From: an uncultured Bacteroidales bacterium
Lineage (GTDB): Bacteria > Bacteroidota > Bacteroidia > Bacteroidales > Muribaculaceae
Length of the DNA stretch: 54,506 bases
NCBI GenBank assembly: GCA_949285735.1
Contig: CASEAQ010000013.1
Span: 1-54,506, forward strand
Direction: 5' to 3'
A program made the translations under genes and the position numbers. Below the pieces are notes generated by a model. The model searched no databases and had not been told where the DNA came from. It was given only the letters and a program-made list of their open reading frames with translations. Position 1 is the first letter of the stretch. Every line of letters starts with the position of its first letter. Of this stretch, positions 1 through 54,506 are shown piece after piece.

Positions 1-22
1 CGATGCCGCATTGAAGAGCCAT
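1..22 (-). CDS. ychF: YchF/OLA1-family redox-regulated ATPase, 5' end only
   Basis: The complement starts with an ATG at 22-20 and reads M-A-L-Q-C-G-I before running off the window. YchF proteins characteristically begin MALxCGIVGLPNVGK, so these seven residues suggest the start of ychF, a P-loop ATPase of the Obg class that binds ribosomes. A consensus promoter lies at the right distance upstream. Only seven codons are visible, so the call rests on the N-terminal signature plus the promoter. EamA lies upstream on the same strand. Confidence 0.6.
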
Positions 23-63
23 AGTTTCGAGTGTATATAAGTAAAAATGATTGATTTCGGGTG

Positions 64-94
64 CAAAGGTAGTGCAATGCCGCCGCAGAACAAA
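64..94 (-). promoter_or_regulatory. Bacteroidetes-type promoter for ychF
   Basis: On the complement, -7 box TACCTTTG (71-64) with TTTG (94-91) 19 bases upstream, matching the Bacteroidetes sigma-ABfr consensus. The putative ychF start lies about 40 bases downstream. Confidence 0.6.
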
Positions 95-107
95 ACAAAT
101 TTGTCGC

Positions 108-159
108 TTTTTATAAACCTAACTACTTGCTTGGGTGCGAGAAGGACGGTTTATAAAAA
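108..159. repeat. 12-bp perfect inverted repeat upstream of the ychF promoter
   Basis: TTTTTATAAACC (108-119) is exactly complementary to 148-159, with a 28-base spacer. It lies between the EamA stop codon and the ychF -33 box. There is no U-tract after the second arm on either strand, so it looks more like a protein-binding site or weak hairpin than a classic terminator. Confidence 0.4.
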
Positions 160-199
160 GTTTTTGCAATCGAAACAGGCTTGGAAAACGGGGCAAAAT

Positions 200-1120
200 T
201 TAATGGCGCAGGCGAGGGAATAGCTTGCGGAAGCGCAACAACACTTGCGTGACGCTGCCCCCGGCAATAACCATCGACACGGCGGCAATTATCAGCACCA
301 GCCCCACGCCCTCTCGCAGGGTGAATGCCTCGTCAAATACCGTGATGCCTATCACGACTGCCGTCACTGGTTCGAGTGCTCCGAGAATGGCTGTTGGAGT
401 CGAGCCGATATATTTTATCGCACTCGTAGTGCAAAGGAATGATATTGCTGTTGGGAAGAGGGCAAGCGAGATGAGGTTACCCCACAGGTACCACTTGGTG
501 GGTAGTGTGATACCGTCGCCGATGAACAGGCGCACCAAGAAGAGTGCAACGCCGAAGCTAAGCACGTAGAAGGTGACCGTGAGCGTGGCTACATTCTTTA
601 GCGAGCTGTGGTTGACACCGACGATGTAGATGGCATAGGTAAGTGCCGACAAGAAAACAAGCAACGTGCCGGGCACACTGAGCGTGGAGCCGTCGCTCCC
701 CTTGTAAAGCAGGGCTATGCCACACAGGGCGAGCGCTATGCACAAGGCGGTGAGCAGTGAGAGCCGCTCCTTGTAGAACAGCACCATTATCAATGCCACG
801 AGTATTGGATAGACAAAGAGCATGGTAGATGCTATGCCTGCATCCATATAGTTGTAGCTAAGGAACAGCGTGAGCGAGGAGGCGGCGACCATCAGCCCCA
901 TGAAGATGAGCATCAGCGTGTCGTGACGCGACACCTTGAAGCTGCGGCCTCGTGCCAATATCATAGCCCCCAACATGGGAATGGCAAAGAGGTATCTGAA
1001 AAACAGCACCGAGTCGGCGTCCATTCCGTCGCTATAAAGCGGCAGTGCAAACAGCGGGTTCATTCCGTAGGTGGCGGCAGCGATAGCCCCCAGCAGGTAG
1101 CCTTTAACTTTGTCGTTCAT
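200..1120 (-). CDS. EamA/DMT-superfamily transporter
   Basis: 306-residue inner-membrane protein with about ten hydrophobic segments in two EamA-like halves, typical of the drug/metabolite transporter superfamily (often exporters of amino acids or metabolites; the substrate cannot be read from sequence). I chose the ATG at 1120 (MNDKVKGY...). An in-frame ATG at 1192 lies upstream of a -7 box at 1153-1160, so the longer form could not be translated from that promoter, and the transporter fold begins directly after MNDK. It is a single gene between the putative ychF and the convergently unrelated polyamine gene. The family call is secure; the function is generic. Confidence 0.85.
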   Translation of the reverse strand: MNDKVKGYLLGAIAAATYGMNPLFALPLYSDGMDADSVLFFRYLFAIPMLGAMILARGRSFKVSRHDTLMLIFMGLMVAASSLTLFLSYNYMDAGIASTMLFVYPILVALIMVLFYKERLSLLTALCIALALCGIALLYKGSDGSTLSVPGTLLVFLSALTYAIYIVGVNHSSLKNVATLTVTFYVLSFGVALFLVRLFIGDGITLPTKWYLWGNLISLALFPTAISFLCTTSAIKYIGSTPTAILGALEPVTAVVIGITVFDEAFTLREGVGLVLIIAAVSMVIAGGSVTQVLLRFRKLFPRLRH

Positions 1121-1152
1121 CGTTGAGAAATTCTGTTTACATAAAACGGCGG

Positions 1153-1160
1153 CAAAGATA
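1153..1160 (-). promoter_or_regulatory. -7 box of the EamA gene promoter
   Basis: The complement reads TATCTTTG, a TAnnTTTG match, 33 bases before the ATG at 1120. A TTTG at 1187-1184 is 23 bases upstream, slightly longer than the usual 19-21. It decides the start codon of the EamA gene. Confidence 0.5.
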
Positions 1161-1290
1161 GTGCAAATCGTGGGCATAGAAAACAAATTCAATTGTTTTT
1201 TATGACGGTTGAGGACTTTAAATGTGGCGAGTATCGCGAGAAGACACGCCTGGTAGCCGAGGTGTCTCTTTCCCTTGGTATTTCACAAAG

Positions 1291-1325
1291 TAAAAGCCGC
1301 CCTCAAAATCGTTTTTTGAGGGCGG
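1291..1325 (-). terminator. Intrinsic terminator of the polyamine gene
   Basis: A 12-bp perfect stem (1297-1308 with 1314-1325, GC-rich half CCGCCCTC) and a 5-base loop, followed on the complement by TTTT. It lies about 30 bases past the stop codon of the saccharopine-dehydrogenase-family gene. Confidence 0.75.
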
Positions 1326-1355
1326 TTATAATAGTTGTGGTGATTGTGCGAGTGT

Positions 1356-2552
1356 TTACAGTTCGAGGTCGCCGTTGAAGATTTCGTGCCAAGGCAAGCC
1401 CTGGTGGTTGAGCACTTCGAGGAATGGATCGGGGTCGAACTCTTCCACGTTATATACGCCCGGCTTCTTCCACAGCCCCTTGAGGAACATCATTGCGCCA
1501 GTCATTGCTGGAACGCCGGTGGTGTAGCTCACGGCTTGCATGCCGGTTTCCTTGTAGGCTGCTTCGTGGCTGCAATTGTTGTAGATGTAGTAGGTGAGCG
1601 GCTTGCCCTCCTTGTCGATACCGCGAATGCGGCAGCCTATTGAGGTCTCGCCGTGGTAGTTTTCGCCAAGTTCCTTCGGGTTGGGCAACACTGCCTTGAG
1701 GAATTGCAGCGGCACAATTTCATGACCCTCGTACATCACAGGCTCGATGCTTGCCATGCCAATGTTTTGTATCACACGCAGGTGGGTGAGGTATTCTTGT
1801 CCGAACGTCATCCAGAAGCGTGCGCGCTTGATGCTCGGGAAATTCTTGACAAGCGATTCAAGTTCCTCGTGGTAAAGGAGGTATGATTCGCGCGGTCCGA
1901 TGTTGGGGTAGTTGAGCGTCTTGTGTATTTCTTGCGGCTCGGTTTCTACCCACTTGCCGTCTTCGTAGTATTTTCCCTTTTGAGTTATTTCGCGTATGTT
2001 TATTTCGGGGTTGAAGTTGGTTGCGAAAGCCTTGCCGTGGTTGCCGGCGTTGCAGTCAACGATGTCGAGGTAGTCGATGCGACCGAAGTGGTGCTTGGCT
2101 GCATAGGCGGTGTAAACGCCCGACACGCCCGGGTCGAAACCGCAGCCGAGAATTGCCGTCAGCCCGGCTTGCTCGAAGCGTTCGCGGTATGCCCATTGCC
2201 AGCTATATTCAAAGTGAGCCTCGTCTTTCGGCTCATAGTTGGCGGTGTCTAAGTAGTTTACGCCACATTCAAGGCAGGCGTCCATTATCGTGAGGTCTTG
2301 GTATGGCAGAGCCACGTTAATCACGATGTCGGGGCGATGCCGGTTGAACAGGGCAACAAGTTGCTCCACGCTGTCGGCATCCACGCTGTCGGTGGTGATG
2401 TTGTCTTTGCCGATAGCCTTGGCTATGGCATCGCACTTGCTGCGAGTGCGCGAAGCGATTACGATTTCGTTGAACACGTCGGGATTTTGGGCGCACTTGT
2501 GGGCAACGACCGTTCCCACTCCGCCAGCTCCGATAATCAGTACCTTGCTCAT
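1356..2552 (-). CDS. Carboxy(nor)spermidine dehydrogenase, saccharopine dehydrogenase family
   Basis: 398-residue cytoplasmic oxidoreductase. It opens with a Rossmann nucleotide-binding loop (GAGGVGTVVAHK, residues 8-19). The middle carries saccharopine-reductase-family motifs (LGCGFDPGVSGVY, NAGNHGKAFATNFNPE), and length and ending match carboxynorspermidine/carboxyspermidine dehydrogenase. This enzyme condenses putrescine or diaminopropane with aspartate semialdehyde and reduces the product with NADPH, the first step of the alternative spermidine route used by Bacteroides. The partner decarboxylase is not in the window. The gene is monocistronic with its own consensus promoter and terminator. 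Whether the amine substrate is putrescine or diaminopropane cannot be told. Confidence 0.85.
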   Translation of the reverse strand: MSKVLIIGAGGVGTVVAHKCAQNPDVFNEIVIASRTRSKCDAIAKAIGKDNITTDSVDADSVEQLVALFNRHRPDIVINVALPYQDLTIMDACLECGVNYLDTANYEPKDEAHFEYSWQWAYRERFEQAGLTAILGCGFDPGVSGVYTAYAAKHHFGRIDYLDIVDCNAGNHGKAFATNFNPEINIREITQKGKYYEDGKWVETEPQEIHKTLNYPNIGPRESYLLYHEELESLVKNFPSIKRARFWMTFGQEYLTHLRVIQNIGMASIEPVMYEGHEIVPLQFLKAVLPNPKELGENYHGETSIGCRIRGIDKEGKPLTYYIYNNCSHEAAYKETGMQAVSYTTGVPAMTGAMMFLKGLWKKPGVYNVEEFDPDPFLEVLNHQGLPWHEIFNGDLEL

Positions 2553-2575
2553 TTCCTATTGTTTTTAAATTTCTA

Positions 2576-2607
2576 CAAAAATAAAGAAAATGCGCCGTAT
2601 GTGCAAA
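2576..2607 (-). promoter_or_regulatory. Promoter of the carboxyspermidine dehydrogenase gene
   Basis: The complement shows TTTG at 2607-2604, a 20-base spacer, then TATTTTTG at 2583-2576: a full match to the Bacteroidetes consensus. The ATG at 2552 follows after about 23 bases, giving a very short leader. Confidence 0.7.
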
Positions 2608-2626
2608 CACGATACGTTTTGGTTAG

Positions 2627-2634
2627 TAACTTTG
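2627..2634 (+). promoter_or_regulatory. -7 box upstream of xerD
   Basis: TAACTTTG matches TAnnTTTG; no clear TTTG lies 20 bases upstream. It is back to back with the promoter on the other strand, so one ~100-base spacer serves both divergent genes. Confidence 0.5.
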
Positions 2635-2650
2635 CCCCATAAAACAAGCG

Positions 2651-3604
2651 ATGAGGAGAGACGAGATGAGGGAAATTCATGATATTGACGAGGTAATGCA
2701 ACGGTTTGACGTTTACCTGTCGATTGAACGCGGACTGTCGGGCAACACCGTCGAGGCATATAACTATGATGTGATGAAGTTGCTCGGATATTTGCAGGAG
2801 GAAGGACGAACGCCCACCGATGCTGTTGAAGATGATTTCCACAGCTTTTTGAGCGGATTGCACGACATTGGCATATCGCCTCGCTCGCAAGCTCGCATCA
2901 TATCGGGGATTAAGGCGTTTTACAAATTTCTGCGCTTGGAGGGGTATATCGACAACGATCCCTTGGAACTCATCGAAGCTCCGCGGCTTGGGCGCGAATT
3001 GCCTGCAGTACTCACGGTGGAGGAGATCGACGCAATGATTGCCGCCATCGACCCTGCTTTGCCCGAGGGATTGCGCAACAGGGCTATTATAGAAACGTTG
3101 TATGGCTGTGGGCTGCGTGTGAGCGAGCTCATCAACTTGCGCATCTCGCAGGTGTATGTCAAGGAAGAATATATAATCGTAGAGGGGAAAGGCGACAAGC
3201 AGCGGTTGGTGCCAATCTCGCGGGTGGCATTGAATGAAATAAAGAAGTATATGAGGTCATACCGCCCCAAGCTGAAGGTGAAGCGCGGTTGCAACGACCT
3301 GCTGTTCCTTAACCGCCGCGGCGGCAAGTTGTCGCGGATAATGATTTTCTACATCATCAAGGACTTGTGCCAGCGTGCCGACATTCACAAGAATATAAGC
3401 CCCCACACGCTCAGGCATTCGTTTGCCACCCACCTGCTTGAAGGTGGTGCCAACTTGCGCGCCATCCAACAGATGCTTGGACACGAAAGCATCACCACTA
3501 CCGAGGTGTATGTGCACATCGACCGCTCGCGGTTGCGGCAAGAGATACTCAGCCACCACCCACGCAATGCCGTGGAGAGAGGCAAAAAAGCGGGGCACAC
3601 ATAG
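2651..3604 (+). CDS. xerD: Site-specific tyrosine recombinase XerD
   Basis: 317 residues. It resolves chromosome dimers at dif with XerC; FtsK activates the reaction at the septum. An N-terminal SAM-like core-binding domain (about 12-95) is followed by the catalytic domain with all six active residues visible: R156 (GCGLRVSE), K180, H252 and R255 (HTLRHSFATHLL), H278 (LGHES) and nucleophile Y287. Two starts are possible: 2651, or 2666, which is preceded by GAGGAG at 2653-2658 and would give 312 residues, closer to the family length. A phage or ICE integrase is less likely, because the protein is compact, Xer-sized and single. Its last bases double as a terminator for the convergent porin gene. 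Confidence 0.88.
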   Translation: MRRDEMREIHDIDEVMQRFDVYLSIERGLSGNTVEAYNYDVMKLLGYLQEEGRTPTDAVEDDFHSFLSGLHDIGISPRSQARIISGIKAFYKFLRLEGYIDNDPLELIEAPRLGRELPAVLTVEEIDAMIAAIDPALPEGLRNRAIIETLYGCGLRVSELINLRISQVYVKEEYIIVEGKGDKQRLVPISRVALNEIKKYMRSYRPKLKVKRGCNDLLFLNRRGGKLSRIMIFYIIKDLCQRADIHKNISPHTLRHSFATHLLEGGANLRAIQQMLGHESITTTEVYVHIDRSRLRQEILSHHPRNAVERGKKAGHT

Positions 3605-3619
3605 ACCGTGTGCCCCCGC
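3584..3619 (-). terminator. Terminator of the porin gene inside the end of xerD
   Basis: A GC-rich hairpin (3590-3600 with 3608-3619, one bulge) followed on the complement by six T (3589-3584). The U-tract and left arm are within the last codons of xerD; the right arm is just past its stop codon. Confidence 0.7.
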
Positions 3620-3653
3620 AACATAATGTATATCCAGTAGTTGAGAGTAGTAG

Positions 3654-4700
3654 TTAGAATCTAATCATCACTTCGGCTACGATTTTGTCTTGCTCTGAGA
3701 CTTGTATTTGTGCGCCATCGTTATAGAAATAGTTCTCGTAGTTGAGACGCAAATCTGCCCTGAACGGTTTTGCGATGCTGAAGGTGGCACCTACCGTGAG
3801 GCGTTTGCGCTCATAGTCGGTGATGTATAGTTGTCGTTGCTCGTTGAGTGTGCCGTCGCTATGGTCGCCCATGTAGTCGAAACGCGCAAGTGCCGAAATC
3901 TTGTGTAGCAACTTCTTGCGAATCATGAAGTCGTAGTTGACAAAGGCGTTTACCGATTGCACCGAGTTGAAGCTGTCGCCGGCATACACCTTGTGCAGAA
4001 ATTCGGCTTCGGCAGTCCAGTTGTTCCATTTCCACGTTATGCCGGCATCATACATATAGATGTTGATGCTGTCGGGGCGTATTTTCTGTACGCTCAGCAC
4101 GAAGTTTATTTCATCGGTGAACTGGAACTGTGCTTTTGCCGAAAAGTTGATTTGCCCGCTCCAGAAGTCTTTTTGGTTGGTCAATCCCGAGCCATTGAAA
4201 ATGCCGGCTTCGAGTGTGATGGGAAAGGCGGGGTCGAATGTGTAGCCGATGGTGGCACCCACGTCGCGCACGTTGCCCACTTGCTTGGCAATGAACGAGC
4301 GGTTGGCAAAATATTGCTGGTGTGGCGAGCGGTGGGCATCGATGGTGAACGGCACGCGCATCTGGCCGATTGTGAACGAACCGTTGTTGATGGGTTTCCA
4401 TCGGGCAAATGCATCGAGCATCTTTATCTGCCCCTCGTCGGAAAGGTCGATTTCGGCTTTATATGAAACAGTCTTGGCTACGTTGCCTGTGATGCTCACA
4501 CGGGCGTTACGCACCTGGAATCTACCCTTTGAAATTTCGGGCTGGTATTCATATTTCGCACGTATCGTTCCGTTGATGGTGGGGCGGTAGTCAACTTTTT
4601 CTTCCTTTTCCTTGTCTTCCTCCTCATCATCGGCATAAGCCGTGAATGATGTGAATAGTGTCAAAAAAGCAACAATCAATGCGATTAGTCTATTATTCAT
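3654..4700 (-). CDS. Outer-membrane porin, phosphate-selective OprO/OprP-like family
   Basis: 348 residues with a signal peptide (MNNRLIALIVAFLTLFTSF..., cleavage near AYA-DD at 23/24). An acidic DDEEEDKEKEE stretch follows, then alternating amphipathic beta-strands such as TINGTIRAKYEYQ, GSFTIGQMRVPF and LRLNYENYFY, ending in the aromatic VAEVMIRF typical of outer-membrane barrels. The strand pattern and the GQMRVPF motif resemble the porin family that includes OprO/OprP. Specificity for phosphate is not demonstrable here. The gene stands alone, with a consensus promoter and a terminator overlapping xerD. Confidence 0.75.
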   Translation of the reverse strand: MNNRLIALIVAFLTLFTSFTAYADDEEEDKEKEEKVDYRPTINGTIRAKYEYQPEISKGRFQVRNARVSITGNVAKTVSYKAEIDLSDEGQIKMLDAFARWKPINNGSFTIGQMRVPFTIDAHRSPHQQYFANRSFIAKQVGNVRDVGATIGYTFDPAFPITLEAGIFNGSGLTNQKDFWSGQINFSAKAQFQFTDEINFVLSVQKIRPDSINIYMYDAGITWKWNNWTAEAEFLHKVYAGDSFNSVQSVNAFVNYDFMIRKKLLHKISALARFDYMGDHSDGTLNEQRQLYITDYERKRLTVGATFSIAKPFRADLRLNYENYFYNDGAQIQVSEQDKIVAEVMIRF

Positions 4701-4727
4701 TCTGTAAAAATGTTATCGATTTTTTTG

Positions 4728-4759
4728 CAAAAGTAGGGGTATATCATCTCCTTGACAAA
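4728..4759 (-). promoter_or_regulatory. Promoter of the porin gene
   Basis: The complement has TTTG (4759-4756), a 20-base spacer and TACTTTTG (4735-4728): a textbook Bacteroidetes promoter 28 bases before the porin ATG. Confidence 0.75.
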
Positions 4760-4848
4760 AAAAACGCGTAACATTATAGTAACATTTGCATTTTCCATGT
4801 GGCAAAGCCGTGAATCGGGGGGCGTAGGGTGCCTTGCGACGGTCATTA

Positions 4849-4880
4849 TTTGCCATTGCACTCGTGTTGTGCTACCTTTG
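4849..4880 (+). promoter_or_regulatory. Promoter of the POT-like transporter
   Basis: TTTG (4849-4852), a 20-base spacer and TACCTTTG (4873-4880): full consensus, 36 bases before the ATG at 4917. Confidence 0.75.
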
Positions 4881-4916
4881 CACCCGAGATTTTATATGTA
4901 ATTCACACAAAGATTT

Positions 4917-6269
4917 ATGGCTGGAAGATATTCACGGGCTTTCTGGACGGCGAATGTTGCCGAATTGTTTGAGCGGATGGCTTATTATGCTGTTTTTATC
5001 GTCATCACGTTGTATTTGTCTAACACGCTTGGATTTTCCGATATTGAGGCGAGCATTATTTCGGGGCTTTTCTCGGGCGGATTGTATCTGTTGCCGATGT
5101 TCACAGGCGCGCTTGCCGACAAGATTGGCTACCGCAAGTCGTTGATTATGGCGTTTGTGCTGCTTGCCGTGGGCTACTTGAGCCTTGGCTTGCTCCCCTT
5201 GATGCTCGAAGGGGCTGGGCTGGTGCAATATGGCGAGCAGACCGTGTTCACGGGCTTGCGCGAAAGCGGCGAGAGGTATCTCATCGTTCCCATCATGGTG
5301 ATATTGATGGTGGGCGGGGCGTTCATCAAGTCGAACATATCGGCTTCGGTGGCTCGTGAAACCACGTCGGAGACCCGTGCAAAGGGCTATTCGATTTTCT
5401 ACATGATGGTCAACATAGGCTCGTTCACGGGTAAAAGCGTCATCGACCCGTTGCGCTCGTGGGTGGGCGAGTCGGCATATATCTATATCAATTTCTTCTC
5501 TGCCGTGTTGTGCGTGGTGGCACTTGCGGCGGTGATACTCTTCTACCGCTCAGCCAATACCGCCGGCGAGGGGAAGAGCGTGCGCGAGGTGCTGCACGGG
5601 CTTTGCAAAGTGTTTACCAATGGCAGGTTGTTGATGCTCATATTGATAGTGACTGGGTTCTGGATGGTGCAACAGCAGCTCTATGCCACCATGCCGAAGT
5701 ATGTGATACGCCTTGCAGGCGAAACTGCCAAGCCTGGGTGGATAGCCAATGTGAATCCGCTCGTGGTTGTGCTTTTCGTGAACCTCGTCACTCGCTTCAT
5801 GGCACGGCGCAAGGCTTTGACTTCGATAACCGTCGGCATGTTCCTCATACCGCTGTCGGCACTGGTTATGGCATCGGGCAACTTGTTTGCCGGCGACCTG
5901 TTCGGGTTCCACCCCATCACGGTGATGATGGTGGCAGGCATCGTGTTCCAAGCCCTTGCCGAGTGTTTTATTTCGCCGCGCTACATGGAATACTTCTCGC
6001 TGCAGGCACCCAAGGGGGAGGAAGGGCTGTACCTCGGGTTCAGCCAACTGCATTCCTTCCTGTCGTCGATTCTCGGTTTCGGGCTGTCGGGCATATTGCT
6101 GTCGCGCTATTGCCCCGACCCTGCGCTTTATGCCACCCGTGAGGCATGGGTGGCGGCAAGTGCCAATGCCCATTACATTTGGTATTGGTTTGCCGCCGTC
6201 GGTGTGGTCTCGGCTTTGGCACTCATCGTGTATGCAAAGTTGACCAAGCGAACCCGTGCCGTGGAGTGA
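4917..6269 (+). CDS. MFS transporter, POT/PTR2-like (peptide) family
   Basis: 450-residue inner-membrane protein with 12 or more hydrophobic segments. The first helix carries E16-L-F-E19-R20 followed by MAYY. This matches the ExxER(F)xYY proton-coupling motif of POT (proton-dependent oligopeptide transporter) proteins, suggesting import of di- or tripeptides driven by protons. The loop after helix 2 holds ADKIGYRKS, the MFS signature. It is monocistronic and converges on the receptor gene with only 9 bases between the stop codons. It could instead belong to a neighbouring MFS family with a different substrate; the motif supports but does not prove peptides. Confidence 0.75.
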   Translation: MAGRYSRAFWTANVAELFERMAYYAVFIVITLYLSNTLGFSDIEASIISGLFSGGLYLLPMFTGALADKIGYRKSLIMAFVLLAVGYLSLGLLPLMLEGAGLVQYGEQTVFTGLRESGERYLIVPIMVILMVGGAFIKSNISASVARETTSETRAKGYSIFYMMVNIGSFTGKSVIDPLRSWVGESAYIYINFFSAVLCVVALAAVILFYRSANTAGEGKSVREVLHGLCKVFTNGRLLMLILIVTGFWMVQQQLYATMPKYVIRLAGETAKPGWIANVNPLVVVLFVNLVTRFMARRKALTSITVGMFLIPLSALVMASGNLFAGDLFGFHPITVMMVAGIVFQALAECFISPRYMEYFSLQAPKGEEGLYLGFSQLHSFLSSILGFGLSGILLSRYCPDPALYATREAWVAASANAHYIWYWFAAVGVVSALALIVYAKLTKRTRAVE

Positions 6270-6278
6270 AAACGTGTG

Positions 6279-8672
6279 TCACAGGCGGTTAATTTCATCT
6301 TGATTGGAACGCTCCTTCTGTCTTTGCCGTGCCTGCTTGGCAGTCGAGAAGTTGAATTTTATGCCCACATAAAGGGTTCTGCCAGTCCATGAACCACCCG
6401 TTACCTTCATCTCCTCGCGCAATTCGGGGTAGCTGAAGGTGATTCGCCGAGTTCGCTTCATGTTCAGCACGTCGTCAACGCCGAAGTTCAGCATCAGTTT
6501 GCCGTGACACAGTGCGTAGTCGAGGTTGATGTTTACCTCGGCTATATGCTTGTGCCAGTTTTGATACACGTCTTTGTATGGAGGCGAGTATGCGACTCTA
6601 AGTTGGCAACTGAGGTTGTCGGTGAAGTAGAGGTAGTTATCCCAAGTCAAATCCATTGCAAACGTGTGGCTGCGCATTCCGCTTGCGTCTTTTGAGTCGA
6701 TGAGCCCGATGTTGAGCAGTGCCGAGCTGCTCCACATCTTGTAGCCGAATGGTGCGTAGGCGTTGAGGTAATACCAGCGGTAGCCCGAAAGGTTGGTCGT
6801 GCTTTGCACCACATATTGCCCGTTGGTGAATGTGTAGTCGCGAATGCGGTTGTCGGTGAAATTGGCCCTGAGCGACACGAAGTATTTATTTTTCAAGACG
6901 TATGTCATTTCCAGCGCATTTGTGATTTCGGGTTTCAAGTCGGGATTTCCCATTTTGTAGGACAGGTCGGTGAGGTAGGTGACAAACGGGTTCAGAATCT
7001 GGTAAGGCGGGCGGTATATCCTCATGCCATAATATAGCATGAAGCCGTGTGTCGTTGAGGGCTTCCAGTAGAGGAATGCGCTCGGGAAAAGCCTGAAGTC
7101 GGTGGTCGAGTTGCGCTCGCTTTGGGCGTATGAGATGCCTTCGCGGTTGGTATATTCGGCTCTCACCCCGGCGTTTGCGTCGAGCCGTTTGCTGGCGTAG
7201 CTTGCGTTGAGGTAGGCGGCATAGAGCTTTTCGGTAAAACGGAAACGGTCGGTAAAACGGGTGTCTTCGACTGGAGTGCCTCCATCTTCCCATGAAAGCA
7301 TCAGGTAGGAGTAGTTGTTCCTGACATACGAGAATTTTGCTCCCGCAGCCAATTTCAAGCCCGATTGCCGAAACGGTTTCTCATAGTCGAGCTTTGCCGA
7401 ATATATGGTAGCCGACTCGTCGGATACTTCCTGCTTGTTGAGAATGCCCGTGTGGCTCCCCGAGCCGTCGTAGTAGTCGTTGACGTAGTTGTTGACAGCC
7501 CCGTCGTCTTCGGCGACCGAGGTATAGTCGGTGACAAATTTAAGTGTCTGCCCGATGGTGTCGATTTGCCATGCATAGTTGAGGCTCACCGAGTTGTTGT
7601 GAGGCGTGTTGGCTCCAGTCGATGTCGTTGCAATCTGTTGCGAAATGTCATCGGCGAGATACACGCTTGCAGCCGAATTGCCGTCGCTGTCGTGCTTGCT
7701 GGTGGCTCCATTGTATTCCAAGCCCAAGTAGTGTTGACGGTTAATGTTCCAGTCGATGCCTATGCGGTAGTTGTGGCTTGACTTCACTGTGTGGGCATAC
7801 TCGTCGTTGAGGTTCGTCTGGCTGCTTGTCGCGTAGTAGTCGTTGCGGTGGCTTTGCTGCACGTTGCGGGAGTTGTTGTAGGAGTAGTTGCCATACAGGG
7901 TGAAGTTGCCCGATGTGTATGCCAGCCCGGCAGCCGGGTTGTAGGCGGAGCGTTGGGCGTAAGAGTAGTTTGCCGAGGCATATCCTGTGGCTCCAATGTC
8001 GCGCTTGCGCCGAGTGGTGATTTTTATTATGCCACCCGTGCCAGAAGCGTCGTAGGCACTCGTTGGTGCCGACATGATTTCTATTTCCTTAAGATCGCTG
8101 CCTTGAATCGACTTCATGTAGGCTACGAGCTGGTCGCCGGTGAGGCGCATAGTCTTGTCGTTGACGATGACGGTAGCCACGCTCCTGCCATTGATTGAGA
8201 TATTCCCTTCGCGGTCGATGAAAACGCCGGGCGACATATTCAGTATGCGGTCGAGCGTCTTGTTCTGCAAGTGTGCGACACCATCGATCGACACAATCAT
8301 GCCCGTTGCGACACGTTTCACTGTTGGGCGGGCGGCTGTGACCGTCACTTCGTCGAGCACCGTTGCGTCGGCAGCCATTTTCACTTGCCCGAGGTTGCAG
8401 CCGCTGTGCAAATCGACGTTGATATATGCCTGTTTATAGCCGAGGCAAGTGATGCGCACGATGTATTTGCCAGTCGGCAGGCTGGCAGAGAAGCAACCAA
8501 GGCTGTCTGCTGTCGAGCCAGCGACCAATGTGCTGTCGGTGCGGCTCAGAATTGTCACGTTTGAATATTCGAGAGGGTTGTTGTCGGTGTCGGTAATTGT
8601 TCCTTTCAAGTCGTGTGCCACGGCAGGGAAGGCACACAAAAGGAGCAACGACAAGATAATCGCCGTTTTCAT
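6279..8672 (-). CDS. TonB-dependent receptor-like outer-membrane beta-barrel protein
   Basis: 797 residues. Signal peptide (MKTAIILSLLLLCAFPAVA), a carboxypeptidase-D-like regulatory domain (residues about 20-105, starting HDLKGTITDTDNNPLEYSNV), a plug-like segment (about 110-220, including ILNMSPGVFIDREGNISING and TGGIIKITTRRKR), then a long barrel of the OMP_b-brl_3 type. It is the last gene of a sigma / anti-sigma / receptor operon, 51 bases after the anti-sigma gene. It may therefore be the main target or the sensor of that ECF pathway. The C-terminus (about 20 residues, rich in K, R and Q) is unusually basic for a barrel end. The ligand is unknown; there is no SusD partner. Confidence 0.8.
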   Translation of the reverse strand: MKTAIILSLLLLCAFPAVAHDLKGTITDTDNNPLEYSNVTILSRTDSTLVAGSTADSLGCFSASLPTGKYIVRITCLGYKQAYINVDLHSGCNLGQVKMAADATVLDEVTVTAARPTVKRVATGMIVSIDGVAHLQNKTLDRILNMSPGVFIDREGNISINGRSVATVIVNDKTMRLTGDQLVAYMKSIQGSDLKEIEIMSAPTSAYDASGTGGIIKITTRRKRDIGATGYASANYSYAQRSAYNPAAGLAYTSGNFTLYGNYSYNNSRNVQQSHRNDYYATSSQTNLNDEYAHTVKSSHNYRIGIDWNINRQHYLGLEYNGATSKHDSDGNSAASVYLADDISQQIATTSTGANTPHNNSVSLNYAWQIDTIGQTLKFVTDYTSVAEDDGAVNNYVNDYYDGSGSHTGILNKQEVSDESATIYSAKLDYEKPFRQSGLKLAAGAKFSYVRNNYSYLMLSWEDGGTPVEDTRFTDRFRFTEKLYAAYLNASYASKRLDANAGVRAEYTNREGISYAQSERNSTTDFRLFPSAFLYWKPSTTHGFMLYYGMRIYRPPYQILNPFVTYLTDLSYKMGNPDLKPEITNALEMTYVLKNKYFVSLRANFTDNRIRDYTFTNGQYVVQSTTNLSGYRWYYLNAYAPFGYKMWSSSALLNIGLIDSKDASGMRSHTFAMDLTWDNYLYFTDNLSCQLRVAYSPPYKDVYQNWHKHIAEVNINLDYALCHGKLMLNFGVDDVLNMKRTRRITFSYPELREEMKVTGGSWTGRTLYVGIKFNFSTAKQARQRQKERSNQDEINRL

Positions 8673-8723
8673 AAGTGTTGAGTAATGTGATGTGTGTTAG
8701 ATGTTTATCGGTGTTAATGTGAG

Positions 8724-10016
8724 TTATATGCCGCCGTCGATAATCCATATCTTCAGCGGATTGTCGTTGCGCATGGCGGCGACAATGGTTTTGTGTTCTT
8801 TCCGTGGGGAAAGGGCTTCCATGACGGCATATACGCCGCCGTACCCTTCGGAGTGTATCACCCCCTTGCAGCCAATCAGTGTGTAGCCGTTCCATTTGTC
8901 GAACAGCAGGCGTGTGTCGTATAGCCGCAGGGCTTCGCAGCTGCCAGTGGAGTCTTTGTCGAAGATTGATGTGAGAATGCGTCGGGCTGCATCTTCGGGC
9001 AGCTCTTGTTGCAACAGTGCCAGTCGGTCGGGCGTTATGTCCATGTCGATGCGAGTGTCGAGCCATTCGATGCCCTTCGTCGGCAACGATGTTATTTCTG
9101 CCGCACGGCTGCCGTTTCCATAATCGAAGTTGCGGCTTTCGAGTATGAGTTGTTTTTGTTCGCCATCGGTCACCCAATAGCGCATTTGCAGCAGTCGGTG
9201 TGATGCTGCATCGAATATGTATTCACGTTCGTTGTCGGCTTGCCCGAATGAATGCGAGCCGCCTAACAATGGGTGGGGAGAGGTCTGCCGCTTCGACTTT
9301 ATGTGCAGCGTGAGCGTTGAGTCGGAGTGTGTCACCGAGTAGGAATTTCCTTTTGTCTGTTCGGCTTGCAGTTTCTCATATTCCATCAGTGTGGCTATGT
9401 TTACCAGCATCGCGAAGTGATAGATGATGTTGCAGTCGATGGGGCTAATGGTGGCTTTGGTTGAGTGTTTCCACCACTGGTATTGCGCATTGCCGTCACA
9501 CACCACGAAGTGCTCGCCCCCCTTGTCGAGCCGCCATAGCTTCTTGCCATTGTGCAACATCACGTTCAGGTGGTGCTCGACGAATGGCAGGCTGGGGTCG
9601 ATAAAGTCGAAGTTGTCTTGCGGACGGGTGCGCACGAAAATTGTCGCCGAGAAGTTTTCCACATTGTTCATTGCAAATGAGGCGTTGCCAAGCGACTGCG
9701 ACGCAGCCACAGCCCTGCTCGATGTGTTTTGGTGGAATGCCAGTCCGGCAAGCAGCACCACGGCGGCAATCATTGCCGCCCACGACAGGTAGCGTGGCGT
9801 GCGAGTGTGTCGGCGGCGGTGTGTCGGCACCACGCTTCCCAATCCCGACGGAATGGCAATCGGGGCTTTGGGCGTGACGTAGTTGACTGCTGCGCAATAT
9901 TCGTTGTAGAGACGACGGCACTTTTCGCATTCGGCAACGTGCTCCCACATCTCCTTGTCTATCGGTTCGGAATCAAACATTTCCGCAATCCTGTCATTAA
10001 ATTCTTCGCAATTCAT
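8724..10016 (-). CDS. Transmembrane anti-sigma factor with zinc-finger and LolA/RsbN-like periplasmic domain
   Basis: 430 residues. A cytoplasmic zf-HC2 anti-sigma domain (residues 1-45) shows the H26-x3-C30-x2-C33 zinc motif in HVAECEKC. One membrane helix follows at about 77-95, and the large remainder is periplasmic, with beta-rich repeats (NFSATIFVRTRP, YIFDAASHRLLQMRYWV) reminiscent of LolA/outer-membrane-lipoprotein-sorting-like folds. It should hold the ECF sigma factor encoded 9 bases upstream until an envelope signal arrives. This differs from the FecR-type anti-sigma factors common in Bacteroidetes. The zinc finger and operon make the role clear; the signal is unknown. Confidence 0.8.
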   Translation of the reverse strand: MNCEEFNDRIAEMFDSEPIDKEMWEHVAECEKCRRLYNEYCAAVNYVTPKAPIAIPSGLGSVVPTHRRRHTRTPRYLSWAAMIAAVVLLAGLAFHQNTSSRAVAASQSLGNASFAMNNVENFSATIFVRTRPQDNFDFIDPSLPFVEHHLNVMLHNGKKLWRLDKGGEHFVVCDGNAQYQWWKHSTKATISPIDCNIIYHFAMLVNIATLMEYEKLQAEQTKGNSYSVTHSDSTLTLHIKSKRQTSPHPLLGGSHSFGQADNEREYIFDAASHRLLQMRYWVTDGEQKQLILESRNFDYGNGSRAAEITSLPTKGIEWLDTRIDMDITPDRLALLQQELPEDAARRILTSIFDKDSTGSCEALRLYDTRLLFDKWNGYTLIGCKGVIHSEGYGGVYAVMEALSPRKEHKTIVAAMRNDNPLKIWIIDGGI

Positions 10017-10025
10017 AGAGTGGTG

Positions 10026-10517
10026 TTATTTTTGGGTGGCGTGTATCATTTTCCTTATCTTGTCGATGCCATATCTGAATCGTGATTTTACGGTTGGCAA
10101 CGGCAAGTCGAGTATAGTGGCAATGTCGTTGAAACTTTTTCCGCCGATGGTCCGCAGCATTATCACTTCTTTCTGTTCTTCGGGAATGTGCTTCATCACG
10201 TGGGCTATGGCGCGGTATTCACGGTGGAAGTCGTCGTCGCTGCTTTCCTCGGCGATGTTGTTGTCGAGCGGCAAGAATTCGGCTTGATGACTGCGGTGCA
10301 GCGAAATGCAGGTATTCAGTAGGCTGCGGTAGAGGTAGCTCCTCAGGTCGGTGATGGAGGCAGTTGCTGCTGGGTTGTTCCAGATTTTCACGAATAGGTC
10401 TTGCAGGATGTCGGCAGCGGTGTCGGCATCGCCAATTTTGTAGCAAGCCAGGCGGAACAGGCTGTCTCGCTCGGCTTGGAAAATCTCGGTCACCTTGTCA
10501 TCGTCTTGTCGCCTCAT
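10026..10517 (-). CDS. ECF-type RNA polymerase sigma factor
   Basis: 163 residues from the ATG at 10517 (MRRQDDDK). A longer reading from 10574 adds 19 hydrophobic residues that do not fit a sigma factor. Region 2 is at about 10-75 (FRLACYKIGDADTAADILQDLFVKIW). Region 4 is at about 105-155, with the helix-turn-helix SFNDIATILDLPLPTVKSRFRYGIDKIR. It directs transcription of envelope genes and is probably held by the downstream anti-sigma protein; the receptor gene ends the operon. No consensus housekeeping promoter was seen upstream, which is compatible with autoregulation but does not prove it. Confidence 0.88.
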   Translation of the reverse strand: MRRQDDDKVTEIFQAERDSLFRLACYKIGDADTAADILQDLFVKIWNNPAATASITDLRSYLYRSLLNTCISLHRSHQAEFLPLDNNIAEESSDDDFHREYRAIAHVMKHIPEEQKEVIMLRTIGGKSFNDIATILDLPLPTVKSRFRYGIDKIRKMIHATQK

Positions 10518-10921
10518 TGGTTGTCGTTTTATTGTAAAGACGTAAAAGTAGAGAAAAAGATTTATGCCGGGCAAAAAAATAGTTAGCAGTGTGTAGTGAA
10601 GAGTTAGGAGTTAGCAATTAGTAGTTGGGAATTATTTCAGGGTGGTCGTAGAGATGCGGTTCGTTGCGTTTAAGGAGGATTTGTTAGATGTTTTTGGCGT
10701 ATAAGCAATTTTAATAATTGGGGGGAGGTAAATTGTGAAATTGTTTTTATATTTGCAACAAGTCCTGAATTTGTTGACGGTGCTGCTTTTTTTGAGGCAA
10801 AGTCGGCGAGTGCGTTTGTCGAGTGGACACGGCTTGGTGGTGCCGTGTTAATGTGACGCTCGTGCGTGGGCTTGTTTCCTTAATAGAATATACATAATTT
10901 ACTTAATAAAAAGAGTTTATC
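10518..10921. other. Divergent spacer between the ECF operon and the LRR gene
   Basis: 404 bases with no credible gene. It holds a -7 box, TATATTTG at 10748-10755, oriented toward the LRR gene and predicting a ~160-base leader. Near 10590-10640 is a run of TTAG/GTTAG-rich imperfect repeats of the kind scattered between genes in this window. I saw no riboswitch. Confidence 0.45.
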
Positions 10922-13900
10922 ATGAATAAGTTGCTGTTAGTTGTATTCCTGTATGCTATTGTTGGGTGGATGGAACTTCAAGCAAGAGAGCCGGTGACGC
11001 TGCATTCGCCAGCACCGGGAGAACTGAGGTTGAATTATGACGCACTTATTGCATCGGAAATAAAAGTCACGGGGCGGATAGACGCAACCGACATGAGCGT
11101 GCTGAAGCGGATAACGATGCATCGCACTCGGGAATTGGATCTCTCTGAGGTTACAATCGAGGCTTATAAAGGCTATAATGGAACCTTATGCATGTTGCTT
11201 CCCGATTGGATAATAGGTAATCCCAAAGAGTATTTATATAAGGCAAATACGCTCCCGGTACACTCTTATACCGAAGAAATAAGTGGACTTACTGGCTATT
11301 ACCTGTCGGGCAGTACAACGTTACAACGACTTGTTTTGCCTTCGACATTGGAAAATATCGAGCCTGACGCTTTCTGGGGTGCAAGTATGCTTGTGGAGTT
11401 GGTGGTCCCCGAAAATTCGCCCCATTTGCGAAGCGTGGACAATGTGATATATACTGCCGACATGAAACGGCTTGTGGCAATCGCCCCATGCTATGCCGGC
11501 GACTTGGAAATACCGTCGAGTGTCGAGAAGATAGACTCTTGCGCATTGAAAGGAGCGCGCATTGCCTGCCTTAAATTTAATTCCACTGTGCCGCCCGACA
11601 TGCCGGGCAGTGCGATTATCGATGCCGCCTATGTGCAGGCTGGCAATCCGGTTGAATATAAAAAACTATTCCCCAACATTGACTGCGTTTCGAGCATCGA
11701 CGAGGTGGTGGTGTTGAACAACAGCCAGGGTGAGTTGCTCGAAAATATTGCCAAGCAAGGTGTTGAGACCGATGAAGTGCGCCGCGTGAGAGTGACGGGC
11801 GAGGTGAGTATCGACGACTTGGACGAGCTGTTTGCGTTGCCCAATTTGCACTATGCCGACCTGTCGGGTGCAACGACATCGGGCAAAGTCAAGATTCCGG
11901 CAGGAACTTTGTGTGATGTGAAATTCCCGTCGGGTAGCTACTCTTTGGAGATTGGAGACAATTACCTTCATGGCAGCCTCGTGCTGCCCGAGGGGGTGAG
12001 TTATTTGTCGTGTTTAAACACTTACTACACGTCGGCGGTTTTCCCATCGACATTGAGTGGTATCTCGTATAAAAGAGGAATTATTGAGAGTGCCGACTTC
12101 TCGGCTTGTAAAGATATGCGCACGTTGCGAGCATTCTCGGAGTGTTCTAATTTGACGACATTGCTGCTGCCGCCCAATCTTGAAGAACTTTATGATGTGA
12201 ATGCATCGTTGGCTTCGGTAGAATTTCCCGAGAGCCTGACAAACATCGAGGATTGCTCTGGCTGGGAGGTTGAAACGTTGCGGCTGCCATCGTCGTTGGA
12301 GAGAATAAGATATTTTAACGTGATGTATTATTTAAAGGAGATAGATGCATCGAAGTGTTCCAAATTGACTTATATGGATGGAGCGTTCGATTATTGCCCA
12401 TTGCTGACACATGTCGATTTAAGCATGTGCCCCGTTTTGACTCTTAGTGGCTTCCATGGCGTTGATATGGTGTTGGCTGACGGCTCTATTGAATCTGTAG
12501 GAGGAGGTGCTGGCATAGGAGGAACCAGACTCCCAAGGATGCGTTTCAGTGGTTTGGAACAAATAAAACTGCCATCATCGGCGAGGAAAGTGAGTGTCAG
12601 TTTTCGTTGTCCAAATTTAAAGGAGCTTGATCTTGAGCATTGTTATGCATTGAAAGGATTGGAGATTGATGATTGTTACCGGCTTAGCAAGTTGTCGTTG
12701 CCGCCGTCGTTGACAACCATAGGGTTGGAGGGCTGCACGGGGTTGAAGGAGATAAGGGCATCGAGCGTCATGCCGCCGAAATTCTATGATGCATCAGATA
12801 CAATACTGTTGTCGAATGTCGTTCTGCATGTGCCGTTAAGGAGCGGTGCCAAATATCGTGCCAACTTGTGGCGCGAATGTAAGGAGATTGTAGAGGAGGG
12901 TTATTCGGTGGCAATATCTGCCGATGATGCTTTCTTGATAGATGGTGCCGGATTGTATGGAAAGGGCGAAAATGCGACCCTTTCGTTTACTCCAACGCCT
13001 GTCAACGAATTTCAGAATTATGAGATAAACGAGTGGCTTATAAATGACACATTGTCGCTGACTGGCAATGTCGTTACTTTCCAGCCAACGGGAAATAGCA
13101 CTGTTGTTGCCGAAGTGGTGAAAGGTGAGTTCGACTATGACAAATGCGATATAGTGTTAGAGTTGGAGGCGCAAAAAGACACCTCTTGCATTTTGGACTT
13201 TAGCAACTTCGTCAAAATATATGACAGCAACGGCAAAGAGTATTCCGACAAAGATAAGTCGATAGCGCTTCCATTAAAGAAAGGGGTGCAGCAGTTCGTG
13301 ATTGTTGGAGATGTCGGCACACTGGACTTCAATGCAAAATTTATCTGTAGCAACAAGCTCAAACTCAAATTGCTGAAAGTTATCGATAAGGAATCGTTGC
13401 ATGAATTGAATGTCAGATGGACGAAATGTGACGAACTCGACCTGTCGGGGTGCAGCAATCTGACAAAGTTGGTGGCAAATAAATGTGGGCTTGTCAAGCT
13501 CAACGTGTCGGGTTGCACGAAGCTGGCTGAGATGAATCTCATGAATAATGCACTTACCGAAATCAACCTGACAGGTTGCTCGGGGCTGACCAAAATAAAT
13601 GTCAGAGATAATGATCTTGTCGAACTTGATTTGTCCGACAGTCCGAAATTGGTTGACTTCTTCCTTTATCCCAATGAAAAACTTGAAAAACTAAATATGT
13701 CGGGTTGTGCATTGGTTCCGGATTTGACTGTCAATAGTGGAGTGCTAAAGGAAATCGATTTGTCGGGTTGTGTCAGCCTCAAAATGTTGTCGCTTGACAA
13801 TAATCTCCTCACGTCGCTTGTCCTCACTGAAGGGTGCGACAAGTTGGAGTATGTGTATGTGGCGAACAACAATTTGACCAAATTGCGGTTGCCAGGGTGC

Positions 13901-15136
13901 AGTTCGCTGGTCTATCTGTCAATGTCGGGTAACCCCAACTTGGAGGTTTTGGACCTTTCGGGGTGTTCAAGCCTTCCCGATTTGTTTTTGGCGGATGGAG
14001 TGGTTCGCGAAGTCAACTTGGCAGGCTGCAGCGGGTTGCAGGTTTGCAGTGTCAGCTACAACAATCTCAAGAGCATTGATTTGTCGGATTGCGCCGAGTT
14101 GACGACTCTTAATGTTGAACATAATGAGCTGGAAGAGCTCGACTTGTCGCGTAATACAAAGATTAATACTCTTTATATGTCACATAATCCGTTGAAACGG
14201 CTCAATTTGTCGGGTTTGGCAGAATTGACCCGAGTAAACATTGGCGCGAGATTTGGGCTGTCGAAACTTGAGACGGCCGACTTGAGCGGCACCGGCATTG
14301 CCGAAATCAATATCAGCGGCTGCGCATTGAAAGAACTCGACTTGTCGAATTGCTTGAAGCTAAAAAATGTGAATGTCAGTGGCAATTCCATCGAGCATTT
14401 GTGGCTTGATGGCTGTACAGGGGTGACCCAATTGCTTGCAGACAATAACAGTATGTCGGAACTCGACTTGAGCGACTGCGTGAACCTCGAACAGTTGCAA
14501 TGCAGGAACAACTGGCTGCGAGAGCTTGTGCTGGCACCGGGAACGCCGACGCAGCGGGCGATGTTGAGCAGCAATCCGTCGGCATTCTCGATAATGACAC
14601 CGACGCTGTATGAGGTGTTGTATGCGCCTTCAAACATGATGTATAAGGTTGACGAATATACAGTGGATCAATTGGGATATATTGACTTGAGTGCCGAGTT
14701 GCACCCGCAAGGCTGCAGCGAGCCGACCGTAATCGACTTTAGCCGCTCGGAGCGGTTGCCCGAAGGCGACGGTAACGGCATGTATGATTTGGCTTACAAC
14801 GGGGTGTATGTTTTCGTGATGACCAACGCCGATTATCCCGAATTGCGATATACCGGCGCATTCACCTACCATTCGGGAACCGACCCTTCGGTAATATCGT
14901 CGGCACTGCTCGATGGCGTAAAAGTGATGGTTTCGGGCGATGAGGTCGTTGTCGAGGGGCTTGCCGATGGCGTGGCAGTTGCGCTCGTGTCGTTGAACGG
15001 GCGTGTGTTGGCGCGCACTGTTGCCGATGGTACAGAAGCGGCAAGGATTGCCGTTCCCGATGAAGGCGGCGACGTGTATTTGTTGACTTTCGACAACGGA
15101 ATGGAGCGCGGCGCGCTTAAAATCGTGGCTAAATGA
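10922..15136 (+). CDS. Giant secreted leucine-rich-repeat protein with T9SS-like C-terminal domain
   Basis: 1404 residues. Signal peptide MNKLLLVVFLYAIVGWMELQA. The N-terminal half has BspA-type LRR_5 segments (LPSTLENIEPDAFWGAS, LPPSLTTIGLEGC). Residues of about 835-1245 form twenty or so ~21-residue repeats of the form L..L.LSGC..L..L.V..N, a right-handed solenoid. The last ~85 residues (VISSALLDGVKVMVSG ... ALKIVAK) resemble a type A sorting domain of the type IX secretion system: VSLNGRVLAR, then a basic strand at the end. It is likely exported and surface-attached, acting in binding or adhesion. It is monocistronic with its own promoter. Function is inferred from architecture only. Confidence 0.82.
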   Translation: MNKLLLVVFLYAIVGWMELQAREPVTLHSPAPGELRLNYDALIASEIKVTGRIDATDMSVLKRITMHRTRELDLSEVTIEAYKGYNGTLCMLLPDWIIGNPKEYLYKANTLPVHSYTEEISGLTGYYLSGSTTLQRLVLPSTLENIEPDAFWGASMLVELVVPENSPHLRSVDNVIYTADMKRLVAIAPCYAGDLEIPSSVEKIDSCALKGARIACLKFNSTVPPDMPGSAIIDAAYVQAGNPVEYKKLFPNIDCVSSIDEVVVLNNSQGELLENIAKQGVETDEVRRVRVTGEVSIDDLDELFALPNLHYADLSGATTSGKVKIPAGTLCDVKFPSGSYSLEIGDNYLHGSLVLPEGVSYLSCLNTYYTSAVFPSTLSGISYKRGIIESADFSACKDMRTLRAFSECSNLTTLLLPPNLEELYDVNASLASVEFPESLTNIEDCSGWEVETLRLPSSLERIRYFNVMYYLKEIDASKCSKLTYMDGAFDYCPLLTHVDLSMCPVLTLSGFHGVDMVLADGSIESVGGGAGIGGTRLPRMRFSGLEQIKLPSSARKVSVSFRCPNLKELDLEHCYALKGLEIDDCYRLSKLSLPPSLTTIGLEGCTGLKEIRASSVMPPKFYDASDTILLSNVVLHVPLRSGAKYRANLWRECKEIVEEGYSVAISADDAFLIDGAGLYGKGENATLSFTPTPVNEFQNYEINEWLINDTLSLTGNVVTFQPTGNSTVVAEVVKGEFDYDKCDIVLELEAQKDTSCILDFSNFVKIYDSNGKEYSDKDKSIALPLKKGVQQFVIVGDVGTLDFNAKFICSNKLKLKLLKVIDKESLHELNVRWTKCDELDLSGCSNLTKLVANKCGLVKLNVSGCTKLAEMNLMNNALTEINLTGCSGLTKINVRDNDLVELDLSDSPKLVDFFLYPNEKLEKLNMSGCALVPDLTVNSGVLKEIDLSGCVSLKMLSLDNNLLTSLVLTEGCDKLEYVYVANNNLTKLRLPGCSSLVYLSMSGNPNLEVLDLSGCSSLPDLFLADGVVREVNLAGCSGLQVCSVSYNNLKSIDLSDCAELTTLNVEHNELEELDLSRNTKINTLYMSHNPLKRLNLSGLAELTRVNIGARFGLSKLETADLSGTGIAEINISGCALKELDLSNCLKLKNVNVSGNSIEHLWLDGCTGVTQLLADNNSMSELDLSDCVNLEQLQCRNNWLRELVLAPGTPTQRAMLSSNPSAFSIMTPTLYEVLYAPSNMMYKVDEYTVDQLGYIDLSAELHPQGCSEPTVIDFSRSERLPEGDGNGMYDLAYNGVYVFVMTNADYPELRYTGAFTYHSGTDPSVISSALLDGVKVMVSGDEVVVEGLADGVAVALVSLNGRVLARTVADGTEAARIAVPDEGGDVYLLTFDNGMERGALKIVAK

Positions 15137-15204
15137 TGTGACGGCGACTGTTGGAAAAGACTTGTATTCCAACGACAGATGGAGAGCCGTGTGAAAATTA
15201 TTGT

Positions 15205-15212
15205 TATCTTTG
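15205..15212 (+). promoter_or_regulatory. -7 box upstream of pepT
   Basis: TATCTTTG, 78 bases before the pepT ATG. It immediately precedes a hairpin followed by a T-run, so transcripts starting here would begin in or at that hairpin. Confidence 0.45.
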
Positions 15213-15213
15213 T

Positions 15214-15253
15214 GACAAGCAAAGCGTGAAAAGGCCTTGCTTGTCGCTTTTTT
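15214..15253 (+). terminator. Hairpin plus T-run between the LRR gene and pepT
   Basis: GACAAGCAA (15214-15222) pairs perfectly with 15237-15245, followed by GCTTTTTT. It has the form of an intrinsic terminator for the LRR gene. Because it follows a -7 box, it could instead attenuate pepT. Confidence 0.6.
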
Positions 15254-15289
15254 CTGATTTGGAATTAATGTTTTCCCTTTATAATCACT

Positions 15290-16519
15290 ATGATGACTGT
15301 AGTAGATCGCTTTTTGCAATATGTGAAGTTTGACACGCAAAGTGACGAACTCACCAACTTGACGCCGTCCACGCCCGGGCAGATGATTTTTGCCCAGCAT
15401 CTTGAGAAGGACTTGAAGCAACTCGGGCTTACCGATATTTCGCTTGACGAAAATGGTTACTTGATGGCAACGTTGCCAGCCAATTGCGACAAGCCGGTGC
15501 CGACGGTGGGATTCATCGCCCACTTGGACACGTCGCCCGATATGTCGGGGCACCATGTGTCGCCTCGCATCGTGGAGAAGTATGACGGCGGCGACATCGT
15601 GTTGAATGCCGAGAAGAATATAGTGCTGTCGCCAGAGCAGTTCCCCGAATTGAAAGACTATGAGGGGCAAGACCTGATTGTGACCGACGGCAACACGCTG
15701 CTCGGTGCCGACGACAAGGCTGGCATAGCCGAGATAATCGCGGCTGTCGATTATCTGAAGTCGCATCCCGAAATAAAGCATGGCAAAATACGCATAGCTT
15801 TCAATCCCGACGAGGAAATTGGGCAAGGAGCGCATAAATTCGACGTGCAAAAGTTTGGTGCTGACTGGGCATACACGATGGACGGCGGTGCGATAGGCGA
15901 ACTCGAATATGAGAATTTCAATGCCGCTGTGGCAAAGGTTACGTTCAATGGGCGCAACGTGCATCCGGGATATGCCAAGCACAAGATGATAAACTCGATA
16001 CGCATTGCCAACCAATATGCAATCATGCTTCCACGTTGGGAAACTCCTGAACACACCGAGGGGTATGAAGGATTCTATCACCTTGTGGGCATTGAAGGAA
16101 ATGTAGAGCAGACGGTTATCACCTACATTATTCGCGACCATGACCGCGACCGCTTTGAACGCCGCAAGAAGGAACTCGAACATCTTGCCCGCAAAGTGAA
16201 CAATGAGTTCCCCGGCTGTGTGTCGATAGAGATTAAAGACCAGTATTACAACATGGTTGAGAAAATCAAGCCAGTGATGCACATCATCGACATCGCCAAG
16301 GCAGCAATGGAGCGCGCCGGGGTGAAGCCTGTGGTGCAACCGATACGTGGCGGAACCGACGGGGCACAGTTGTCGTTCAAGGGGTTGCCTTGCCCGAATA
16401 TCTTTGCCGGCGGTCTCAACTTCCACGGCCGTTATGAGTTTGTGCCTATTCCATCGATGGAGCGCGCCACCGACACCATAATCGAGATATGCAAAATCGT
16501 TGCTGAGGAGGCTAAGTAA
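15290..16519 (+). CDS. pepT: Peptidase T (tripeptide aminopeptidase), M20B
   Basis: 409 residues, the normal PepT length. It removes the N-terminal residue from tripeptides in the cytoplasm using two zinc ions. The signatures are in order: [11 protein letters not shown] (first metal ligand H and nearby D), LLGADDKAG (bridging D), [11 protein letters not shown] (catalytic and metal E pair), [10 protein letters not shown], and [18 protein letters not shown] near the C-terminus. Two adjacent ATGs (15290, 15293) are possible starts. ruvB begins 2 bases after the stop, so the two are co-transcribed. It might work with the upstream-encoded peptide importer, but that gene is not in the same operon. 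Confidence 0.93.
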
Positions 16520-16521
16520 TC

Positions 16522-17541
16522 ATGCCCGACAATTTTGATATAAGACGGGAACGTATCGAGAGCGACAAAGACTTTGAACGGGCATTGCGCCCGATGGTTT
16601 TCGACGACTTCAGCGGACAAGACAAGGTCATCGAAAACCTGCGAGTGTTTGTCGCAGCCGCTCGATTGCGCGGCGAGGCTCTCGACCATATTTTGCTGCA
16701 CGGGCCTCCAGGATTAGGAAAAACGACGCTGTCAAATATCGTTGCCAACGAGCTTGGGGTGGGATTCAAGGTCACTTCGGGGCCTGTACTCGACAAGCCC
16801 GGCGACTTGGCGGGCATTCTCACGTCGCTCGAAGAAAACGATGTACTGTTTATCGACGAAATCCACCGTCTTAGCCCCGTGGTGGAGGAATATCTCTACT
16901 CGGCAATGGAGGATTATCGCATCGACATAATGATTGACAAGGGGCCCGGGGCGCGGTCGGTGCAGCTCACGCTGTCGCCGTTCACGCTCATTGGAGCCAC
17001 CACTCGCAGCGGATTGCTCACAGCTCCGTTGAGGGCGCGCTTCGGCATCAATTGCCACCTCGAATATTACGACCACTCGGTGCTGCAAGGAATCGTGAAG
17101 CGGTCGGCTCGCCTGCTGGACGTGCCAATCACCGACGATGCCTCGCGCGAGATTGCGCTGCGTAGCCGTGGCACGCCACGCATAGCCAACTCGCTGCTGC
17201 GCCGTGTGCGCGACTTCGCTCAGGTGAAAGGCGACGGGTCGGTCAACAGCACAATTGCTCGTTACGCGCTCGAAGCCCTCAATATCGACCAATATGGCCT
17301 CGATGAAATCGACAACAAGATACTGACGACGATTATCGACAAGTTCAAGGGCGGACCTGTGGGGCTTACGACCATAGCCACGGCCCTTGGCGAAGACCCC
17401 GGCACGATAGAGGAGGTGTATGAGCCGTTCCTCATCAAGGAAGGCTTCATAAAGCGCACACCACGTGGCCGCGAAGTCACCGACCTCGCCTACACCCACC
17501 TTGGTCGCAACCGCTTTGCCTCCGAGACGTCATTGTTTTAA
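16522..17541 (+). CDS. ruvB: Holliday junction branch migration ATPase RuvB
   Basis: 339 residues, full length. It forms the hexameric motor that, with RuvA, drives branch migration at Holliday junctions. Visible motifs: Walker [10 protein letters not shown] (about 61-69), Walker B DEIH, the sensor-1 region [18 protein letters not shown], sensor 2 near [18 protein letters not shown], and the C-terminal winged helix ending in [15 protein letters not shown]. It follows pepT by 2 bases. ruvA and ruvC are not nearby, as is common in Bacteroidetes. Confidence 0.97.
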
Positions 17542-17578
17542 ATGCGTTGATATTGAACATCTGCATGAAATAGATAGT

Positions 17579-17612
17579 ATCCGCCTGTTTGTCGGCATGG
17601 CAAACGGCGGAT
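17579..17612 (+). terminator. Possible terminator hairpin after ruvB
   Basis: ATCCGCC-T-GTTTG pairs with CAAAC-GGCGGAT (17601-17612) with one bulge and a ~9-base loop. No U-tract follows, so termination is uncertain. It lies between ruvB and the DUF1016 gene. Confidence 0.4.
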
Positions 17613-17634
17613 TCTGCAAATTGATGTAAGGTTA

Positions 17635-18702
17635 ATGGAAACAAAACTGGAATATGTGCACACTGGCAACCTGCTGCATGATAGCCGAATAATCATCGAG
17701 TCGGCTCGCAGTCAGGCATATATGGCAATCAATACGGCAATGGTCGAGCGAAATTGGTTATTGGGGAAACGAATTGCCGAAGAAGAACTGAAGGGTCAGA
17801 ACCGTGCGGAATATGGCAGCGAGGTTATAAAACGCTTAGCTCGTGAATTGACTACCTTGTATGGCAAAGGGTTTGATTACAGTAGTTTATATAAATTTGT
17901 AAGGTTTTATAAGTTGTTCCCTCAAATTTTGGACTCAGTGAGTACAAAATCGGTTTTGCTCACGTGGACTCACTATCGCACATTGCTTCAGGTTGATAAC
18001 GACGAAGCACGACAATGGTATGCCACAGAAGCAGCCAATGAGATGTGGAGTGTGCGCACATTGCAACGAAACATTTCTTCGCAATATTATTTCCGCCTTT
18101 TGCAATCGCAGCACAAAGATTTGGTGAAAGGTGAAATGAAGTCGATTACTGCTCCAATGCAAGGTGACAAACTGGAATTTATAAAAAATCCCGTCGTGGC
18201 AGAATTTCTGGGGCTGTCATCCAATTCCGATTTCACCGAAACGGAATTGGAAAAGAATATCCTTGCCAATTTGCAGAAATTTTTAATGGAGATGGGTAAA
18301 GGGTATGCTTTCGTGGCACGGCAGCAACACATATACACCGAAAAACAAGATTATTATATCGACTTGGTGTTTTACAATTACATTCTCAAATGCTTTGTGC
18401 TGGTTGACCTTAAAACAAGCAAAATAACCTATCAGGACATTGGGCAAATGGATATGTATATCCGAATGTATGACGAATTGAAACGCACGGAGGGCGACAA
18501 TCCGACACTGGGCATCGTGCTTTGTGCCGACACCGACGAAGATATTGCCCGCTATTCGATATTGAAAGGTAATGAGCAGCTGTTTGCCTCCAAATACAAA
18601 CTTTATTTGCCGACTGACGAAGAATTACGCCGAGAAATTGAACAGCAAAAAGCAATTTATTACTTGCAGCACCAATCTATCAGCAAGTCATTTTCTGAAT
18701 AG
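17635..18702 (+). CDS. DUF1016 (YhcG-type) PDDEXK nuclease-domain protein
   Basis: 355 residues. The N-terminal half (about 10-170) is the helical DUF1016_N domain (YMAINTAMVERNWLLGKRIAEEE, SSLYKFVRFYKLFPQI, THYRTLLQV). The C-terminal half has a PDDEXK-like core with YYIDLVFYN and FVLVDLKTSK, giving the D...(D/E)xK pattern of the nuclease fold. YhcG-family proteins recur in mobile and defence-related settings, and their role is poorly defined. Here it stands between ruvB and a flippase without restriction-modification genes. The sequence is more AT-rich than ruvB next to it, which hints at later acquisition. Confidence 0.8.
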   Translation: METKLEYVHTGNLLHDSRIIIESARSQAYMAINTAMVERNWLLGKRIAEEELKGQNRAEYGSEVIKRLARELTTLYGKGFDYSSLYKFVRFYKLFPQILDSVSTKSVLLTWTHYRTLLQVDNDEARQWYATEAANEMWSVRTLQRNISSQYYFRLLQSQHKDLVKGEMKSITAPMQGDKLEFIKNPVVAEFLGLSSNSDFTETELEKNILANLQKFLMEMGKGYAFVARQQHIYTEKQDYYIDLVFYNYILKCFVLVDLKTSKITYQDIGQMDMYIRMYDELKRTEGDNPTLGIVLCADTDEDIARYSILKGNEQLFASKYKLYLPTDEELRREIEQQKAIYYLQHQSISKSFSE

Positions 18703-18748
18703 GACTTTGGGCAGAGGATAAATATAATTTAAAAACAAAAAAACTATT

Positions 18749-20218
18749 ATGGCTGGATTGAAATCGTTGGCTAAGGATACTGCCATCTATGGCATGAGCA
18801 GCATCGTAGGCAGGTTTTTGAACTACTTGCTTGTGCCGCTTTATACAGCAAAACTTTCGGTGGAGTCGGGTGGATATGGTGTGATTACCAATATTTATTC
18901 GTATGTTGCGCTGTTGCTCGTGATTCTTACCTATGGTATGGAAACGGCGTTTTTCCGTTTTGCCAACAAGAAAGATGAGGACCCGAATAAGGTGTATTCA
19001 TCGATACTTATTTCGGTGGCTACTACTTCGCTGCTGTTTGTCTTGCTTGTGCTGGCGTTTCTGCCGCAGGTTTCGTCGTTTATTGGCTATTCGGCACACC
19101 CCGAATATGTGGGCGTGATGGCTGTGTGTGTGGCGATTGATGCGTTCCAGACCATTCCGTTTGCCTATTTGCGCTACAAGAAGCGCGCCATGAAGTTTGC
19201 CGCGCTGAAGCTGCTTTTCATAGTGCTTAACATTGCGCTTAATCTTGCTTATTTTGTATTGCTGCCATCGTTGTATGAAAGCTACCCTGATGTGGTGGGC
19301 AAGATATACGACCCGTCGGTGGGCGTGGGGTATGCATTCTTCATCAATCTGTTCTGTACGGCGTTAATCACGCTCTTCTTTTGGAAGGAACTGACTGGAT
19401 TCAAGTATGTTTTCGATGCACGGCTCATGAAGCGCATATTGAGCTACAGTTGGCCAATACTTGTGTTGGGCATCACTGGAATACTCAACCAGACTGCCGA
19501 CAAGATATTGTTCCCGTTCATCTATGCTGGCAGCGATGCCACGGCACAACTTGGCATATATGGCGCGGCAAGCAAGGTGGCAATGATAATGGCTGTGATA
19601 ACACAGGCATTCCGTTATGCCTACGAGCCGTTTGTGTTTGGCAAGACTGGCGATCGCGACAGTGCCGACACACAGGCGCAGGCGATGAAATTCTTCATAA
19701 TCTTCACACTGCTGGCGTTCCTTGCAGTGGTTGCCTACCTCGACATTCTGAAGTATATCATTGCTCCCGACTATTGGAGCGGTTTGCGCGTGGTGCCGAT
19801 AGTGATGGCAGCCGAGATAATGATGGGGGTGTATTTCAACTTGTCGTTTTGGTACAAGCTCACCGACCGCACCATTTGGGGGGCGGTGTTCTCGGGCATA
19901 GGGTGTGCCGTGCTGGTGGCTATAAATGTGGCATTTGTGCCGATTTACGGCTATATGGCTTGCGCCTGGGCAGGTTTTGCCGGGTATGGCACGGCGATGC
20001 TACTCTCTTATTTCGTGGGCAACAAGTATTACCCCGTCAATTATCCTTTGAAGCGCATTGCCGGCTATTTGGCACTTGCCGGAGCAATATTTGCAGTGTA
20101 TGAGTTTGTGGCGTTGGACAATATGCTTGTCAACCTGTTGCTTCGCACTGTGTTGCTCGCCGTGTTTGTGGCAGTGGTTGTCAAAGCCGAACATTTCCGT
20201 CTGCCGTCGAGGCGTTAG
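18749..20218 (+). CDS. Wzx-like polysaccharide flippase (MATE/MVF fold)
   Basis: 489-residue integral membrane protein with about 14 hydrophobic helices. It starts AGLKSLAKDTAIYGMSSIVGRFLNYLLVPLYT, a typical opening of lipopolysaccharide or polysaccharide flippases. Conserved positions such as YGMETAFFRFANK and ILGITGILNQTADKI support this. It would move undecaprenyl-linked oligosaccharides across the inner membrane. No glycan biosynthesis genes surround it, so the glycan is unknown. Its stop codon overlaps the stop codon of convergent queA. Confidence 0.85.
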   Translation: MAGLKSLAKDTAIYGMSSIVGRFLNYLLVPLYTAKLSVESGGYGVITNIYSYVALLLVILTYGMETAFFRFANKKDEDPNKVYSSILISVATTSLLFVLLVLAFLPQVSSFIGYSAHPEYVGVMAVCVAIDAFQTIPFAYLRYKKRAMKFAALKLLFIVLNIALNLAYFVLLPSLYESYPDVVGKIYDPSVGVGYAFFINLFCTALITLFFWKELTGFKYVFDARLMKRILSYSWPILVLGITGILNQTADKILFPFIYAGSDATAQLGIYGAASKVAMIMAVITQAFRYAYEPFVFGKTGDRDSADTQAQAMKFFIIFTLLAFLAVVAYLDILKYIIAPDYWSGLRVVPIVMAAEIMMGVYFNLSFWYKLTDRTIWGAVFSGIGCAVLVAINVAFVPIYGYMACAWAGFAGYGTAMLLSYFVGNKYYPVNYPLKRIAGYLALAGAIFAVYEFVALDNMLVNLLLRTVLLAVFVAVVVKAEHFRLPSRR

Positions 20219-21453
20219 CGTAGCAGCAGTGTGGCATCGCCGTAGCTCAGGAACCGGAAGTCGTGGGCGAGAGCGTAGTCGTAGATGCAGCGCCAGTCGC
20301 CATCGACAAATGCCGACACGAGCAGCAGTAATGTTGACTGCGGCTGGTGGAAATTGGTAATCATGCCGTCGATGACGTGGAAGCGGAATCCCGGGGCAAT
20401 CATGATTTGGGTGCTGCCGATATAGCTGTCGGCATTGTGGCGGTCGAGGTAATCGACAATGGCTTGCAGGGCAGTGCGCGTGTCAGGCTCGTCGGCTGCA
20501 TTGATGGTGTAGGGCAGCCACTGGCCTATGCGCAGCTCTTGCTCGTCGGCATCGGGATTGCGCAGCAGTGTGACGCCTATGTAGTAAAGGCTTTCAAGTG
20601 TGCGCACCGATGTGGTGCCAACGGCGATTACAGGGCTTGTGGTGTTGTTGATGAGGTCGTTGAGCAACGAGCGAGAGACGGAGATAAACTCGGTGTGCAT
20701 CTCGTGGTCGCCTATAGTTTCCGATTTCACTGGCTGGAATGTTCCTGCTCCCACGTGCAACGTGAGTTCGCGGCGGCGTATTCCCATTTGGTCACACTCG
20801 GCAAGCAGTTGGTCGGTGAAGTGCAGTCCTGCCGTCGGGGCGGCAACGCTGCCGTCGATGTGTGAATACACCGTCTGGTAGTCGTTGCTGTCGCTTGGTT
20901 CGGTTGCTCGGTTCAAGTCGGGTGGAATGGGTATTTCGCCCACGGCTTCGAGTACCGACGCAAAAGTGATGGCATCGTTGTTCCAAGTGAATTTGACGAT
21001 GAATGCATTGCCTCGTCGTTCGCCACGGTGTGCGGTGAGAGTCACTTGGTTGCCGTCGATAGTGAGTGGCATCGTGAGCGGTTCTTCTTTCCACCGCTTG
21101 GCATTGCCTATGAAACACAACCATGAGCAGCAGCCAGTCGAGGCGAAAGCCAGTGCATAGTCGCGCGGCTCTTCGGGTTCGAGGCAGAAGATTTCAATCC
21201 ATGCGCCTTGGTTTGGCTTGCGGAAGCGCAGGCGGGCATTGATGACGCGAGTGTTGTTGTAAACAAGCATCGAGCCGCTTGGCAACAACCGGGGAACGTC
21301 TGAAAATATGTATTCGCCCTTTATTGAATGGTTGCTGTAACATAGCAGCTTGCACTTTTCACGCTCGGCAAGTGGATGCTTGGCGATGCGCTCATCGGGC
21401 AATGGATAGTTGAAGTCTTCGATGCGCAGGTTGCGTATTTCGTCTATATTCAT
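20215..21453 (-). CDS. queA: S-adenosylmethionine:tRNA ribosyltransferase-isomerase QueA
   Basis: 412 residues from the ATG at 21453; a TTG two codons upstream is a less likely start. It transfers the ribosyl group of SAM to preQ1 in tRNA, forming epoxyqueuosine at position 34. Family motifs: FNYPLPDERIAKHPL at the start, SMLVYNNTRVINARL, AAPTAGLHFTDQLL, LHVGAGTFQPV, and GMITNFHQPQSTLLLLVSAF near the end. It lies downstream of tRNA-Cys on the same strand, separated by an intrinsic terminator, so it needs readthrough or its own promoter. Confidence 0.97.
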   Translation of the reverse strand: MNIDEIRNLRIEDFNYPLPDERIAKHPLAEREKCKLLCYSNHSIKGEYIFSDVPRLLPSGSMLVYNNTRVINARLRFRKPNQGAWIEIFCLEPEEPRDYALAFASTGCCSWLCFIGNAKRWKEEPLTMPLTIDGNQVTLTAHRGERRGNAFIVKFTWNNDAITFASVLEAVGEIPIPPDLNRATEPSDSNDYQTVYSHIDGSVAAPTAGLHFTDQLLAECDQMGIRRRELTLHVGAGTFQPVKSETIGDHEMHTEFISVSRSLLNDLINNTTSPVIAVGTTSVRTLESLYYIGVTLLRNPDADEQELRIGQWLPYTINAADEPDTRTALQAIVDYLDRHNADSYIGSTQIMIAPGFRFHVIDGMITNFHQPQSTLLLLVSAFVDGDWRCIYDYALAHDFRFLSYGDATLLLR

Positions 21454-21474
21454 AAGCAATGGGTAGGTGTAAAT

Positions 21475-21504
21475 AAAAAAAGCTCTTGCTTAGTGGCAAG
21501 AGCT
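21475..21504 (-). terminator. Intrinsic terminator after tRNA-Cys
   Basis: AGCTCTTGC (21481-21489) pairs perfectly with 21496-21504, with a 6-base loop, followed on the complement by at least six T. It lies between tRNA-Cys and queA. Confidence 0.85.
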
Positions 21505-21510
21505 TTCGAG

Positions 21511-21582
21511 AGGTTCCTGGCGGAATCGAACCGCCGTACACGGTTTTGCAGACCGTTGACTAAGCCACTCATCCAAGGAACC
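21511..21582 (-). tRNA. tRNA-Cys (anticodon GCA)
   Basis: The complement folds as a 72-base tRNA. The acceptor stem GGTTCCT/AGGAACC closes with discriminator U73, characteristic of cysteine tRNAs. The anticodon loop reads CTGCAAA (anticodon GCA), and the T-arm holds GGTTCGATTCC. CCA is not encoded. A consensus promoter lies 18 bases upstream, and a terminator follows directly. Confidence 0.95.
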
Positions 21583-21599
21583 TTGTTGTTTTGTGACGG

Positions 21600-21631
21600 C
21601 AAAGGTACGACTATTTTTGAAACCATGCAAT
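21600..21631 (-). promoter_or_regulatory. Promoter of tRNA-Cys
   Basis: The complement has TACCTTTG (21607-21600) and ATTG (21631-21628) separated by 20 bases. Confidence 0.6.
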
Positions 21632-22141
21632 AGCTGACAGAAAAAAATTGAAAAAATCTACATCGTCATGCTTCGTTGTTGCCTGTTTGTGCGATTATGA
21701 TGCAGTTAAAAATGTCTTCGCTGAGTCCTGATATGCATGATATTTTGGTAATATCCTTCTTCTTAACCGTCTGTTAGTTTGTTGTGCCTGTGCGACGAAA
21801 TCTATTCTGTGATTCTTAGAAACTGTTTTGATTTTTTTGTTCAATGGTTTGAGATGGATTTCCGAGGCGATTTTGATTGTTTTTTGAATAAGTTTAGCGA
21901 GCAAAACGTTGAAAACAATAAGCGAAAGAGTCAGAAAAAACTCTCAAAACATGAACAAAGAACTTATCTTAAAATTTTTCCTGTAAAAAATCATAACAGC
22001 TTCCTAATAGGTACTTTAAAATAAGAACATAATTCTCGAAAATAGCATTATGTTAAACAATGTATATAGATTGCCGAAGTAGTTAACATAAGTAAAAAAG
22101 ATTCTATTTCGTGATGTGCTGGTGTAGAATTTTTGTTTTCG
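21632..22141. other. AT-rich spacer, no gene seen
   Basis: About 510 bases, clearly richer in A and T than the flanking genes. Short open frames exist on both strands (for example 21779-22024 plus, 21695-21904 minus), but none shows a recognisable domain, promoter or ribosome-binding site. It may be a degraded insertion, or part of the regulatory region of the ATPase cassette that follows. Confidence 0.4.
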
Positions 22142-22203
22142 CTTACTCTTTTAGAGTAAGAAGTTGCTTAATAGTTCAGGTCATTGAACAATTTAAACAA
22201 CTT
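22142..22203 (+). promoter_or_regulatory. Structured leader of the AAA+ cassette
   Basis: Hairpin 1: CTTACTCT (22142-22149) with 22153-22160, 3-base loop. Hairpin 2 is two-layered: AAGTTG (22161-22166) with CAACTT (22198-22203) enclosing GTTCA (22174-22178) with TGAAC (22185-22189). All lie within 100 bases of the ATPase start, arranged end to end. This suggests an attenuator or binding site. Confidence 0.45.
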
Positions 22204-22240
22204 CTAAAGCAATCGAGAACGATGGAAGAAGGAGGTTGAA

Positions 22241-23224
22241 ATGAGCGTGACTACTGCAGAAAAAGAATGGCTTTTGCGCGTTAGCGGGAAAGTTGGAAAT
22301 GTCGAGGAAAAGGCTGCGCCCCCAGCCAACAGGGTGGGAGTGGCAAGCGGAACAACTACTGTGGCTACCAAAAAGGTTGGCAGGGGATTTGAAGATGTTG
22401 CTGGAATGACCGAATTGAAACGACTTGTGACCGAGGGGTTTATAAATGTTATTAACAACAAGGAGTGTGCCGCGGCATACGGGATAAAGCCGCCAAGTAT
22501 GCTGCTTTATGGACCCTCGGGGTGTGGCAAGACTTTCTTTGCCGAGAAAATGGCTGAAGAGGTGGGTATAAATTTCATGAAAGTCGTGCCCGACGATATC
22601 GCATCGACGCTGGTGCATGGTACGCAGGAAAAGATAGGTGAACTTTTCCGCAAAGCCGAACGCAAGTCTCCCACACTGATGTTTTTCGACGAGTTTGACG
22701 CTATGGTTCCGCATCGTACAAACAATGAAATGGACTACCAGAATGGCGAAGTGAACGAGTTCCTGTGTATGCTCAACAATGCTGCCGACCGCGGGGTGTA
22801 TGTGCTTGCAGCAACCAACCATCCCGAGCGCATCGACAAGGCAGTGCTGCGGACGGGGCGCATCGACGAGATAATATATGTTGACATGCCCGATGCTGAA
22901 GTACGTGCCGGACTGTTCCGTTTGGCTTTGTCGAAATTGCCTGCCGATGAGGGGGTTGACTGCGAGAAGCTCGCCGACTTGACCAATGGATACAATTGCA
23001 GCGATATAAGCTATATCGTGAAAGTGGCATCGCGCAGAATGTTTAACGCGTCGATACTTGAAAGACATTTACCCTATAAGAAAATTACGCAGGAACTGCT
23101 CGAAGATGTCATCTTGCATAGAACGCCGTCGGTGAGCAGCAAAGACTTGCGCGAGTTTGAGCGAATAAGGAGTGAATTTTCGCCAAAGGACAGCGTTGCA
23201 AGGAGGAGTGTCGGTTTTTTCTGA
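22241..23224 (+). CDS. Single-domain AAA+ ATPase (Cdc48/FtsH-like clade)
   Basis: 327 residues. A ~50-residue variable N-terminus precedes one AAA domain: Walker A GPSGCGKT (91-98), Walker B LMFFDEFD (146-153), sensor N193, and the second region of homology with two arginine-finger candidates (R204, R207) in ATNHPERIDKAVLRTGRID. A small helical lid follows (NGYNCSDISYIVKVASRR). There is no protease, membrane or nucleic-acid domain, so it probably remodels a protein partner. It starts a three-gene cassette with two YbjN-like proteins. An AAGGAGG sits 5 bases before the ATG, unusually strong for this phylum. The specific function is unknown. Confidence 0.85.
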   Translation: MSVTTAEKEWLLRVSGKVGNVEEKAAPPANRVGVASGTTTVATKKVGRGFEDVAGMTELKRLVTEGFINVINNKECAAAYGIKPPSMLLYGPSGCGKTFFAEKMAEEVGINFMKVVPDDIASTLVHGTQEKIGELFRKAERKSPTLMFFDEFDAMVPHRTNNEMDYQNGEVNEFLCMLNNAADRGVYVLAATNHPERIDKAVLRTGRIDEIIYVDMPDAEVRAGLFRLALSKLPADEGVDCEKLADLTNGYNCSDISYIVKVASRRMFNASILERHLPYKKITQELLEDVILHRTPSVSSKDLREFERIRSEFSPKDSVARRSVGFF

Positions 23225-23263
23225 TATTGAAAATGTGTTTAATTAAATAATTGTTAAGTTGTT

Positions 23264-23653
23264 ATGAATGAAAAAGTCTTAGAAACATTTGGAACACTTG
23301 GCTTCAAACTCAATTTTGTTGATGGTGTGGGCTATGAATTTGTCTATGAGGGTACGAATTTCCTTTATCTAGAAAGTTCTGACGACGAAACGTTCCTGTC
23401 GATAGCTGTGCCCAATGTGTGCAGTTATGACGAGGGCGATGAGCTGGAATTTTATGAAATCATGGACAAGGTGAATTCCTCCCTCAACTACACCAAGGCC
23501 TGCCGGTTGGGCAATCGTATGTGGATTTTCTATCAGAGGGAACTTGTAGGTAATGAAGATCTTGAGCATCTTATTTCCGCGATGATTACATATCTCGACT
23601 TTGCACAAGATTTTGCCATCAAGGTTATCAATGAAAAGATGGCGACAGCGTAG
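23264..23653 (+). CDS. YbjN-like small protein 1 of the AAA+ cassette
   Basis: 129 residues, no signal or membrane segment, acidic. The pattern of helix (KVLETFGTLGFK), four or five strands (YEFVYEGTNFLYLES, TFLSIAVPNV), then helices with an aromatic strand (NRMWIFYQRE) resembles YbjN or type III secretion-chaperone-like folds, which bind other proteins. It follows the ATPase by 39 bases. The stop codon is TAG. In the same frame an acidic 18-codon tail continues to a TAA at 23708, suggesting the gene was once longer. A chaperone or adaptor for the ATPase is a reasonable inference, unproven. Confidence 0.7.
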   Translation: MNEKVLETFGTLGFKLNFVDGVGYEFVYEGTNFLYLESSDDETFLSIAVPNVCSYDEGDELEFYEIMDKVNSSLNYTKACRLGNRMWIFYQRELVGNEDLEHLISAMITYLDFAQDFAIKVINEKMATA

Positions 23654-23728
23654 AATGGTGATGTAGATGGTGTGGAAGATGTGGACGAAGATAAAAATAA
23701 CGATAACTAATAGAAGGAGTATTGTGCA

Positions 23729-24124
23729 ATGACTAAGAAAGAAACCGTAGTATCCATTTTCGAGGATATGGGCTACAAGACCGAGGTTGACAACGATGGT
23801 GACATAATGGTGCGCTACCAAATGAAAAGCATCTATACCATCATTGGCAATGAAGACGAGAAGTATCTTGTAATGGTATTGCCTCAGTTTGCAAATGTCG
23901 AGGAAGAGGACCTCGCTTTGGCGTTCGCAGCTTGTAACAAGGCGACGCGTGAAATCAAGCTCGCAAAATATTACATCGAGTGTACGCTTAAAAGCGTGTC
24001 GGCAGCTTGTGAGTTTTATTATACCGATGAAGAGTCGTTGAAGTTTAACATCGAACAGTCGCTTCGCATCTTGAGCATGACTCGTTCGGTGTTCCGCAAC
24101 ACCAAGGCAGAACTTGTCGAGTGA
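23729..24124 (+). CDS. YbjN-like small protein 2 of the AAA+ cassette
   Basis: 131 residues, acidic and cytoplasmic. It has the same plan as the preceding protein: opening helix TVVSIFEDMGYK, strands DIMVRYQMKSIYTIIGNED and YLVMVLPQF, a helix (LALAFAACNKATREI), strand YYIECTLKS, and C-terminal helices. Identity to its neighbour is low, so they are distant paralogs or partners. AAGGAG lies 9 bases before the ATG. It ends the cassette, followed by two strong hairpins. YbjN-like is my best assignment; an uncharacterised family is the alternative. Confidence 0.7.
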   Translation: MTKKETVVSIFEDMGYKTEVDNDGDIMVRYQMKSIYTIIGNEDEKYLVMVLPQFANVEEEDLALAFAACNKATREIKLAKYYIECTLKSVSAACEFYYTDEESLKFNIEQSLRILSMTRSVFRNTKAELVE

Positions 24125-24137
24125 GTCTTGACAAGTG

Positions 24138-24226
24138 ATGGCAGCGGCTTGTGGTAATAGTGCTGTATAAAAAGCCGTTGCCATAAGACAATTAATGGGC
24201 GCACTGTGTGTGAAGTGCGCCCATTA
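24138..24226. terminator. Two tandem hairpins between the AAA+ cassette and rho
   Basis: Stem 1: 24138-24150 with 24172-24184 (13 pairs, one G-U). Stem 2: 24193-24205 with 24214-24226 (13 perfect pairs, 8-base loop). They separate the convergent cassette and rho and probably terminate from both sides, though U-tracts are weak. Confidence 0.65.
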
Positions 24227-24256
24227 TCGTGTGTTTGTATTATGATATATAACAAC

Positions 24257-26368
24257 TTAGTCGTTCATCGAAAGGAGCAATTCCTCGTTGGAACGTGTGC
24301 GTTCCATGCGGTCTTTGATAAATTCCATTGCCTCGATCGAAGTGCGGTCGCTCAAGAAGCGGCGCAATACCCACATGCGGTTGAGCGTGTCGCGCGAGAG
24401 CAACAGGTCGTCGCGGCGGGTACTCGAAGCCATGATGTCAACCGACGGGAATATGCGCTTGTTGGACAGCTTGCGGTCGAGCTGAAGTTCCATATTGCCT
24501 GTTCCCTTGAACTCTTCAAAAATCACTTCGTCCATCTTCGAGCCGGTTTCGATGAGGGCTGTGGCAATGATTGTGAGGCTACCGCCGTTCTCGATGTTGC
24601 GGGCTGCGCCAAAGAAGCGTTTGGGCTTCTGCAATGCGTTGGCATCGACACCGCCCGACAATATTTTGCCCGATGCCGGCGACACGGTGTTGTAGGCGCG
24701 AGCCAGGCGAGTAATCGAGTCGAGCAGAATCACCACGTCGTGTCCGCACTCCACGAGGCGTTTTGCCTTTTCAAGCACGAGCCCTGCAATCTTCACGTGG
24801 CGTTCAGCCGGTTCGTCGAATGTCGAGGCAATGACTTCGGCATTGACGCTGCGCGCCATGTCGGTCACTTCTTCGGGTCGCTCGTCGATGAGCAATATAA
24901 TCATGTAGGCTTCGGGGTGGTTTTCCGATATGGCGTTGGCAATATCCTTTAGCAGCACTGTCTTACCTGTTTTGGGCGGAGCCACGATAAGCCCACGTTG
25001 CCCTTTGCCAATGGGGGCAAACATATCCACGATGCGTGTTGATATGTTGCACGACTTTCCGCTCGTGAGGTCGAATTTCTCATCGGGGAACAATGGTACA
25101 AGATGTTCAAACGGGATGCGGTCGCGGACAAACTCGGGTGTGCGTCCGTTGATTAGGTCAACGCGGCACAATGGGAAGTATTTTTCCCCCTCCTTGGGCG
25201 GACGTATGGTACCTTCTACCACGTCGCCGGTTTTAAGTCCGTTGAGCTTGATTTGGCTTTGTGCAACATATATGTCGTCGGGCGAAGTGAGGTAGTTGTA
25301 GTCCGACGAGCGCAAGAATCCATATCCGTCGGGCATCACTTCGAGCACACCAGTTGCTTTCAGTATTCCCTCGAAGTTGAATGGTTCGGGTTCGGGCTGC
25401 GCTGCGACAGGTTTGGCAGCTTGCTTGCCGTTCTGTTTTGCGAATTTGCCGCGTTTGCCTGTCGCCGTGGTTGCTGTTGCAGCCTCCTGCTTCTCGGCTT
25501 GCGGTTCTTGGATTATTATCGGGGCTTTGGCGGCTTCTTCGGCGGCGCGGCGAGCCTCTTCGGCAGCGCGTCGGGCAGCCTCTTCACGTTCTTGCTGGCT
25601 GCGGGGCTTGAAGGTCTTGCGCGCGCCAGTGTTGAAGAATGCGTCGAGCGAAACCGAGGGTTTCCTCATCTCGGCATGTACAGCCGTCGGCTGCTCGTCT
25701 TGTTTCGGGGTGTTGTCGGCAGCCTGTTCACTGGCTTGCTGTTCGGTTGCCGGTATATTGTTTTGTTCTGCGTTGGCTTCTTGCTGTTGTTGGAAGTCTT
25801 GCTGCGGAGCTTCGTCTGTGACGTTGATATTTTCGTTGGCAGATGTTTCTGTTACTGCGCTGTTTTCGCTTGTGGCAGCATCGATTTGTTGTTCAGCCAC
25901 CACATCGTTGTTACTTTCCATCTCTTTGTTTTTCTTTGTCTTTTTTCGTTTTGGTTGGTTGTCTGGTAGTGTACTATCCTCTTTGCCGATTTCTTGTTGC
26001 TGCAAAGTCTTTTCTTTTAGATCAGCCTGTGGGCTTGTTGTTTCCTGGGCTTGTTTTCTTGACTTTTTGGGCTGGTTGTTTTTTTTCGGGGCAACGTCGT
26101 CGGGCTTGTCGGTGTCGTTGCCGCTGTTGTCTTTTTGTGTGTCGTTTTTTGCCTTGGCCTTGTTGTTCTTTTGCTTGGCAGAGCCGCGCTTCTTGCGCTC
26201 GGTCATGTTGGCTGCCGATGCTTTAGAACTGTTTATTGCCTGTTGGTCAAGAATAGTGTAAATCAAGTCGTCTTGGCTCAAATCATCGATTTTCTTGATG
26301 TCCATCGACGTTGCGATGGCTTTTAATTCAGTCAGGTCAAGCGAACTTAAATCAGAAAGAGTGTACAT
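24257..26368 (-). CDS. rho: Transcription termination factor Rho with long disordered insertion
   Basis: 703 residues from the ATG at 26368 ([16 protein letters not shown]). An in-frame ATG at 26404 adds 12 residues unlike Rho and lies inside a leader hairpin. The Rho N-terminal helical domain (1-45) is followed by about 270 low-complexity residues rich in K, Q, E, A, N. The RNA-binding cold-shock-like domain then reads [21 protein letters not shown]. The RecA-type motor follows, with P-loop APPKTGKT, Walker [17 protein letters not shown], and the Q/R-loop regions. It is a hexameric RNA helicase that ends transcripts. The insertion is typical of Bacteroidetes Rho. Confidence 0.95.
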
Positions 26369-26399
26369 ATTATGTTTGGATAATATATTGGTAAAGCAC

Positions 26400-26448
26400 G
26401 GCATGTGAGTTGTTTCGCACTCTCATGCCTCGGCACATGGCTGTGCCG
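26400..26448 (-). promoter_or_regulatory. Tandem hairpins in the rho leader
   Basis: Stem 1: 26400-26410 with 26419-26429 (one A-A mismatch). Stem 2: CGGCACA (26431-26437) with TGTGCCG (26442-26448). They are transcribed 30-80 bases before the rho start and might serve autoregulation by attenuation. Confidence 0.4.
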
Positions 26449-26564
26449 CAAATCATAATGAAATTTTTGAAAAAAATTGTCCTACTTGGGGAATGCCATT
26501 GCATCACATCAACACTGGGCGTGTTTGTGATATTCACGACAACGGCTTTAGTCGAATTGTGGTG

Positions 26565-26572
26565 CAAATGTA
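26565..26572 (-). promoter_or_regulatory. -7 box of the rho promoter
   Basis: The complement reads TACATTTG; no clear TTTG at the expected spacing. It implies a ~190-base untranslated leader. The rest of the 26369-26780 spacer holds only the leader hairpins and the transketolase promoter; no gene was seen. Confidence 0.45.
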
Positions 26573-26694
26573 GCAAAATTTCGCAATTTGAGAAAATCTT
26601 TTGTCCGAAAAAGCAGCATCGATGATTTTTGTGTCACAAAATGCCGCTTGCGAGGGCAAGAAAATGGGTTGCGGCACATTTCACGGCACTTATT

Positions 26695-26726
26695 TTTCGG
26701 TTAATCATGAAAAACTGTTACTTTTG
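26695..26726 (+). promoter_or_regulatory. Promoter of transketolase
   Basis: TACTTTTG (26719-26726), with TTTC (26695-26698) 20 bases upstream in place of TTTG. The ATG at 26781 follows after 54 bases. Confidence 0.55.
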
Positions 26727-26780
26727 CCAATATTTTAATATTTTTGCGTATAGGAAAAATCTAACAACAAAATAGGTTCT

Positions 26781-28793
26781 ATGAACGACAGCAAATTGAT
26801 GACGCGTGCGGCCGACAATATACGCATATTGACTGCTGCTATGGTTGAAAAAGCCAAGTCGGGCCACCCCGGCGGAGCAATGGGTGGAGCTGACTTTGTG
26901 AATGTGCTCTATTCGGAGTTCATGGTATATGACCCAGAAAACCCGTATTGGGAGGGGCGTGACCGTTTCTTCCTCGATCCGGGGCATATGTCGCCTATGC
27001 TCTATTCGGTGCTTGCCATGGCTGGAAAATACTCCATCGAAGACTTGAAGACTTTCCGCCAGTGGGGTTCGCCATGCCCGGGGCATCCCGAGCTTGACGT
27101 GGCACACGGCATCGAGAACACGTCGGGGCCGCTCGGGCAGGGGCATTGTTATGCCGTTGGTGCTGCAATTGCTGCCAAGTTCCTTGCCGCACGGCTCGGC
27201 GACGAAGTTATGGGGCAGACGATATATGCCTATATTTCGGATGGCGGTGTGCAGGAAGAAATCTCACAAGGTGCGGGCCGCATAGCTGGTACGTTGGGAC
27301 TTGACAACCTCATCATGTTCTATGATGCCAATGAAATACAGCTTTCTACTACTTGCGCCGAAGTGACCAACGAGGACGTGGCAATGAAATATCGCTCGTG
27401 GAACTGGAATGTTATTGAAATAGACGGGAACAATCCCGACGAAATACGCCGTGCTTTGCAAGAGGCAAAGGCAGAGAAATTGCGCCCGACGCTCATCATC
27501 GGCAACACGATAATGGGCAAGGGAGCATTGAGAGCCGATGGTACAAGCTATGAGCACGATTGTGGCACACACGGTGCGCCACTGGGCAACGGGGCATATG
27601 TCAACACTGTCAAGAACCTTGGCGGCGACCCCGAGAACCCGTTTGTCATCTTCCCTGAAGTGCAAGAGATATACGACCGCCGCAGGGCAGAACTGAAGGA
27701 AATCGTGGCAGAGAAATACGCAGCCAAAGAGGCTTGGGCAAAGGCTCATCCCGACCTTGCTGTGAAGTTGGAGAATTTCTTTAGCGGCAAGATACCCGAA
27801 ATCGACTGGGCAGGGATTAAACAAAAGGCAGGAGGCCCGACCCGTGCTGGGTCGTCGGCTGTGCTGAGTGCGCTTGCCGAGCGTGTCGAAAACATGATTT
27901 GTGCCTCTGCCGACTTGTGCAACTCTGACAAGACCGATGGTTTCTTGAAGAAGACACACGCCTTCAGCCACCGCGATTTCACGGGCGCATTCCTGCAGGC
28001 AGGCGTTGCCGAGTTGACGATGGCTTGCTGTTGCATAGGCATGGCACTGCATGGCGGTGTGATAGCATCGTGTGGAACATTCTTTGTGTTCTCCGACTAC
28101 ATGAAGCCTGCTTTGCGCATGGCTGCATTGATGGAGTTGCCTGTGAAGTTCATCTGGTCGCACGACGCATTCCGCGTGGGTGAAGACGGGCCTACACACC
28201 AACCCGTTGAACAGGAGGCTCAGGTGCGCCTGTTGGAAAAGATGCGCAACCACAGTGGTCGCAACTCTATGCTCGTGCTTCGTCCTGCCGATGTGGAAGA
28301 GGCTACGCAGGCATGGAAGATGGCTATGGAGAATACCAACACGCCTACCGGGCTTATCTTCTCGCGTCAGAATGTTGACAACCTCCCCGAGGGCAACGAC
28401 TACACTCAGGCTGCCAAGGGGGCATATATCGTGGCAGGGTCGGACGACAATCCCGATATTACGCTTGTAGCAAGTGGATCGGAGGTTTCGACACTTGTTG
28501 CCGGTTCTGCTCTGTTGAGAAAGGACGGCATTAAGGTGCGCGTGGTTTCAGTTCCGTCGGAAGGCGTGTTCCGCAACCAAAGCAAGGAATACCAAGAGAG
28601 TATCATACCTGCCGGTGGCAAGGTGTTTGGCTTGACGGCTGGCTTGTCGTTTGCTATGCAGAGTCTTGTAGGCTTGAATGGCAAGGTGTGGGGGCTTGAC
28701 TACTTCGGCTATTCGGCTCCATACAAGGTGCTTGACGAGAAATTTGGTTTTACAGCACAAAATGTGTATGACCAAGTAAAACAGATGCTGTAA
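26781..28793 (+). CDS. tkt: Transketolase
   Basis: 670 residues, full length and in one chain, unlike split archaeal-type forms. This thiamine-diphosphate enzyme of the non-oxidative pentose phosphate pathway moves two-carbon units between sugar phosphates in the cytoplasm. Motifs: KSGHPGGAMGGADF near residue 30, HPELDVAHGIENTSGPLGQG, the diphosphate-binding region ISDGGVQEEIS (the second glycine and VQE replace the commoner GELQEG), and pyrimidine-domain signatures FVFSDYMKPALR, THQPVEQEAQ and NSMLVLRPAD. It is monocistronic, with a consensus promoter and a strong hairpin at the end. Confidence 0.96.
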   Translation: MNDSKLMTRAADNIRILTAAMVEKAKSGHPGGAMGGADFVNVLYSEFMVYDPENPYWEGRDRFFLDPGHMSPMLYSVLAMAGKYSIEDLKTFRQWGSPCPGHPELDVAHGIENTSGPLGQGHCYAVGAAIAAKFLAARLGDEVMGQTIYAYISDGGVQEEISQGAGRIAGTLGLDNLIMFYDANEIQLSTTCAEVTNEDVAMKYRSWNWNVIEIDGNNPDEIRRALQEAKAEKLRPTLIIGNTIMGKGALRADGTSYEHDCGTHGAPLGNGAYVNTVKNLGGDPENPFVIFPEVQEIYDRRRAELKEIVAEKYAAKEAWAKAHPDLAVKLENFFSGKIPEIDWAGIKQKAGGPTRAGSSAVLSALAERVENMICASADLCNSDKTDGFLKKTHAFSHRDFTGAFLQAGVAELTMACCCIGMALHGGVIASCGTFFVFSDYMKPALRMAALMELPVKFIWSHDAFRVGEDGPTHQPVEQEAQVRLLEKMRNHSGRNSMLVLRPADVEEATQAWKMAMENTNTPTGLIFSRQNVDNLPEGNDYTQAAKGAYIVAGSDDNPDITLVASGSEVSTLVAGSALLRKDGIKVRVVSVPSEGVFRNQSKEYQESIIPAGGKVFGLTAGLSFAMQSLVGLNGKVWGLDYFGYSAPYKVLDEKFGFTAQNVYDQVKQML

Positions 28794-28812
28794 AAGAGCA
28801 TCAGACAATATT

Positions 28813-28861
28813 ATAACGAATAAAGGGCTCACGGTCGGTGTGCCCTTTATTCGTTATAACC
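28813..28861. terminator. Bidirectional terminator, 18-bp perfect stem
   Basis: 28813-28830 pairs exactly with 28844-28861 around a 13-base loop. It lies between convergent transketolase and the Xaa-Pro peptidase gene. Confidence 0.7.
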
Positions 28862-28878
28862 AGTCAGAGAAGTGGCGT

Positions 28879-30048
28879 TTACAACTCTATGATTTCCTCT
28901 TGGAAGTTGGTGAGGCACTCAAAGCCGTCGGGGCGCACCACGTAGGTGTTTTCGATGCCCACTGCGCCCACTTCGGGAATCACGAATTTGGGTTCAAGGG
29001 CGATGACGTTTCCCTCTTGCAGCAGGTCGCGGCTTCGTGGGGCGATGACTGGCTGCTCGTTCACTTCGATGCCTACACCGTGCCCTATGAAGCCAGCCTT
29101 TTGCTTCAAGCCCATGAAATAACCGTCGAGCGAGGCGTTTTTCACCATCTCCATCGCTTCGTCATATAGTGCTTTTGCTTCGGTACCGGGTACAGCCATC
29201 TTGGCAAGGCGGTGGTGGATGTCGATTGACAGCTGGTGGGCGCGCTTGGCGAGGTCGCCGATGTTGCCAAGGCTGAAGACGCGCGTCATGTCGGTCATGT
29301 AGCCGTTGAAGTTGCCACACATGTCCACCATCACGGCGTTGCCCGGCTTGATGAGAGAGCCGTTGCAGCCCACGGGCAGCGATTCGTCGAGTCCGCCGCC
29401 GCCCATTGCAAAGTCGTAGGGCGAAGCCGTCTCGGCATTATTGCCACACAGGACGTTGCCCATGAATAGCTCCATGGTGTCGCCGGCTATGCGGAATTGT
29501 CCAAGGCATCCCTCGCTGCGCAATAGGTGCTCGATTTCGATTTGCAGTTCTATGTCGGTCATTCCCTCACGGAATATTTTCTTGATTTTGCCATACGCGG
29601 CTGCGTGGCGTATGCCGCAATCCTTGAGTTTGGCTATTTCAAATTCGCTCTTCACCGAGCGCAACTTGTTTATTATGGGGGTGGCATCGGCAATCTTTGC
29701 ATCGCCGAAGACGTTTTGCAATCGGCTGACGGTGTTGTATGATGCCGATCCAAGTTCGAGAGCTACGCTCGCCGGCTTGTGGGCGGCTATGGCATCGGCA
29801 ATCTGTTCGGGCTTGCGAATGTATTGCACATTCCCGTTTTCAAGCCCGATGGGGCGTTTTATGAAGTAGGTGGCATCGCCCGAAGCCGTGACGTAGGCAT
29901 AGCCGCAGAACACTCGTCCCGAGGTGTAATACAGGTTGACAAAACTTGAGAGCAGCATGGCATCGATGCCTTGCGACGATAGTTCGCGGGCGATGCGGCT
30001 GATGCGCCCGGCTATTTCTTGCTCCATTGATGGTGGAATGATGTTCAT
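28879..30048 (-). CDS. M24-family Xaa-Pro aminopeptidase-like metallopeptidase
   Basis: 389 residues. The N-terminal creatinase-like domain (1-130, with MLLSSFVNLYYTSGR) is followed by a pita-bread metallopeptidase domain. The five metal ligands are visible: D and D in MVDMCGNFNGYMTDMTRVF, H in GHGVGIEVNEQP, E in ALEPKFVIP and E in GIENTYVV. It would remove N-terminal residues before proline in the cytoplasm. Its start overlaps the stop of the HAD gene by ATGA, implying translational coupling. It is the last gene of the TraB-gldH-HAD operon. Confidence 0.88.
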   Translation of the reverse strand: MNIIPPSMEQEIAGRISRIARELSSQGIDAMLLSSFVNLYYTSGRVFCGYAYVTASGDATYFIKRPIGLENGNVQYIRKPEQIADAIAAHKPASVALELGSASYNTVSRLQNVFGDAKIADATPIINKLRSVKSEFEIAKLKDCGIRHAAAYGKIKKIFREGMTDIELQIEIEHLLRSEGCLGQFRIAGDTMELFMGNVLCGNNAETASPYDFAMGGGGLDESLPVGCNGSLIKPGNAVMVDMCGNFNGYMTDMTRVFSLGNIGDLAKRAHQLSIDIHHRLAKMAVPGTEAKALYDEAMEMVKNASLDGYFMGLKQKAGFIGHGVGIEVNEQPVIAPRSRDLLQEGNVIALEPKFVIPEVGAVGIENTYVVRPDGFECLTNFQEEIIEL

Positions 30049-30713
30049 AACAAGTGGGTATGTTGTTTGAGTTTTATAAAAAAGTCGGTCAGGTAGGCAA
30101 AGTTGTCGAATGCCAAGTCGTAGTCTTGGCAGTTGCCGAATCCGTATTGTGCAAAGACGAATGGCAGCCCGGCGCGGTGGGTCTGGTCGCAGTCGCCCTG
30201 CGTGTCGCCCACATACACTGCATTGCGCAGCTTGTAGGTGTCGATGAGGTAGCGCATATTGTCGCTCTTGGGCACGGGGCGTTCGCCATAAGAAACCGAG
30301 CCAGTGAAGAACTGCTCGGTGTGGGTGAATTGCATGAATGTGTGCAGCCCGTTGAGCCCGCAGTTGCTCACCATGAAGAGTCGGTAGTGTTGCGAAAGCT
30401 CGCGTAGGCAGTCGTAAACGCCGGGATATAGCTTGCCGCCGAGGCGGGGCATCATTTCATCTTCGGCAACGCCAAGGGCTTCGACAAACTTGTCCGGGTT
30501 GAACACGGTATCGACGCGTTGCCGCGTGATGCCTTCCACAATCATCTTGATGGGCTTGCCCATGTATGGCACGAGGTCGGCACCGGTGATGTGTATGTCC
30601 ACGTTGTGGCTGTCGAAGCAGTGGTTCCACACGGCTGCATACGAGTCGGTGGCATCCCACAGCGTGCCGTCCATGTCGAATAGCAGTGAGTCGGTAGTGT
30701 TGCTTATTTCCAT
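30045..30713 (-). CDS. HAD-family phosphatase (phosphoglycolate phosphatase-like)
   Basis: 222 residues. Motif I is DMDGT with nucleophile D13 and acid/base D15. A helical cap follows, then motif II MVSN, motif III lysine in RPVPKSDN, and motif IV GDTQGD. This is the layout of the Gph/PGMB-like subgroup that hydrolyses small phosphate esters. The substrate is unknown. It overlaps the downstream M24 peptidase gene by 4 bases and follows gldH by 22 bases. Confidence 0.85.
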   Translation of the reverse strand: MEISNTTDSLLFDMDGTLWDATDSYAAVWNHCFDSHNVDIHITGADLVPYMGKPIKMIVEGITRQRVDTVFNPDKFVEALGVAEDEMMPRLGGKLYPGVYDCLRELSQHYRLFMVSNCGLNGLHTFMQFTHTEQFFTGSVSYGERPVPKSDNMRYLIDTYKLRNAVYVGDTQGDCDQTHRAGLPFVFAQYGFGNCQDYDLAFDNFAYLTDFFIKLKQHTHLL

Positions 30714-30735
30714 GTTGATGTTTGAGAAGTATATG

Positions 30736-31200
30736 TTATTTCCTTGTGATGTCGATTCCCACGTCGGAGATGTGCCACAGCGTGTCGCAGTCCATCGATT
30801 GCCACACGAGTATCACCGATGCCGAGTCGAGCCTCACGTTGCTTGCCACAGGCACTTGGCACTGGTAGAGCGAGCCAAAACCGTCGCTAATCCAGTTGCC
30901 GTTGTTGTCAACGAGCGGGATGGTGACGGCTTGCCGCAGCGACACGGTTTCGGCGTTGATGACATCGACCGTTAGCCCTATCTGGGAATATTCGTAGTCG
31001 TTTTCGTGCCTCACCGATAAGAGTATCTCCAGGTTGTCGCCCTCTATGCCCGGCTTGAAGTAGCAGGGGGCAGTGCGTAGCCATTCGTGTTGCGGCAGGT
31101 TGACAAATTGGGAGTATGCCTCCTCGTCGCTCGTGCCGCAGGCAGTAGCCAGGCACGATAGCGCGGCAACAGTCGTTGCAAATAGGGTGGTGCGACGCAT
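30736..31200 (-). CDS. gldH: GldH-family lipoprotein
   Basis: 154 residues. The lipobox LATA-C21 follows a short basic N-terminus, so it is a lipoprotein. The rest matches the GldH pattern: FVNLPQHEWLRTAP, LLSVRHENDYEYSQIGLTVDVI, GNWISDGFGSLYQ, and a final ILVWQSMDCDTLWHISDVGIDI. In Flavobacterium GldH is needed for gliding and SprB surface display. Homologs persist in non-gliding Bacteroidales with unclear roles. It lies 1 base after the TraB gene stop, in the same operon. Confidence 0.8.
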   Translation of the reverse strand: MRRTTLFATTVAALSCLATACGTSDEEAYSQFVNLPQHEWLRTAPCYFKPGIEGDNLEILLSVRHENDYEYSQIGLTVDVINAETVSLRQAVTIPLVDNNGNWISDGFGSLYQCQVPVASNVRLDSASVILVWQSMDCDTLWHISDVGIDITRK

Positions 31201-31201
31201 A

Positions 31202-32089
31202 TCAGTTTACGGGTGTTACGGTGTAACCAGCCTTGCGCAGCAGCGACAACAATCCCTTGTCGCCCGGCAGGTGTCCGGCTCCGACGACGATGAATGTCGG
31301 GGCTGTGGGGAGTATCTCTTTCAGTTGCTCCAGCCAAGCAGCGTTTCGGTCGTAAATCATTGTATCTAATTCATATTCGGTGATGCCGAGTTCGGGGTTG
31401 TTCATAAGCTCGAACATCGCATCGAGGTCTTGCTGCGAATATATGTCGGCAAGCAAGCGCGTATATTCCATGTATTGGGTTTCATCTTTCACCATCTTCA
31501 GCAATTCGGCTGCTTGGTATGAGATGGGCGTGTTGAACAGCATCTGCATCTGGAACTCAAACGACTCGAAACCCTTCACTGCCATCTTGCGCTCTTTGGC
31601 ACGTTGCTGCAGCGTGGCATCTATCTGCTTTGTAGGGTCGAAGTCGGTGAATACTTTTGCGGCTTGCATCACGGCAATCTGCGTGCTCAGCGCGGCAGGC
31701 TTGAGCATGTCGAACTGTGCGGCAGGCAGGCGCATGTATTTCTGTGTGGCTGCATCGACGAGCTTCATATCCTCTGTCGAGAACACCTTGCTCATGGTGC
31801 TGTCGGCTGGAGCCATCATGTATTTTTGTGCGTTTATCATCATTTCCTGCGTTGCCGATTCCATGTCGATTTCGCCATAGAGTTGCTGGCAACTTGCGAA
31901 AGCGTCGTTGAAGCCGGCTATGCCGTCGAGGATAGTTGTCGGGGCTACGTGGTGGGTGCCGAGCACGTATGAGTCTTTGATGCCGTTGCCCGAGATTTTC
32001 CACAAGATTTGTGCGTCGGCTTGCGAGTAGCCGAGCAGGGTGATGGCGGCAATCAGAATGAAGTGCCTGATGATTGTCGAATGTTTCAT
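31202..32089 (-). CDS. TraB/GumN-family protein
   Basis: 295 residues from the ATG at 32089, giving a clean signal peptide (MKHSTIIRHFILIAAITLLGYSQADA). A longer frame to 32197 crosses the predicted promoter at 32154-32161 and adds a non-signal leader. Diagnostic TraB motifs are YVLGTHHVAP near the N-terminus and VVGAGHLPGDKG near the C-terminus, the two GxxH signatures proposed to form a metalloprotease-like site (TIKI family relatives). It is periplasmic or surface. It is first in the four-gene operon with gldH, HAD and M24. Confidence 0.85.
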   Translation of the reverse strand: MKHSTIIRHFILIAAITLLGYSQADAQILWKISGNGIKDSYVLGTHHVAPTTILDGIAGFNDAFASCQQLYGEIDMESATQEMMINAQKYMMAPADSTMSKVFSTEDMKLVDAATQKYMRLPAAQFDMLKPAALSTQIAVMQAAKVFTDFDPTKQIDATLQQRAKERKMAVKGFESFEFQMQMLFNTPISYQAAELLKMVKDETQYMEYTRLLADIYSQQDLDAMFELMNNPELGITEYELDTMIYDRNAAWLEQLKEILPTAPTFIVVGAGHLPGDKGLLSLLRKAGYTVTPVN

Positions 32090-32153
32090 GATGCTGTGTG
32101 TGTTTAAGAAACTGTTTTGTGTGATGCGGAGAGTCGTTTCCGTAATTCTTGTG

Positions 32154-32161
32154 CAAAAATA
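32154..32161 (-). promoter_or_regulatory. -7 box of the TraB-gldH-HAD-M24 operon
   Basis: The complement reads TATTTTTG, 64 bases before the ATG at 32089. It supports the shorter TraB start. The -33 box is not clear. Confidence 0.5.
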
Positions 32162-32262
32162 ACCACGAAATTGCATGAATTTGTTGGCTTGTCGCAATTT
32201 TTTTTGAATCGGTGCAACTTTTGTGGTAAATTAGAACGTCTAATGATAAAAAACAGACGATT

Positions 32263-33231
32263 ATGACACGATTTGGCAAAATTGTATCGATGCTTGCAAT
32301 CATCATGGTTGCATTTGTGGCTGTGGCTTGTGCCGGAACGCGCGTAAAGCCGAGCAAGAATATCATAACTGAGAATGTAACGCTCGACAAGTTTGACGCT
32401 ATTGAGTTGAACGGGTCGATAAGTGTGATTTACGAGAAGGGCAGCACGTGCAAGGCTGTCATAAAAGCCCCCGACAACGTGATGCCGCTCATTGTGACCG
32501 ATGTGTCGGGCGGAAAGTTGAAGGTAGGTTACAAGCGAGGCACGATGCTGCTTGGCAAGGGGAATGTGACAGTCAGCGTGACTGCCCCGCGGGTTACGGG
32601 CTACACCGTCAACGGCTCGGGCGACATAACGTTGAAGTCGCGGCTTGACGCCACAAGCGGTGACGTGTCGATGACTGTCAACGGTTCGGGCGGGATATAT
32701 GCCGACGTGATTAATTGCTCTTCGCTCAAGTGCATTGTCAATGGCTCGGGCGATGTGGAGATTGGGCAGAAAGTCACTTCGTTGGGCGAAGCCAAGTTTG
32801 TAGTCAACGGCTCGGGCGACATAAAAGCCAAGTCGGTTAAGGGCGACGATGTTCGCATGGCTGTCAATGGCTCGGGCGACTTGTCGGTTGATATGGCAAA
32901 CTGTGAGGCACTGGTTGCCAATGTGTCGGGTTCGGGCGATCTCGATTGCAGCGGAATAAAGGCTAATTCGGTCAAATCCGATTTGTCGGGTTCGGGCGAC
33001 ATTTCGCTTAGGGGCAGAGCTGACGCCGCTGAATTGTATTTGGGTTCGTCGGGCGACCTTTCGGCTGGCAAGTTGGTTGCAGGCACGGTGAAAGCCAAGG
33101 TTGACGGCTCGGGGTCGATTCGTTGCCATGCCGTGAAGTCGCTTAACACCGATGTAAGCGGTTCGGGCGATATACGGTATAGCGGTTCGCCCCAATTGCA
33201 AGGGTCGAAGCGCAACGTGAAGCATGACTGA
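32263..33231 (+). CDS. GIN-domain (DUF2807) lipoprotein with GSGD repeats
   Basis: 322 residues. Lipobox VAVA-C after a hydrophobic segment. The whole mature chain is a beta-solenoid: about ten turns end in NGSGDI, SGSGDL or similar at ~20-residue spacing (TVNGSGDITLKS, IVNGSGDVEIGQ, DLSGSGDISLRG). This is the head_GIN_domain family, abundant in Bacteroidetes, with a proposed surface or adhesin role. A paralog follows 64 bases downstream. A short palindrome, ATTAGA-ACG-TCTAAT, is at 32230-32244 just before the gene. Confidence 0.8.
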   Translation: MTRFGKIVSMLAIIMVAFVAVACAGTRVKPSKNIITENVTLDKFDAIELNGSISVIYEKGSTCKAVIKAPDNVMPLIVTDVSGGKLKVGYKRGTMLLGKGNVTVSVTAPRVTGYTVNGSGDITLKSRLDATSGDVSMTVNGSGGIYADVINCSSLKCIVNGSGDVEIGQKVTSLGEAKFVVNGSGDIKAKSVKGDDVRMAVNGSGDLSVDMANCEALVANVSGSGDLDCSGIKANSVKSDLSGSGDISLRGRADAAELYLGSSGDLSAGKLVAGTVKAKVDGSGSIRCHAVKSLNTDVSGSGDIRYSGSPQLQGSKRNVKHD

Positions 33232-33295
33232 GATTGAAGTCCAAGCAGAGATGTGATACGGGATTGTAAATGTTTAACAAAAAAAGATATACACA

Positions 33296-34021
33296 ATGAA
33301 CAGACTGGGTAAAAAATTGGTGATTGTGACAATGCTTTTGTTTGTGGCTGTCACCACGGCTTGCGCCACAGAGTGGATAAAGCCAAGCAAGAAAATAATC
33401 ACGCGCGAGCTGCCGTCGCTTGAGGCGTTCAATGCCATCGAGTTTGGCGGCGTGGGCGACGTGGTATATGAAGTTGGAACAAGCCGCAAGGTGACACTGA
33501 CTGGCCCCGACAATGTATTGCCTATTGTTGAAGTAAAGGTCGCCGACAATACGCTGAAAATTAAATTCAAGTCAAAGAAGCAGGTGAAAGGCAATGTCAA
33601 CTTGAAGATTCGTGTTACAGCCCCGAATGTGACGAAGTTTGTCAACACGGGCGTAGGCGACATCTTGGTTGATTCGAAACTGAATGTGAAAGACGAGGAA
33701 GTGAAAATGGTGGTTACTGGTGTGGGCAACATCAAAGCCGACAATCTCGATGTGGGGCAACTGTCGCTGACTGTTACGGGCGTAGGCGATGTCGAGGTCA
33801 AGGGCAAGGCAAAAAGAGCCTCTATGAAACTGACTGGCGTAGGAGATGTGAAGGCATATGAGTTGCTTGCCGACAAGGTAGTTGCCCGACTTACAGGCGT
33901 GGGTGACATAAATTGCCATGCCGTTACCGAACTTGAGGCTCGGACTTCGGGCGTGGGCAGCGTAAACTACAAGGGCGAGCCCAAGTTGACAGGCAAAGGC
34001 AGAGTACATCACAAGGACTAA
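33296..34021 (+). CDS. GIN-domain (DUF2807) lipoprotein with GVGD repeats
   Basis: 241 residues. Lipobox VTTA-C. It is paralogous to the preceding gene over the entire length: MNRLGKK.., WIKPSKKIITRE, then turns ending in TGVGDI, TGVGNI or TGVGDV. The serine of the GSGD motif is replaced by valine in essentially every turn. It is about four turns shorter. Both lie in one transcription unit closed by a terminator at 34077-34108. The function is unknown; surface-exposed beta-solenoid is the inference. Confidence 0.8.
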   Translation: MNRLGKKLVIVTMLLFVAVTTACATEWIKPSKKIITRELPSLEAFNAIEFGGVGDVVYEVGTSRKVTLTGPDNVLPIVEVKVADNTLKIKFKSKKQVKGNVNLKIRVTAPNVTKFVNTGVGDILVDSKLNVKDEEVKMVVTGVGNIKADNLDVGQLSLTVTGVGDVEVKGKAKRASMKLTGVGDVKAYELLADKVVARLTGVGDINCHAVTELEARTSGVGSVNYKGEPKLTGKGRVHHKD

Positions 34022-34032
34022 GCTGCGCCGCA

Positions 34033-34054
34033 TAGATGCGTTTCATCGCATCTA
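34033..34054. repeat. Short palindrome, 8-bp stem
   Basis: TAGATGCG (34033-34040) pairs with 34047-34054, loop TTTCAT. A sister palindrome occurs at 37170-37189 with the same loop-side logic (ATCGCG). Such REP-like palindromes are scattered in Bacteroidales. Confidence 0.5.
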
Positions 34055-34076
34055 AACAGCTCGGTTATAAAAAATT

Positions 34077-34108
34077 GGGAGCGAGGTATCTTTTCCCCGC
34101 TCCCTTTT
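34077..34108 (+). terminator. Terminator after the GIN gene pair
   Basis: GGGAGCG (34077-34083) pairs with CGCTCCC (34098-34104), followed by TTTT. Confidence 0.65.
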
Positions 34109-34138
34109 CGTTTGCCAAGCTCGCAGTAACCTGTCTCG

Positions 34139-34164
34139 TAATTCCTAATTCCTCATTCCTAATT
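34139..34164. repeat. AATTCCT minisatellite block
   Basis: Three near-identical AATTCCTAATTCCTCATTCC units. The same sequence, in both orientations, forms the hairpin at 47341-47434. Confidence 0.6.
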
Positions 34165-34272
34165 GCCTTGTTGGCGTTTTTATGCAAAAATGTTGTGTTT
34201 GTGGGGCGAATTTGCTATATTTGGGCATTGGGCGAATTAACATAAATTGTTGGTTCTAAAAACAGTACGTCT

Positions 34273-34473
34273 ATGAAAAAGTTGTTTTACTTATCGTTGT
34301 TATTTGTTGTCAACATTGTGATGAGCTTGCCGTTGGTTGCGCAAGAAGACTATTCGTATGTGCCGTTGTTGACCGAAGGAAAATCATGGCTTTGGGTTAG
34401 TCAAAACGATGTTTTTGGTGCAGGGGGCTGCTTTTGGTGGTGGCGACCCTGCATTGTTTTGTTGGGTTGTTGA
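34273..34473 (+). pseudogene. Remnant of a secreted protein gene
   Basis: 66 codons. It begins as an ordinary secreted Bacteroidales protein: signal peptide MKKLFYLSLLFVVNIVMSLPLVAQ followed by EDYSYVPLLTEGKSWLW, an N-terminus seen on larger secreted proteins of the group. After about residue 45 the reading turns into low-quality W/C/G-rich sequence and stops. The rest of the gene seems to be lost or frameshifted. It lies just before the GH2 gene. A genuine tiny protein is the alternative. Confidence 0.45.
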
Positions 34474-34567
34474 GAATGTTATTAATTTGAAAAAAAGCGG
34501 TATAGAATTGGCATAATACTATTTAAATGTGTAATTTTATCCAATCAATGAAAACAATAGTTATACT

Positions 34568-37066
34568 ATGAGAAAAATCGTGTTTTTTGCAGTCTTGTTG
34601 GCATTTGTGTCGATGGGGGCTGTGGCGCAGCAAGTGCGCATACAACAAACTTTCGAGAAAGGGTGGAAATTCACTCGGGAGGACCAGACGAGTTTCAGCA
34701 ACAAGGAATTTGACGATACCAAGTGGGAATCGGTAGTAGTTCCGCATGACTGGGCTATTTATGGGCCATTCGACATCAACAACGACCGTCAAAATATGGC
34801 TATCGCCCAAGACGGACAAACCGAGGAGATGGAACACGCCGGGCGTACTGGCGGGTTGCCATTTATCGGTGTGGGGTGGTACAGATTGCAGTTTGACGCT
34901 CCGGAGTTTGCTGCCGGCAAGACGGCTACGCTTGTCTTTGATGGTGCTATGAGCCATGCGCGCGTGTGGCTCAACGGGCAGGAAGTGGGTTACTGGCCCT
35001 ATGGCTACAACTCGTTCTACCTTGATGTAACTCCTTATTTGAAAGCCACTGGCAACACATTGGCAGTGAGGCTCGAAAACGAGGTTGAGTCGTCGCGCTG
35101 GTATCCGGGTGCAGGGCTTTACCGCAACGTGCACCTTGTGATTAACGAGGACGCACACGTGCCCATGTGGGGAACTCACCTCACAACGCCCGAGGTGAAC
35201 AAGGAGTTTGCCAAGGTGCATCTCACCACAAGTTGGACTATGCCCGAGGGCAAGAAGATTTCGGACTACCGCATCGTTACCGAGCTGAAAGATGCTGCCG
35301 GCAAGGTGGTGGCAACTGGCGAAAAGCAGGGTGTGCGCTACGACGGCGAGGGCTTTGAGCAAGATTTCGTAATCGACAATCCTGCGCTTTGGACTCCCGA
35401 CACGCCAACGCTCTACTCGGCTGTATCGAAAATCTATGAAGGAAATGTGTTGAAAGACGAGTATGCCACAACGTTTGGTGTGCGCTCTATCGAGATTATC
35501 CCGGGCAAGGGCTTCTTCTTGAACGGTGAGCATACCTACTTCAAGGGAGTGTGCAACCACCACGACCTTGGTCCGCTTGGAGGCATTGCCAACGATGCAG
35601 GTATTCGCCGCCAGATACGCATATTGAAGGACATGGGTTGCAACGCTATCCGCACATCTCACAATATGCCGGCACCCGAGTTGATTCGCGCCTGTGACGA
35701 AATGGGTATGATGGTGATGGCAGAAACATTCGACGAGTGGAAAACTCCGAAGATGGACAACGGCTACCACAAGTTTTTCGACGAATGGGCAGAGAAAGAC
35801 TTGGTGAACCTGTTGCACCAGTTCCGCAACAATGCGAGCGTGGTGATGTGGTGTGTGGGCAATGAAGTTCCCGACCAATGGCCAGGTGACAAGGGTGCGA
35901 AGATTGCCCGCTTCTTGCAAGACATTTGCCACCGCGAAGACCCGACACGTCCTGTAACGCAGGGTATGGACAACCCCGATGCCGTTGTCAACAACAACAT
36001 GGCTGCCACGATGGACGTGGCTGGTTTCAACTACCGTCCGCACAAGTATCAGGAAAACTACAAGAAGTTGCCGCAGGAAATCATTCTCGGCAGCGAAACA
36101 GCTTCTACTCTCAGCTCGCGTGGCGTTTACAAATTCCCTGTTGTGCGCCGCTCGATGCAGAAATATCCCGACCATCAGGCTTCGTCGTATGACGTTGAGC
36201 ATTGCGGTTGGTCAAACTTGCCCGAAGACGACTTCATACAGCACGAAGACTTGCCATATTGCATAGGCGAGTTTGTATGGACTGGCTTCGACTACCTTGG
36301 CGAACCTACTCCGTATTACAGCGATTGGCCAAGCCACTCGTCGCTTTTCGGCATCTGCGACCTTGCAGGTCTGCCCAAAGACCGTTATTACCTCTACCGC
36401 AGCCATTGGAACAAGGGGGTTGAAACGCTCCACGTGTTGCCACACTGGAACTGGGAAGGTCGCGAAGGCGAAGTGACACCGATATTTGTTTATACCAACT
36501 ATCCTACTGCCGAGGTGTTTATCAACGGTAAAAGCCAAGGCAAGCGCACCAAGGACACTTCGATAAAGGTTTACAACAGCGAGGACACTGTGGGTTCGAC
36601 ACGCTTCTTGCGCCAGCAACGTTACCGCTTGATGTGGATGGACACCAAGTATGAACCGGGTACGGTGAAGGTGGTAGCATACGACGAGAATGGAAAGGCT
36701 GTTGCCGAAACCGAGATGCACACAGCTGGCAAGCCTCACCACATAGTGCTCGAAGCCGACCGTTCGCAAATCAAAGCCGATGGCAAGGACCTTTCGTTTG
36801 TGACCGTTAAGGTGGTTGACAAGGACGGAAACTTGTGCCCGCTTGCCGACAACGAAATCAACTTCAAGGTTAAGGGCAAAGGTTTCTACCGCGCCGGTGC
36901 CAATGGCGACCCGACATCGCTCGAATCGTTCCAAGCACCACACATGCACGTTTTCAACGGCATGATGACGGCTATCGTGTCTTCGACCGATGAGCCGGGC
37001 AAAATTACCCTCGAAGCCACAGGAAAGGGCTTGAAGAAAGGCACAATTGAAATCATCAGCGAATAA
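34568..37066 (+). CDS. Secreted GH2 beta-galactosidase-type glycoside hydrolase
   Basis: 832 residues. Signal peptide MRKIVFFAVLLAFVSMGAVA. GH2 sugar-binding jelly roll (about 25-190; FDGAMSHARVWLNGQEVG), Ig-like GH2 domain (about 200-300), TIM barrel (about 305-600; FLNGEHTYFKGVCNHHD, NAIRTSHNMP), a DUF4982-like domain, and a C-terminal Ig-like domain. The acid/base glutamate is in MWCVGNEVPDQ (about 434) and the nucleophile in ILGSETAS (about 510). It hydrolyses beta-galactosides (or another beta-glycoside) in the periplasm or outside. There is no SusC/D pair or regulator next to it, so it is an orphan. Confidence 0.88.
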   Translation: MRKIVFFAVLLAFVSMGAVAQQVRIQQTFEKGWKFTREDQTSFSNKEFDDTKWESVVVPHDWAIYGPFDINNDRQNMAIAQDGQTEEMEHAGRTGGLPFIGVGWYRLQFDAPEFAAGKTATLVFDGAMSHARVWLNGQEVGYWPYGYNSFYLDVTPYLKATGNTLAVRLENEVESSRWYPGAGLYRNVHLVINEDAHVPMWGTHLTTPEVNKEFAKVHLTTSWTMPEGKKISDYRIVTELKDAAGKVVATGEKQGVRYDGEGFEQDFVIDNPALWTPDTPTLYSAVSKIYEGNVLKDEYATTFGVRSIEIIPGKGFFLNGEHTYFKGVCNHHDLGPLGGIANDAGIRRQIRILKDMGCNAIRTSHNMPAPELIRACDEMGMMVMAETFDEWKTPKMDNGYHKFFDEWAEKDLVNLLHQFRNNASVVMWCVGNEVPDQWPGDKGAKIARFLQDICHREDPTRPVTQGMDNPDAVVNNNMAATMDVAGFNYRPHKYQENYKKLPQEIILGSETASTLSSRGVYKFPVVRRSMQKYPDHQASSYDVEHCGWSNLPEDDFIQHEDLPYCIGEFVWTGFDYLGEPTPYYSDWPSHSSLFGICDLAGLPKDRYYLYRSHWNKGVETLHVLPHWNWEGREGEVTPIFVYTNYPTAEVFINGKSQGKRTKDTSIKVYNSEDTVGSTRFLRQQRYRLMWMDTKYEPGTVKVVAYDENGKAVAETEMHTAGKPHHIVLEADRSQIKADGKDLSFVTVKVVDKDGNLCPLADNEINFKVKGKGFYRAGANGDPTSLESFQAPHMHVFNGMMTAIVSSTDEPGKITLEATGKGLKKGTIEIISE

Positions 37067-37087
37067 TTTACATGCGGCAATATAATC

Positions 37088-37124
37088 GAAGCGCACCCCG
37101 AGCGAGGGTGCGCTTCTTTTTTTT
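37088..37124 (+). terminator. Strong intrinsic terminator after the GH2 gene
   Basis: GAAGCGCACCC (37088-37098) pairs perfectly with 37106-37116, followed by eight T. Confidence 0.9.
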
Positions 37125-37169
37125 GTATCCAGTCGTGGTTGTGGGGGAATGTGTGTCATGCCGTAGTAG

Positions 37170-37189
37170 AGACGCGATTTATCGCGTCT
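37170..37189. repeat. Short REP-like palindrome
   Basis: AGACGCGAT-TT-ATCGCGTCT, a perfect 9-bp palindrome, related to the one at 34033-34054. Confidence 0.55.
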
Positions 37190-37216
37190 GAAGTGTGTGG
37201 GGCGGGAGTATGGTGT

Positions 37217-37507
37217 TCATGAATTTAGACGAGCGGATAAGTACCATATAAGTAGCATCACAATACAGAAAAATATGCTGTATATGCTTTGCTTTAGAAT
37301 CAAGGAGCAGTTGCATTTGGCTGCGTGCTGTTGCTTTATGCTGTGGATATGGCAGATGCACAGGACAACCGACAGCAGGGCAAGTGGCCCGACGACTATC
37401 GAGGCGCATGTCGATTCGGTCAAAATGAATATTTGCGATATGATGAATATGCAAAGCCGTATATCGCTCCTACCGTCGGAAATCCGTTGTATAAGTTTGT
37501 TCCACAT
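37217..37507 (-). CDS. Possible small membrane protein
   Basis: 96 residues from an ATG. It has three hydrophobic segments (LCIFIISQIFIL, ASIVVGPLALLSVVLCIC, SIYSIFFCIVMLLIWYL) separated by basic loops, a layout that chance rarely gives. There is no recognised family, no consensus promoter and no operon partner. An overlapping plus-strand frame at 37197-37544 looks like a shadow. Real gene, remnant of a larger transporter or chance frame all remain possible. Confidence 0.35.
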   Translation of the reverse strand: MWNKLIQRISDGRSDIRLCIFIISQIFILTESTCASIVVGPLALLSVVLCICHIHSIKQQHAAKCNCSLILKQSIYSIFFCIVMLLIWYLSARLNS

Positions 37508-37584
37508 TCCGCAAATTTTAAAAAAAATTCTTGGTAAAATGTGATTTATTGTAACTGGCTATTGCCAAGAATCCTGTTCGCTCC

Positions 37585-37698
37585 GTTGGACCTCTTCGAG
37601 GCCCCTTAGGGGAGAGTGAGCTCGTTCCTACGGTTCCTTGCCCACTGCGTGGAGCTGCGTCACCGTAGGTTAAGCAAAGTTGGACGGCTTCGCCGCCC
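37585..37698 (+). repeat. Structured repeat, copy A (114 nt)
   Basis: Starts with hairpin GTTGGACCTC-TTC-GAGGCCC and ends with hairpin GTTGGACGGC-TTC-GCCGCCC. The central stem CCTACGG (37627-37633) pairs with CCGTAGG (37663-37669) and encloses the conserved core TTCCTTGCCC. A further small CCCC-TTA-GGGG hairpin is at 37602-37612. Related copies: B, C, D, and degenerate E. Confidence 0.75.
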
Positions 37699-37748
37699 TT
37701 ATGCTGGTTGTTTTTGTCACTTGGTGGTTGGCAACAGTGCGGTGGATG

Positions 37749-37854
37749 GGGTGTTGCAGAACTACAAAAATTGTAAAATCCAGTTTTGCAATATCATGAT
37801 TTTCAATTACTCTCTTTTTGATAGTATTGATAAAAATAGAGTTCTGCAACACCC
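37749..37854. mobile_element. 106-bp MITE-like element with 15-bp perfect terminal inverted repeats
   Basis: GGGTGTTGCAGAACT (37749-37763) is exactly complementary to 37840-37854. The interior is AT-rich and non-coding. It lies between repeat copies A and B. No clear target duplication was seen. Confidence 0.55.
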
Positions 37855-37923
37855 TCTGGCTACTGCCATCCTTATGCGCTCCGTTGGGCAAGAAGGTGCG
37901 TTTTAAGCGTGCTATGAAATATG

Positions 37924-38037
37924 GGGCGGCGGAGCCGTCCAACTATCTGTAACCGCAGGTGACGTAGCCCAACGCAGTGGGCAAGGAACCTGCGGACAAC
38001 CATCTCCCCCCCCCAAAGGGCCTCGGAGAGGTCCAAC
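37924..38037 (-). repeat. Structured repeat, copy B (114 nt)
   Basis: Same layout as copy A, on the complement. The central stem is CCTGCGG/CCGCAGG (37989-37995 with 37953-37959). Both terminal hairpins have loop TCC instead of TTC. A C-run of ten bases is in the variable part. The flank CTCCATTGCCATTCTTG is shared with copy C. Confidence 0.75.
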
Positions 38038-38107
38038 GAAGCTCCATTGCCATTCTTGCATGGAAAAAACACACACAGGCGGTTTTTAAGCCCTACCAAC
38101 GCGGTGT

Positions 38108-38190
38108 GTTGCACCTCTCCAAGGTGCTATATGTAGGGGGAGGCTTGCGCTCCACCAGTGTTACTGATAGTTGGGCGGCTTCGCCGCCCC
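38108..38190 (+). repeat. Structured repeat, degenerate copy E (83 nt)
   Basis: Opens with GTTGCACCTCTCCAAGGTGC and ends with GTTGGGCGGC-TTC-GCCGCCCC, keeping both terminal hairpins. It lacks the TTCCTTGCCC core and the central covarying stem. Confidence 0.5.
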
Positions 38191-38248
38191 CATCTGAAAA
38201 ATCGTGTGGATAAATGAGATGTGCTATCGTGTTGCGGTACAATAGGGC

Positions 38249-38281
38249 AAAAAAGAAGCCGCAAACAATGCGGCTTCTTTT
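38249..38281 (-). terminator. Terminator of the sulfate/sulfotransferase operon
   Basis: AAGAAGCCGCA (38253-38263) pairs with TGCGGCTTCTT (38269-38279). On the complement the stem is followed by six T. Confidence 0.85.
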
Positions 38282-38295
38282 GGGGGGATGGTGGG

Positions 38296-39249
38296 TTAAT
38301 ATACGAGTTTCACATTGTCGATCCATAGGATATTGCCTGGAGAGCCTATGTAGGCGCCGCCGTGGCTGGATGTGAACTGCATCTGCATGTGTGTGGGAGT
38401 CTCGTCGGCTTCAGCCCAGCCTACTTCTTGGATTGGCACGCTTTCGCCCTTGCTGTTCACGCCATAGCGTATCGAGTTAAGCCCCATCATGCTTTCGTCG
38501 TATGACGGGTCTTTGGTGATGTCGCCATAAAGGATTGTGAATGTGGCATCGTTTTGCCAGTCGCAGTCTTTATCGAATCGCACCACCATCGTGCCTACGC
38601 GCTTGGCGTATATGTTGCCTTCCTCGTCTTCCCAACGCTTCTGCAAGAAGAGGTTAACCTCGTGTAGGTCGCGCCCCTCGATTTCGTCCTTGCTGCCAAA
38701 GCCGGTTGACTTTATACGGTTTTTGCGGGTTGACATTTGCACTTTGTAGTCGAAGCGCAGCGCCTTGGGGCGTTGCGTGAAGGGAATGCCCGAGTTGAGC
38801 ATCTTCTGTGGGTTCTTGGTGCCTTTGATAGGCTCATGAACGTTCCCAAGGAATATCGAGCCGGCAGCGAGCACCTCCATGTTGATAAGTCCAAGCACTT
38901 TCACTTTTTCCATTCGAGTTTCGAGGCGTGCGCAATATCCGTTGCCACGTTTCTCGGGGAAAACCGACGTGTTGGTCTTGGTGATTCCCACCACTTTAGC
39001 CATTACGTTGGATGAAGCCCACGGAGAGCCTCCTTTGTTGAAATAGGCTTCGTCTCCCTCAATTGTCATCGTCGGGCCAATTGCCCACACGTGTTTCATT
39101 TCGCCGCCAATGAGACCCGATTCCGTGACTTGCCGGTCAACCCAGTTGTCCATGTTGCCGTAGTTCATCATGTAAACTCCGGGTTGGGCGAATGCCGATG
39201 TGCCGCAGCACACCAGCAACGAAAACATAAATTGCTTTAAACCTTTCAT
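38296..39249 (-). CDS. PCMD-domain secreted protein
   Basis: 317 residues from the ATG at 39249, giving a signal peptide (MKGLKQFMFSLLVCCGTSAFA). The longer frame to 39288 starts inside the end of the sulfotransferase. The mature chain is beta-rich: NYGNMDNWVDRQVTESGLIGGE, KALRFDYKVQMS, LFLQKRWED, and the ending SPGNILWIDNVKLVY. This is the layout of the PCMD (putative carbohydrate metabolism) family, a jelly-roll-like domain on many Bacteroidales surface proteins. It follows the sulfotransferase by 38 bases on the same strand before the terminator, so it is probably the last gene of the sulfate operon. The role there is unknown. Confidence 0.75.
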   Translation of the reverse strand: MKGLKQFMFSLLVCCGTSAFAQPGVYMMNYGNMDNWVDRQVTESGLIGGEMKHVWAIGPTMTIEGDEAYFNKGGSPWASSNVMAKVVGITKTNTSVFPEKRGNGYCARLETRMEKVKVLGLINMEVLAAGSIFLGNVHEPIKGTKNPQKMLNSGIPFTQRPKALRFDYKVQMSTRKNRIKSTGFGSKDEIEGRDLHEVNLFLQKRWEDEEGNIYAKRVGTMVVRFDKDCDWQNDATFTILYGDITKDPSYDESMMGLNSIRYGVNSKGESVPIQEVGWAEADETPTHMQMQFTSSHGGAYIGSPGNILWIDNVKLVY

Positions 39250-39287
39250 ATTCGTTCCCAATTGATGACTTGGCACGGTGGTGTGCA

Positions 39288-40397
39288 TTACTCCAAGTGG
39301 TAATCCCAGTCTTTGAGCGCAAAGCCCCAGTTTTCCTGGACTAATTGCACCGTGCGGTCATCGTATTTGTATTTATTCTTTTTATAACCTTTTTTGCCTC
39401 CGACGTATGCCTCGATTGCCGGACGAGCCTCGCTGAAGCCCGGAATGTCGAGCGTCTTGTAGATTTTCTCGGTCATGCCCATGGCATCAGCCTCGAAGTC
39501 CTCGAATTTCACTTCAATCAAGTTGCCTTGCGGTATGCACCCCTTGTCGGCCTCGTATTTGTGGTATAGCTTGGCGTATATCGAGAGTATGTTGCTTTCG
39601 AGTTGCTCGTCGCTTATAGTTTGCAATTGTAGTGGCTTGATGGTGTTGCTATAAAAGCTGCGAGTGCTTTCAAACACGGTGTAGGGGTTGCGCATCAAGT
39701 ATATGAATTTGGCGTTGGGGAACATTTTTACCAATTCGCGCACGCGACCCGTGTGCGGTGGGTTCTTGCTCAGGAATTGAGTGCCGCCAGTGTTCCACAG
39801 AGATATTTTTATCAACTTGGTGAACACCTCTTCAAACTCGCGCAGTTCGGCATCGGTGATGTCGTTCATCAACAGGTACTTGTCGGCATATTCCTGCATG
39901 GCTTGTGGAAAATACCAGAAGTTGTAGTAGTTGCACTGAGTCATGTTCGACAGGGCAAACTCCTCCTCTTGCGGCAGGTCAACGGCAAGTTCCATGTTGT
40001 CGGTGGGGCGATGGTCGGGCATGAGCCAGCTCATCGTCTTCTTGAAAAGCGGTTGCCCCCACATCATCAGGTGTGGGAACACCGTCTGGTAGGTGGTGCA
40101 GTAGCCGAAGTGCTTGTCGCAGGCAAGCACGTTGTGGACAAACGTGGTGCCGCTGCGCCAGTGGCCGAGGATAAACACGGGGTCGTGTTGCAAAGGTTGC
40201 GACTGCAGCATATTGGCATATTTCCTGTCCTGGAACGAGGCAAATAGCGACATGAACCGGCACACGCCCTTGGTGAGCATATACTTGGTGGTGTAGGCAG
40301 TACCTATCTCTCGCCCGTCTGTGATTTTCTTGAAGGTATTCCAGTCTGCACCAACCAGTGTGTTGACTGGCAGCTTGTTAAAGTCCAAAAGTCCCAT
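39288..40397 (-). CDS. PAPS-dependent sulfotransferase
   Basis: 369 residues, cytoplasmic. The 5'-phosphosulfate loop is GHWRSGTT (78-85), preceded by strand PVFILGH. The 3'-phosphate site reads FIYLMRNPYTVFESTRSFY. It transfers sulfate from PAPS to a hydroxyl or amino group. It sits 16 bases after cysN, and the operon encodes sulfate uptake and PAPS synthesis, so PAPS is made for this enzyme. As I recall, Bacteroides thetaiotaomicron has the same order around BT_0416, a sulfotransferase reported to sulfate cholesterol. Sterol, bile-acid or lipid sulfation is thus plausible here. The acceptor cannot be read from sequence. Confidence 0.87.
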   Translation of the reverse strand: MGLLDFNKLPVNTLVGADWNTFKKITDGREIGTAYTTKYMLTKGVCRFMSLFASFQDRKYANMLQSQPLQHDPVFILGHWRSGTTFVHNVLACDKHFGYCTTYQTVFPHLMMWGQPLFKKTMSWLMPDHRPTDNMELAVDLPQEEEFALSNMTQCNYYNFWYFPQAMQEYADKYLLMNDITDAELREFEEVFTKLIKISLWNTGGTQFLSKNPPHTGRVRELVKMFPNAKFIYLMRNPYTVFESTRSFYSNTIKPLQLQTISDEQLESNILSIYAKLYHKYEADKGCIPQGNLIEVKFEDFEADAMGMTEKIYKTLDIPGFSEARPAIEAYVGGKKGYKKNKYKYDDRTVQLVQENWGFALKDWDYHLE

Positions 40398-40413
40398 TTC
40401 TTGCTTATGTGGC

Positions 40414-41877
40414 TTATTTAATGATTTTTACTTCAATACCTTGGCGGTAAAGCTCCTTTGCGGCGCGTTCCACAGCGTCGTAGTGTTCGGGGGCAATTCC
40501 AAGTCGTGGCAGGTCGAGCGTCGGCAGGTCGGCATTGGCGAGCATATCCTTGTCGTCGATGCGGTCGATAATCATGCCCACTGCGCTTGTGTTGTTGGTT
40601 ATCGGGTCGATGAGTATGAACGAGCCAGTCGCCTTGTTCTGTTTAAACGGGTCGAAGAAGAGTTCGCGCGAAGCTGTAATCACCACGCGGGCGATTTGGT
40701 TCAGCTGCAACGGCAGTGTCTCCTTGGTGAGCTTGCCGTTCTCTATCGACAACTGTTCCATAGTGTTGACATCGACTTTATACTTTATGCAGTCGATGTG
40801 GGCACGGCTGGTGTTGGTGGTCTGCTTTATGAAGAACGACTTGCCGGCATCCATTGCCTCCTCGTCCATCCACACGAGCATTGCCTCGAAGTTGCGCCCC
40901 ATGCAAGGCATATTGTCGGGGTGCACGAGCATATCGCCGCGCGACACGTCAATCTCGTCTTCGAGCGTGAGTGTTACCGATTGTGGAGGGAAGGCATAGT
41001 CGAGTTCGCCGTCGTAGGTGACGATGCTCTTCACGTGCGAGCGTTTTCCCGATGGGAGTGCCACCACTTCGTCGCCCTTGCGCACCACGCCCGAGGCCAC
41101 CTTGGCACAGAAGCCGCGGAAGTCGAGGTTGGGGCGCGAAACGTATTGTACCGGATAGCGGAAGTCGGTGAGGTTGTGGTCGTTGTCGATTTCGACAGTT
41201 TCGAGGTAGTCGAGCAGCGTCTTGCCGTTGTACCACGGTGTGCGAGCCGACTTTTCGACCACGTTGTCGCCTTCGAGAGCCGACAGCGGAATGCAAGTGA
41301 CATCGGGAATGCCCAACTTGCCGATGAAATCCATGTACTCGCCGACGATTTCGTTGAAGCGCGCTTCGGAAAAGTCAACCAAGTCCATCTTGTTGACTGC
41401 AAGCACCACGTGCTTGATGCCGAGCAGCGATACCAGGAAAGTGTGGCGGCGTGTCTGCGTGATTACGCCAAGGCGGGCATCAACGAGGATTACGGCAAGG
41501 TTGGCTGTAGAGCCTCCTGTAATCATGTTGCGGGTATATTGTTCGTGGCCCGGAGTGTCGGCGATGATGAATTTGCGGTTGTTGGTCGAGAAGTAGCGGT
41601 AGGCAACATCGATGGTGATGCCCTGTTCACGCTCGGCTTTCAGCCCGTCGAGCAACAATGCATAGTCGATGTGGTCGCCGGCGTTGCCAATGCGCTTGCT
41701 GTCGCGCTTGAGGGCGTCGAGCTGGTCTTCATATATCTTTTTGCTGTCGTAGAGCAAGTGCCCTATGAGAGTCGATTTCCCGTCATCGACCGAGCCGGCG
41801 GTCAAGAACCGTAACAAATCCTTCTGCTCGTCCTTGTCAAGAAAAGCCTTAATGTCTATTTTGCTATTGTTGTCCAT
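40414..41877 (-). CDS. cysN: Sulfate adenylyltransferase subunit 1 (GTPase)
   Basis: 487 residues. The EF-Tu-like GTPase has P-loop GSVDDGKST (28-36), [12 protein letters not shown] (switch II) and NKMD. A beta-barrel domain follows. It couples GTP hydrolysis to APS formation by CysD. There is no fused APS kinase (it is not a CysNC); CysC is separate upstream. It follows cysD by 56 bases, a gap filled with AATTGTC repeats, and precedes the sulfotransferase by 16. Confidence 0.96.
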
Positions 41878-41892
41878 CTGTGTATTCTTCCT

Positions 41893-41930
41893 TAATTGTC
41901 AATTATCAATTGTCCATTGTTAATTGTCCA
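41893..41930. repeat. AATTGTC/CAATTGTC minisatellite between cysD and cysN
   Basis: Four near-repeats of TTAATTGTCAATTATCAATT type in 38 bases. Similar short repeats fill other gaps in the window. Confidence 0.55.
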
Positions 41931-41933
41931 TTT

Positions 41934-42845
41934 TCAAAAATAGCCTTCACGTTTCTTTTGCTCCATGCTTGCCTCTTGGTCGAAGTCGATGACGCGCGTT
42001 GTGCGCTCGCTCTTGGTGGTTGTCATCATTTCTTCCACGATTTTCTCGATTGTGTCGGCGTTGCTTTCTACCGCGCCGGTGAGCGGCCAGCAGCCGAGAG
42101 TGCGGAAGCGTACCATCTTCATTTGAATTTTGTCGCGGTATTTCTCGGGCAGGCGGTCGTCGTCGGGCATAATCAGGTTGCCGTCGATTTCTACCACCGG
42201 GCGCATTTTTGCAAAATATAGTGGCACGATGGGAATGTTTTCAAGGCGGATGTATTGCCAGATGTCAAGTTCGGTCCAGTTGCTCAACGGGAACACACGT
42301 ATGCTCTCGCCCTTGTGAATGCGAGTGTTGTATATGTCCCACAGTTCGGGGCGTTGGTTCTTCGGGTCCCATTGGTGGAAACGGTCGCGGAACGAGAATA
42401 TGCGTTCCTTGGCGCGTGATTTTTCTTCGTCGCGGCGTGCTCCGCCGAATGCCGCATCAAACTTGTATTTGTCGAGGGCGTGCAGCAACGCTTGTGTCTT
42501 CATCAGGTCGGTGTGCACTTTGCTGCCGTGGGTGAATGGCCCCACGCCGGCGCGGAAAGCCTCCATGTTGCTTTCCACGATGAGGTTCCAGCCGTGTTGC
42601 TTGGCATATTCGTCGCGGAATTGTATCATTTCCTTGAATTTCCACTTCGAGTCGATGTGCATGAGTGGAAATGGCACCTTGCCGGGATAGAATGCCTTTT
42701 CGGCAAGGCGCACCATCACGCTGGAGTCCTTGCCTATGCTATATAGCATTACGGGATTCTCAAATTCTGCCGCCACCTCGCGTATGATATGGATTGACTC
42801 GGCTTCGAGTTCCTTTAAGTGGCTCAGTTTGTAGTTTTCTTCCAT
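41934..42845 (-). CDS. cysD: Sulfate adenylyltransferase subunit 2
   Basis: 303 residues. A PP-loop-type nucleotidyltransferase with SIGKDSS at 36-42, which makes APS from ATP and sulfate together with CysN. Further motifs: [33 protein letters not shown] and [19 protein letters not shown]. The gene starts 4 bases after the cysC stop, so translation is probably coupled. Confidence 0.97.
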
Positions 42846-42849
42846 TATG

Positions 42850-43458
42850 TTATTTTTCCTTGTTTATCTTGGGTAGAATCATTTCCAATATCGTAGCCAC
42901 CGACTGCTGCAACGACAGCTTGGAGGTATCGAGCGTGAGTGCAGGTTGCTCGGGGGCTTCGAACGGGGCTGATATGCCTGTGAAGTCTTTTATTTCTCCA
43001 CGGCGGGCGCGGGCATACAAGCCCTTCACGTCGCGCCGCTCGCATTCCTCGATGGGTGTGCTCACGAACACTTCCACGAAGTCGTCGGCACCGATGATGT
43101 CGGCAGCCATTGAGCGCATAGAGCGCAACGGGCTGATGAAAGCCGCCAGGGTGACGATGCCGGTATCGACAAACAACTTGGCGACCTCGGCAATGCGGCG
43201 AATGTTTTCGATGCGGTCGGCTTCGCTGAAGCCAAGGTTGTTGTTGATTCCGGTGCGTATGTTGTCGCCGTCGAGCAGCCGGCAAAGTATGCCGCGCTGT
43301 TGCAATTCGCGTTCGAGGGCGATGGCGATGGTGCTTTTACCCGATCCGCTAAGCCCGGTGAACCATATCATCACGCCACGTTGGCCCAGGAGAGCTTCCT
43401 TGTCGGCGCGGGAGAGCATTTTGTCGAATACTGGATATATATTGTTATTGTTGTCCAT
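42850..43458 (-). CDS. cysC: Adenylylsulfate (APS) kinase
   Basis: 202 residues. P-loop GLSGSGKST (35-43), then [20 protein letters not shown], the substrate-binding and lid signature, and [22 protein letters not shown]. It phosphorylates APS to PAPS. Its presence, with no PAPS or APS reductase in the operon, points to sulfation rather than sulfate assimilation. It lies 26 bases after the SLC13 permease gene. Confidence 0.96.
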
Positions 43459-43484
43459 CAGTGAGTGTTATATGTGTATCAGTC

Positions 43485-45047
43485 TTAGAGTGTTTCAAAC
43501 GGCCATATCTGTGGTATCAAGAATATCGAAACCAGGAATACGATTATATTGAGAGGCAACCCTATGCGCACAAAATCGGTGAACTTGTAGTTGCCGATAC
43601 CTTGCACGATGAGGTTGGTTTGGTATCCTATGGGTGTGGTGAATCCTGCGGAAGCCGCGATGCAGATTACGATGAAGAATGGCATCGGGTCAACCCCGAG
43701 TTGCGTGGCAAGCGACATGGCGAGAGGGAATGCAAGTGCAGCAGCGGCGTTGTTGGTGATTAGCTCCGTAATGATGTTGGTGATGATGTAGAGTATAGCA
43801 AGCAACACGTATGCCCCGTGTTCGTTGCTCAAGCCTATGATAAAGTTGGCTATCAGGTCGGCAAGCCCCGAGTTGGTCATCGCTTTACTGATAGCGAAAG
43901 CGCAGGCGATTGTAATCAATATGTCCCATGAAATGAACTTGGTGTATTTGCGGGCAGGGAACGTGTTGGTCCAAGCCATTATTACCGTTGTGACGGCTGC
44001 AAAAAAGAACATATCGAGCTTGATGCCAGGGAACATTTCTTGTGTGATGGGTAATTCGCCGATTGTCGCGCCCACAATCATGAGGACGAGCAGCGTGAGC
44101 ACAAACGTGCGCTTGCTGCGTTTGGGTTGCGGCGAGGCGTCTTTACCGTTGGCAATCATAAGGAACACCGACGACTCGCCCCATGTGGTTACGAAAGAAT
44201 CGTCGGCAAGCACTACGAGCGTGTCGCCCTCACAGAGGCGCACTTTGTCGATACGCTTGTTCATTGCCTTGCCATTGCGCTTTATCTCCTTCACTTCCAC
44301 ACCATAGTGCCGCTTGAAGTCAAATTCCTTTGTAGTCTTGTTGATTCCGGGGAATCGTGGGCCAAGCACCACTTCCACGGGGTGCAGGTTTTCGGCTTTC
44401 TCCTCCTCGTCTTCCATGATTTCGGGGGCGCGGCGTTCTTCGGGGAGCAATCGCTTCGAGGCGAGCATTATGTAGGCGATACCGATAATGGTGATTGGCA
44501 CGCCTATCCATGCCAGCTCAAACATGCTTAGGCCCTCATATCCGGCTTCAATCATCATGCCGTGCACAACGAGGTTGGTCGATGTGCCGATGAGGGTGCA
44601 CAGTCCGCCGAGGATTGTGATGTATGAAAGCGGGATAAGGAATTTCGTGGCAGGCAGGCTCACCGACTTTGCCCACCGCTTGATGATAGGTGCGAAAATT
44701 ACCACTACCGGGGTGTTGTTGAGGAATGCCGAGATGAAACCGATGGCTGGCAACATGCGCAGTTGCGCCTTCCATGTCGAGGTATTGCCCTGAGGTAAAA
44801 TCTTCTTTATTACTTGGCTCAAAGCCCCCGACTGCCTCACCCCTTCGCTCACCAAGAACAGTAGGGCAACGGTAATCATCCCCTTGTTACTGAATCCCTC
44901 AAGCAGTTCTCGTGGAGTGATGATGCCGCAGCACAGGAAAAACACGACTACCGAAAACAGTATCATGCCTGGACGCTGCTTGTCGGCAACTAATGCGGCA
45001 AGCATAGCCACAAGGGTTATCAATACTAATGCTATTTCCAAATTCAT
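43485..45047 (-). CDS. SLC13/DASS-family permease with RCK_C domain, likely sulfate importer
   Basis: 520 residues with about 11-12 membrane segments in two halves. Each half has the SNT-type signature: FLNNTPVVVIFAPIIKRW and TELITNNAAAALAFPLAM. A cytoplasmic RCK_C (TrkA-C) domain lies at about 210-290 (FKRHYGVEVKEIKRNG ... CEGDTLVVLADD), as in bacterial sulfate transporters of the SAC1/SLT type. It is first in the operon before cysC, so sulfate is the likely substrate. Confidence 0.88.
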   Translation of the reverse strand: MNLEIALVLITLVAMLAALVADKQRPGMILFSVVVFFLCCGIITPRELLEGFSNKGMITVALLFLVSEGVRQSGALSQVIKKILPQGNTSTWKAQLRMLPAIGFISAFLNNTPVVVIFAPIIKRWAKSVSLPATKFLIPLSYITILGGLCTLIGTSTNLVVHGMMIEAGYEGLSMFELAWIGVPITIIGIAYIMLASKRLLPEERRAPEIMEDEEEKAENLHPVEVVLGPRFPGINKTTKEFDFKRHYGVEVKEIKRNGKAMNKRIDKVRLCEGDTLVVLADDSFVTTWGESSVFLMIANGKDASPQPKRSKRTFVLTLLVLMIVGATIGELPITQEMFPGIKLDMFFFAAVTTVIMAWTNTFPARKYTKFISWDILITIACAFAISKAMTNSGLADLIANFIIGLSNEHGAYVLLAILYIITNIITELITNNAAAALAFPLAMSLATQLGVDPMPFFIVICIAASAGFTTPIGYQTNLIVQGIGNYKFTDFVRIGLPLNIIVFLVSIFLIPQIWPFETL

Positions 45048-45196
45048 AAAAACGTGATGTTAAGCCTTTAGGCCCTTGGCTTTCACAGCTCGACAGACCG
45101 GCATTTTAATTAAGCATGGATTTTTGTGCTACCCATAGTTTTGTTTTACTAAACGCAATGTCTTTAACATTTGGCATAGTAAATATTAAAAACGTG

Positions 45197-45204
45197 CAAA
45201 TATA
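45197..45204 (-). promoter_or_regulatory. -7 box of the sulfate operon promoter
   Basis: The complement reads TATATTTG, ~150 bases before the SLC13 ATG. The leader has a hairpin, AAGCC/GGCTT, flanked by GTGA and TCAC close to the start. I did not recognise a known riboswitch. The 45048-45423 spacer holds no gene. Confidence 0.45.
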
Positions 45205-45378
45205 GAGCATATTTGTTTAAAAACACACCCCGTACAGCAATTTTAACACCGAGGTTGAATAAAAGTACAATAATATGTGTGAAAAGGAACAATAACCGAA
45301 TGGCAGTCGGGGGGGGGCAGTTTATGCGCCAGCAGTAGAAAATGTTACCGAAACATTATTAAAACGCAACGGAATTGT

Positions 45379-45399
45379 TATATTTGCAACATATCTTTG
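45379..45399 (+). promoter_or_regulatory. Two candidate -7 boxes before the LpxH-like gene
   Basis: TATATTTG (45379-45386) and TATCTTTG (45392-45399), 38 and 25 bases before the ATG. -33 boxes are weak. A run of nine G lies at about 45309. Confidence 0.5.
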
Positions 45400-45423
45400 T
45401 GACGTTTAGAAAAATTGTATTAA

Positions 45424-46227
45424 ATGGAACAAAGAAAGTATTATCGAACCATAGTGTTGTCGGACATCCACCTTGGCACTTCACACTCTAAGACCGACGA
45501 AGTGTGCCACTTCTTGAGCAATGTCGATTGCGGTTGCCTCGTTTTGAACGGGGATATAATTGACGGCTGGCACCTCAAGAAGAGCGGAATGCGCAAGTGG
45601 CAGGCGTACCACACACGTTTTTTCAAGATACTGATGCGAATGATGGAGCGGAAGAATACGCAAGTGGTGTATGTGAGAGGCAATCATGATGATTTCCTCG
45701 ACGGGCTTGCACCGTTGCACTTCTACAACATCAGCATTGTGCGCGACTACGAGCTTGAAAGCAACGGCAGGCGGTATTTTGTCACTCATGGCGACATTTT
45801 CGACCGTGTGACGACGCAGATGCGCTGGCTGGCGTTGCTGGGCGATATTGGTTATACTTTCTTGCTGTCGTTCAACAGCTTCTACAACCGTTGGCGTATG
45901 CGTCGTGGCAAGCCATATTATTCTCTCTCGCAACAAGTGAAGCAGAGGGTGAAGTCGGCTGTCAATTACATATCCGATTTTGAACACACGCTTGCCGAGT
46001 TTGCCAAGGCACGCAAGTATGATGGTATAATTTGCGGTCACATACACCATCCCGATAATACTTATTATGAAGGAGTCCATTATCTTAACTCGGGCGATTG
46101 GGTCGAAACGATGTCGGCTCTCACCGAGGATGAAGAAGGTAATTGGAACGTGGTTTATTACACCGACATTGCCGATAGCCTGCCGCAAGAAAGGGCTGAG
46201 GCGCAACTAATCACCATAGCATCATGA
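45424..46227 (+). CDS. UDP-2,3-diacylglucosamine diphosphatase-like metallophosphoesterase
   Basis: 267 residues. Calcineurin-like motifs in order: LSDIHLG (D-x-H), NGDIIDGW (GD), RGNHDD (GNHD), THGD, and CGHIHHPD (GHxH). This is the LpxH-like subgroup that cleaves UDP-diacylglucosamine in lipid A synthesis. The segment LALLGDIGYTFLLSFNSFYNRW could insert into the membrane interface. A glycosyltransferase gene overlaps its end by ATGA, so they are co-translated. The proteins may act on the same lipid or glycan precursor, an inference. Confidence 0.85.
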   Translation: MEQRKYYRTIVLSDIHLGTSHSKTDEVCHFLSNVDCGCLVLNGDIIDGWHLKKSGMRKWQAYHTRFFKILMRMMERKNTQVVYVRGNHDDFLDGLAPLHFYNISIVRDYELESNGRRYFVTHGDIFDRVTTQMRWLALLGDIGYTFLLSFNSFYNRWRMRRGKPYYSLSQQVKQRVKSAVNYISDFEHTLAEFAKARKYDGIICGHIHHPDNTYYEGVHYLNSGDWVETMSALTEDEEGNWNVVYYTDIADSLPQERAEAQLITIAS

Positions 46228-47345
46228 AATTTTTATTTATAGTGCAGGGCGAGGGGCGTGGACATCTCACGCAGGCACTCACGCTTGAGGAGCATCTCAC
46301 TCGTGAAGGGCATGAGGTGGTGGAGGTGCTTGTGGGGAAGAGCGGGCAGAGAGAACTGCCCGAGTTTTTCCGTCGTCGCCTCAAGGCTCCGTTGTACCGT
46401 TTCGAGAGCCCCAATTTCTTGCCCACGCCAGCCAACAAGCGCAACAAGATAGGTCGCAGCATAGCCTACAACTTGTTGCGGCTGCCGATGTTTGTGCGTA
46501 GCATCGCTTTCATCAACCGCCATATTCGACAGTCGGATGCCGACGTGGTGGTCAACTTTTATGAACTCCTCACAGGACTTGCCTATTTGTTTTGCCGTCC
46601 GCGCACGACGCAGATTTGCATAGGTCATCAATACCTGTTCCTGCATCGCGATTTCAAGTTTCCGCGCGTCAACTGGTTCCAGCTCGAAATGCTGAAGATG
46701 TTTACGCGCATCACGTCGATAGGGGCCAACAGGCTGCTTGCGTTGTCGTTCAGCCGTATGCCCGACGATGTACAGCAACATATCTATGTGGTGCCGCCGT
46801 TGCTCAGGCGCGAGGCATTGCAGCAATCGCCGGCGAAGGGCGACTATGTGCATGGTTACATGGTAAATTCGGGCTTTTCGGAGCAGGTGATGGAGTGGCA
46901 CCGCACCGATCCGAGTGTACCGCTATATTTCTTTTGGGATAGAAAAGGAGAAGCATGGGAAAAGCATGTTGACGAGACGCTTACGTTCCACCAGCTCGAC
47001 GACCAGGCGTTTTTGCAGAAGATGGCAGGCTGCCGCGCCTATGCCAGCACAGCCGGGTTTGAATCGATATGCGAGGCTATGTATATGGGTAAGCCCATAT
47101 TGATGGTTCCAGCCCACATCGAGCAGGAATGCAATGCCCACGATGCCATGCTTGCAGGTGCCGGCATTGTGAGCAACGACTTTGAGCTCGACAAGTTGCT
47201 CGATTTTTCGGCAGAGTTCCACCCCAACAGCAATTTCGTCTTTTGGGTGAATAGTGTGGCAGTAACAATAGAACACCTCGTCCGCCAACCCGAACCCGAG
47301 AAGGCGCATTACTACACTTATCGATTGCGAGCGTTATTCAATTAG
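46224..47345 (+). CDS. MurG/GT28-like glycosyltransferase
   Basis: 373 residues. It begins FLFIVQGEGRGHLTQALTLEEHL, the acceptor-side glycine-rich opening of GT-B enzymes such as MurG and MGDG synthase. The C-terminal donor site is YASTAGFESICEAMYMGKPILMVPAHIEQECNAHDA, the hallmark nucleotide-sugar motif. It probably glycosylates a membrane lipid or polyprenyl acceptor at the inner membrane. It is coupled to the LpxH-like gene. Its stop codon lies inside an AATTCC repeat block. It is not MurG itself: no mur genes are near and the core differs. Confidence 0.82.
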   Translation: MKFLFIVQGEGRGHLTQALTLEEHLTREGHEVVEVLVGKSGQRELPEFFRRRLKAPLYRFESPNFLPTPANKRNKIGRSIAYNLLRLPMFVRSIAFINRHIRQSDADVVVNFYELLTGLAYLFCRPRTTQICIGHQYLFLHRDFKFPRVNWFQLEMLKMFTRITSIGANRLLALSFSRMPDDVQQHIYVVPPLLRREALQQSPAKGDYVHGYMVNSGFSEQVMEWHRTDPSVPLYFFWDRKGEAWEKHVDETLTFHQLDDQAFLQKMAGCRAYASTAGFESICEAMYMGKPILMVPAHIEQECNAHDAMLAGAGIVSNDFELDKLLDFSAEFHPNSNFVFWVNSVAVTIEHLVRQPEPEKAHYYTYRLRALFN

Positions 47346-47434
47346 GAATGAGGAATTAGGAATGAGGAATTGCAAACTTGTTGCAAAGAATTAACAAAAA
47401 AAATTCCTAATTCCACATTCCTAATTCCTAATTG
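47341..47434. repeat. AATTCC inverted repeat between convergent genes
   Basis: 47341-47371 (ATTAGGAATGAGG units) and 47402-47434 (AATTCCTAATTCC units) are imperfectly complementary, forming a ~30-bp hairpin. It supplies the stop codons of both the glycosyltransferase and aroB and may terminate both. Confidence 0.6.
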
Positions 47435-48480
47435 TCTTGAAAGATGTCGAGTGCTGTTTTGGCGTCGTTGGGAGTGACTGTGGTGCCAAGTTTTATGTCA
47501 CCGATGTCGGCGAGCAGCGAGCAATTGATTTCGCCGCTTTGGCTCTTTTTGTCGTGGCGCATCAGGGCAATCAGCGTGTCGTAGTCTTTGCAGGTGATGT
47601 TGAATGTGCCGTAATTTTCTTTTACAAATTGCACTACTGCATGGAGTATGTCGGTCGGGAACTTATATATAATGTGCGACAGCACGAGTTCCACGATTAA
47701 TCCCCAAGCCACGGCATAGCCATGCGGAACAGGTTCCATGCGTTTCATTGCAAGGCTCTCGAAAGCGTGCCCAGCGGTGTGCCCCAAGTTGAGCGCACGC
47801 CTTAGTCCCTGCTCGTGGGGGTCGGCAGCAACGATGTCGCGCTTGATTATGACTGAACGCTTCAGCAGGTCGAGTAATTCATCGCGGTTGCCTCCTGTGA
47901 TGTCGTAGTTGATTAAGTCGGCAAAGTATTGGCGGTCGCTGAGCAAGCCATGCTTTACCATCTCGGCATATCCCGACTTCAACTCGGTTGATGGCAGCGT
48001 GTCGAAAAATGCCGTCGAGATGATTACGGCATCAGCCTCGTTGAACACTCCGATTTCGTTTTTCAGTCCGTTGAAGTTTATCCCTGTTTTGCCGCCCACA
48101 GCCGCATCGACTGCACCGAGTAACGTGGTCGGGACGTTGATGAAGCGCAAGCCGCGCTTGAATACCGATGCTGCAAATCCGCCAAGGTCGGTAACCATGC
48201 CGCCGCCTATGTTTATCACCACCGTCTTGCGTGTGGCGCCATGCTCTTCGAGCTGTTTCCACACTTGTGCAGCCGTTTCGATGTTTTTGTTCATGTCACC
48301 CGACTTTATGATAATGCATGGCGACTGCTTTGCTACTGCCGATTCGATAATCTTGGGCAATGCAAATTGGTGGGTGTTTATGTCGGTCAGAATGATGGTC
48401 TTATTGTAGTCGATTCCGCCGAGAACCGTTTCCAATGCTCCCGATACGTCGTTTGAGAATATTATTTGCTGGTGTTCCAT
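47428..48480 (-). CDS. aroB: 3-dehydroquinate synthase
   Basis: 350 residues. Second step of the shikimate pathway: converts DAHP to 3-dehydroquinate with NAD and zinc. Visible: GGGMVTDLGGFAASVFKRGLRFINVPTTLLGAVDAAVGGKTGIN, part of the NAD and substrate site, and zinc-site HTAGHAFE. It begins 6 bases after the HAD gene, so they form an operon. Confidence 0.96.
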   Translation of the reverse strand: MEHQQIIFSNDVSGALETVLGGIDYNKTIILTDINTHQFALPKIIESAVAKQSPCIIIKSGDMNKNIETAAQVWKQLEEHGATRKTVVINIGGGMVTDLGGFAASVFKRGLRFINVPTTLLGAVDAAVGGKTGINFNGLKNEIGVFNEADAVIISTAFFDTLPSTELKSGYAEMVKHGLLSDRQYFADLINYDITGGNRDELLDLLKRSVIIKRDIVAADPHEQGLRRALNLGHTAGHAFESLAMKRMEPVPHGYAVAWGLIVELVLSHIIYKFPTDILHAVVQFVKENYGTFNITCKDYDTLIALMRHDKKSQSGEINCSLLADIGDIKLGTTVTPNDAKTALDIFQDN

Positions 48481-48486
48481 AGCTCG

Positions 48487-49224
48487 TTAATCTTTAAAAG
48501 CATTTAATAATGATGGGAGATGTGATGCAAACTCTGGCATTGAGGCATAAACGATGTCGGCACCGCTTGCTGTCATGTCGGCTTCGGGTATAGGCCCCGT
48601 GGTTATCCCCACGGTGAAGCATCCCGAGCGGCTGCCAGCCAACACGCCCAGCGGGGCATTTTCTATTACGATTGCCTCACGGGCATTGCATCCAGCCATT
48701 TGCAGCCCTTTCAAGTATGGTTCGGGGTCGGGTTTGCCATGCGTGACATCGTGTGCAGTCACCCGTTTGTCGTGTGCGAATATGCCAGGGTAGTCGCGGT
48801 CGAGCCGGTCGAGTATGGATTGTTGCCCCGAGCCGGTGACAAGGACACGGGTAATGCCGGCATCGCGCAACGTGTTGAGCATCTGTGCCGCGCCGGGCAT
48901 CATTTGCGGTTCGCCCATCTCGACGAAGTATTGCGCCTTGCGGGCATAGAGGGCTTTCACCTCCTCGGGCGAGGCATCCCTGCCATACGCGCGTTGGAAA
49001 AGCACGTTGATGGTTGCAGCCCCGGTCATGCCTTCGTATCCATAAAATTCGTTGCGTGTGCATTCGATTCCCAGCTCGGTAGCCATTCGGAACCATGCTG
49101 CGGTGTGGTTTTTCATCGAGTCGTAAAGCACGCCGTCCATATCGATGAGGGCCGCTTTTATTCCGTCGGTCGGTTTCGGCGTTTTTGCAAAGTGCCTTGC
49201 TATTGCCTCTTTCTCGTCAATCAT
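48487..49224 (-). CDS. HAD-family hydrolase, beta-phosphoglucomutase-like
   Basis: 245 residues. Motif I LIDMDGVLYDSM with nucleophile D28 and D30, a helical cap, motif II LVTGSGQQS, motif III lysine in THGKPDPEPYLKG, and motif IV VIENAPLGVLAG. This fits the PGMB/haloacid subgroup acting on sugar phosphates or related esters. It lies upstream of aroB in the same transcript. The substrate is unknown. Confidence 0.88.
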   Translation of the reverse strand: MIDEKEAIARHFAKTPKPTDGIKAALIDMDGVLYDSMKNHTAAWFRMATELGIECTRNEFYGYEGMTGAATINVLFQRAYGRDASPEEVKALYARKAQYFVEMGEPQMMPGAAQMLNTLRDAGITRVLVTGSGQQSILDRLDRDYPGIFAHDKRVTAHDVTHGKPDPEPYLKGLQMAGCNAREAIVIENAPLGVLAGSRSGCFTVGITTGPIPEADMTASGADIVYASMPEFASHLPSLLNAFKD

Positions 49225-49243
49225 AGTTTCCCTGTTTTGTTTG

Positions 49244-49275
49244 CAAATATACAGATTACTTGGTGAAAAATCAAT
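49244..49275 (-). promoter_or_regulatory. Promoter of the HAD-aroB operon
   Basis: The complement has ATTG (49275-49272), a 20-base spacer and TATATTTG (49251-49244), 20 bases before the HAD ATG. Confidence 0.6.
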
Positions 49276-49348
49276 CGTGAGTGAATGATAAAGGTGGGAT
49301 ATTCCTGGCTATTTCATTTAAAGTGCGATGACAGTATATGGGAACACG

Positions 49349-49465
49349 GGGCGGCGAAGCCGTCCAACCATGCGCTAACCGACGGCGACGCAGCCCAACG
49401 TAGTGGGCAAGGAACCGTCGGACATCACCACTGCCACCCAGTTCAGGGCCTCGAAGAGGTCCAAC
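49349..49465 (-). repeat. Structured repeat, copy C (117 nt)
   Basis: Terminal hairpins as in copy A. The central stem is CCGACGG/CCGTCGG (49379-49385 with 49415-49421). The inner loop has GCCC pairing with GGGC. Confidence 0.75.
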
Positions 49466-49550
49466 GGAGCTCCATTGCCATTCTTGTGTAAAGAACAACG
49501 TGCATATCCACCACATGCTAATACTATATTAAGCACTGACAAATCGGCAC

Positions 49551-49661
49551 GTTGGACCTCTTCGAGGCCCTACTGCGTGGGTAGCTTCGTTCCGAGGGTT
49601 CCTTGCCCTAAAGGGCTGCGTCACCACTCGGTTAAGGCATGGTTGGACGGCTTCGCCGCCC
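49551..49661 (+). repeat. Structured repeat, copy D (111 nt)
   Basis: Terminal hairpins as in copy A. The central stem CCGAG (49592-49596) pairs with CTCGG (49627-49631). The inner hairpin is reduced to GCCC-TAAA-GGGC (49605-49616). Confidence 0.75.
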
Positions 49662-49824
49662 TCTGTGCCGATTTATTCTGTAACGCACCGTCATCGCGCT
49701 TTAAATGAAGTAGCCGTGTGGGATATTCCTGGGGTGCAATTGTTAAAAAATGAATTTTGAAGTCGGGCTTCAAAGTGTTACAAAATTGTAATAATTATGT
49801 AAAACAATTGTGATTTTGTGGCGA

Positions 49825-49832
49825 TACTTTTG
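49825..49832 (+). promoter_or_regulatory. -7 box of the TonB receptor operon
   Basis: TACTTTTG, 33 bases before the ATG at 49866. Nothing convincing at -33. Confidence 0.55.
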
Positions 49833-49865
49833 CAGCGGAAATTTACAGGACACAGATAAACGAGC

Positions 49866-52607
49866 ATGAGGTTTTTATTTTTAGCTTGTGCCATTATTGC
49901 CGCCACGGCAACGGCCAGTGCTTATAAAGTAGAAGGTGTAGTAACAGATTCGTCAACAGGAGAAACATTGGTGGGAGCAATAATCTCCTGCAAGGAATTG
50001 CCAGGTGTTAACACATCTTCGGGATTGGATGGTTCGTATGCGATTGAAATCCCCGCAGGAAATAATGTGACGCTCGTGTGGCATTACGTGAGTTTTCAGA
50101 ACTATGAGGCTAAAGTGTCGCAGTCGGCTACCATCGACGTGGCATTGCAGCCCGAGAGCAACGTGCTCGGCGAGGTATCGGTGATAGGTAGCGCCAACCG
50201 CCGCAGCGACGCCAGTGCCCGCATGACGGAGCGGACATCTGCCAACATATTGAATATTATGAGTGCTACCAGTATAGAAGTTTCGCCCGACCTTGATGTC
50301 GCAGGCGTATTGCAGCGCATGTCGGGCGTGGTGCTCGACAAGGGGAGCAGCGACAACGAGCAGTATGCCATATTGCGAGGCATGGACAAGCGCTATAATT
50401 ATACCCTTGTCAACGGCGTGAAAATCCCCAGCCCCGACGATGCCAACCGATATGTGCCGCTTAACATCTTTCCGAGCGACTTGCTCGACCGCCTTGAGGT
50501 GACTAAGTCGCTCACTGCCGACATGGAAGCCGACGCGACGGGTGGCGTGGTGAACATGGTGATGAAAAATGCGCCGTCGAGGTTCACATTTAACGTGAAT
50601 GCCGCCGTGGGCTACAACACGATGAATATCGACCACAAATTCACGGGCTTCGACCACGGCAACATCACCACCGAAGCTCCACGCGAGGCTTTCGGAACCG
50701 ATTACACTGCCACGCTCGACGACTTCAAGAGGGGTACTGCCACGCTCGACTATTATCACCCCATGCCCGACATCGTGGCTGGATTGACGGTGGGAAACCG
50801 ACTGTTTGACAATCGTTTCGGCTTCATTTTTGCCGGTAGCCTGCAAAACACCTACCGCACCAAGAGCAGCCTCTTCTTCACCGACGGCATGAACCAGACC
50901 GAGACTGCCGTGCGATTGAGCGACATGCGCGAGCGCATGTACTCCGAACAGCAATTGCAGACGGGCTTGCACCTGAAGCTTGATTACACGTTCGATACCA
51001 ACAACGACATAGAATGGTATAACGCATTCTTCAGCAATATCTCAAATCAAGTGCGAGAATCGGTCGAAACCGACTTGTCGCTCAACTACGACCCCGAGAA
51101 TGGCGACTTGCTCCAAAGCCTCGAGACACGTGCAAGGCAGACCAAGCAATCGATTTTTGCCTCGACACTCACAGGACACCACAACAATTTGTTGCTCGAA
51201 GGGCTTAGCCTCGACTGGACTGCCGAGTATGCCGATGCTAACTACAAGCGCCCCGACAATACCTACACCAATCTCGAAAACCTTGTGCAGAATTATGAGT
51301 CGGTGGTTACTGCCGACAATGGTGAGCGTCGTTTCGAGCACAATTCCGACCGCGACATTGCAGGGTATTTGAATTTGAAGTACGACCGCCAGATAGGACG
51401 TTTCGGACTTAACGTGAAGGTGGGAGGTATGTATCGCGACAAGTCGCGCGACAATACCCACATCACCTACAACTTCACCCCTGGAGGACAGAGCCGCCCT
51501 GTGCAAGGGGTAGATTTCAATAACATCAACGAGATACAGTGGCAGGTGTCAACGCCGCACGGCAGTGTTGGACCGCTCAATTACACTGCCGGAGAGAACA
51601 TCGGGGCTGTGTATGGGCAAGTGAAGTTGGCTCGGGCGAACTGGCACGTGATTGCGGGGGTAAGAGCGGAGCATACCGACCAATCATATTCGATGACTTA
51701 TCCCAACGTCAGTTCAAACCCCAACGGGGAACAGATTTACTGGGATGTGCTGCCGTCGGTTCATGTGAAGTATTCGCCCGTCGAGGACATGAACATTCGT
51801 GCCTCATATTTCAAGTCGATTAATCGTCCGGGATTCTTTGAAATTGTGCCTTACACCATCATCGAGGAAGATTACCTGGAATTTGGTAACAACGAGTTGC
51901 GCCGTGCCAAAATCGACAACGTTGACTTGCGATGGGAATGGTATCCGAGTGCGAGCGAAGAGTTTATGGCTGGAGTGTTCTACAAGCACCTGACCGACCC
52001 TATCGAATACGTTAGCACTACTCGCAACAACAGGCAGATAGGTTACGGTCCGATGAACGTGGGCAATGCCACAAACTATGGCGTGGAGGTAGATATAATA
52101 AAATACTTCAGGAACTTTGGTATCAAAGCCAATTACACCTATACTCATTCAAAGATAACGACCACCAAGATTCGCTATGGACGCAATGCCGAAACTGGCA
52201 ACATTGAGCGCAGCGACGTCGAGCAGTCGCGCCCGTTGCTCGGGCAGGCTCCACACGTGGCAAACCTGACGTTCATGTACAAGGACACCCGCTATGGCTG
52301 GGATGCGCAAGTGGCTTGCAGCTACACAGGCGAAAAAATTGCCATCGTGTCGCAATATTTGGATTCCGACTATTGGGATAAGGGCGAGTTTACGCTCGAT
52401 GCTTCGGTTGAAAAGAGTTTCAAGTGTGGTGTCACCATCTTCGGCAAAGGCACCAACCTGCTCAACACGAAGTCGGAACGGTATATCAAGACCCACAACG
52501 ACTATAACAACCGTTTCCCGGGGCAAGACCCCAACAGCGGCAAGACGCTCATTCGTCGCGACCGCCGCGGAGTGGGATTGCTGATTGGCGTGAGATTTAA
52601 ATTGTGA
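49866..52607 (+). CDS. TonB-dependent receptor with carboxypeptidase-D-like domain
   Basis: 913 residues. Signal peptide MRFLFLACAIIAATATASA, CarboxypepD_reg domain (about 20-100; VEGVVTDSSTGETLVGAI), a plug (about 120-240; YAILRGMDKRYNYTLVNGVKIP and TGGVVNMVMKNAP), then a 22-strand-type barrel ending GLLIGVRFKL. It moves a ligand across the outer membrane. It is followed by a beta-helix lipoprotein and a phosphatase gene on the same strand. The substrate may be a phosphorylated compound, by context only. There is no SusD, so it is not a classical polysaccharide locus. Confidence 0.88.
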   Translation: MRFLFLACAIIAATATASAYKVEGVVTDSSTGETLVGAIISCKELPGVNTSSGLDGSYAIEIPAGNNVTLVWHYVSFQNYEAKVSQSATIDVALQPESNVLGEVSVIGSANRRSDASARMTERTSANILNIMSATSIEVSPDLDVAGVLQRMSGVVLDKGSSDNEQYAILRGMDKRYNYTLVNGVKIPSPDDANRYVPLNIFPSDLLDRLEVTKSLTADMEADATGGVVNMVMKNAPSRFTFNVNAAVGYNTMNIDHKFTGFDHGNITTEAPREAFGTDYTATLDDFKRGTATLDYYHPMPDIVAGLTVGNRLFDNRFGFIFAGSLQNTYRTKSSLFFTDGMNQTETAVRLSDMRERMYSEQQLQTGLHLKLDYTFDTNNDIEWYNAFFSNISNQVRESVETDLSLNYDPENGDLLQSLETRARQTKQSIFASTLTGHHNNLLLEGLSLDWTAEYADANYKRPDNTYTNLENLVQNYESVVTADNGERRFEHNSDRDIAGYLNLKYDRQIGRFGLNVKVGGMYRDKSRDNTHITYNFTPGGQSRPVQGVDFNNINEIQWQVSTPHGSVGPLNYTAGENIGAVYGQVKLARANWHVIAGVRAEHTDQSYSMTYPNVSSNPNGEQIYWDVLPSVHVKYSPVEDMNIRASYFKSINRPGFFEIVPYTIIEEDYLEFGNNELRRAKIDNVDLRWEWYPSASEEFMAGVFYKHLTDPIEYVSTTRNNRQIGYGPMNVGNATNYGVEVDIIKYFRNFGIKANYTYTHSKITTTKIRYGRNAETGNIERSDVEQSRPLLGQAPHVANLTFMYKDTRYGWDAQVACSYTGEKIAIVSQYLDSDYWDKGEFTLDASVEKSFKCGVTIFGKGTNLLNTKSERYIKTHNDYNNRFPGQDPNSGKTLIRRDRRGVGLLIGVRFKL

Positions 52608-52652
52608 TAGATAAGACTTTTAAATGAATAATAAACCACAAAAACGAATAAA

Positions 52653-53978
52653 ATGAAACGTAACTTTTTTAGTTTTTTTGCATTGGCTGCGCTTTTGTCG
52701 CTTGCAGCTTGTAGTGAAGATGAACCCGGTACTCCTGATAATGGAGGCAATGATCCTGGCAGCAACGAAAACCTCTATCCTGCCACGGCTATTGTGTGGG
52801 GCAAGGACTCGACTGTCGTATTGGACGACCATTTTGTAGTGCCTCTTAACACTTCTCTTTACGTTGAGGAGGGTGTTACCGTAGTAGCATCTAACACTGC
52901 CGTCAAGCCCGAAATTGTGGTGCTTGGCAATATGTATTGCATGGGTACAGCCGAAAATCCCATCACATTCACTGTTGAAGATGGCTCAAAGAGCGACCGC
53001 TTCTCGCGCAACTGGGGTGGTATCATCTGCGGTTACGACTGCCAGGAACTTTATTTGAACTATGTTACTATTGAATATGGCGGCGCACAGACTACCGAAA
53101 ACTCGCAATCATACATCAACGGCTTGTTTAAAAGCGAAACTGGCGAGGGTGTTCCTGCCGTGCACTTCTGTAACCCCAACGGCCGCATGATTATAACCAA
53201 CTGTACATTGATGAACAACGCCGAAGACCAGATTTACATCACTGGTGGCGAGTCGATTGTTGCCAACAACCGTTTCATCAGCAGTGGTTTCGACGGTGGC
53301 GATGCCATCAACTATAAGTCGGATTGCATTGTTGACGTTGCCTACAACTTGGTATATGACACCAACACAAATGCCTTGAAGTTGTCGAACGACGGCTTGG
53401 TTGCAACCCAGACCCACGTGGTTGCCTACAACAACACGATTGTCAACAGCGGCTGGCGCCGCCCGAGCATCAAGGGTGGTTCTATCTGGCTCGAAGAGGG
53501 TGTTTATGCCGAAATCTACAACAACCTCGTTTATGACTGCCGCTGGGGCTTGAAGCACGACAACGAAGTGCCCGAGGATAGCCGTTCGGTAATCACACCA
53601 AACTTCTACTTTGCTTCGACCGATGCAGGTGTAGCACAGATGCAAGCCGACGAAGCCGAAGGTATTCTCGTTGGCGATAACGACAAGCGCAGTGCTTCGG
53701 CTGGCGACAACGACCCATTGTTTGCTAACTTCACCCAACAGTCTAATATAAACATCAACGTCGGTTCTAACGGTGATGGCGCTCCTATGACTTGGAACAA
53801 TTCTTGGGACTTCCACTTGCAGGCTGGTTCGCCGGCTTTGACTGGCGGCAAGACCGACTTTACACGCAACTTCGGCACTGCCGGCATCACCATGACGGGT
53901 CTTGCAGGTATCGTTGAGAACAACACGTTCACTTCACCTGCTCCAGCCGAATATTTCGGAGCTTTCGGTCAAGAGTAA
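52653..53978 (+). CDS. Parallel beta-helix lipoprotein
   Basis: 441 residues. Lipobox LSLAA-C at about position 20 after MKRNFFSFFALAALL, then the acidic linker SEDEPGTPDNGGNDPGSNE. The chain repeats short strands rich in N, G and V (VVLGNMYCMGTAENPITFTVE, MIITNCTLMNNAEDQIYITGGESIVANNRF). This fits a right-handed beta-helix of the pectate-lyase-like superfamily. It lies 45 bases after the receptor gene and 28 before the phosphatase. It is a surface partner of the receptor or a carbohydrate/organic-matter-binding lipoprotein; no catalytic site was identified. Confidence 0.75.
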   Translation: MKRNFFSFFALAALLSLAACSEDEPGTPDNGGNDPGSNENLYPATAIVWGKDSTVVLDDHFVVPLNTSLYVEEGVTVVASNTAVKPEIVVLGNMYCMGTAENPITFTVEDGSKSDRFSRNWGGIICGYDCQELYLNYVTIEYGGAQTTENSQSYINGLFKSETGEGVPAVHFCNPNGRMIITNCTLMNNAEDQIYITGGESIVANNRFISSGFDGGDAINYKSDCIVDVAYNLVYDTNTNALKLSNDGLVATQTHVVAYNNTIVNSGWRRPSIKGGSIWLEEGVYAEIYNNLVYDCRWGLKHDNEVPEDSRSVITPNFYFASTDAGVAQMQADEAEGILVGDNDKRSASAGDNDPLFANFTQQSNININVGSNGDGAPMTWNNSWDFHLQAGSPALTGGKTDFTRNFGTAGITMTGLAGIVENNTFTSPAPAEYFGAFGQE

Positions 53979-54006
53979 ATCATAATAAACGAAACAGCGT
54001 TACAGA

Positions 54007-54501
54007 ATGAAAAATCTGACATTGACAATTGTCGCCTTGCTTGCCGCAGTGGGCAGCTTGATGGCGCAAGTTAAGTTCCAAAAGCCCGAGATACCTGCCA
54101 ACTCGACCTCGATATACATTGCCAACGACTTGGGTCGCAATGGCTATTTCGAGCAGAAGACCGTGGCAGAGTTGATGGGGTGGATGGCAGATGTGGTTGA
54201 CCCCGAGTTTGTGGCAGCCATTGGCGACGTACACCACTTTGAGGGCGTGGCAAGTGTTGACGACCCGTTGTGGATGACCAATTATGAGTTGATATATTCA
54301 CACCCCGACTTGATGCTCGACTGGTATCCATTGCTTGGTAACCACGAATATCGCGGCAACACGCAAGCCGTGCTCGACTATGGCAAGGTGAGCCGCCGTT
54401 GGGTGATGCCTGGCCGCTACTACGCTGTGGAGAAAGAGGTTGAAGATGGCAACGAGAAGATACTTTTCGTGTTCATCGACACAGATCCGCTCATCGACTA
54501 G
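54007..54501 (+). CDS. Purple acid phosphatase-like (ACP5-type) metallophosphoesterase, 3' part cut off by the window
   Basis: 164 codons are visible. Signal peptide MKNLTLTIVALLAAVGSLMA. Metal-site motifs IANDLGRNG (where D of a GD/DxG motif is expected), IGDVHH and LLGNHEYRG. This matches the tartrate-resistant acid phosphatase family that hydrolyses phosphate monoesters outside the cytoplasm. The frame ends in TAG at 54499-54501, where the family usually reads PLIDKYR. The next codon TAT and the partial CG would continue this (Y, R), so TAG appears to replace a lysine codon. Either a nonsense mutation, a sequence error at the edge, or a truly short protein. Confidence 0.6.
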   Translation: MKNLTLTIVALLAAVGSLMAQVKFQKPEIPANSTSIYIANDLGRNGYFEQKTVAELMGWMADVVDPEFVAAIGDVHHFEGVASVDDPLWMTNYELIYSHPDLMLDWYPLLGNHEYRGNTQAVLDYGKVSRRWVMPGRYYAVEKEVEDGNEKILFVFIDTDPLID

Positions 54502-54506
54502 TATCG

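Follow-up and report, generated by a model that had tools for sequence, protein, structure and literature searches.

Structured ~114-nt repeats of an uncultured Bacteroidales bacterium are probably the arms of small mobile DNA units around a Y1 transposase

The window, a stretch of 54,506 nucleotides from an uncultured Bacteroidales bacterium, carries four copies of a structured repeat. We conclude, with a probability of roughly 80%, that these repeats are the arms of small mobile DNA units that work like REP/REPIN elements around a Y1 transposase, TnpA, and the family was very probably spread by the single-strand DNA transposase that such arms bracket. In the organization that we propose, each ~114-nt copy would be one arm, or end, of a unit. 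The complete autonomous unit would consist of a minus arm, a tnpA gene encoding a 150-aa Y1 HUH transposase and a plus arm, and the common units would keep both ends with a short spacer instead of tnpA, as MITEs and REPINs do. Of the three candidates offered in a preliminary description of the window, two taken jointly describe the family best, a REP-type system and a hairpin-ended repeat mobilized in trans by a transposase; the third, a non-coding RNA, fits poorly.

The four copies of about 114 nt lie where the preliminary description had placed them: A at 37585..37698 on the plus strand (114.7 bits), B at 37924..38037 on the minus strand (121.7 bits), C at 49349..49465 on the minus strand (124.8 bits) and D at 49551..49661 on the plus strand (114.9 bits), these scores not being independent because all four copies are in the training set of the family covariance model. 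The two end-hairpin patterns, which it had also recorded, occur five and four times with up to three mismatches, against expectations of 0.04 and 0.00. Copy A is a full arm in which an inner hairpin, a central stem and an outer hairpin follow one another; its upstream minus partner was not found. Copy B, also a full arm, is the minus arm paired with a shortened and degenerate plus arm at 38108..38189 (45.7 bits), which lies outside the training set and has an end hairpin with one mismatch.

C is an L-type and D an R-type arm, as defined below. On the plus strand, C presents an outer hairpin with a GAA loop (GGGCGGC-GAA-GCCGTCC, 49349..49365), a TAACC motif at the 5' foot of the central stem (49376..49380) that is enriched at distant loci, the covarying central stem CCGACGG/CCGTCGG together with an inner GCCC/GGGC stem (49379..49421), and an inner hairpin, again with a GAA loop (GGGCCTC-GAA-GAGGTCC, 49446..49462); both hairpins are seen in the sequence and in the predicted folds. 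The spacer between the arms C and D (49466..49550) occupies the position of tnpA in the C56 and C33 transposase-bearing units, which lie outside the window in the organism's own assembly.

Several other repeats were seen in the window and at other family loci. Between A and B, a perfect 15-bp inverted repeat (37749-37763 and 37840-37854, GGGTGTTGCAGAACT and AGTTCTGCAACACCC) surrounds an AT-rich stretch and looks like a separate small MITE-like insertion. The palindrome GTAGAGACGCGATTTATCGCGTC at 37166-37188, with none expected by chance and similar ones flanking the own-genome loci C52 and C56, resembles GTAG REPs; neither Y1 gene found in the assembly is of the Y---NP type. Another palindromic repeat, AGAGCCGTGGCGTGCCGCGGCTC, lies near three family units (L005:1843-1865; L010:1184-1206, the same place as L014; L015:1243-1265), and a small array of outer hairpins, with three copies of TTGGACGGCTTCGCCGCCC, sits beside the C56 tnpA unit (L038:3748-4060).

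The compensatory changes previously described for the central stem largely hold, as A (CCTACGG/CCGTAGG), B (CCGCAGG/CCTGCGG), C (CCGACGG/CCGTCGG) and D (CCGAGGG/CC(A)CTCGG) all pair; the stem of D is not just 5 bp long, as had been reported, but full, with a bulged A. Further paired versions in the family include CCGACAG/CTGTCGG, CTGAGGG/CCCTCAG and CCGCCGG/CCGGCGG. Covariation was analysed on 58 full-length copies from 72 nhmmer hits in the own genome, 14 partial or weak hits being left out. In these copies 96.2% of the four-helix structure is paired. Changes on both sides affect 8 pairs and 39 cells, compared to means of 2.6 and 11.2 after shuffling of columns; none of 500 shuffles reached the observed percent paired, pairs, cells or extra pair types. 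Under a tree-aware null, in which the changes of each column were redistributed on a FastTree tree, the means were 3.3 pairs and 10.6 cells; pairs, cells and percent paired, three of the four measures, were again reached in 0/500 replicates, and extra pair types in 2/500. Both nulls support the selection for structure that had been thought likely. The covariation resides mainly in the central stem, and the end hairpins hardly vary. The two most variable pairs are broken in 11/58 and 13/58 copies, often with A-C; pairing in the central stem is favoured rather than absolute, because several copies have A-C there.

Read on one strand, the end hairpins have a G-T pair and loops of GAA or GGA; read on the other, they have an A-C mismatch and loops of TTC or TCC. 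Folding is more favourable for the GAA strand in 50/58 copies with DNA parameters and in 49/58 with RNA parameters, and as this holds for both sets, folding energy alone cannot separate DNA from RNA. In single-stranded DNA, GNA triloops are exceptionally stable, and the inverted layout of the arms, together with their position around a Y1 transposase gene, favours single-stranded DNA as the folding molecule. At the feet of the arm hairpins GT[AG]G is absent: one strand has GTTGGA there, and the opposite strand has TAAC(C), which precedes the central stem. The arm sequence GTTGGAC fits GTTRRRY, which we take to be the integron attC box, and an attC reading was considered.

A search of the own assembly (2.6 Mb, 80% complete) with copy A gave 68 BLAST matches, and the covariance model built from the 58 copies gave at least 112 matches at E ≤0.001, a figure that may be a lower bound because 150 of the 1199 first-look candidates were scored. 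Further copies occur in related genomes at E 1e-5 in 16/198 genomes of the bacterial family, of which eight, including the own genome, belong to the own genus, and the reach beyond the genus is weak. Sequence was fetched around the BLAST matches, and hits within 300 nt of one another were merged, giving 40 units with a best score of at least 40 bits. Twenty of them are simple minus-plus pairs and none is a simple plus-minus pair; 16 are single arms, and the remaining units have one each of the orders '+-+', '--+', '++++' and '---', the first being the neighbourhood of A and B in the window. Most units (35/40) overlap no ORF of 120 aa or longer.

Within a pair, the arms are separated by a spacer of 58-120 nt where the transposase-bearing units have tnpA. 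The two arms also differ in kind. According to the last bases of the inner flank, a rule of our own by which arms were typed L or R, 19 typed pairs comprise ten LR, eight RL and one LL, so that 18/19 hold one arm of each kind. The inner flank of the 5' arm of the C56 tnpA is L-type and that of its 3' arm is R-type, these arms themselves being within the compared set; at C3 of G005, just the 3' arm fits the rule. The simplest reading is that the small pairs are internal-deletion derivatives of the transposase-bearing unit.

The own assembly yielded two Y1_Tnp (PF01797) genes, each lying between a minus and a plus arm. Their products are ~150 aa long and 55% identical to each other, with the HUH motifs PDHLHIL and PDHIHIL and the tyrosine motifs YIKGQKEHH and YIARQKEHH. 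The arms of the C33 gene are diverged, at 55 and 45 bits. Across the genus, minus and plus arms bracket five of the seven stop-free tnpA genes (L067, L068, L070, L072 and L073), the other two, orthologous to each other (L069 and L071), adjoin an arm pair, and a broken tnpA copy in G001 also has arms beside it. The G005 copy at C10 (L071:1501-1953) reads PDHIRIL where its G001 ortholog reads PDHIHIL, so its HUH motif appears to be lost. Arm scores follow the TnpA type: the arms score 78-107 bits at the four loci whose TnpA shares 77-100% identity with the C56 protein and 44-55 bits at the three where it shares 50-57%, a relation that also holds within the two genomes that have both types. In G006, one of the two arms compared is nearer the type I arms, and the sole TnpA found is of type II.

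A strict coupling of copies to a detectable transposase in every genome is ruled out, as G002, G003, G007 and G008 have 19, 52, 32 and 37 model matches and no detectable Y1 gene, G002 and G003 being 99% complete. Such copies could reflect MAG assemblies broken at repeats, or the gene may once have been present and then lost. G004 (99% complete) yielded no copy and no Y1 gene at the thresholds applied.

The predicted TnpA model (pLDDT 90) finds its best PDB matches by E-value in the TnpA of ISDra2 (PDB 2xma, E 2.1e-9) and of IS608, with TnpAREP (PDB 4er8) at rank 30 (E 1.6e-5, rmsd 3.0). The two own TnpA proteins score 24.2 and 20 bits against NCBIfam REP_Tyr_transpos, below the cut-off of 80, and 47.5 (C56) and 58.1 bits (C33) against transpos_IS200, whose cut-off is 55.

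Similar brackets occur around more distant transposases. A profile scan of public genomes yielded 177 loci, the best 80 of which were analysed and to which the numbers in this paragraph refer. They come mainly from Bacteroidales MAGs, in addition to Pasteurellaceae, Oligosphaera, Verrucomicrobia and others. The Y---Q--HH signature is present in 79/80 relatives and the Y---NP motif in 0/80. Inverted repeats between the 350 bp on either side, scored above the 99th percentile of mismatched-locus controls, bracket 61/79 usable loci and 0/286 shifted windows, 18/79 relatives missing the threshold. When the strand that reads toward the gene is considered, 108/158 flanks contain TAACC, compared to 12.6% of controls, and triloop hairpins of at least 6 bp have GNA loops in 152 cases and TNC loops in 30 (6 and 8 in the control). 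TAACC followed by a stem occurs in 66 flanks (15 on the wrong strand, 8 in the control), and the strict tripartite pattern in 27/158 (2 on the wrong strand, 0/578 in the control). The correlation between arms and TnpA is weak (Mantel 0.15, 0/500 permutations), and the inverted repeats of L252 and L258 resemble hairpin clusters, not a tripartite arm. The same transposase branch is also met in the Pasteurellaceae loci L094, L103, L109, L110, L112, L113, L137 and L148, some with short bracketing inverted repeats; these members suggest horizontal transfer.

In a separate Bacteroidales sample of Y1 genes, taken from high in a score-ranked list, bracketing above the 99th percentile was found at 32/48 Y---Q--HH genes (missed by 16), 0/13 IS200-type Y---Q genes and 1/4 others; at the 95th percentile the numbers are 36/48, 5/13 and 1/4. 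Whole-genome searches, each with the genome's own arm, revealed matches away from tnpA in 4/4 distant genomes, full length or nearly so in two. Oligosphaera has 49 matches, one being the query arm, and in 44 of these 94 or more of the 129 nt are covered; four copies also occur there in a cluster on one strand. The Muribaculaceae genome RGIG4576 has seven, two beside tnpA and three others covering most of the arm. In Parabacteroides PM6-13, two of 12 matches are beside tnpA and ten cover only the first 57-59 of 99 nt; in Bacteroides sp. 214, five of ten lie on the tnpA contig near the gene and five cover 21-49 of 92 nt. Cross-matches between the four genomes were only two and weak, both of the Bacteroides arm in Parabacteroides.

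The C/D unit (49309..49717, ~410 bp between two direct repeats) is absent at all six orthologous regions compared at E 0.05 (G001, G003, G005, G006, G007 and G008), the flanking genes being on separate contigs in G002 and G004; in G007 the site is a short uninterrupted intergenic region. A search of plasmid and phage records at E 1e-5 gave no match to the unit. Other own-genome pairs align inside about 49306-49721, the outermost query positions being 907 and 1322; the C15 and C3 units, for example, do so at 85% over query 914-1320. The outer edges of the unit carry a terminal inverted repeat, GGCTATTTCATTTAAAGTGCGATGACAGT, at 49307..49335 on the plus strand, 90% complementary to its counterpart at 49687..49715 on the minus strand, and an exact 15-bp direct repeat, GTGGGATATTCCTGG, at 49294..49308 and 49718..49732, whose left copy overlaps the first two bases of GGCTATTTCATTTAAAGTGCGATGACAGT.

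These edges are what a MITE of a DDE-type transposon might show, mobilized by an unlinked transposase with target duplication, tnpA having been captured by chance. Y1 enzymes are not expected to make direct repeats such as this one, and the outer end TTTAAATGAAAGAGCCGTG is conserved in many family copies, which also suits a DDE element. We nevertheless regard this explanation as improbable. Direct repeats of at least 15 bp flank only 2/24 pairs (2/536 mismatched flank pairs), the second being of 16 bp and not abutting both ends, so the repeat is not a rule of the family and a general target-site duplication was not found. Moreover, five of the seven stop-free genus loci have a Y1 gene enclosed by an arm pair, arms of different sequence surround Y1 genes at many distant loci, and the inside of the arms is structured and covaries, for which a DDE end has no need.

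Selection for the host's benefit, as a family of structured non-coding RNAs or of transcription terminators, which we consider highly improbable, would explain the covarying stems, and according to Quentin et al. 2018 (PMC6006769) REP hairpins reportedly make mRNA more stable and terminate transcription. Among the 33 units that have an ORF on both sides and no overlap with a long one, 12 lie between convergent ORFs, as a terminator might; 14 are in tandem and 7 in divergent surroundings, so that a rule of gene orientation is not evident. The arms form inverted pairs whose strand bears no constant relation to that of the genes, their GNA loops follow the strand that reads toward tnpA, and the C/D unit is missing from the six orthologous loci, all of which argue against a host RNA. 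At gathering score, no Rfam family matches the copies, one tRNA being the sole match in the window; at E up to 1, the matches in L001 and L027, taken as chance, were MIR8742 (28.4 of 130 bits, 26.1 on the other strand), isrK (18.9 of 50) and Atu_C9 (16.8 of 40).

It is likewise very unlikely that the host has taken the transposase into its own service, in the way proposed for domesticated TnpAREP, with the units as chromosomal sites that are no longer mobile: the low tnpA copy number, the divergence of the two intragenomic copies and the degeneracy of some units would agree with this, whereas the six orthologous loci without the C/D unit and the many Oligosphaera copies that are 93-97% identical to the query arm speak against it.

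Returning to mobile units around a Y1 TnpA, we propose that a unit becomes single-stranded on the lagging-strand template, whereupon each arm would fold on the strand that reads inward into a GNA-loop hairpin, TAACC with the central stem and a second GNA-loop hairpin. By analogy with TnpAREP, which recognises a hairpin and GTAG, TnpA would recognise the arm shapes and the TAAC foot. Its tyrosine would cut beside the arms, and the unit would be joined into new, mostly intergenic sites, through which copies might multiply. If so, the arms provide a candidate substrate for the branch that makes up 48 of the 65 usable Y1 loci of the Bacteroidales sample, and they would help to explain one class of intergenic repeats of gut bacteria.

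Compared to REP/RAYT systems, BIMEs and REPINs, the family is alike in its numerous imperfect hairpin repeats, which lie mostly between genes and form inverted pairs, in a Y1 HUH gene flanked by cognate copies and in a short conserved motif at the hairpin foot. They differ in that the arms here are ~114 nt long with several hairpin parts, whereas a REP is one palindrome of 20-40 bp; the foot motif is TAACC instead of GT[AG]G, and the transposase is Y---Q--HH instead of the Y---NP of RAYT. There are also distinct L and R ends, and the ends of the C56 tnpA unit are those of the small units. With its TAAC(C) feet and its tyrosine motif, the family is no canonical GTAG REP served by a class 2 RAYT. 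A 2021 study shows that TnpAREP reads hairpins strand-specifically, with GTAG and bulges (PMC8266576).

IS200/IS605 (subclass 1.1) shares the Y---Q motif and, as far as the predicted model goes, the TnpA fold (ISDra2, 2xma). The ends of IS200/IS605 are not known to be inverted copies of each other, and bracketing inverted repeats were found at 0/13 IS200-type genes at the 99th percentile (5/13 at the 95th). Rather than several near-identical gene copies, two that are 55% identical were found here. TIRtrons, as described by Di Nocera et al. 2013 (PMC3733652), are Y1 genes between inverted repeats, sometimes multicopy, an arrangement that the present units share. The TIRYT examples are class 2 according to Quentin et al., 20/26 of them in subclass 2.1, with HTH domains (PMC6006769); the class 2 Y---NP motif is not found here, and the available descriptions of TIRtrons and TIRYT contain no TAACC/GNA arm.

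The closest match by signature is TnpA-Y1 subclass 1.2, which Quentin et al. give as Y---Q--HH, of low copy number, mainly in cyanobacteria and Bacteroidetes, with 'no' under REP and generally without typical IS200 terminal structures (PMC6006769). The tyrosine signature makes the present TnpA a candidate, not a proven, member. The likeness includes Y---Q--HH, a length of ~150 aa, low copy number and relatives (best 80 of 177) mainly in Bacteroidales; yet its table says 'no' for REP, and 61/79 usable relatives here (best 80 of 177) are bracketed. The W motif tabulated there is WQ, whereas G or A follows W in 30/39 proteins showing the pattern (G 21, A 9, S 4, E 4, V 1 and no pattern in 22, among 61 relatives scored), so that WQ is not the usual motif. 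Among the open-access titles and abstract beginnings found in searches, none indicated REP-like arms for the Y---Q--HH branch. We see about even chances that this branch has its own widespread tripartite single-stranded substrate, inverted at both ends of the gene, with a tnpA unit and deletion derivatives that share distinct left and right ends. It would then be a third kind of Y1 system, placed between IS200 transposons and REP/RAYT systems and possibly linking the two.
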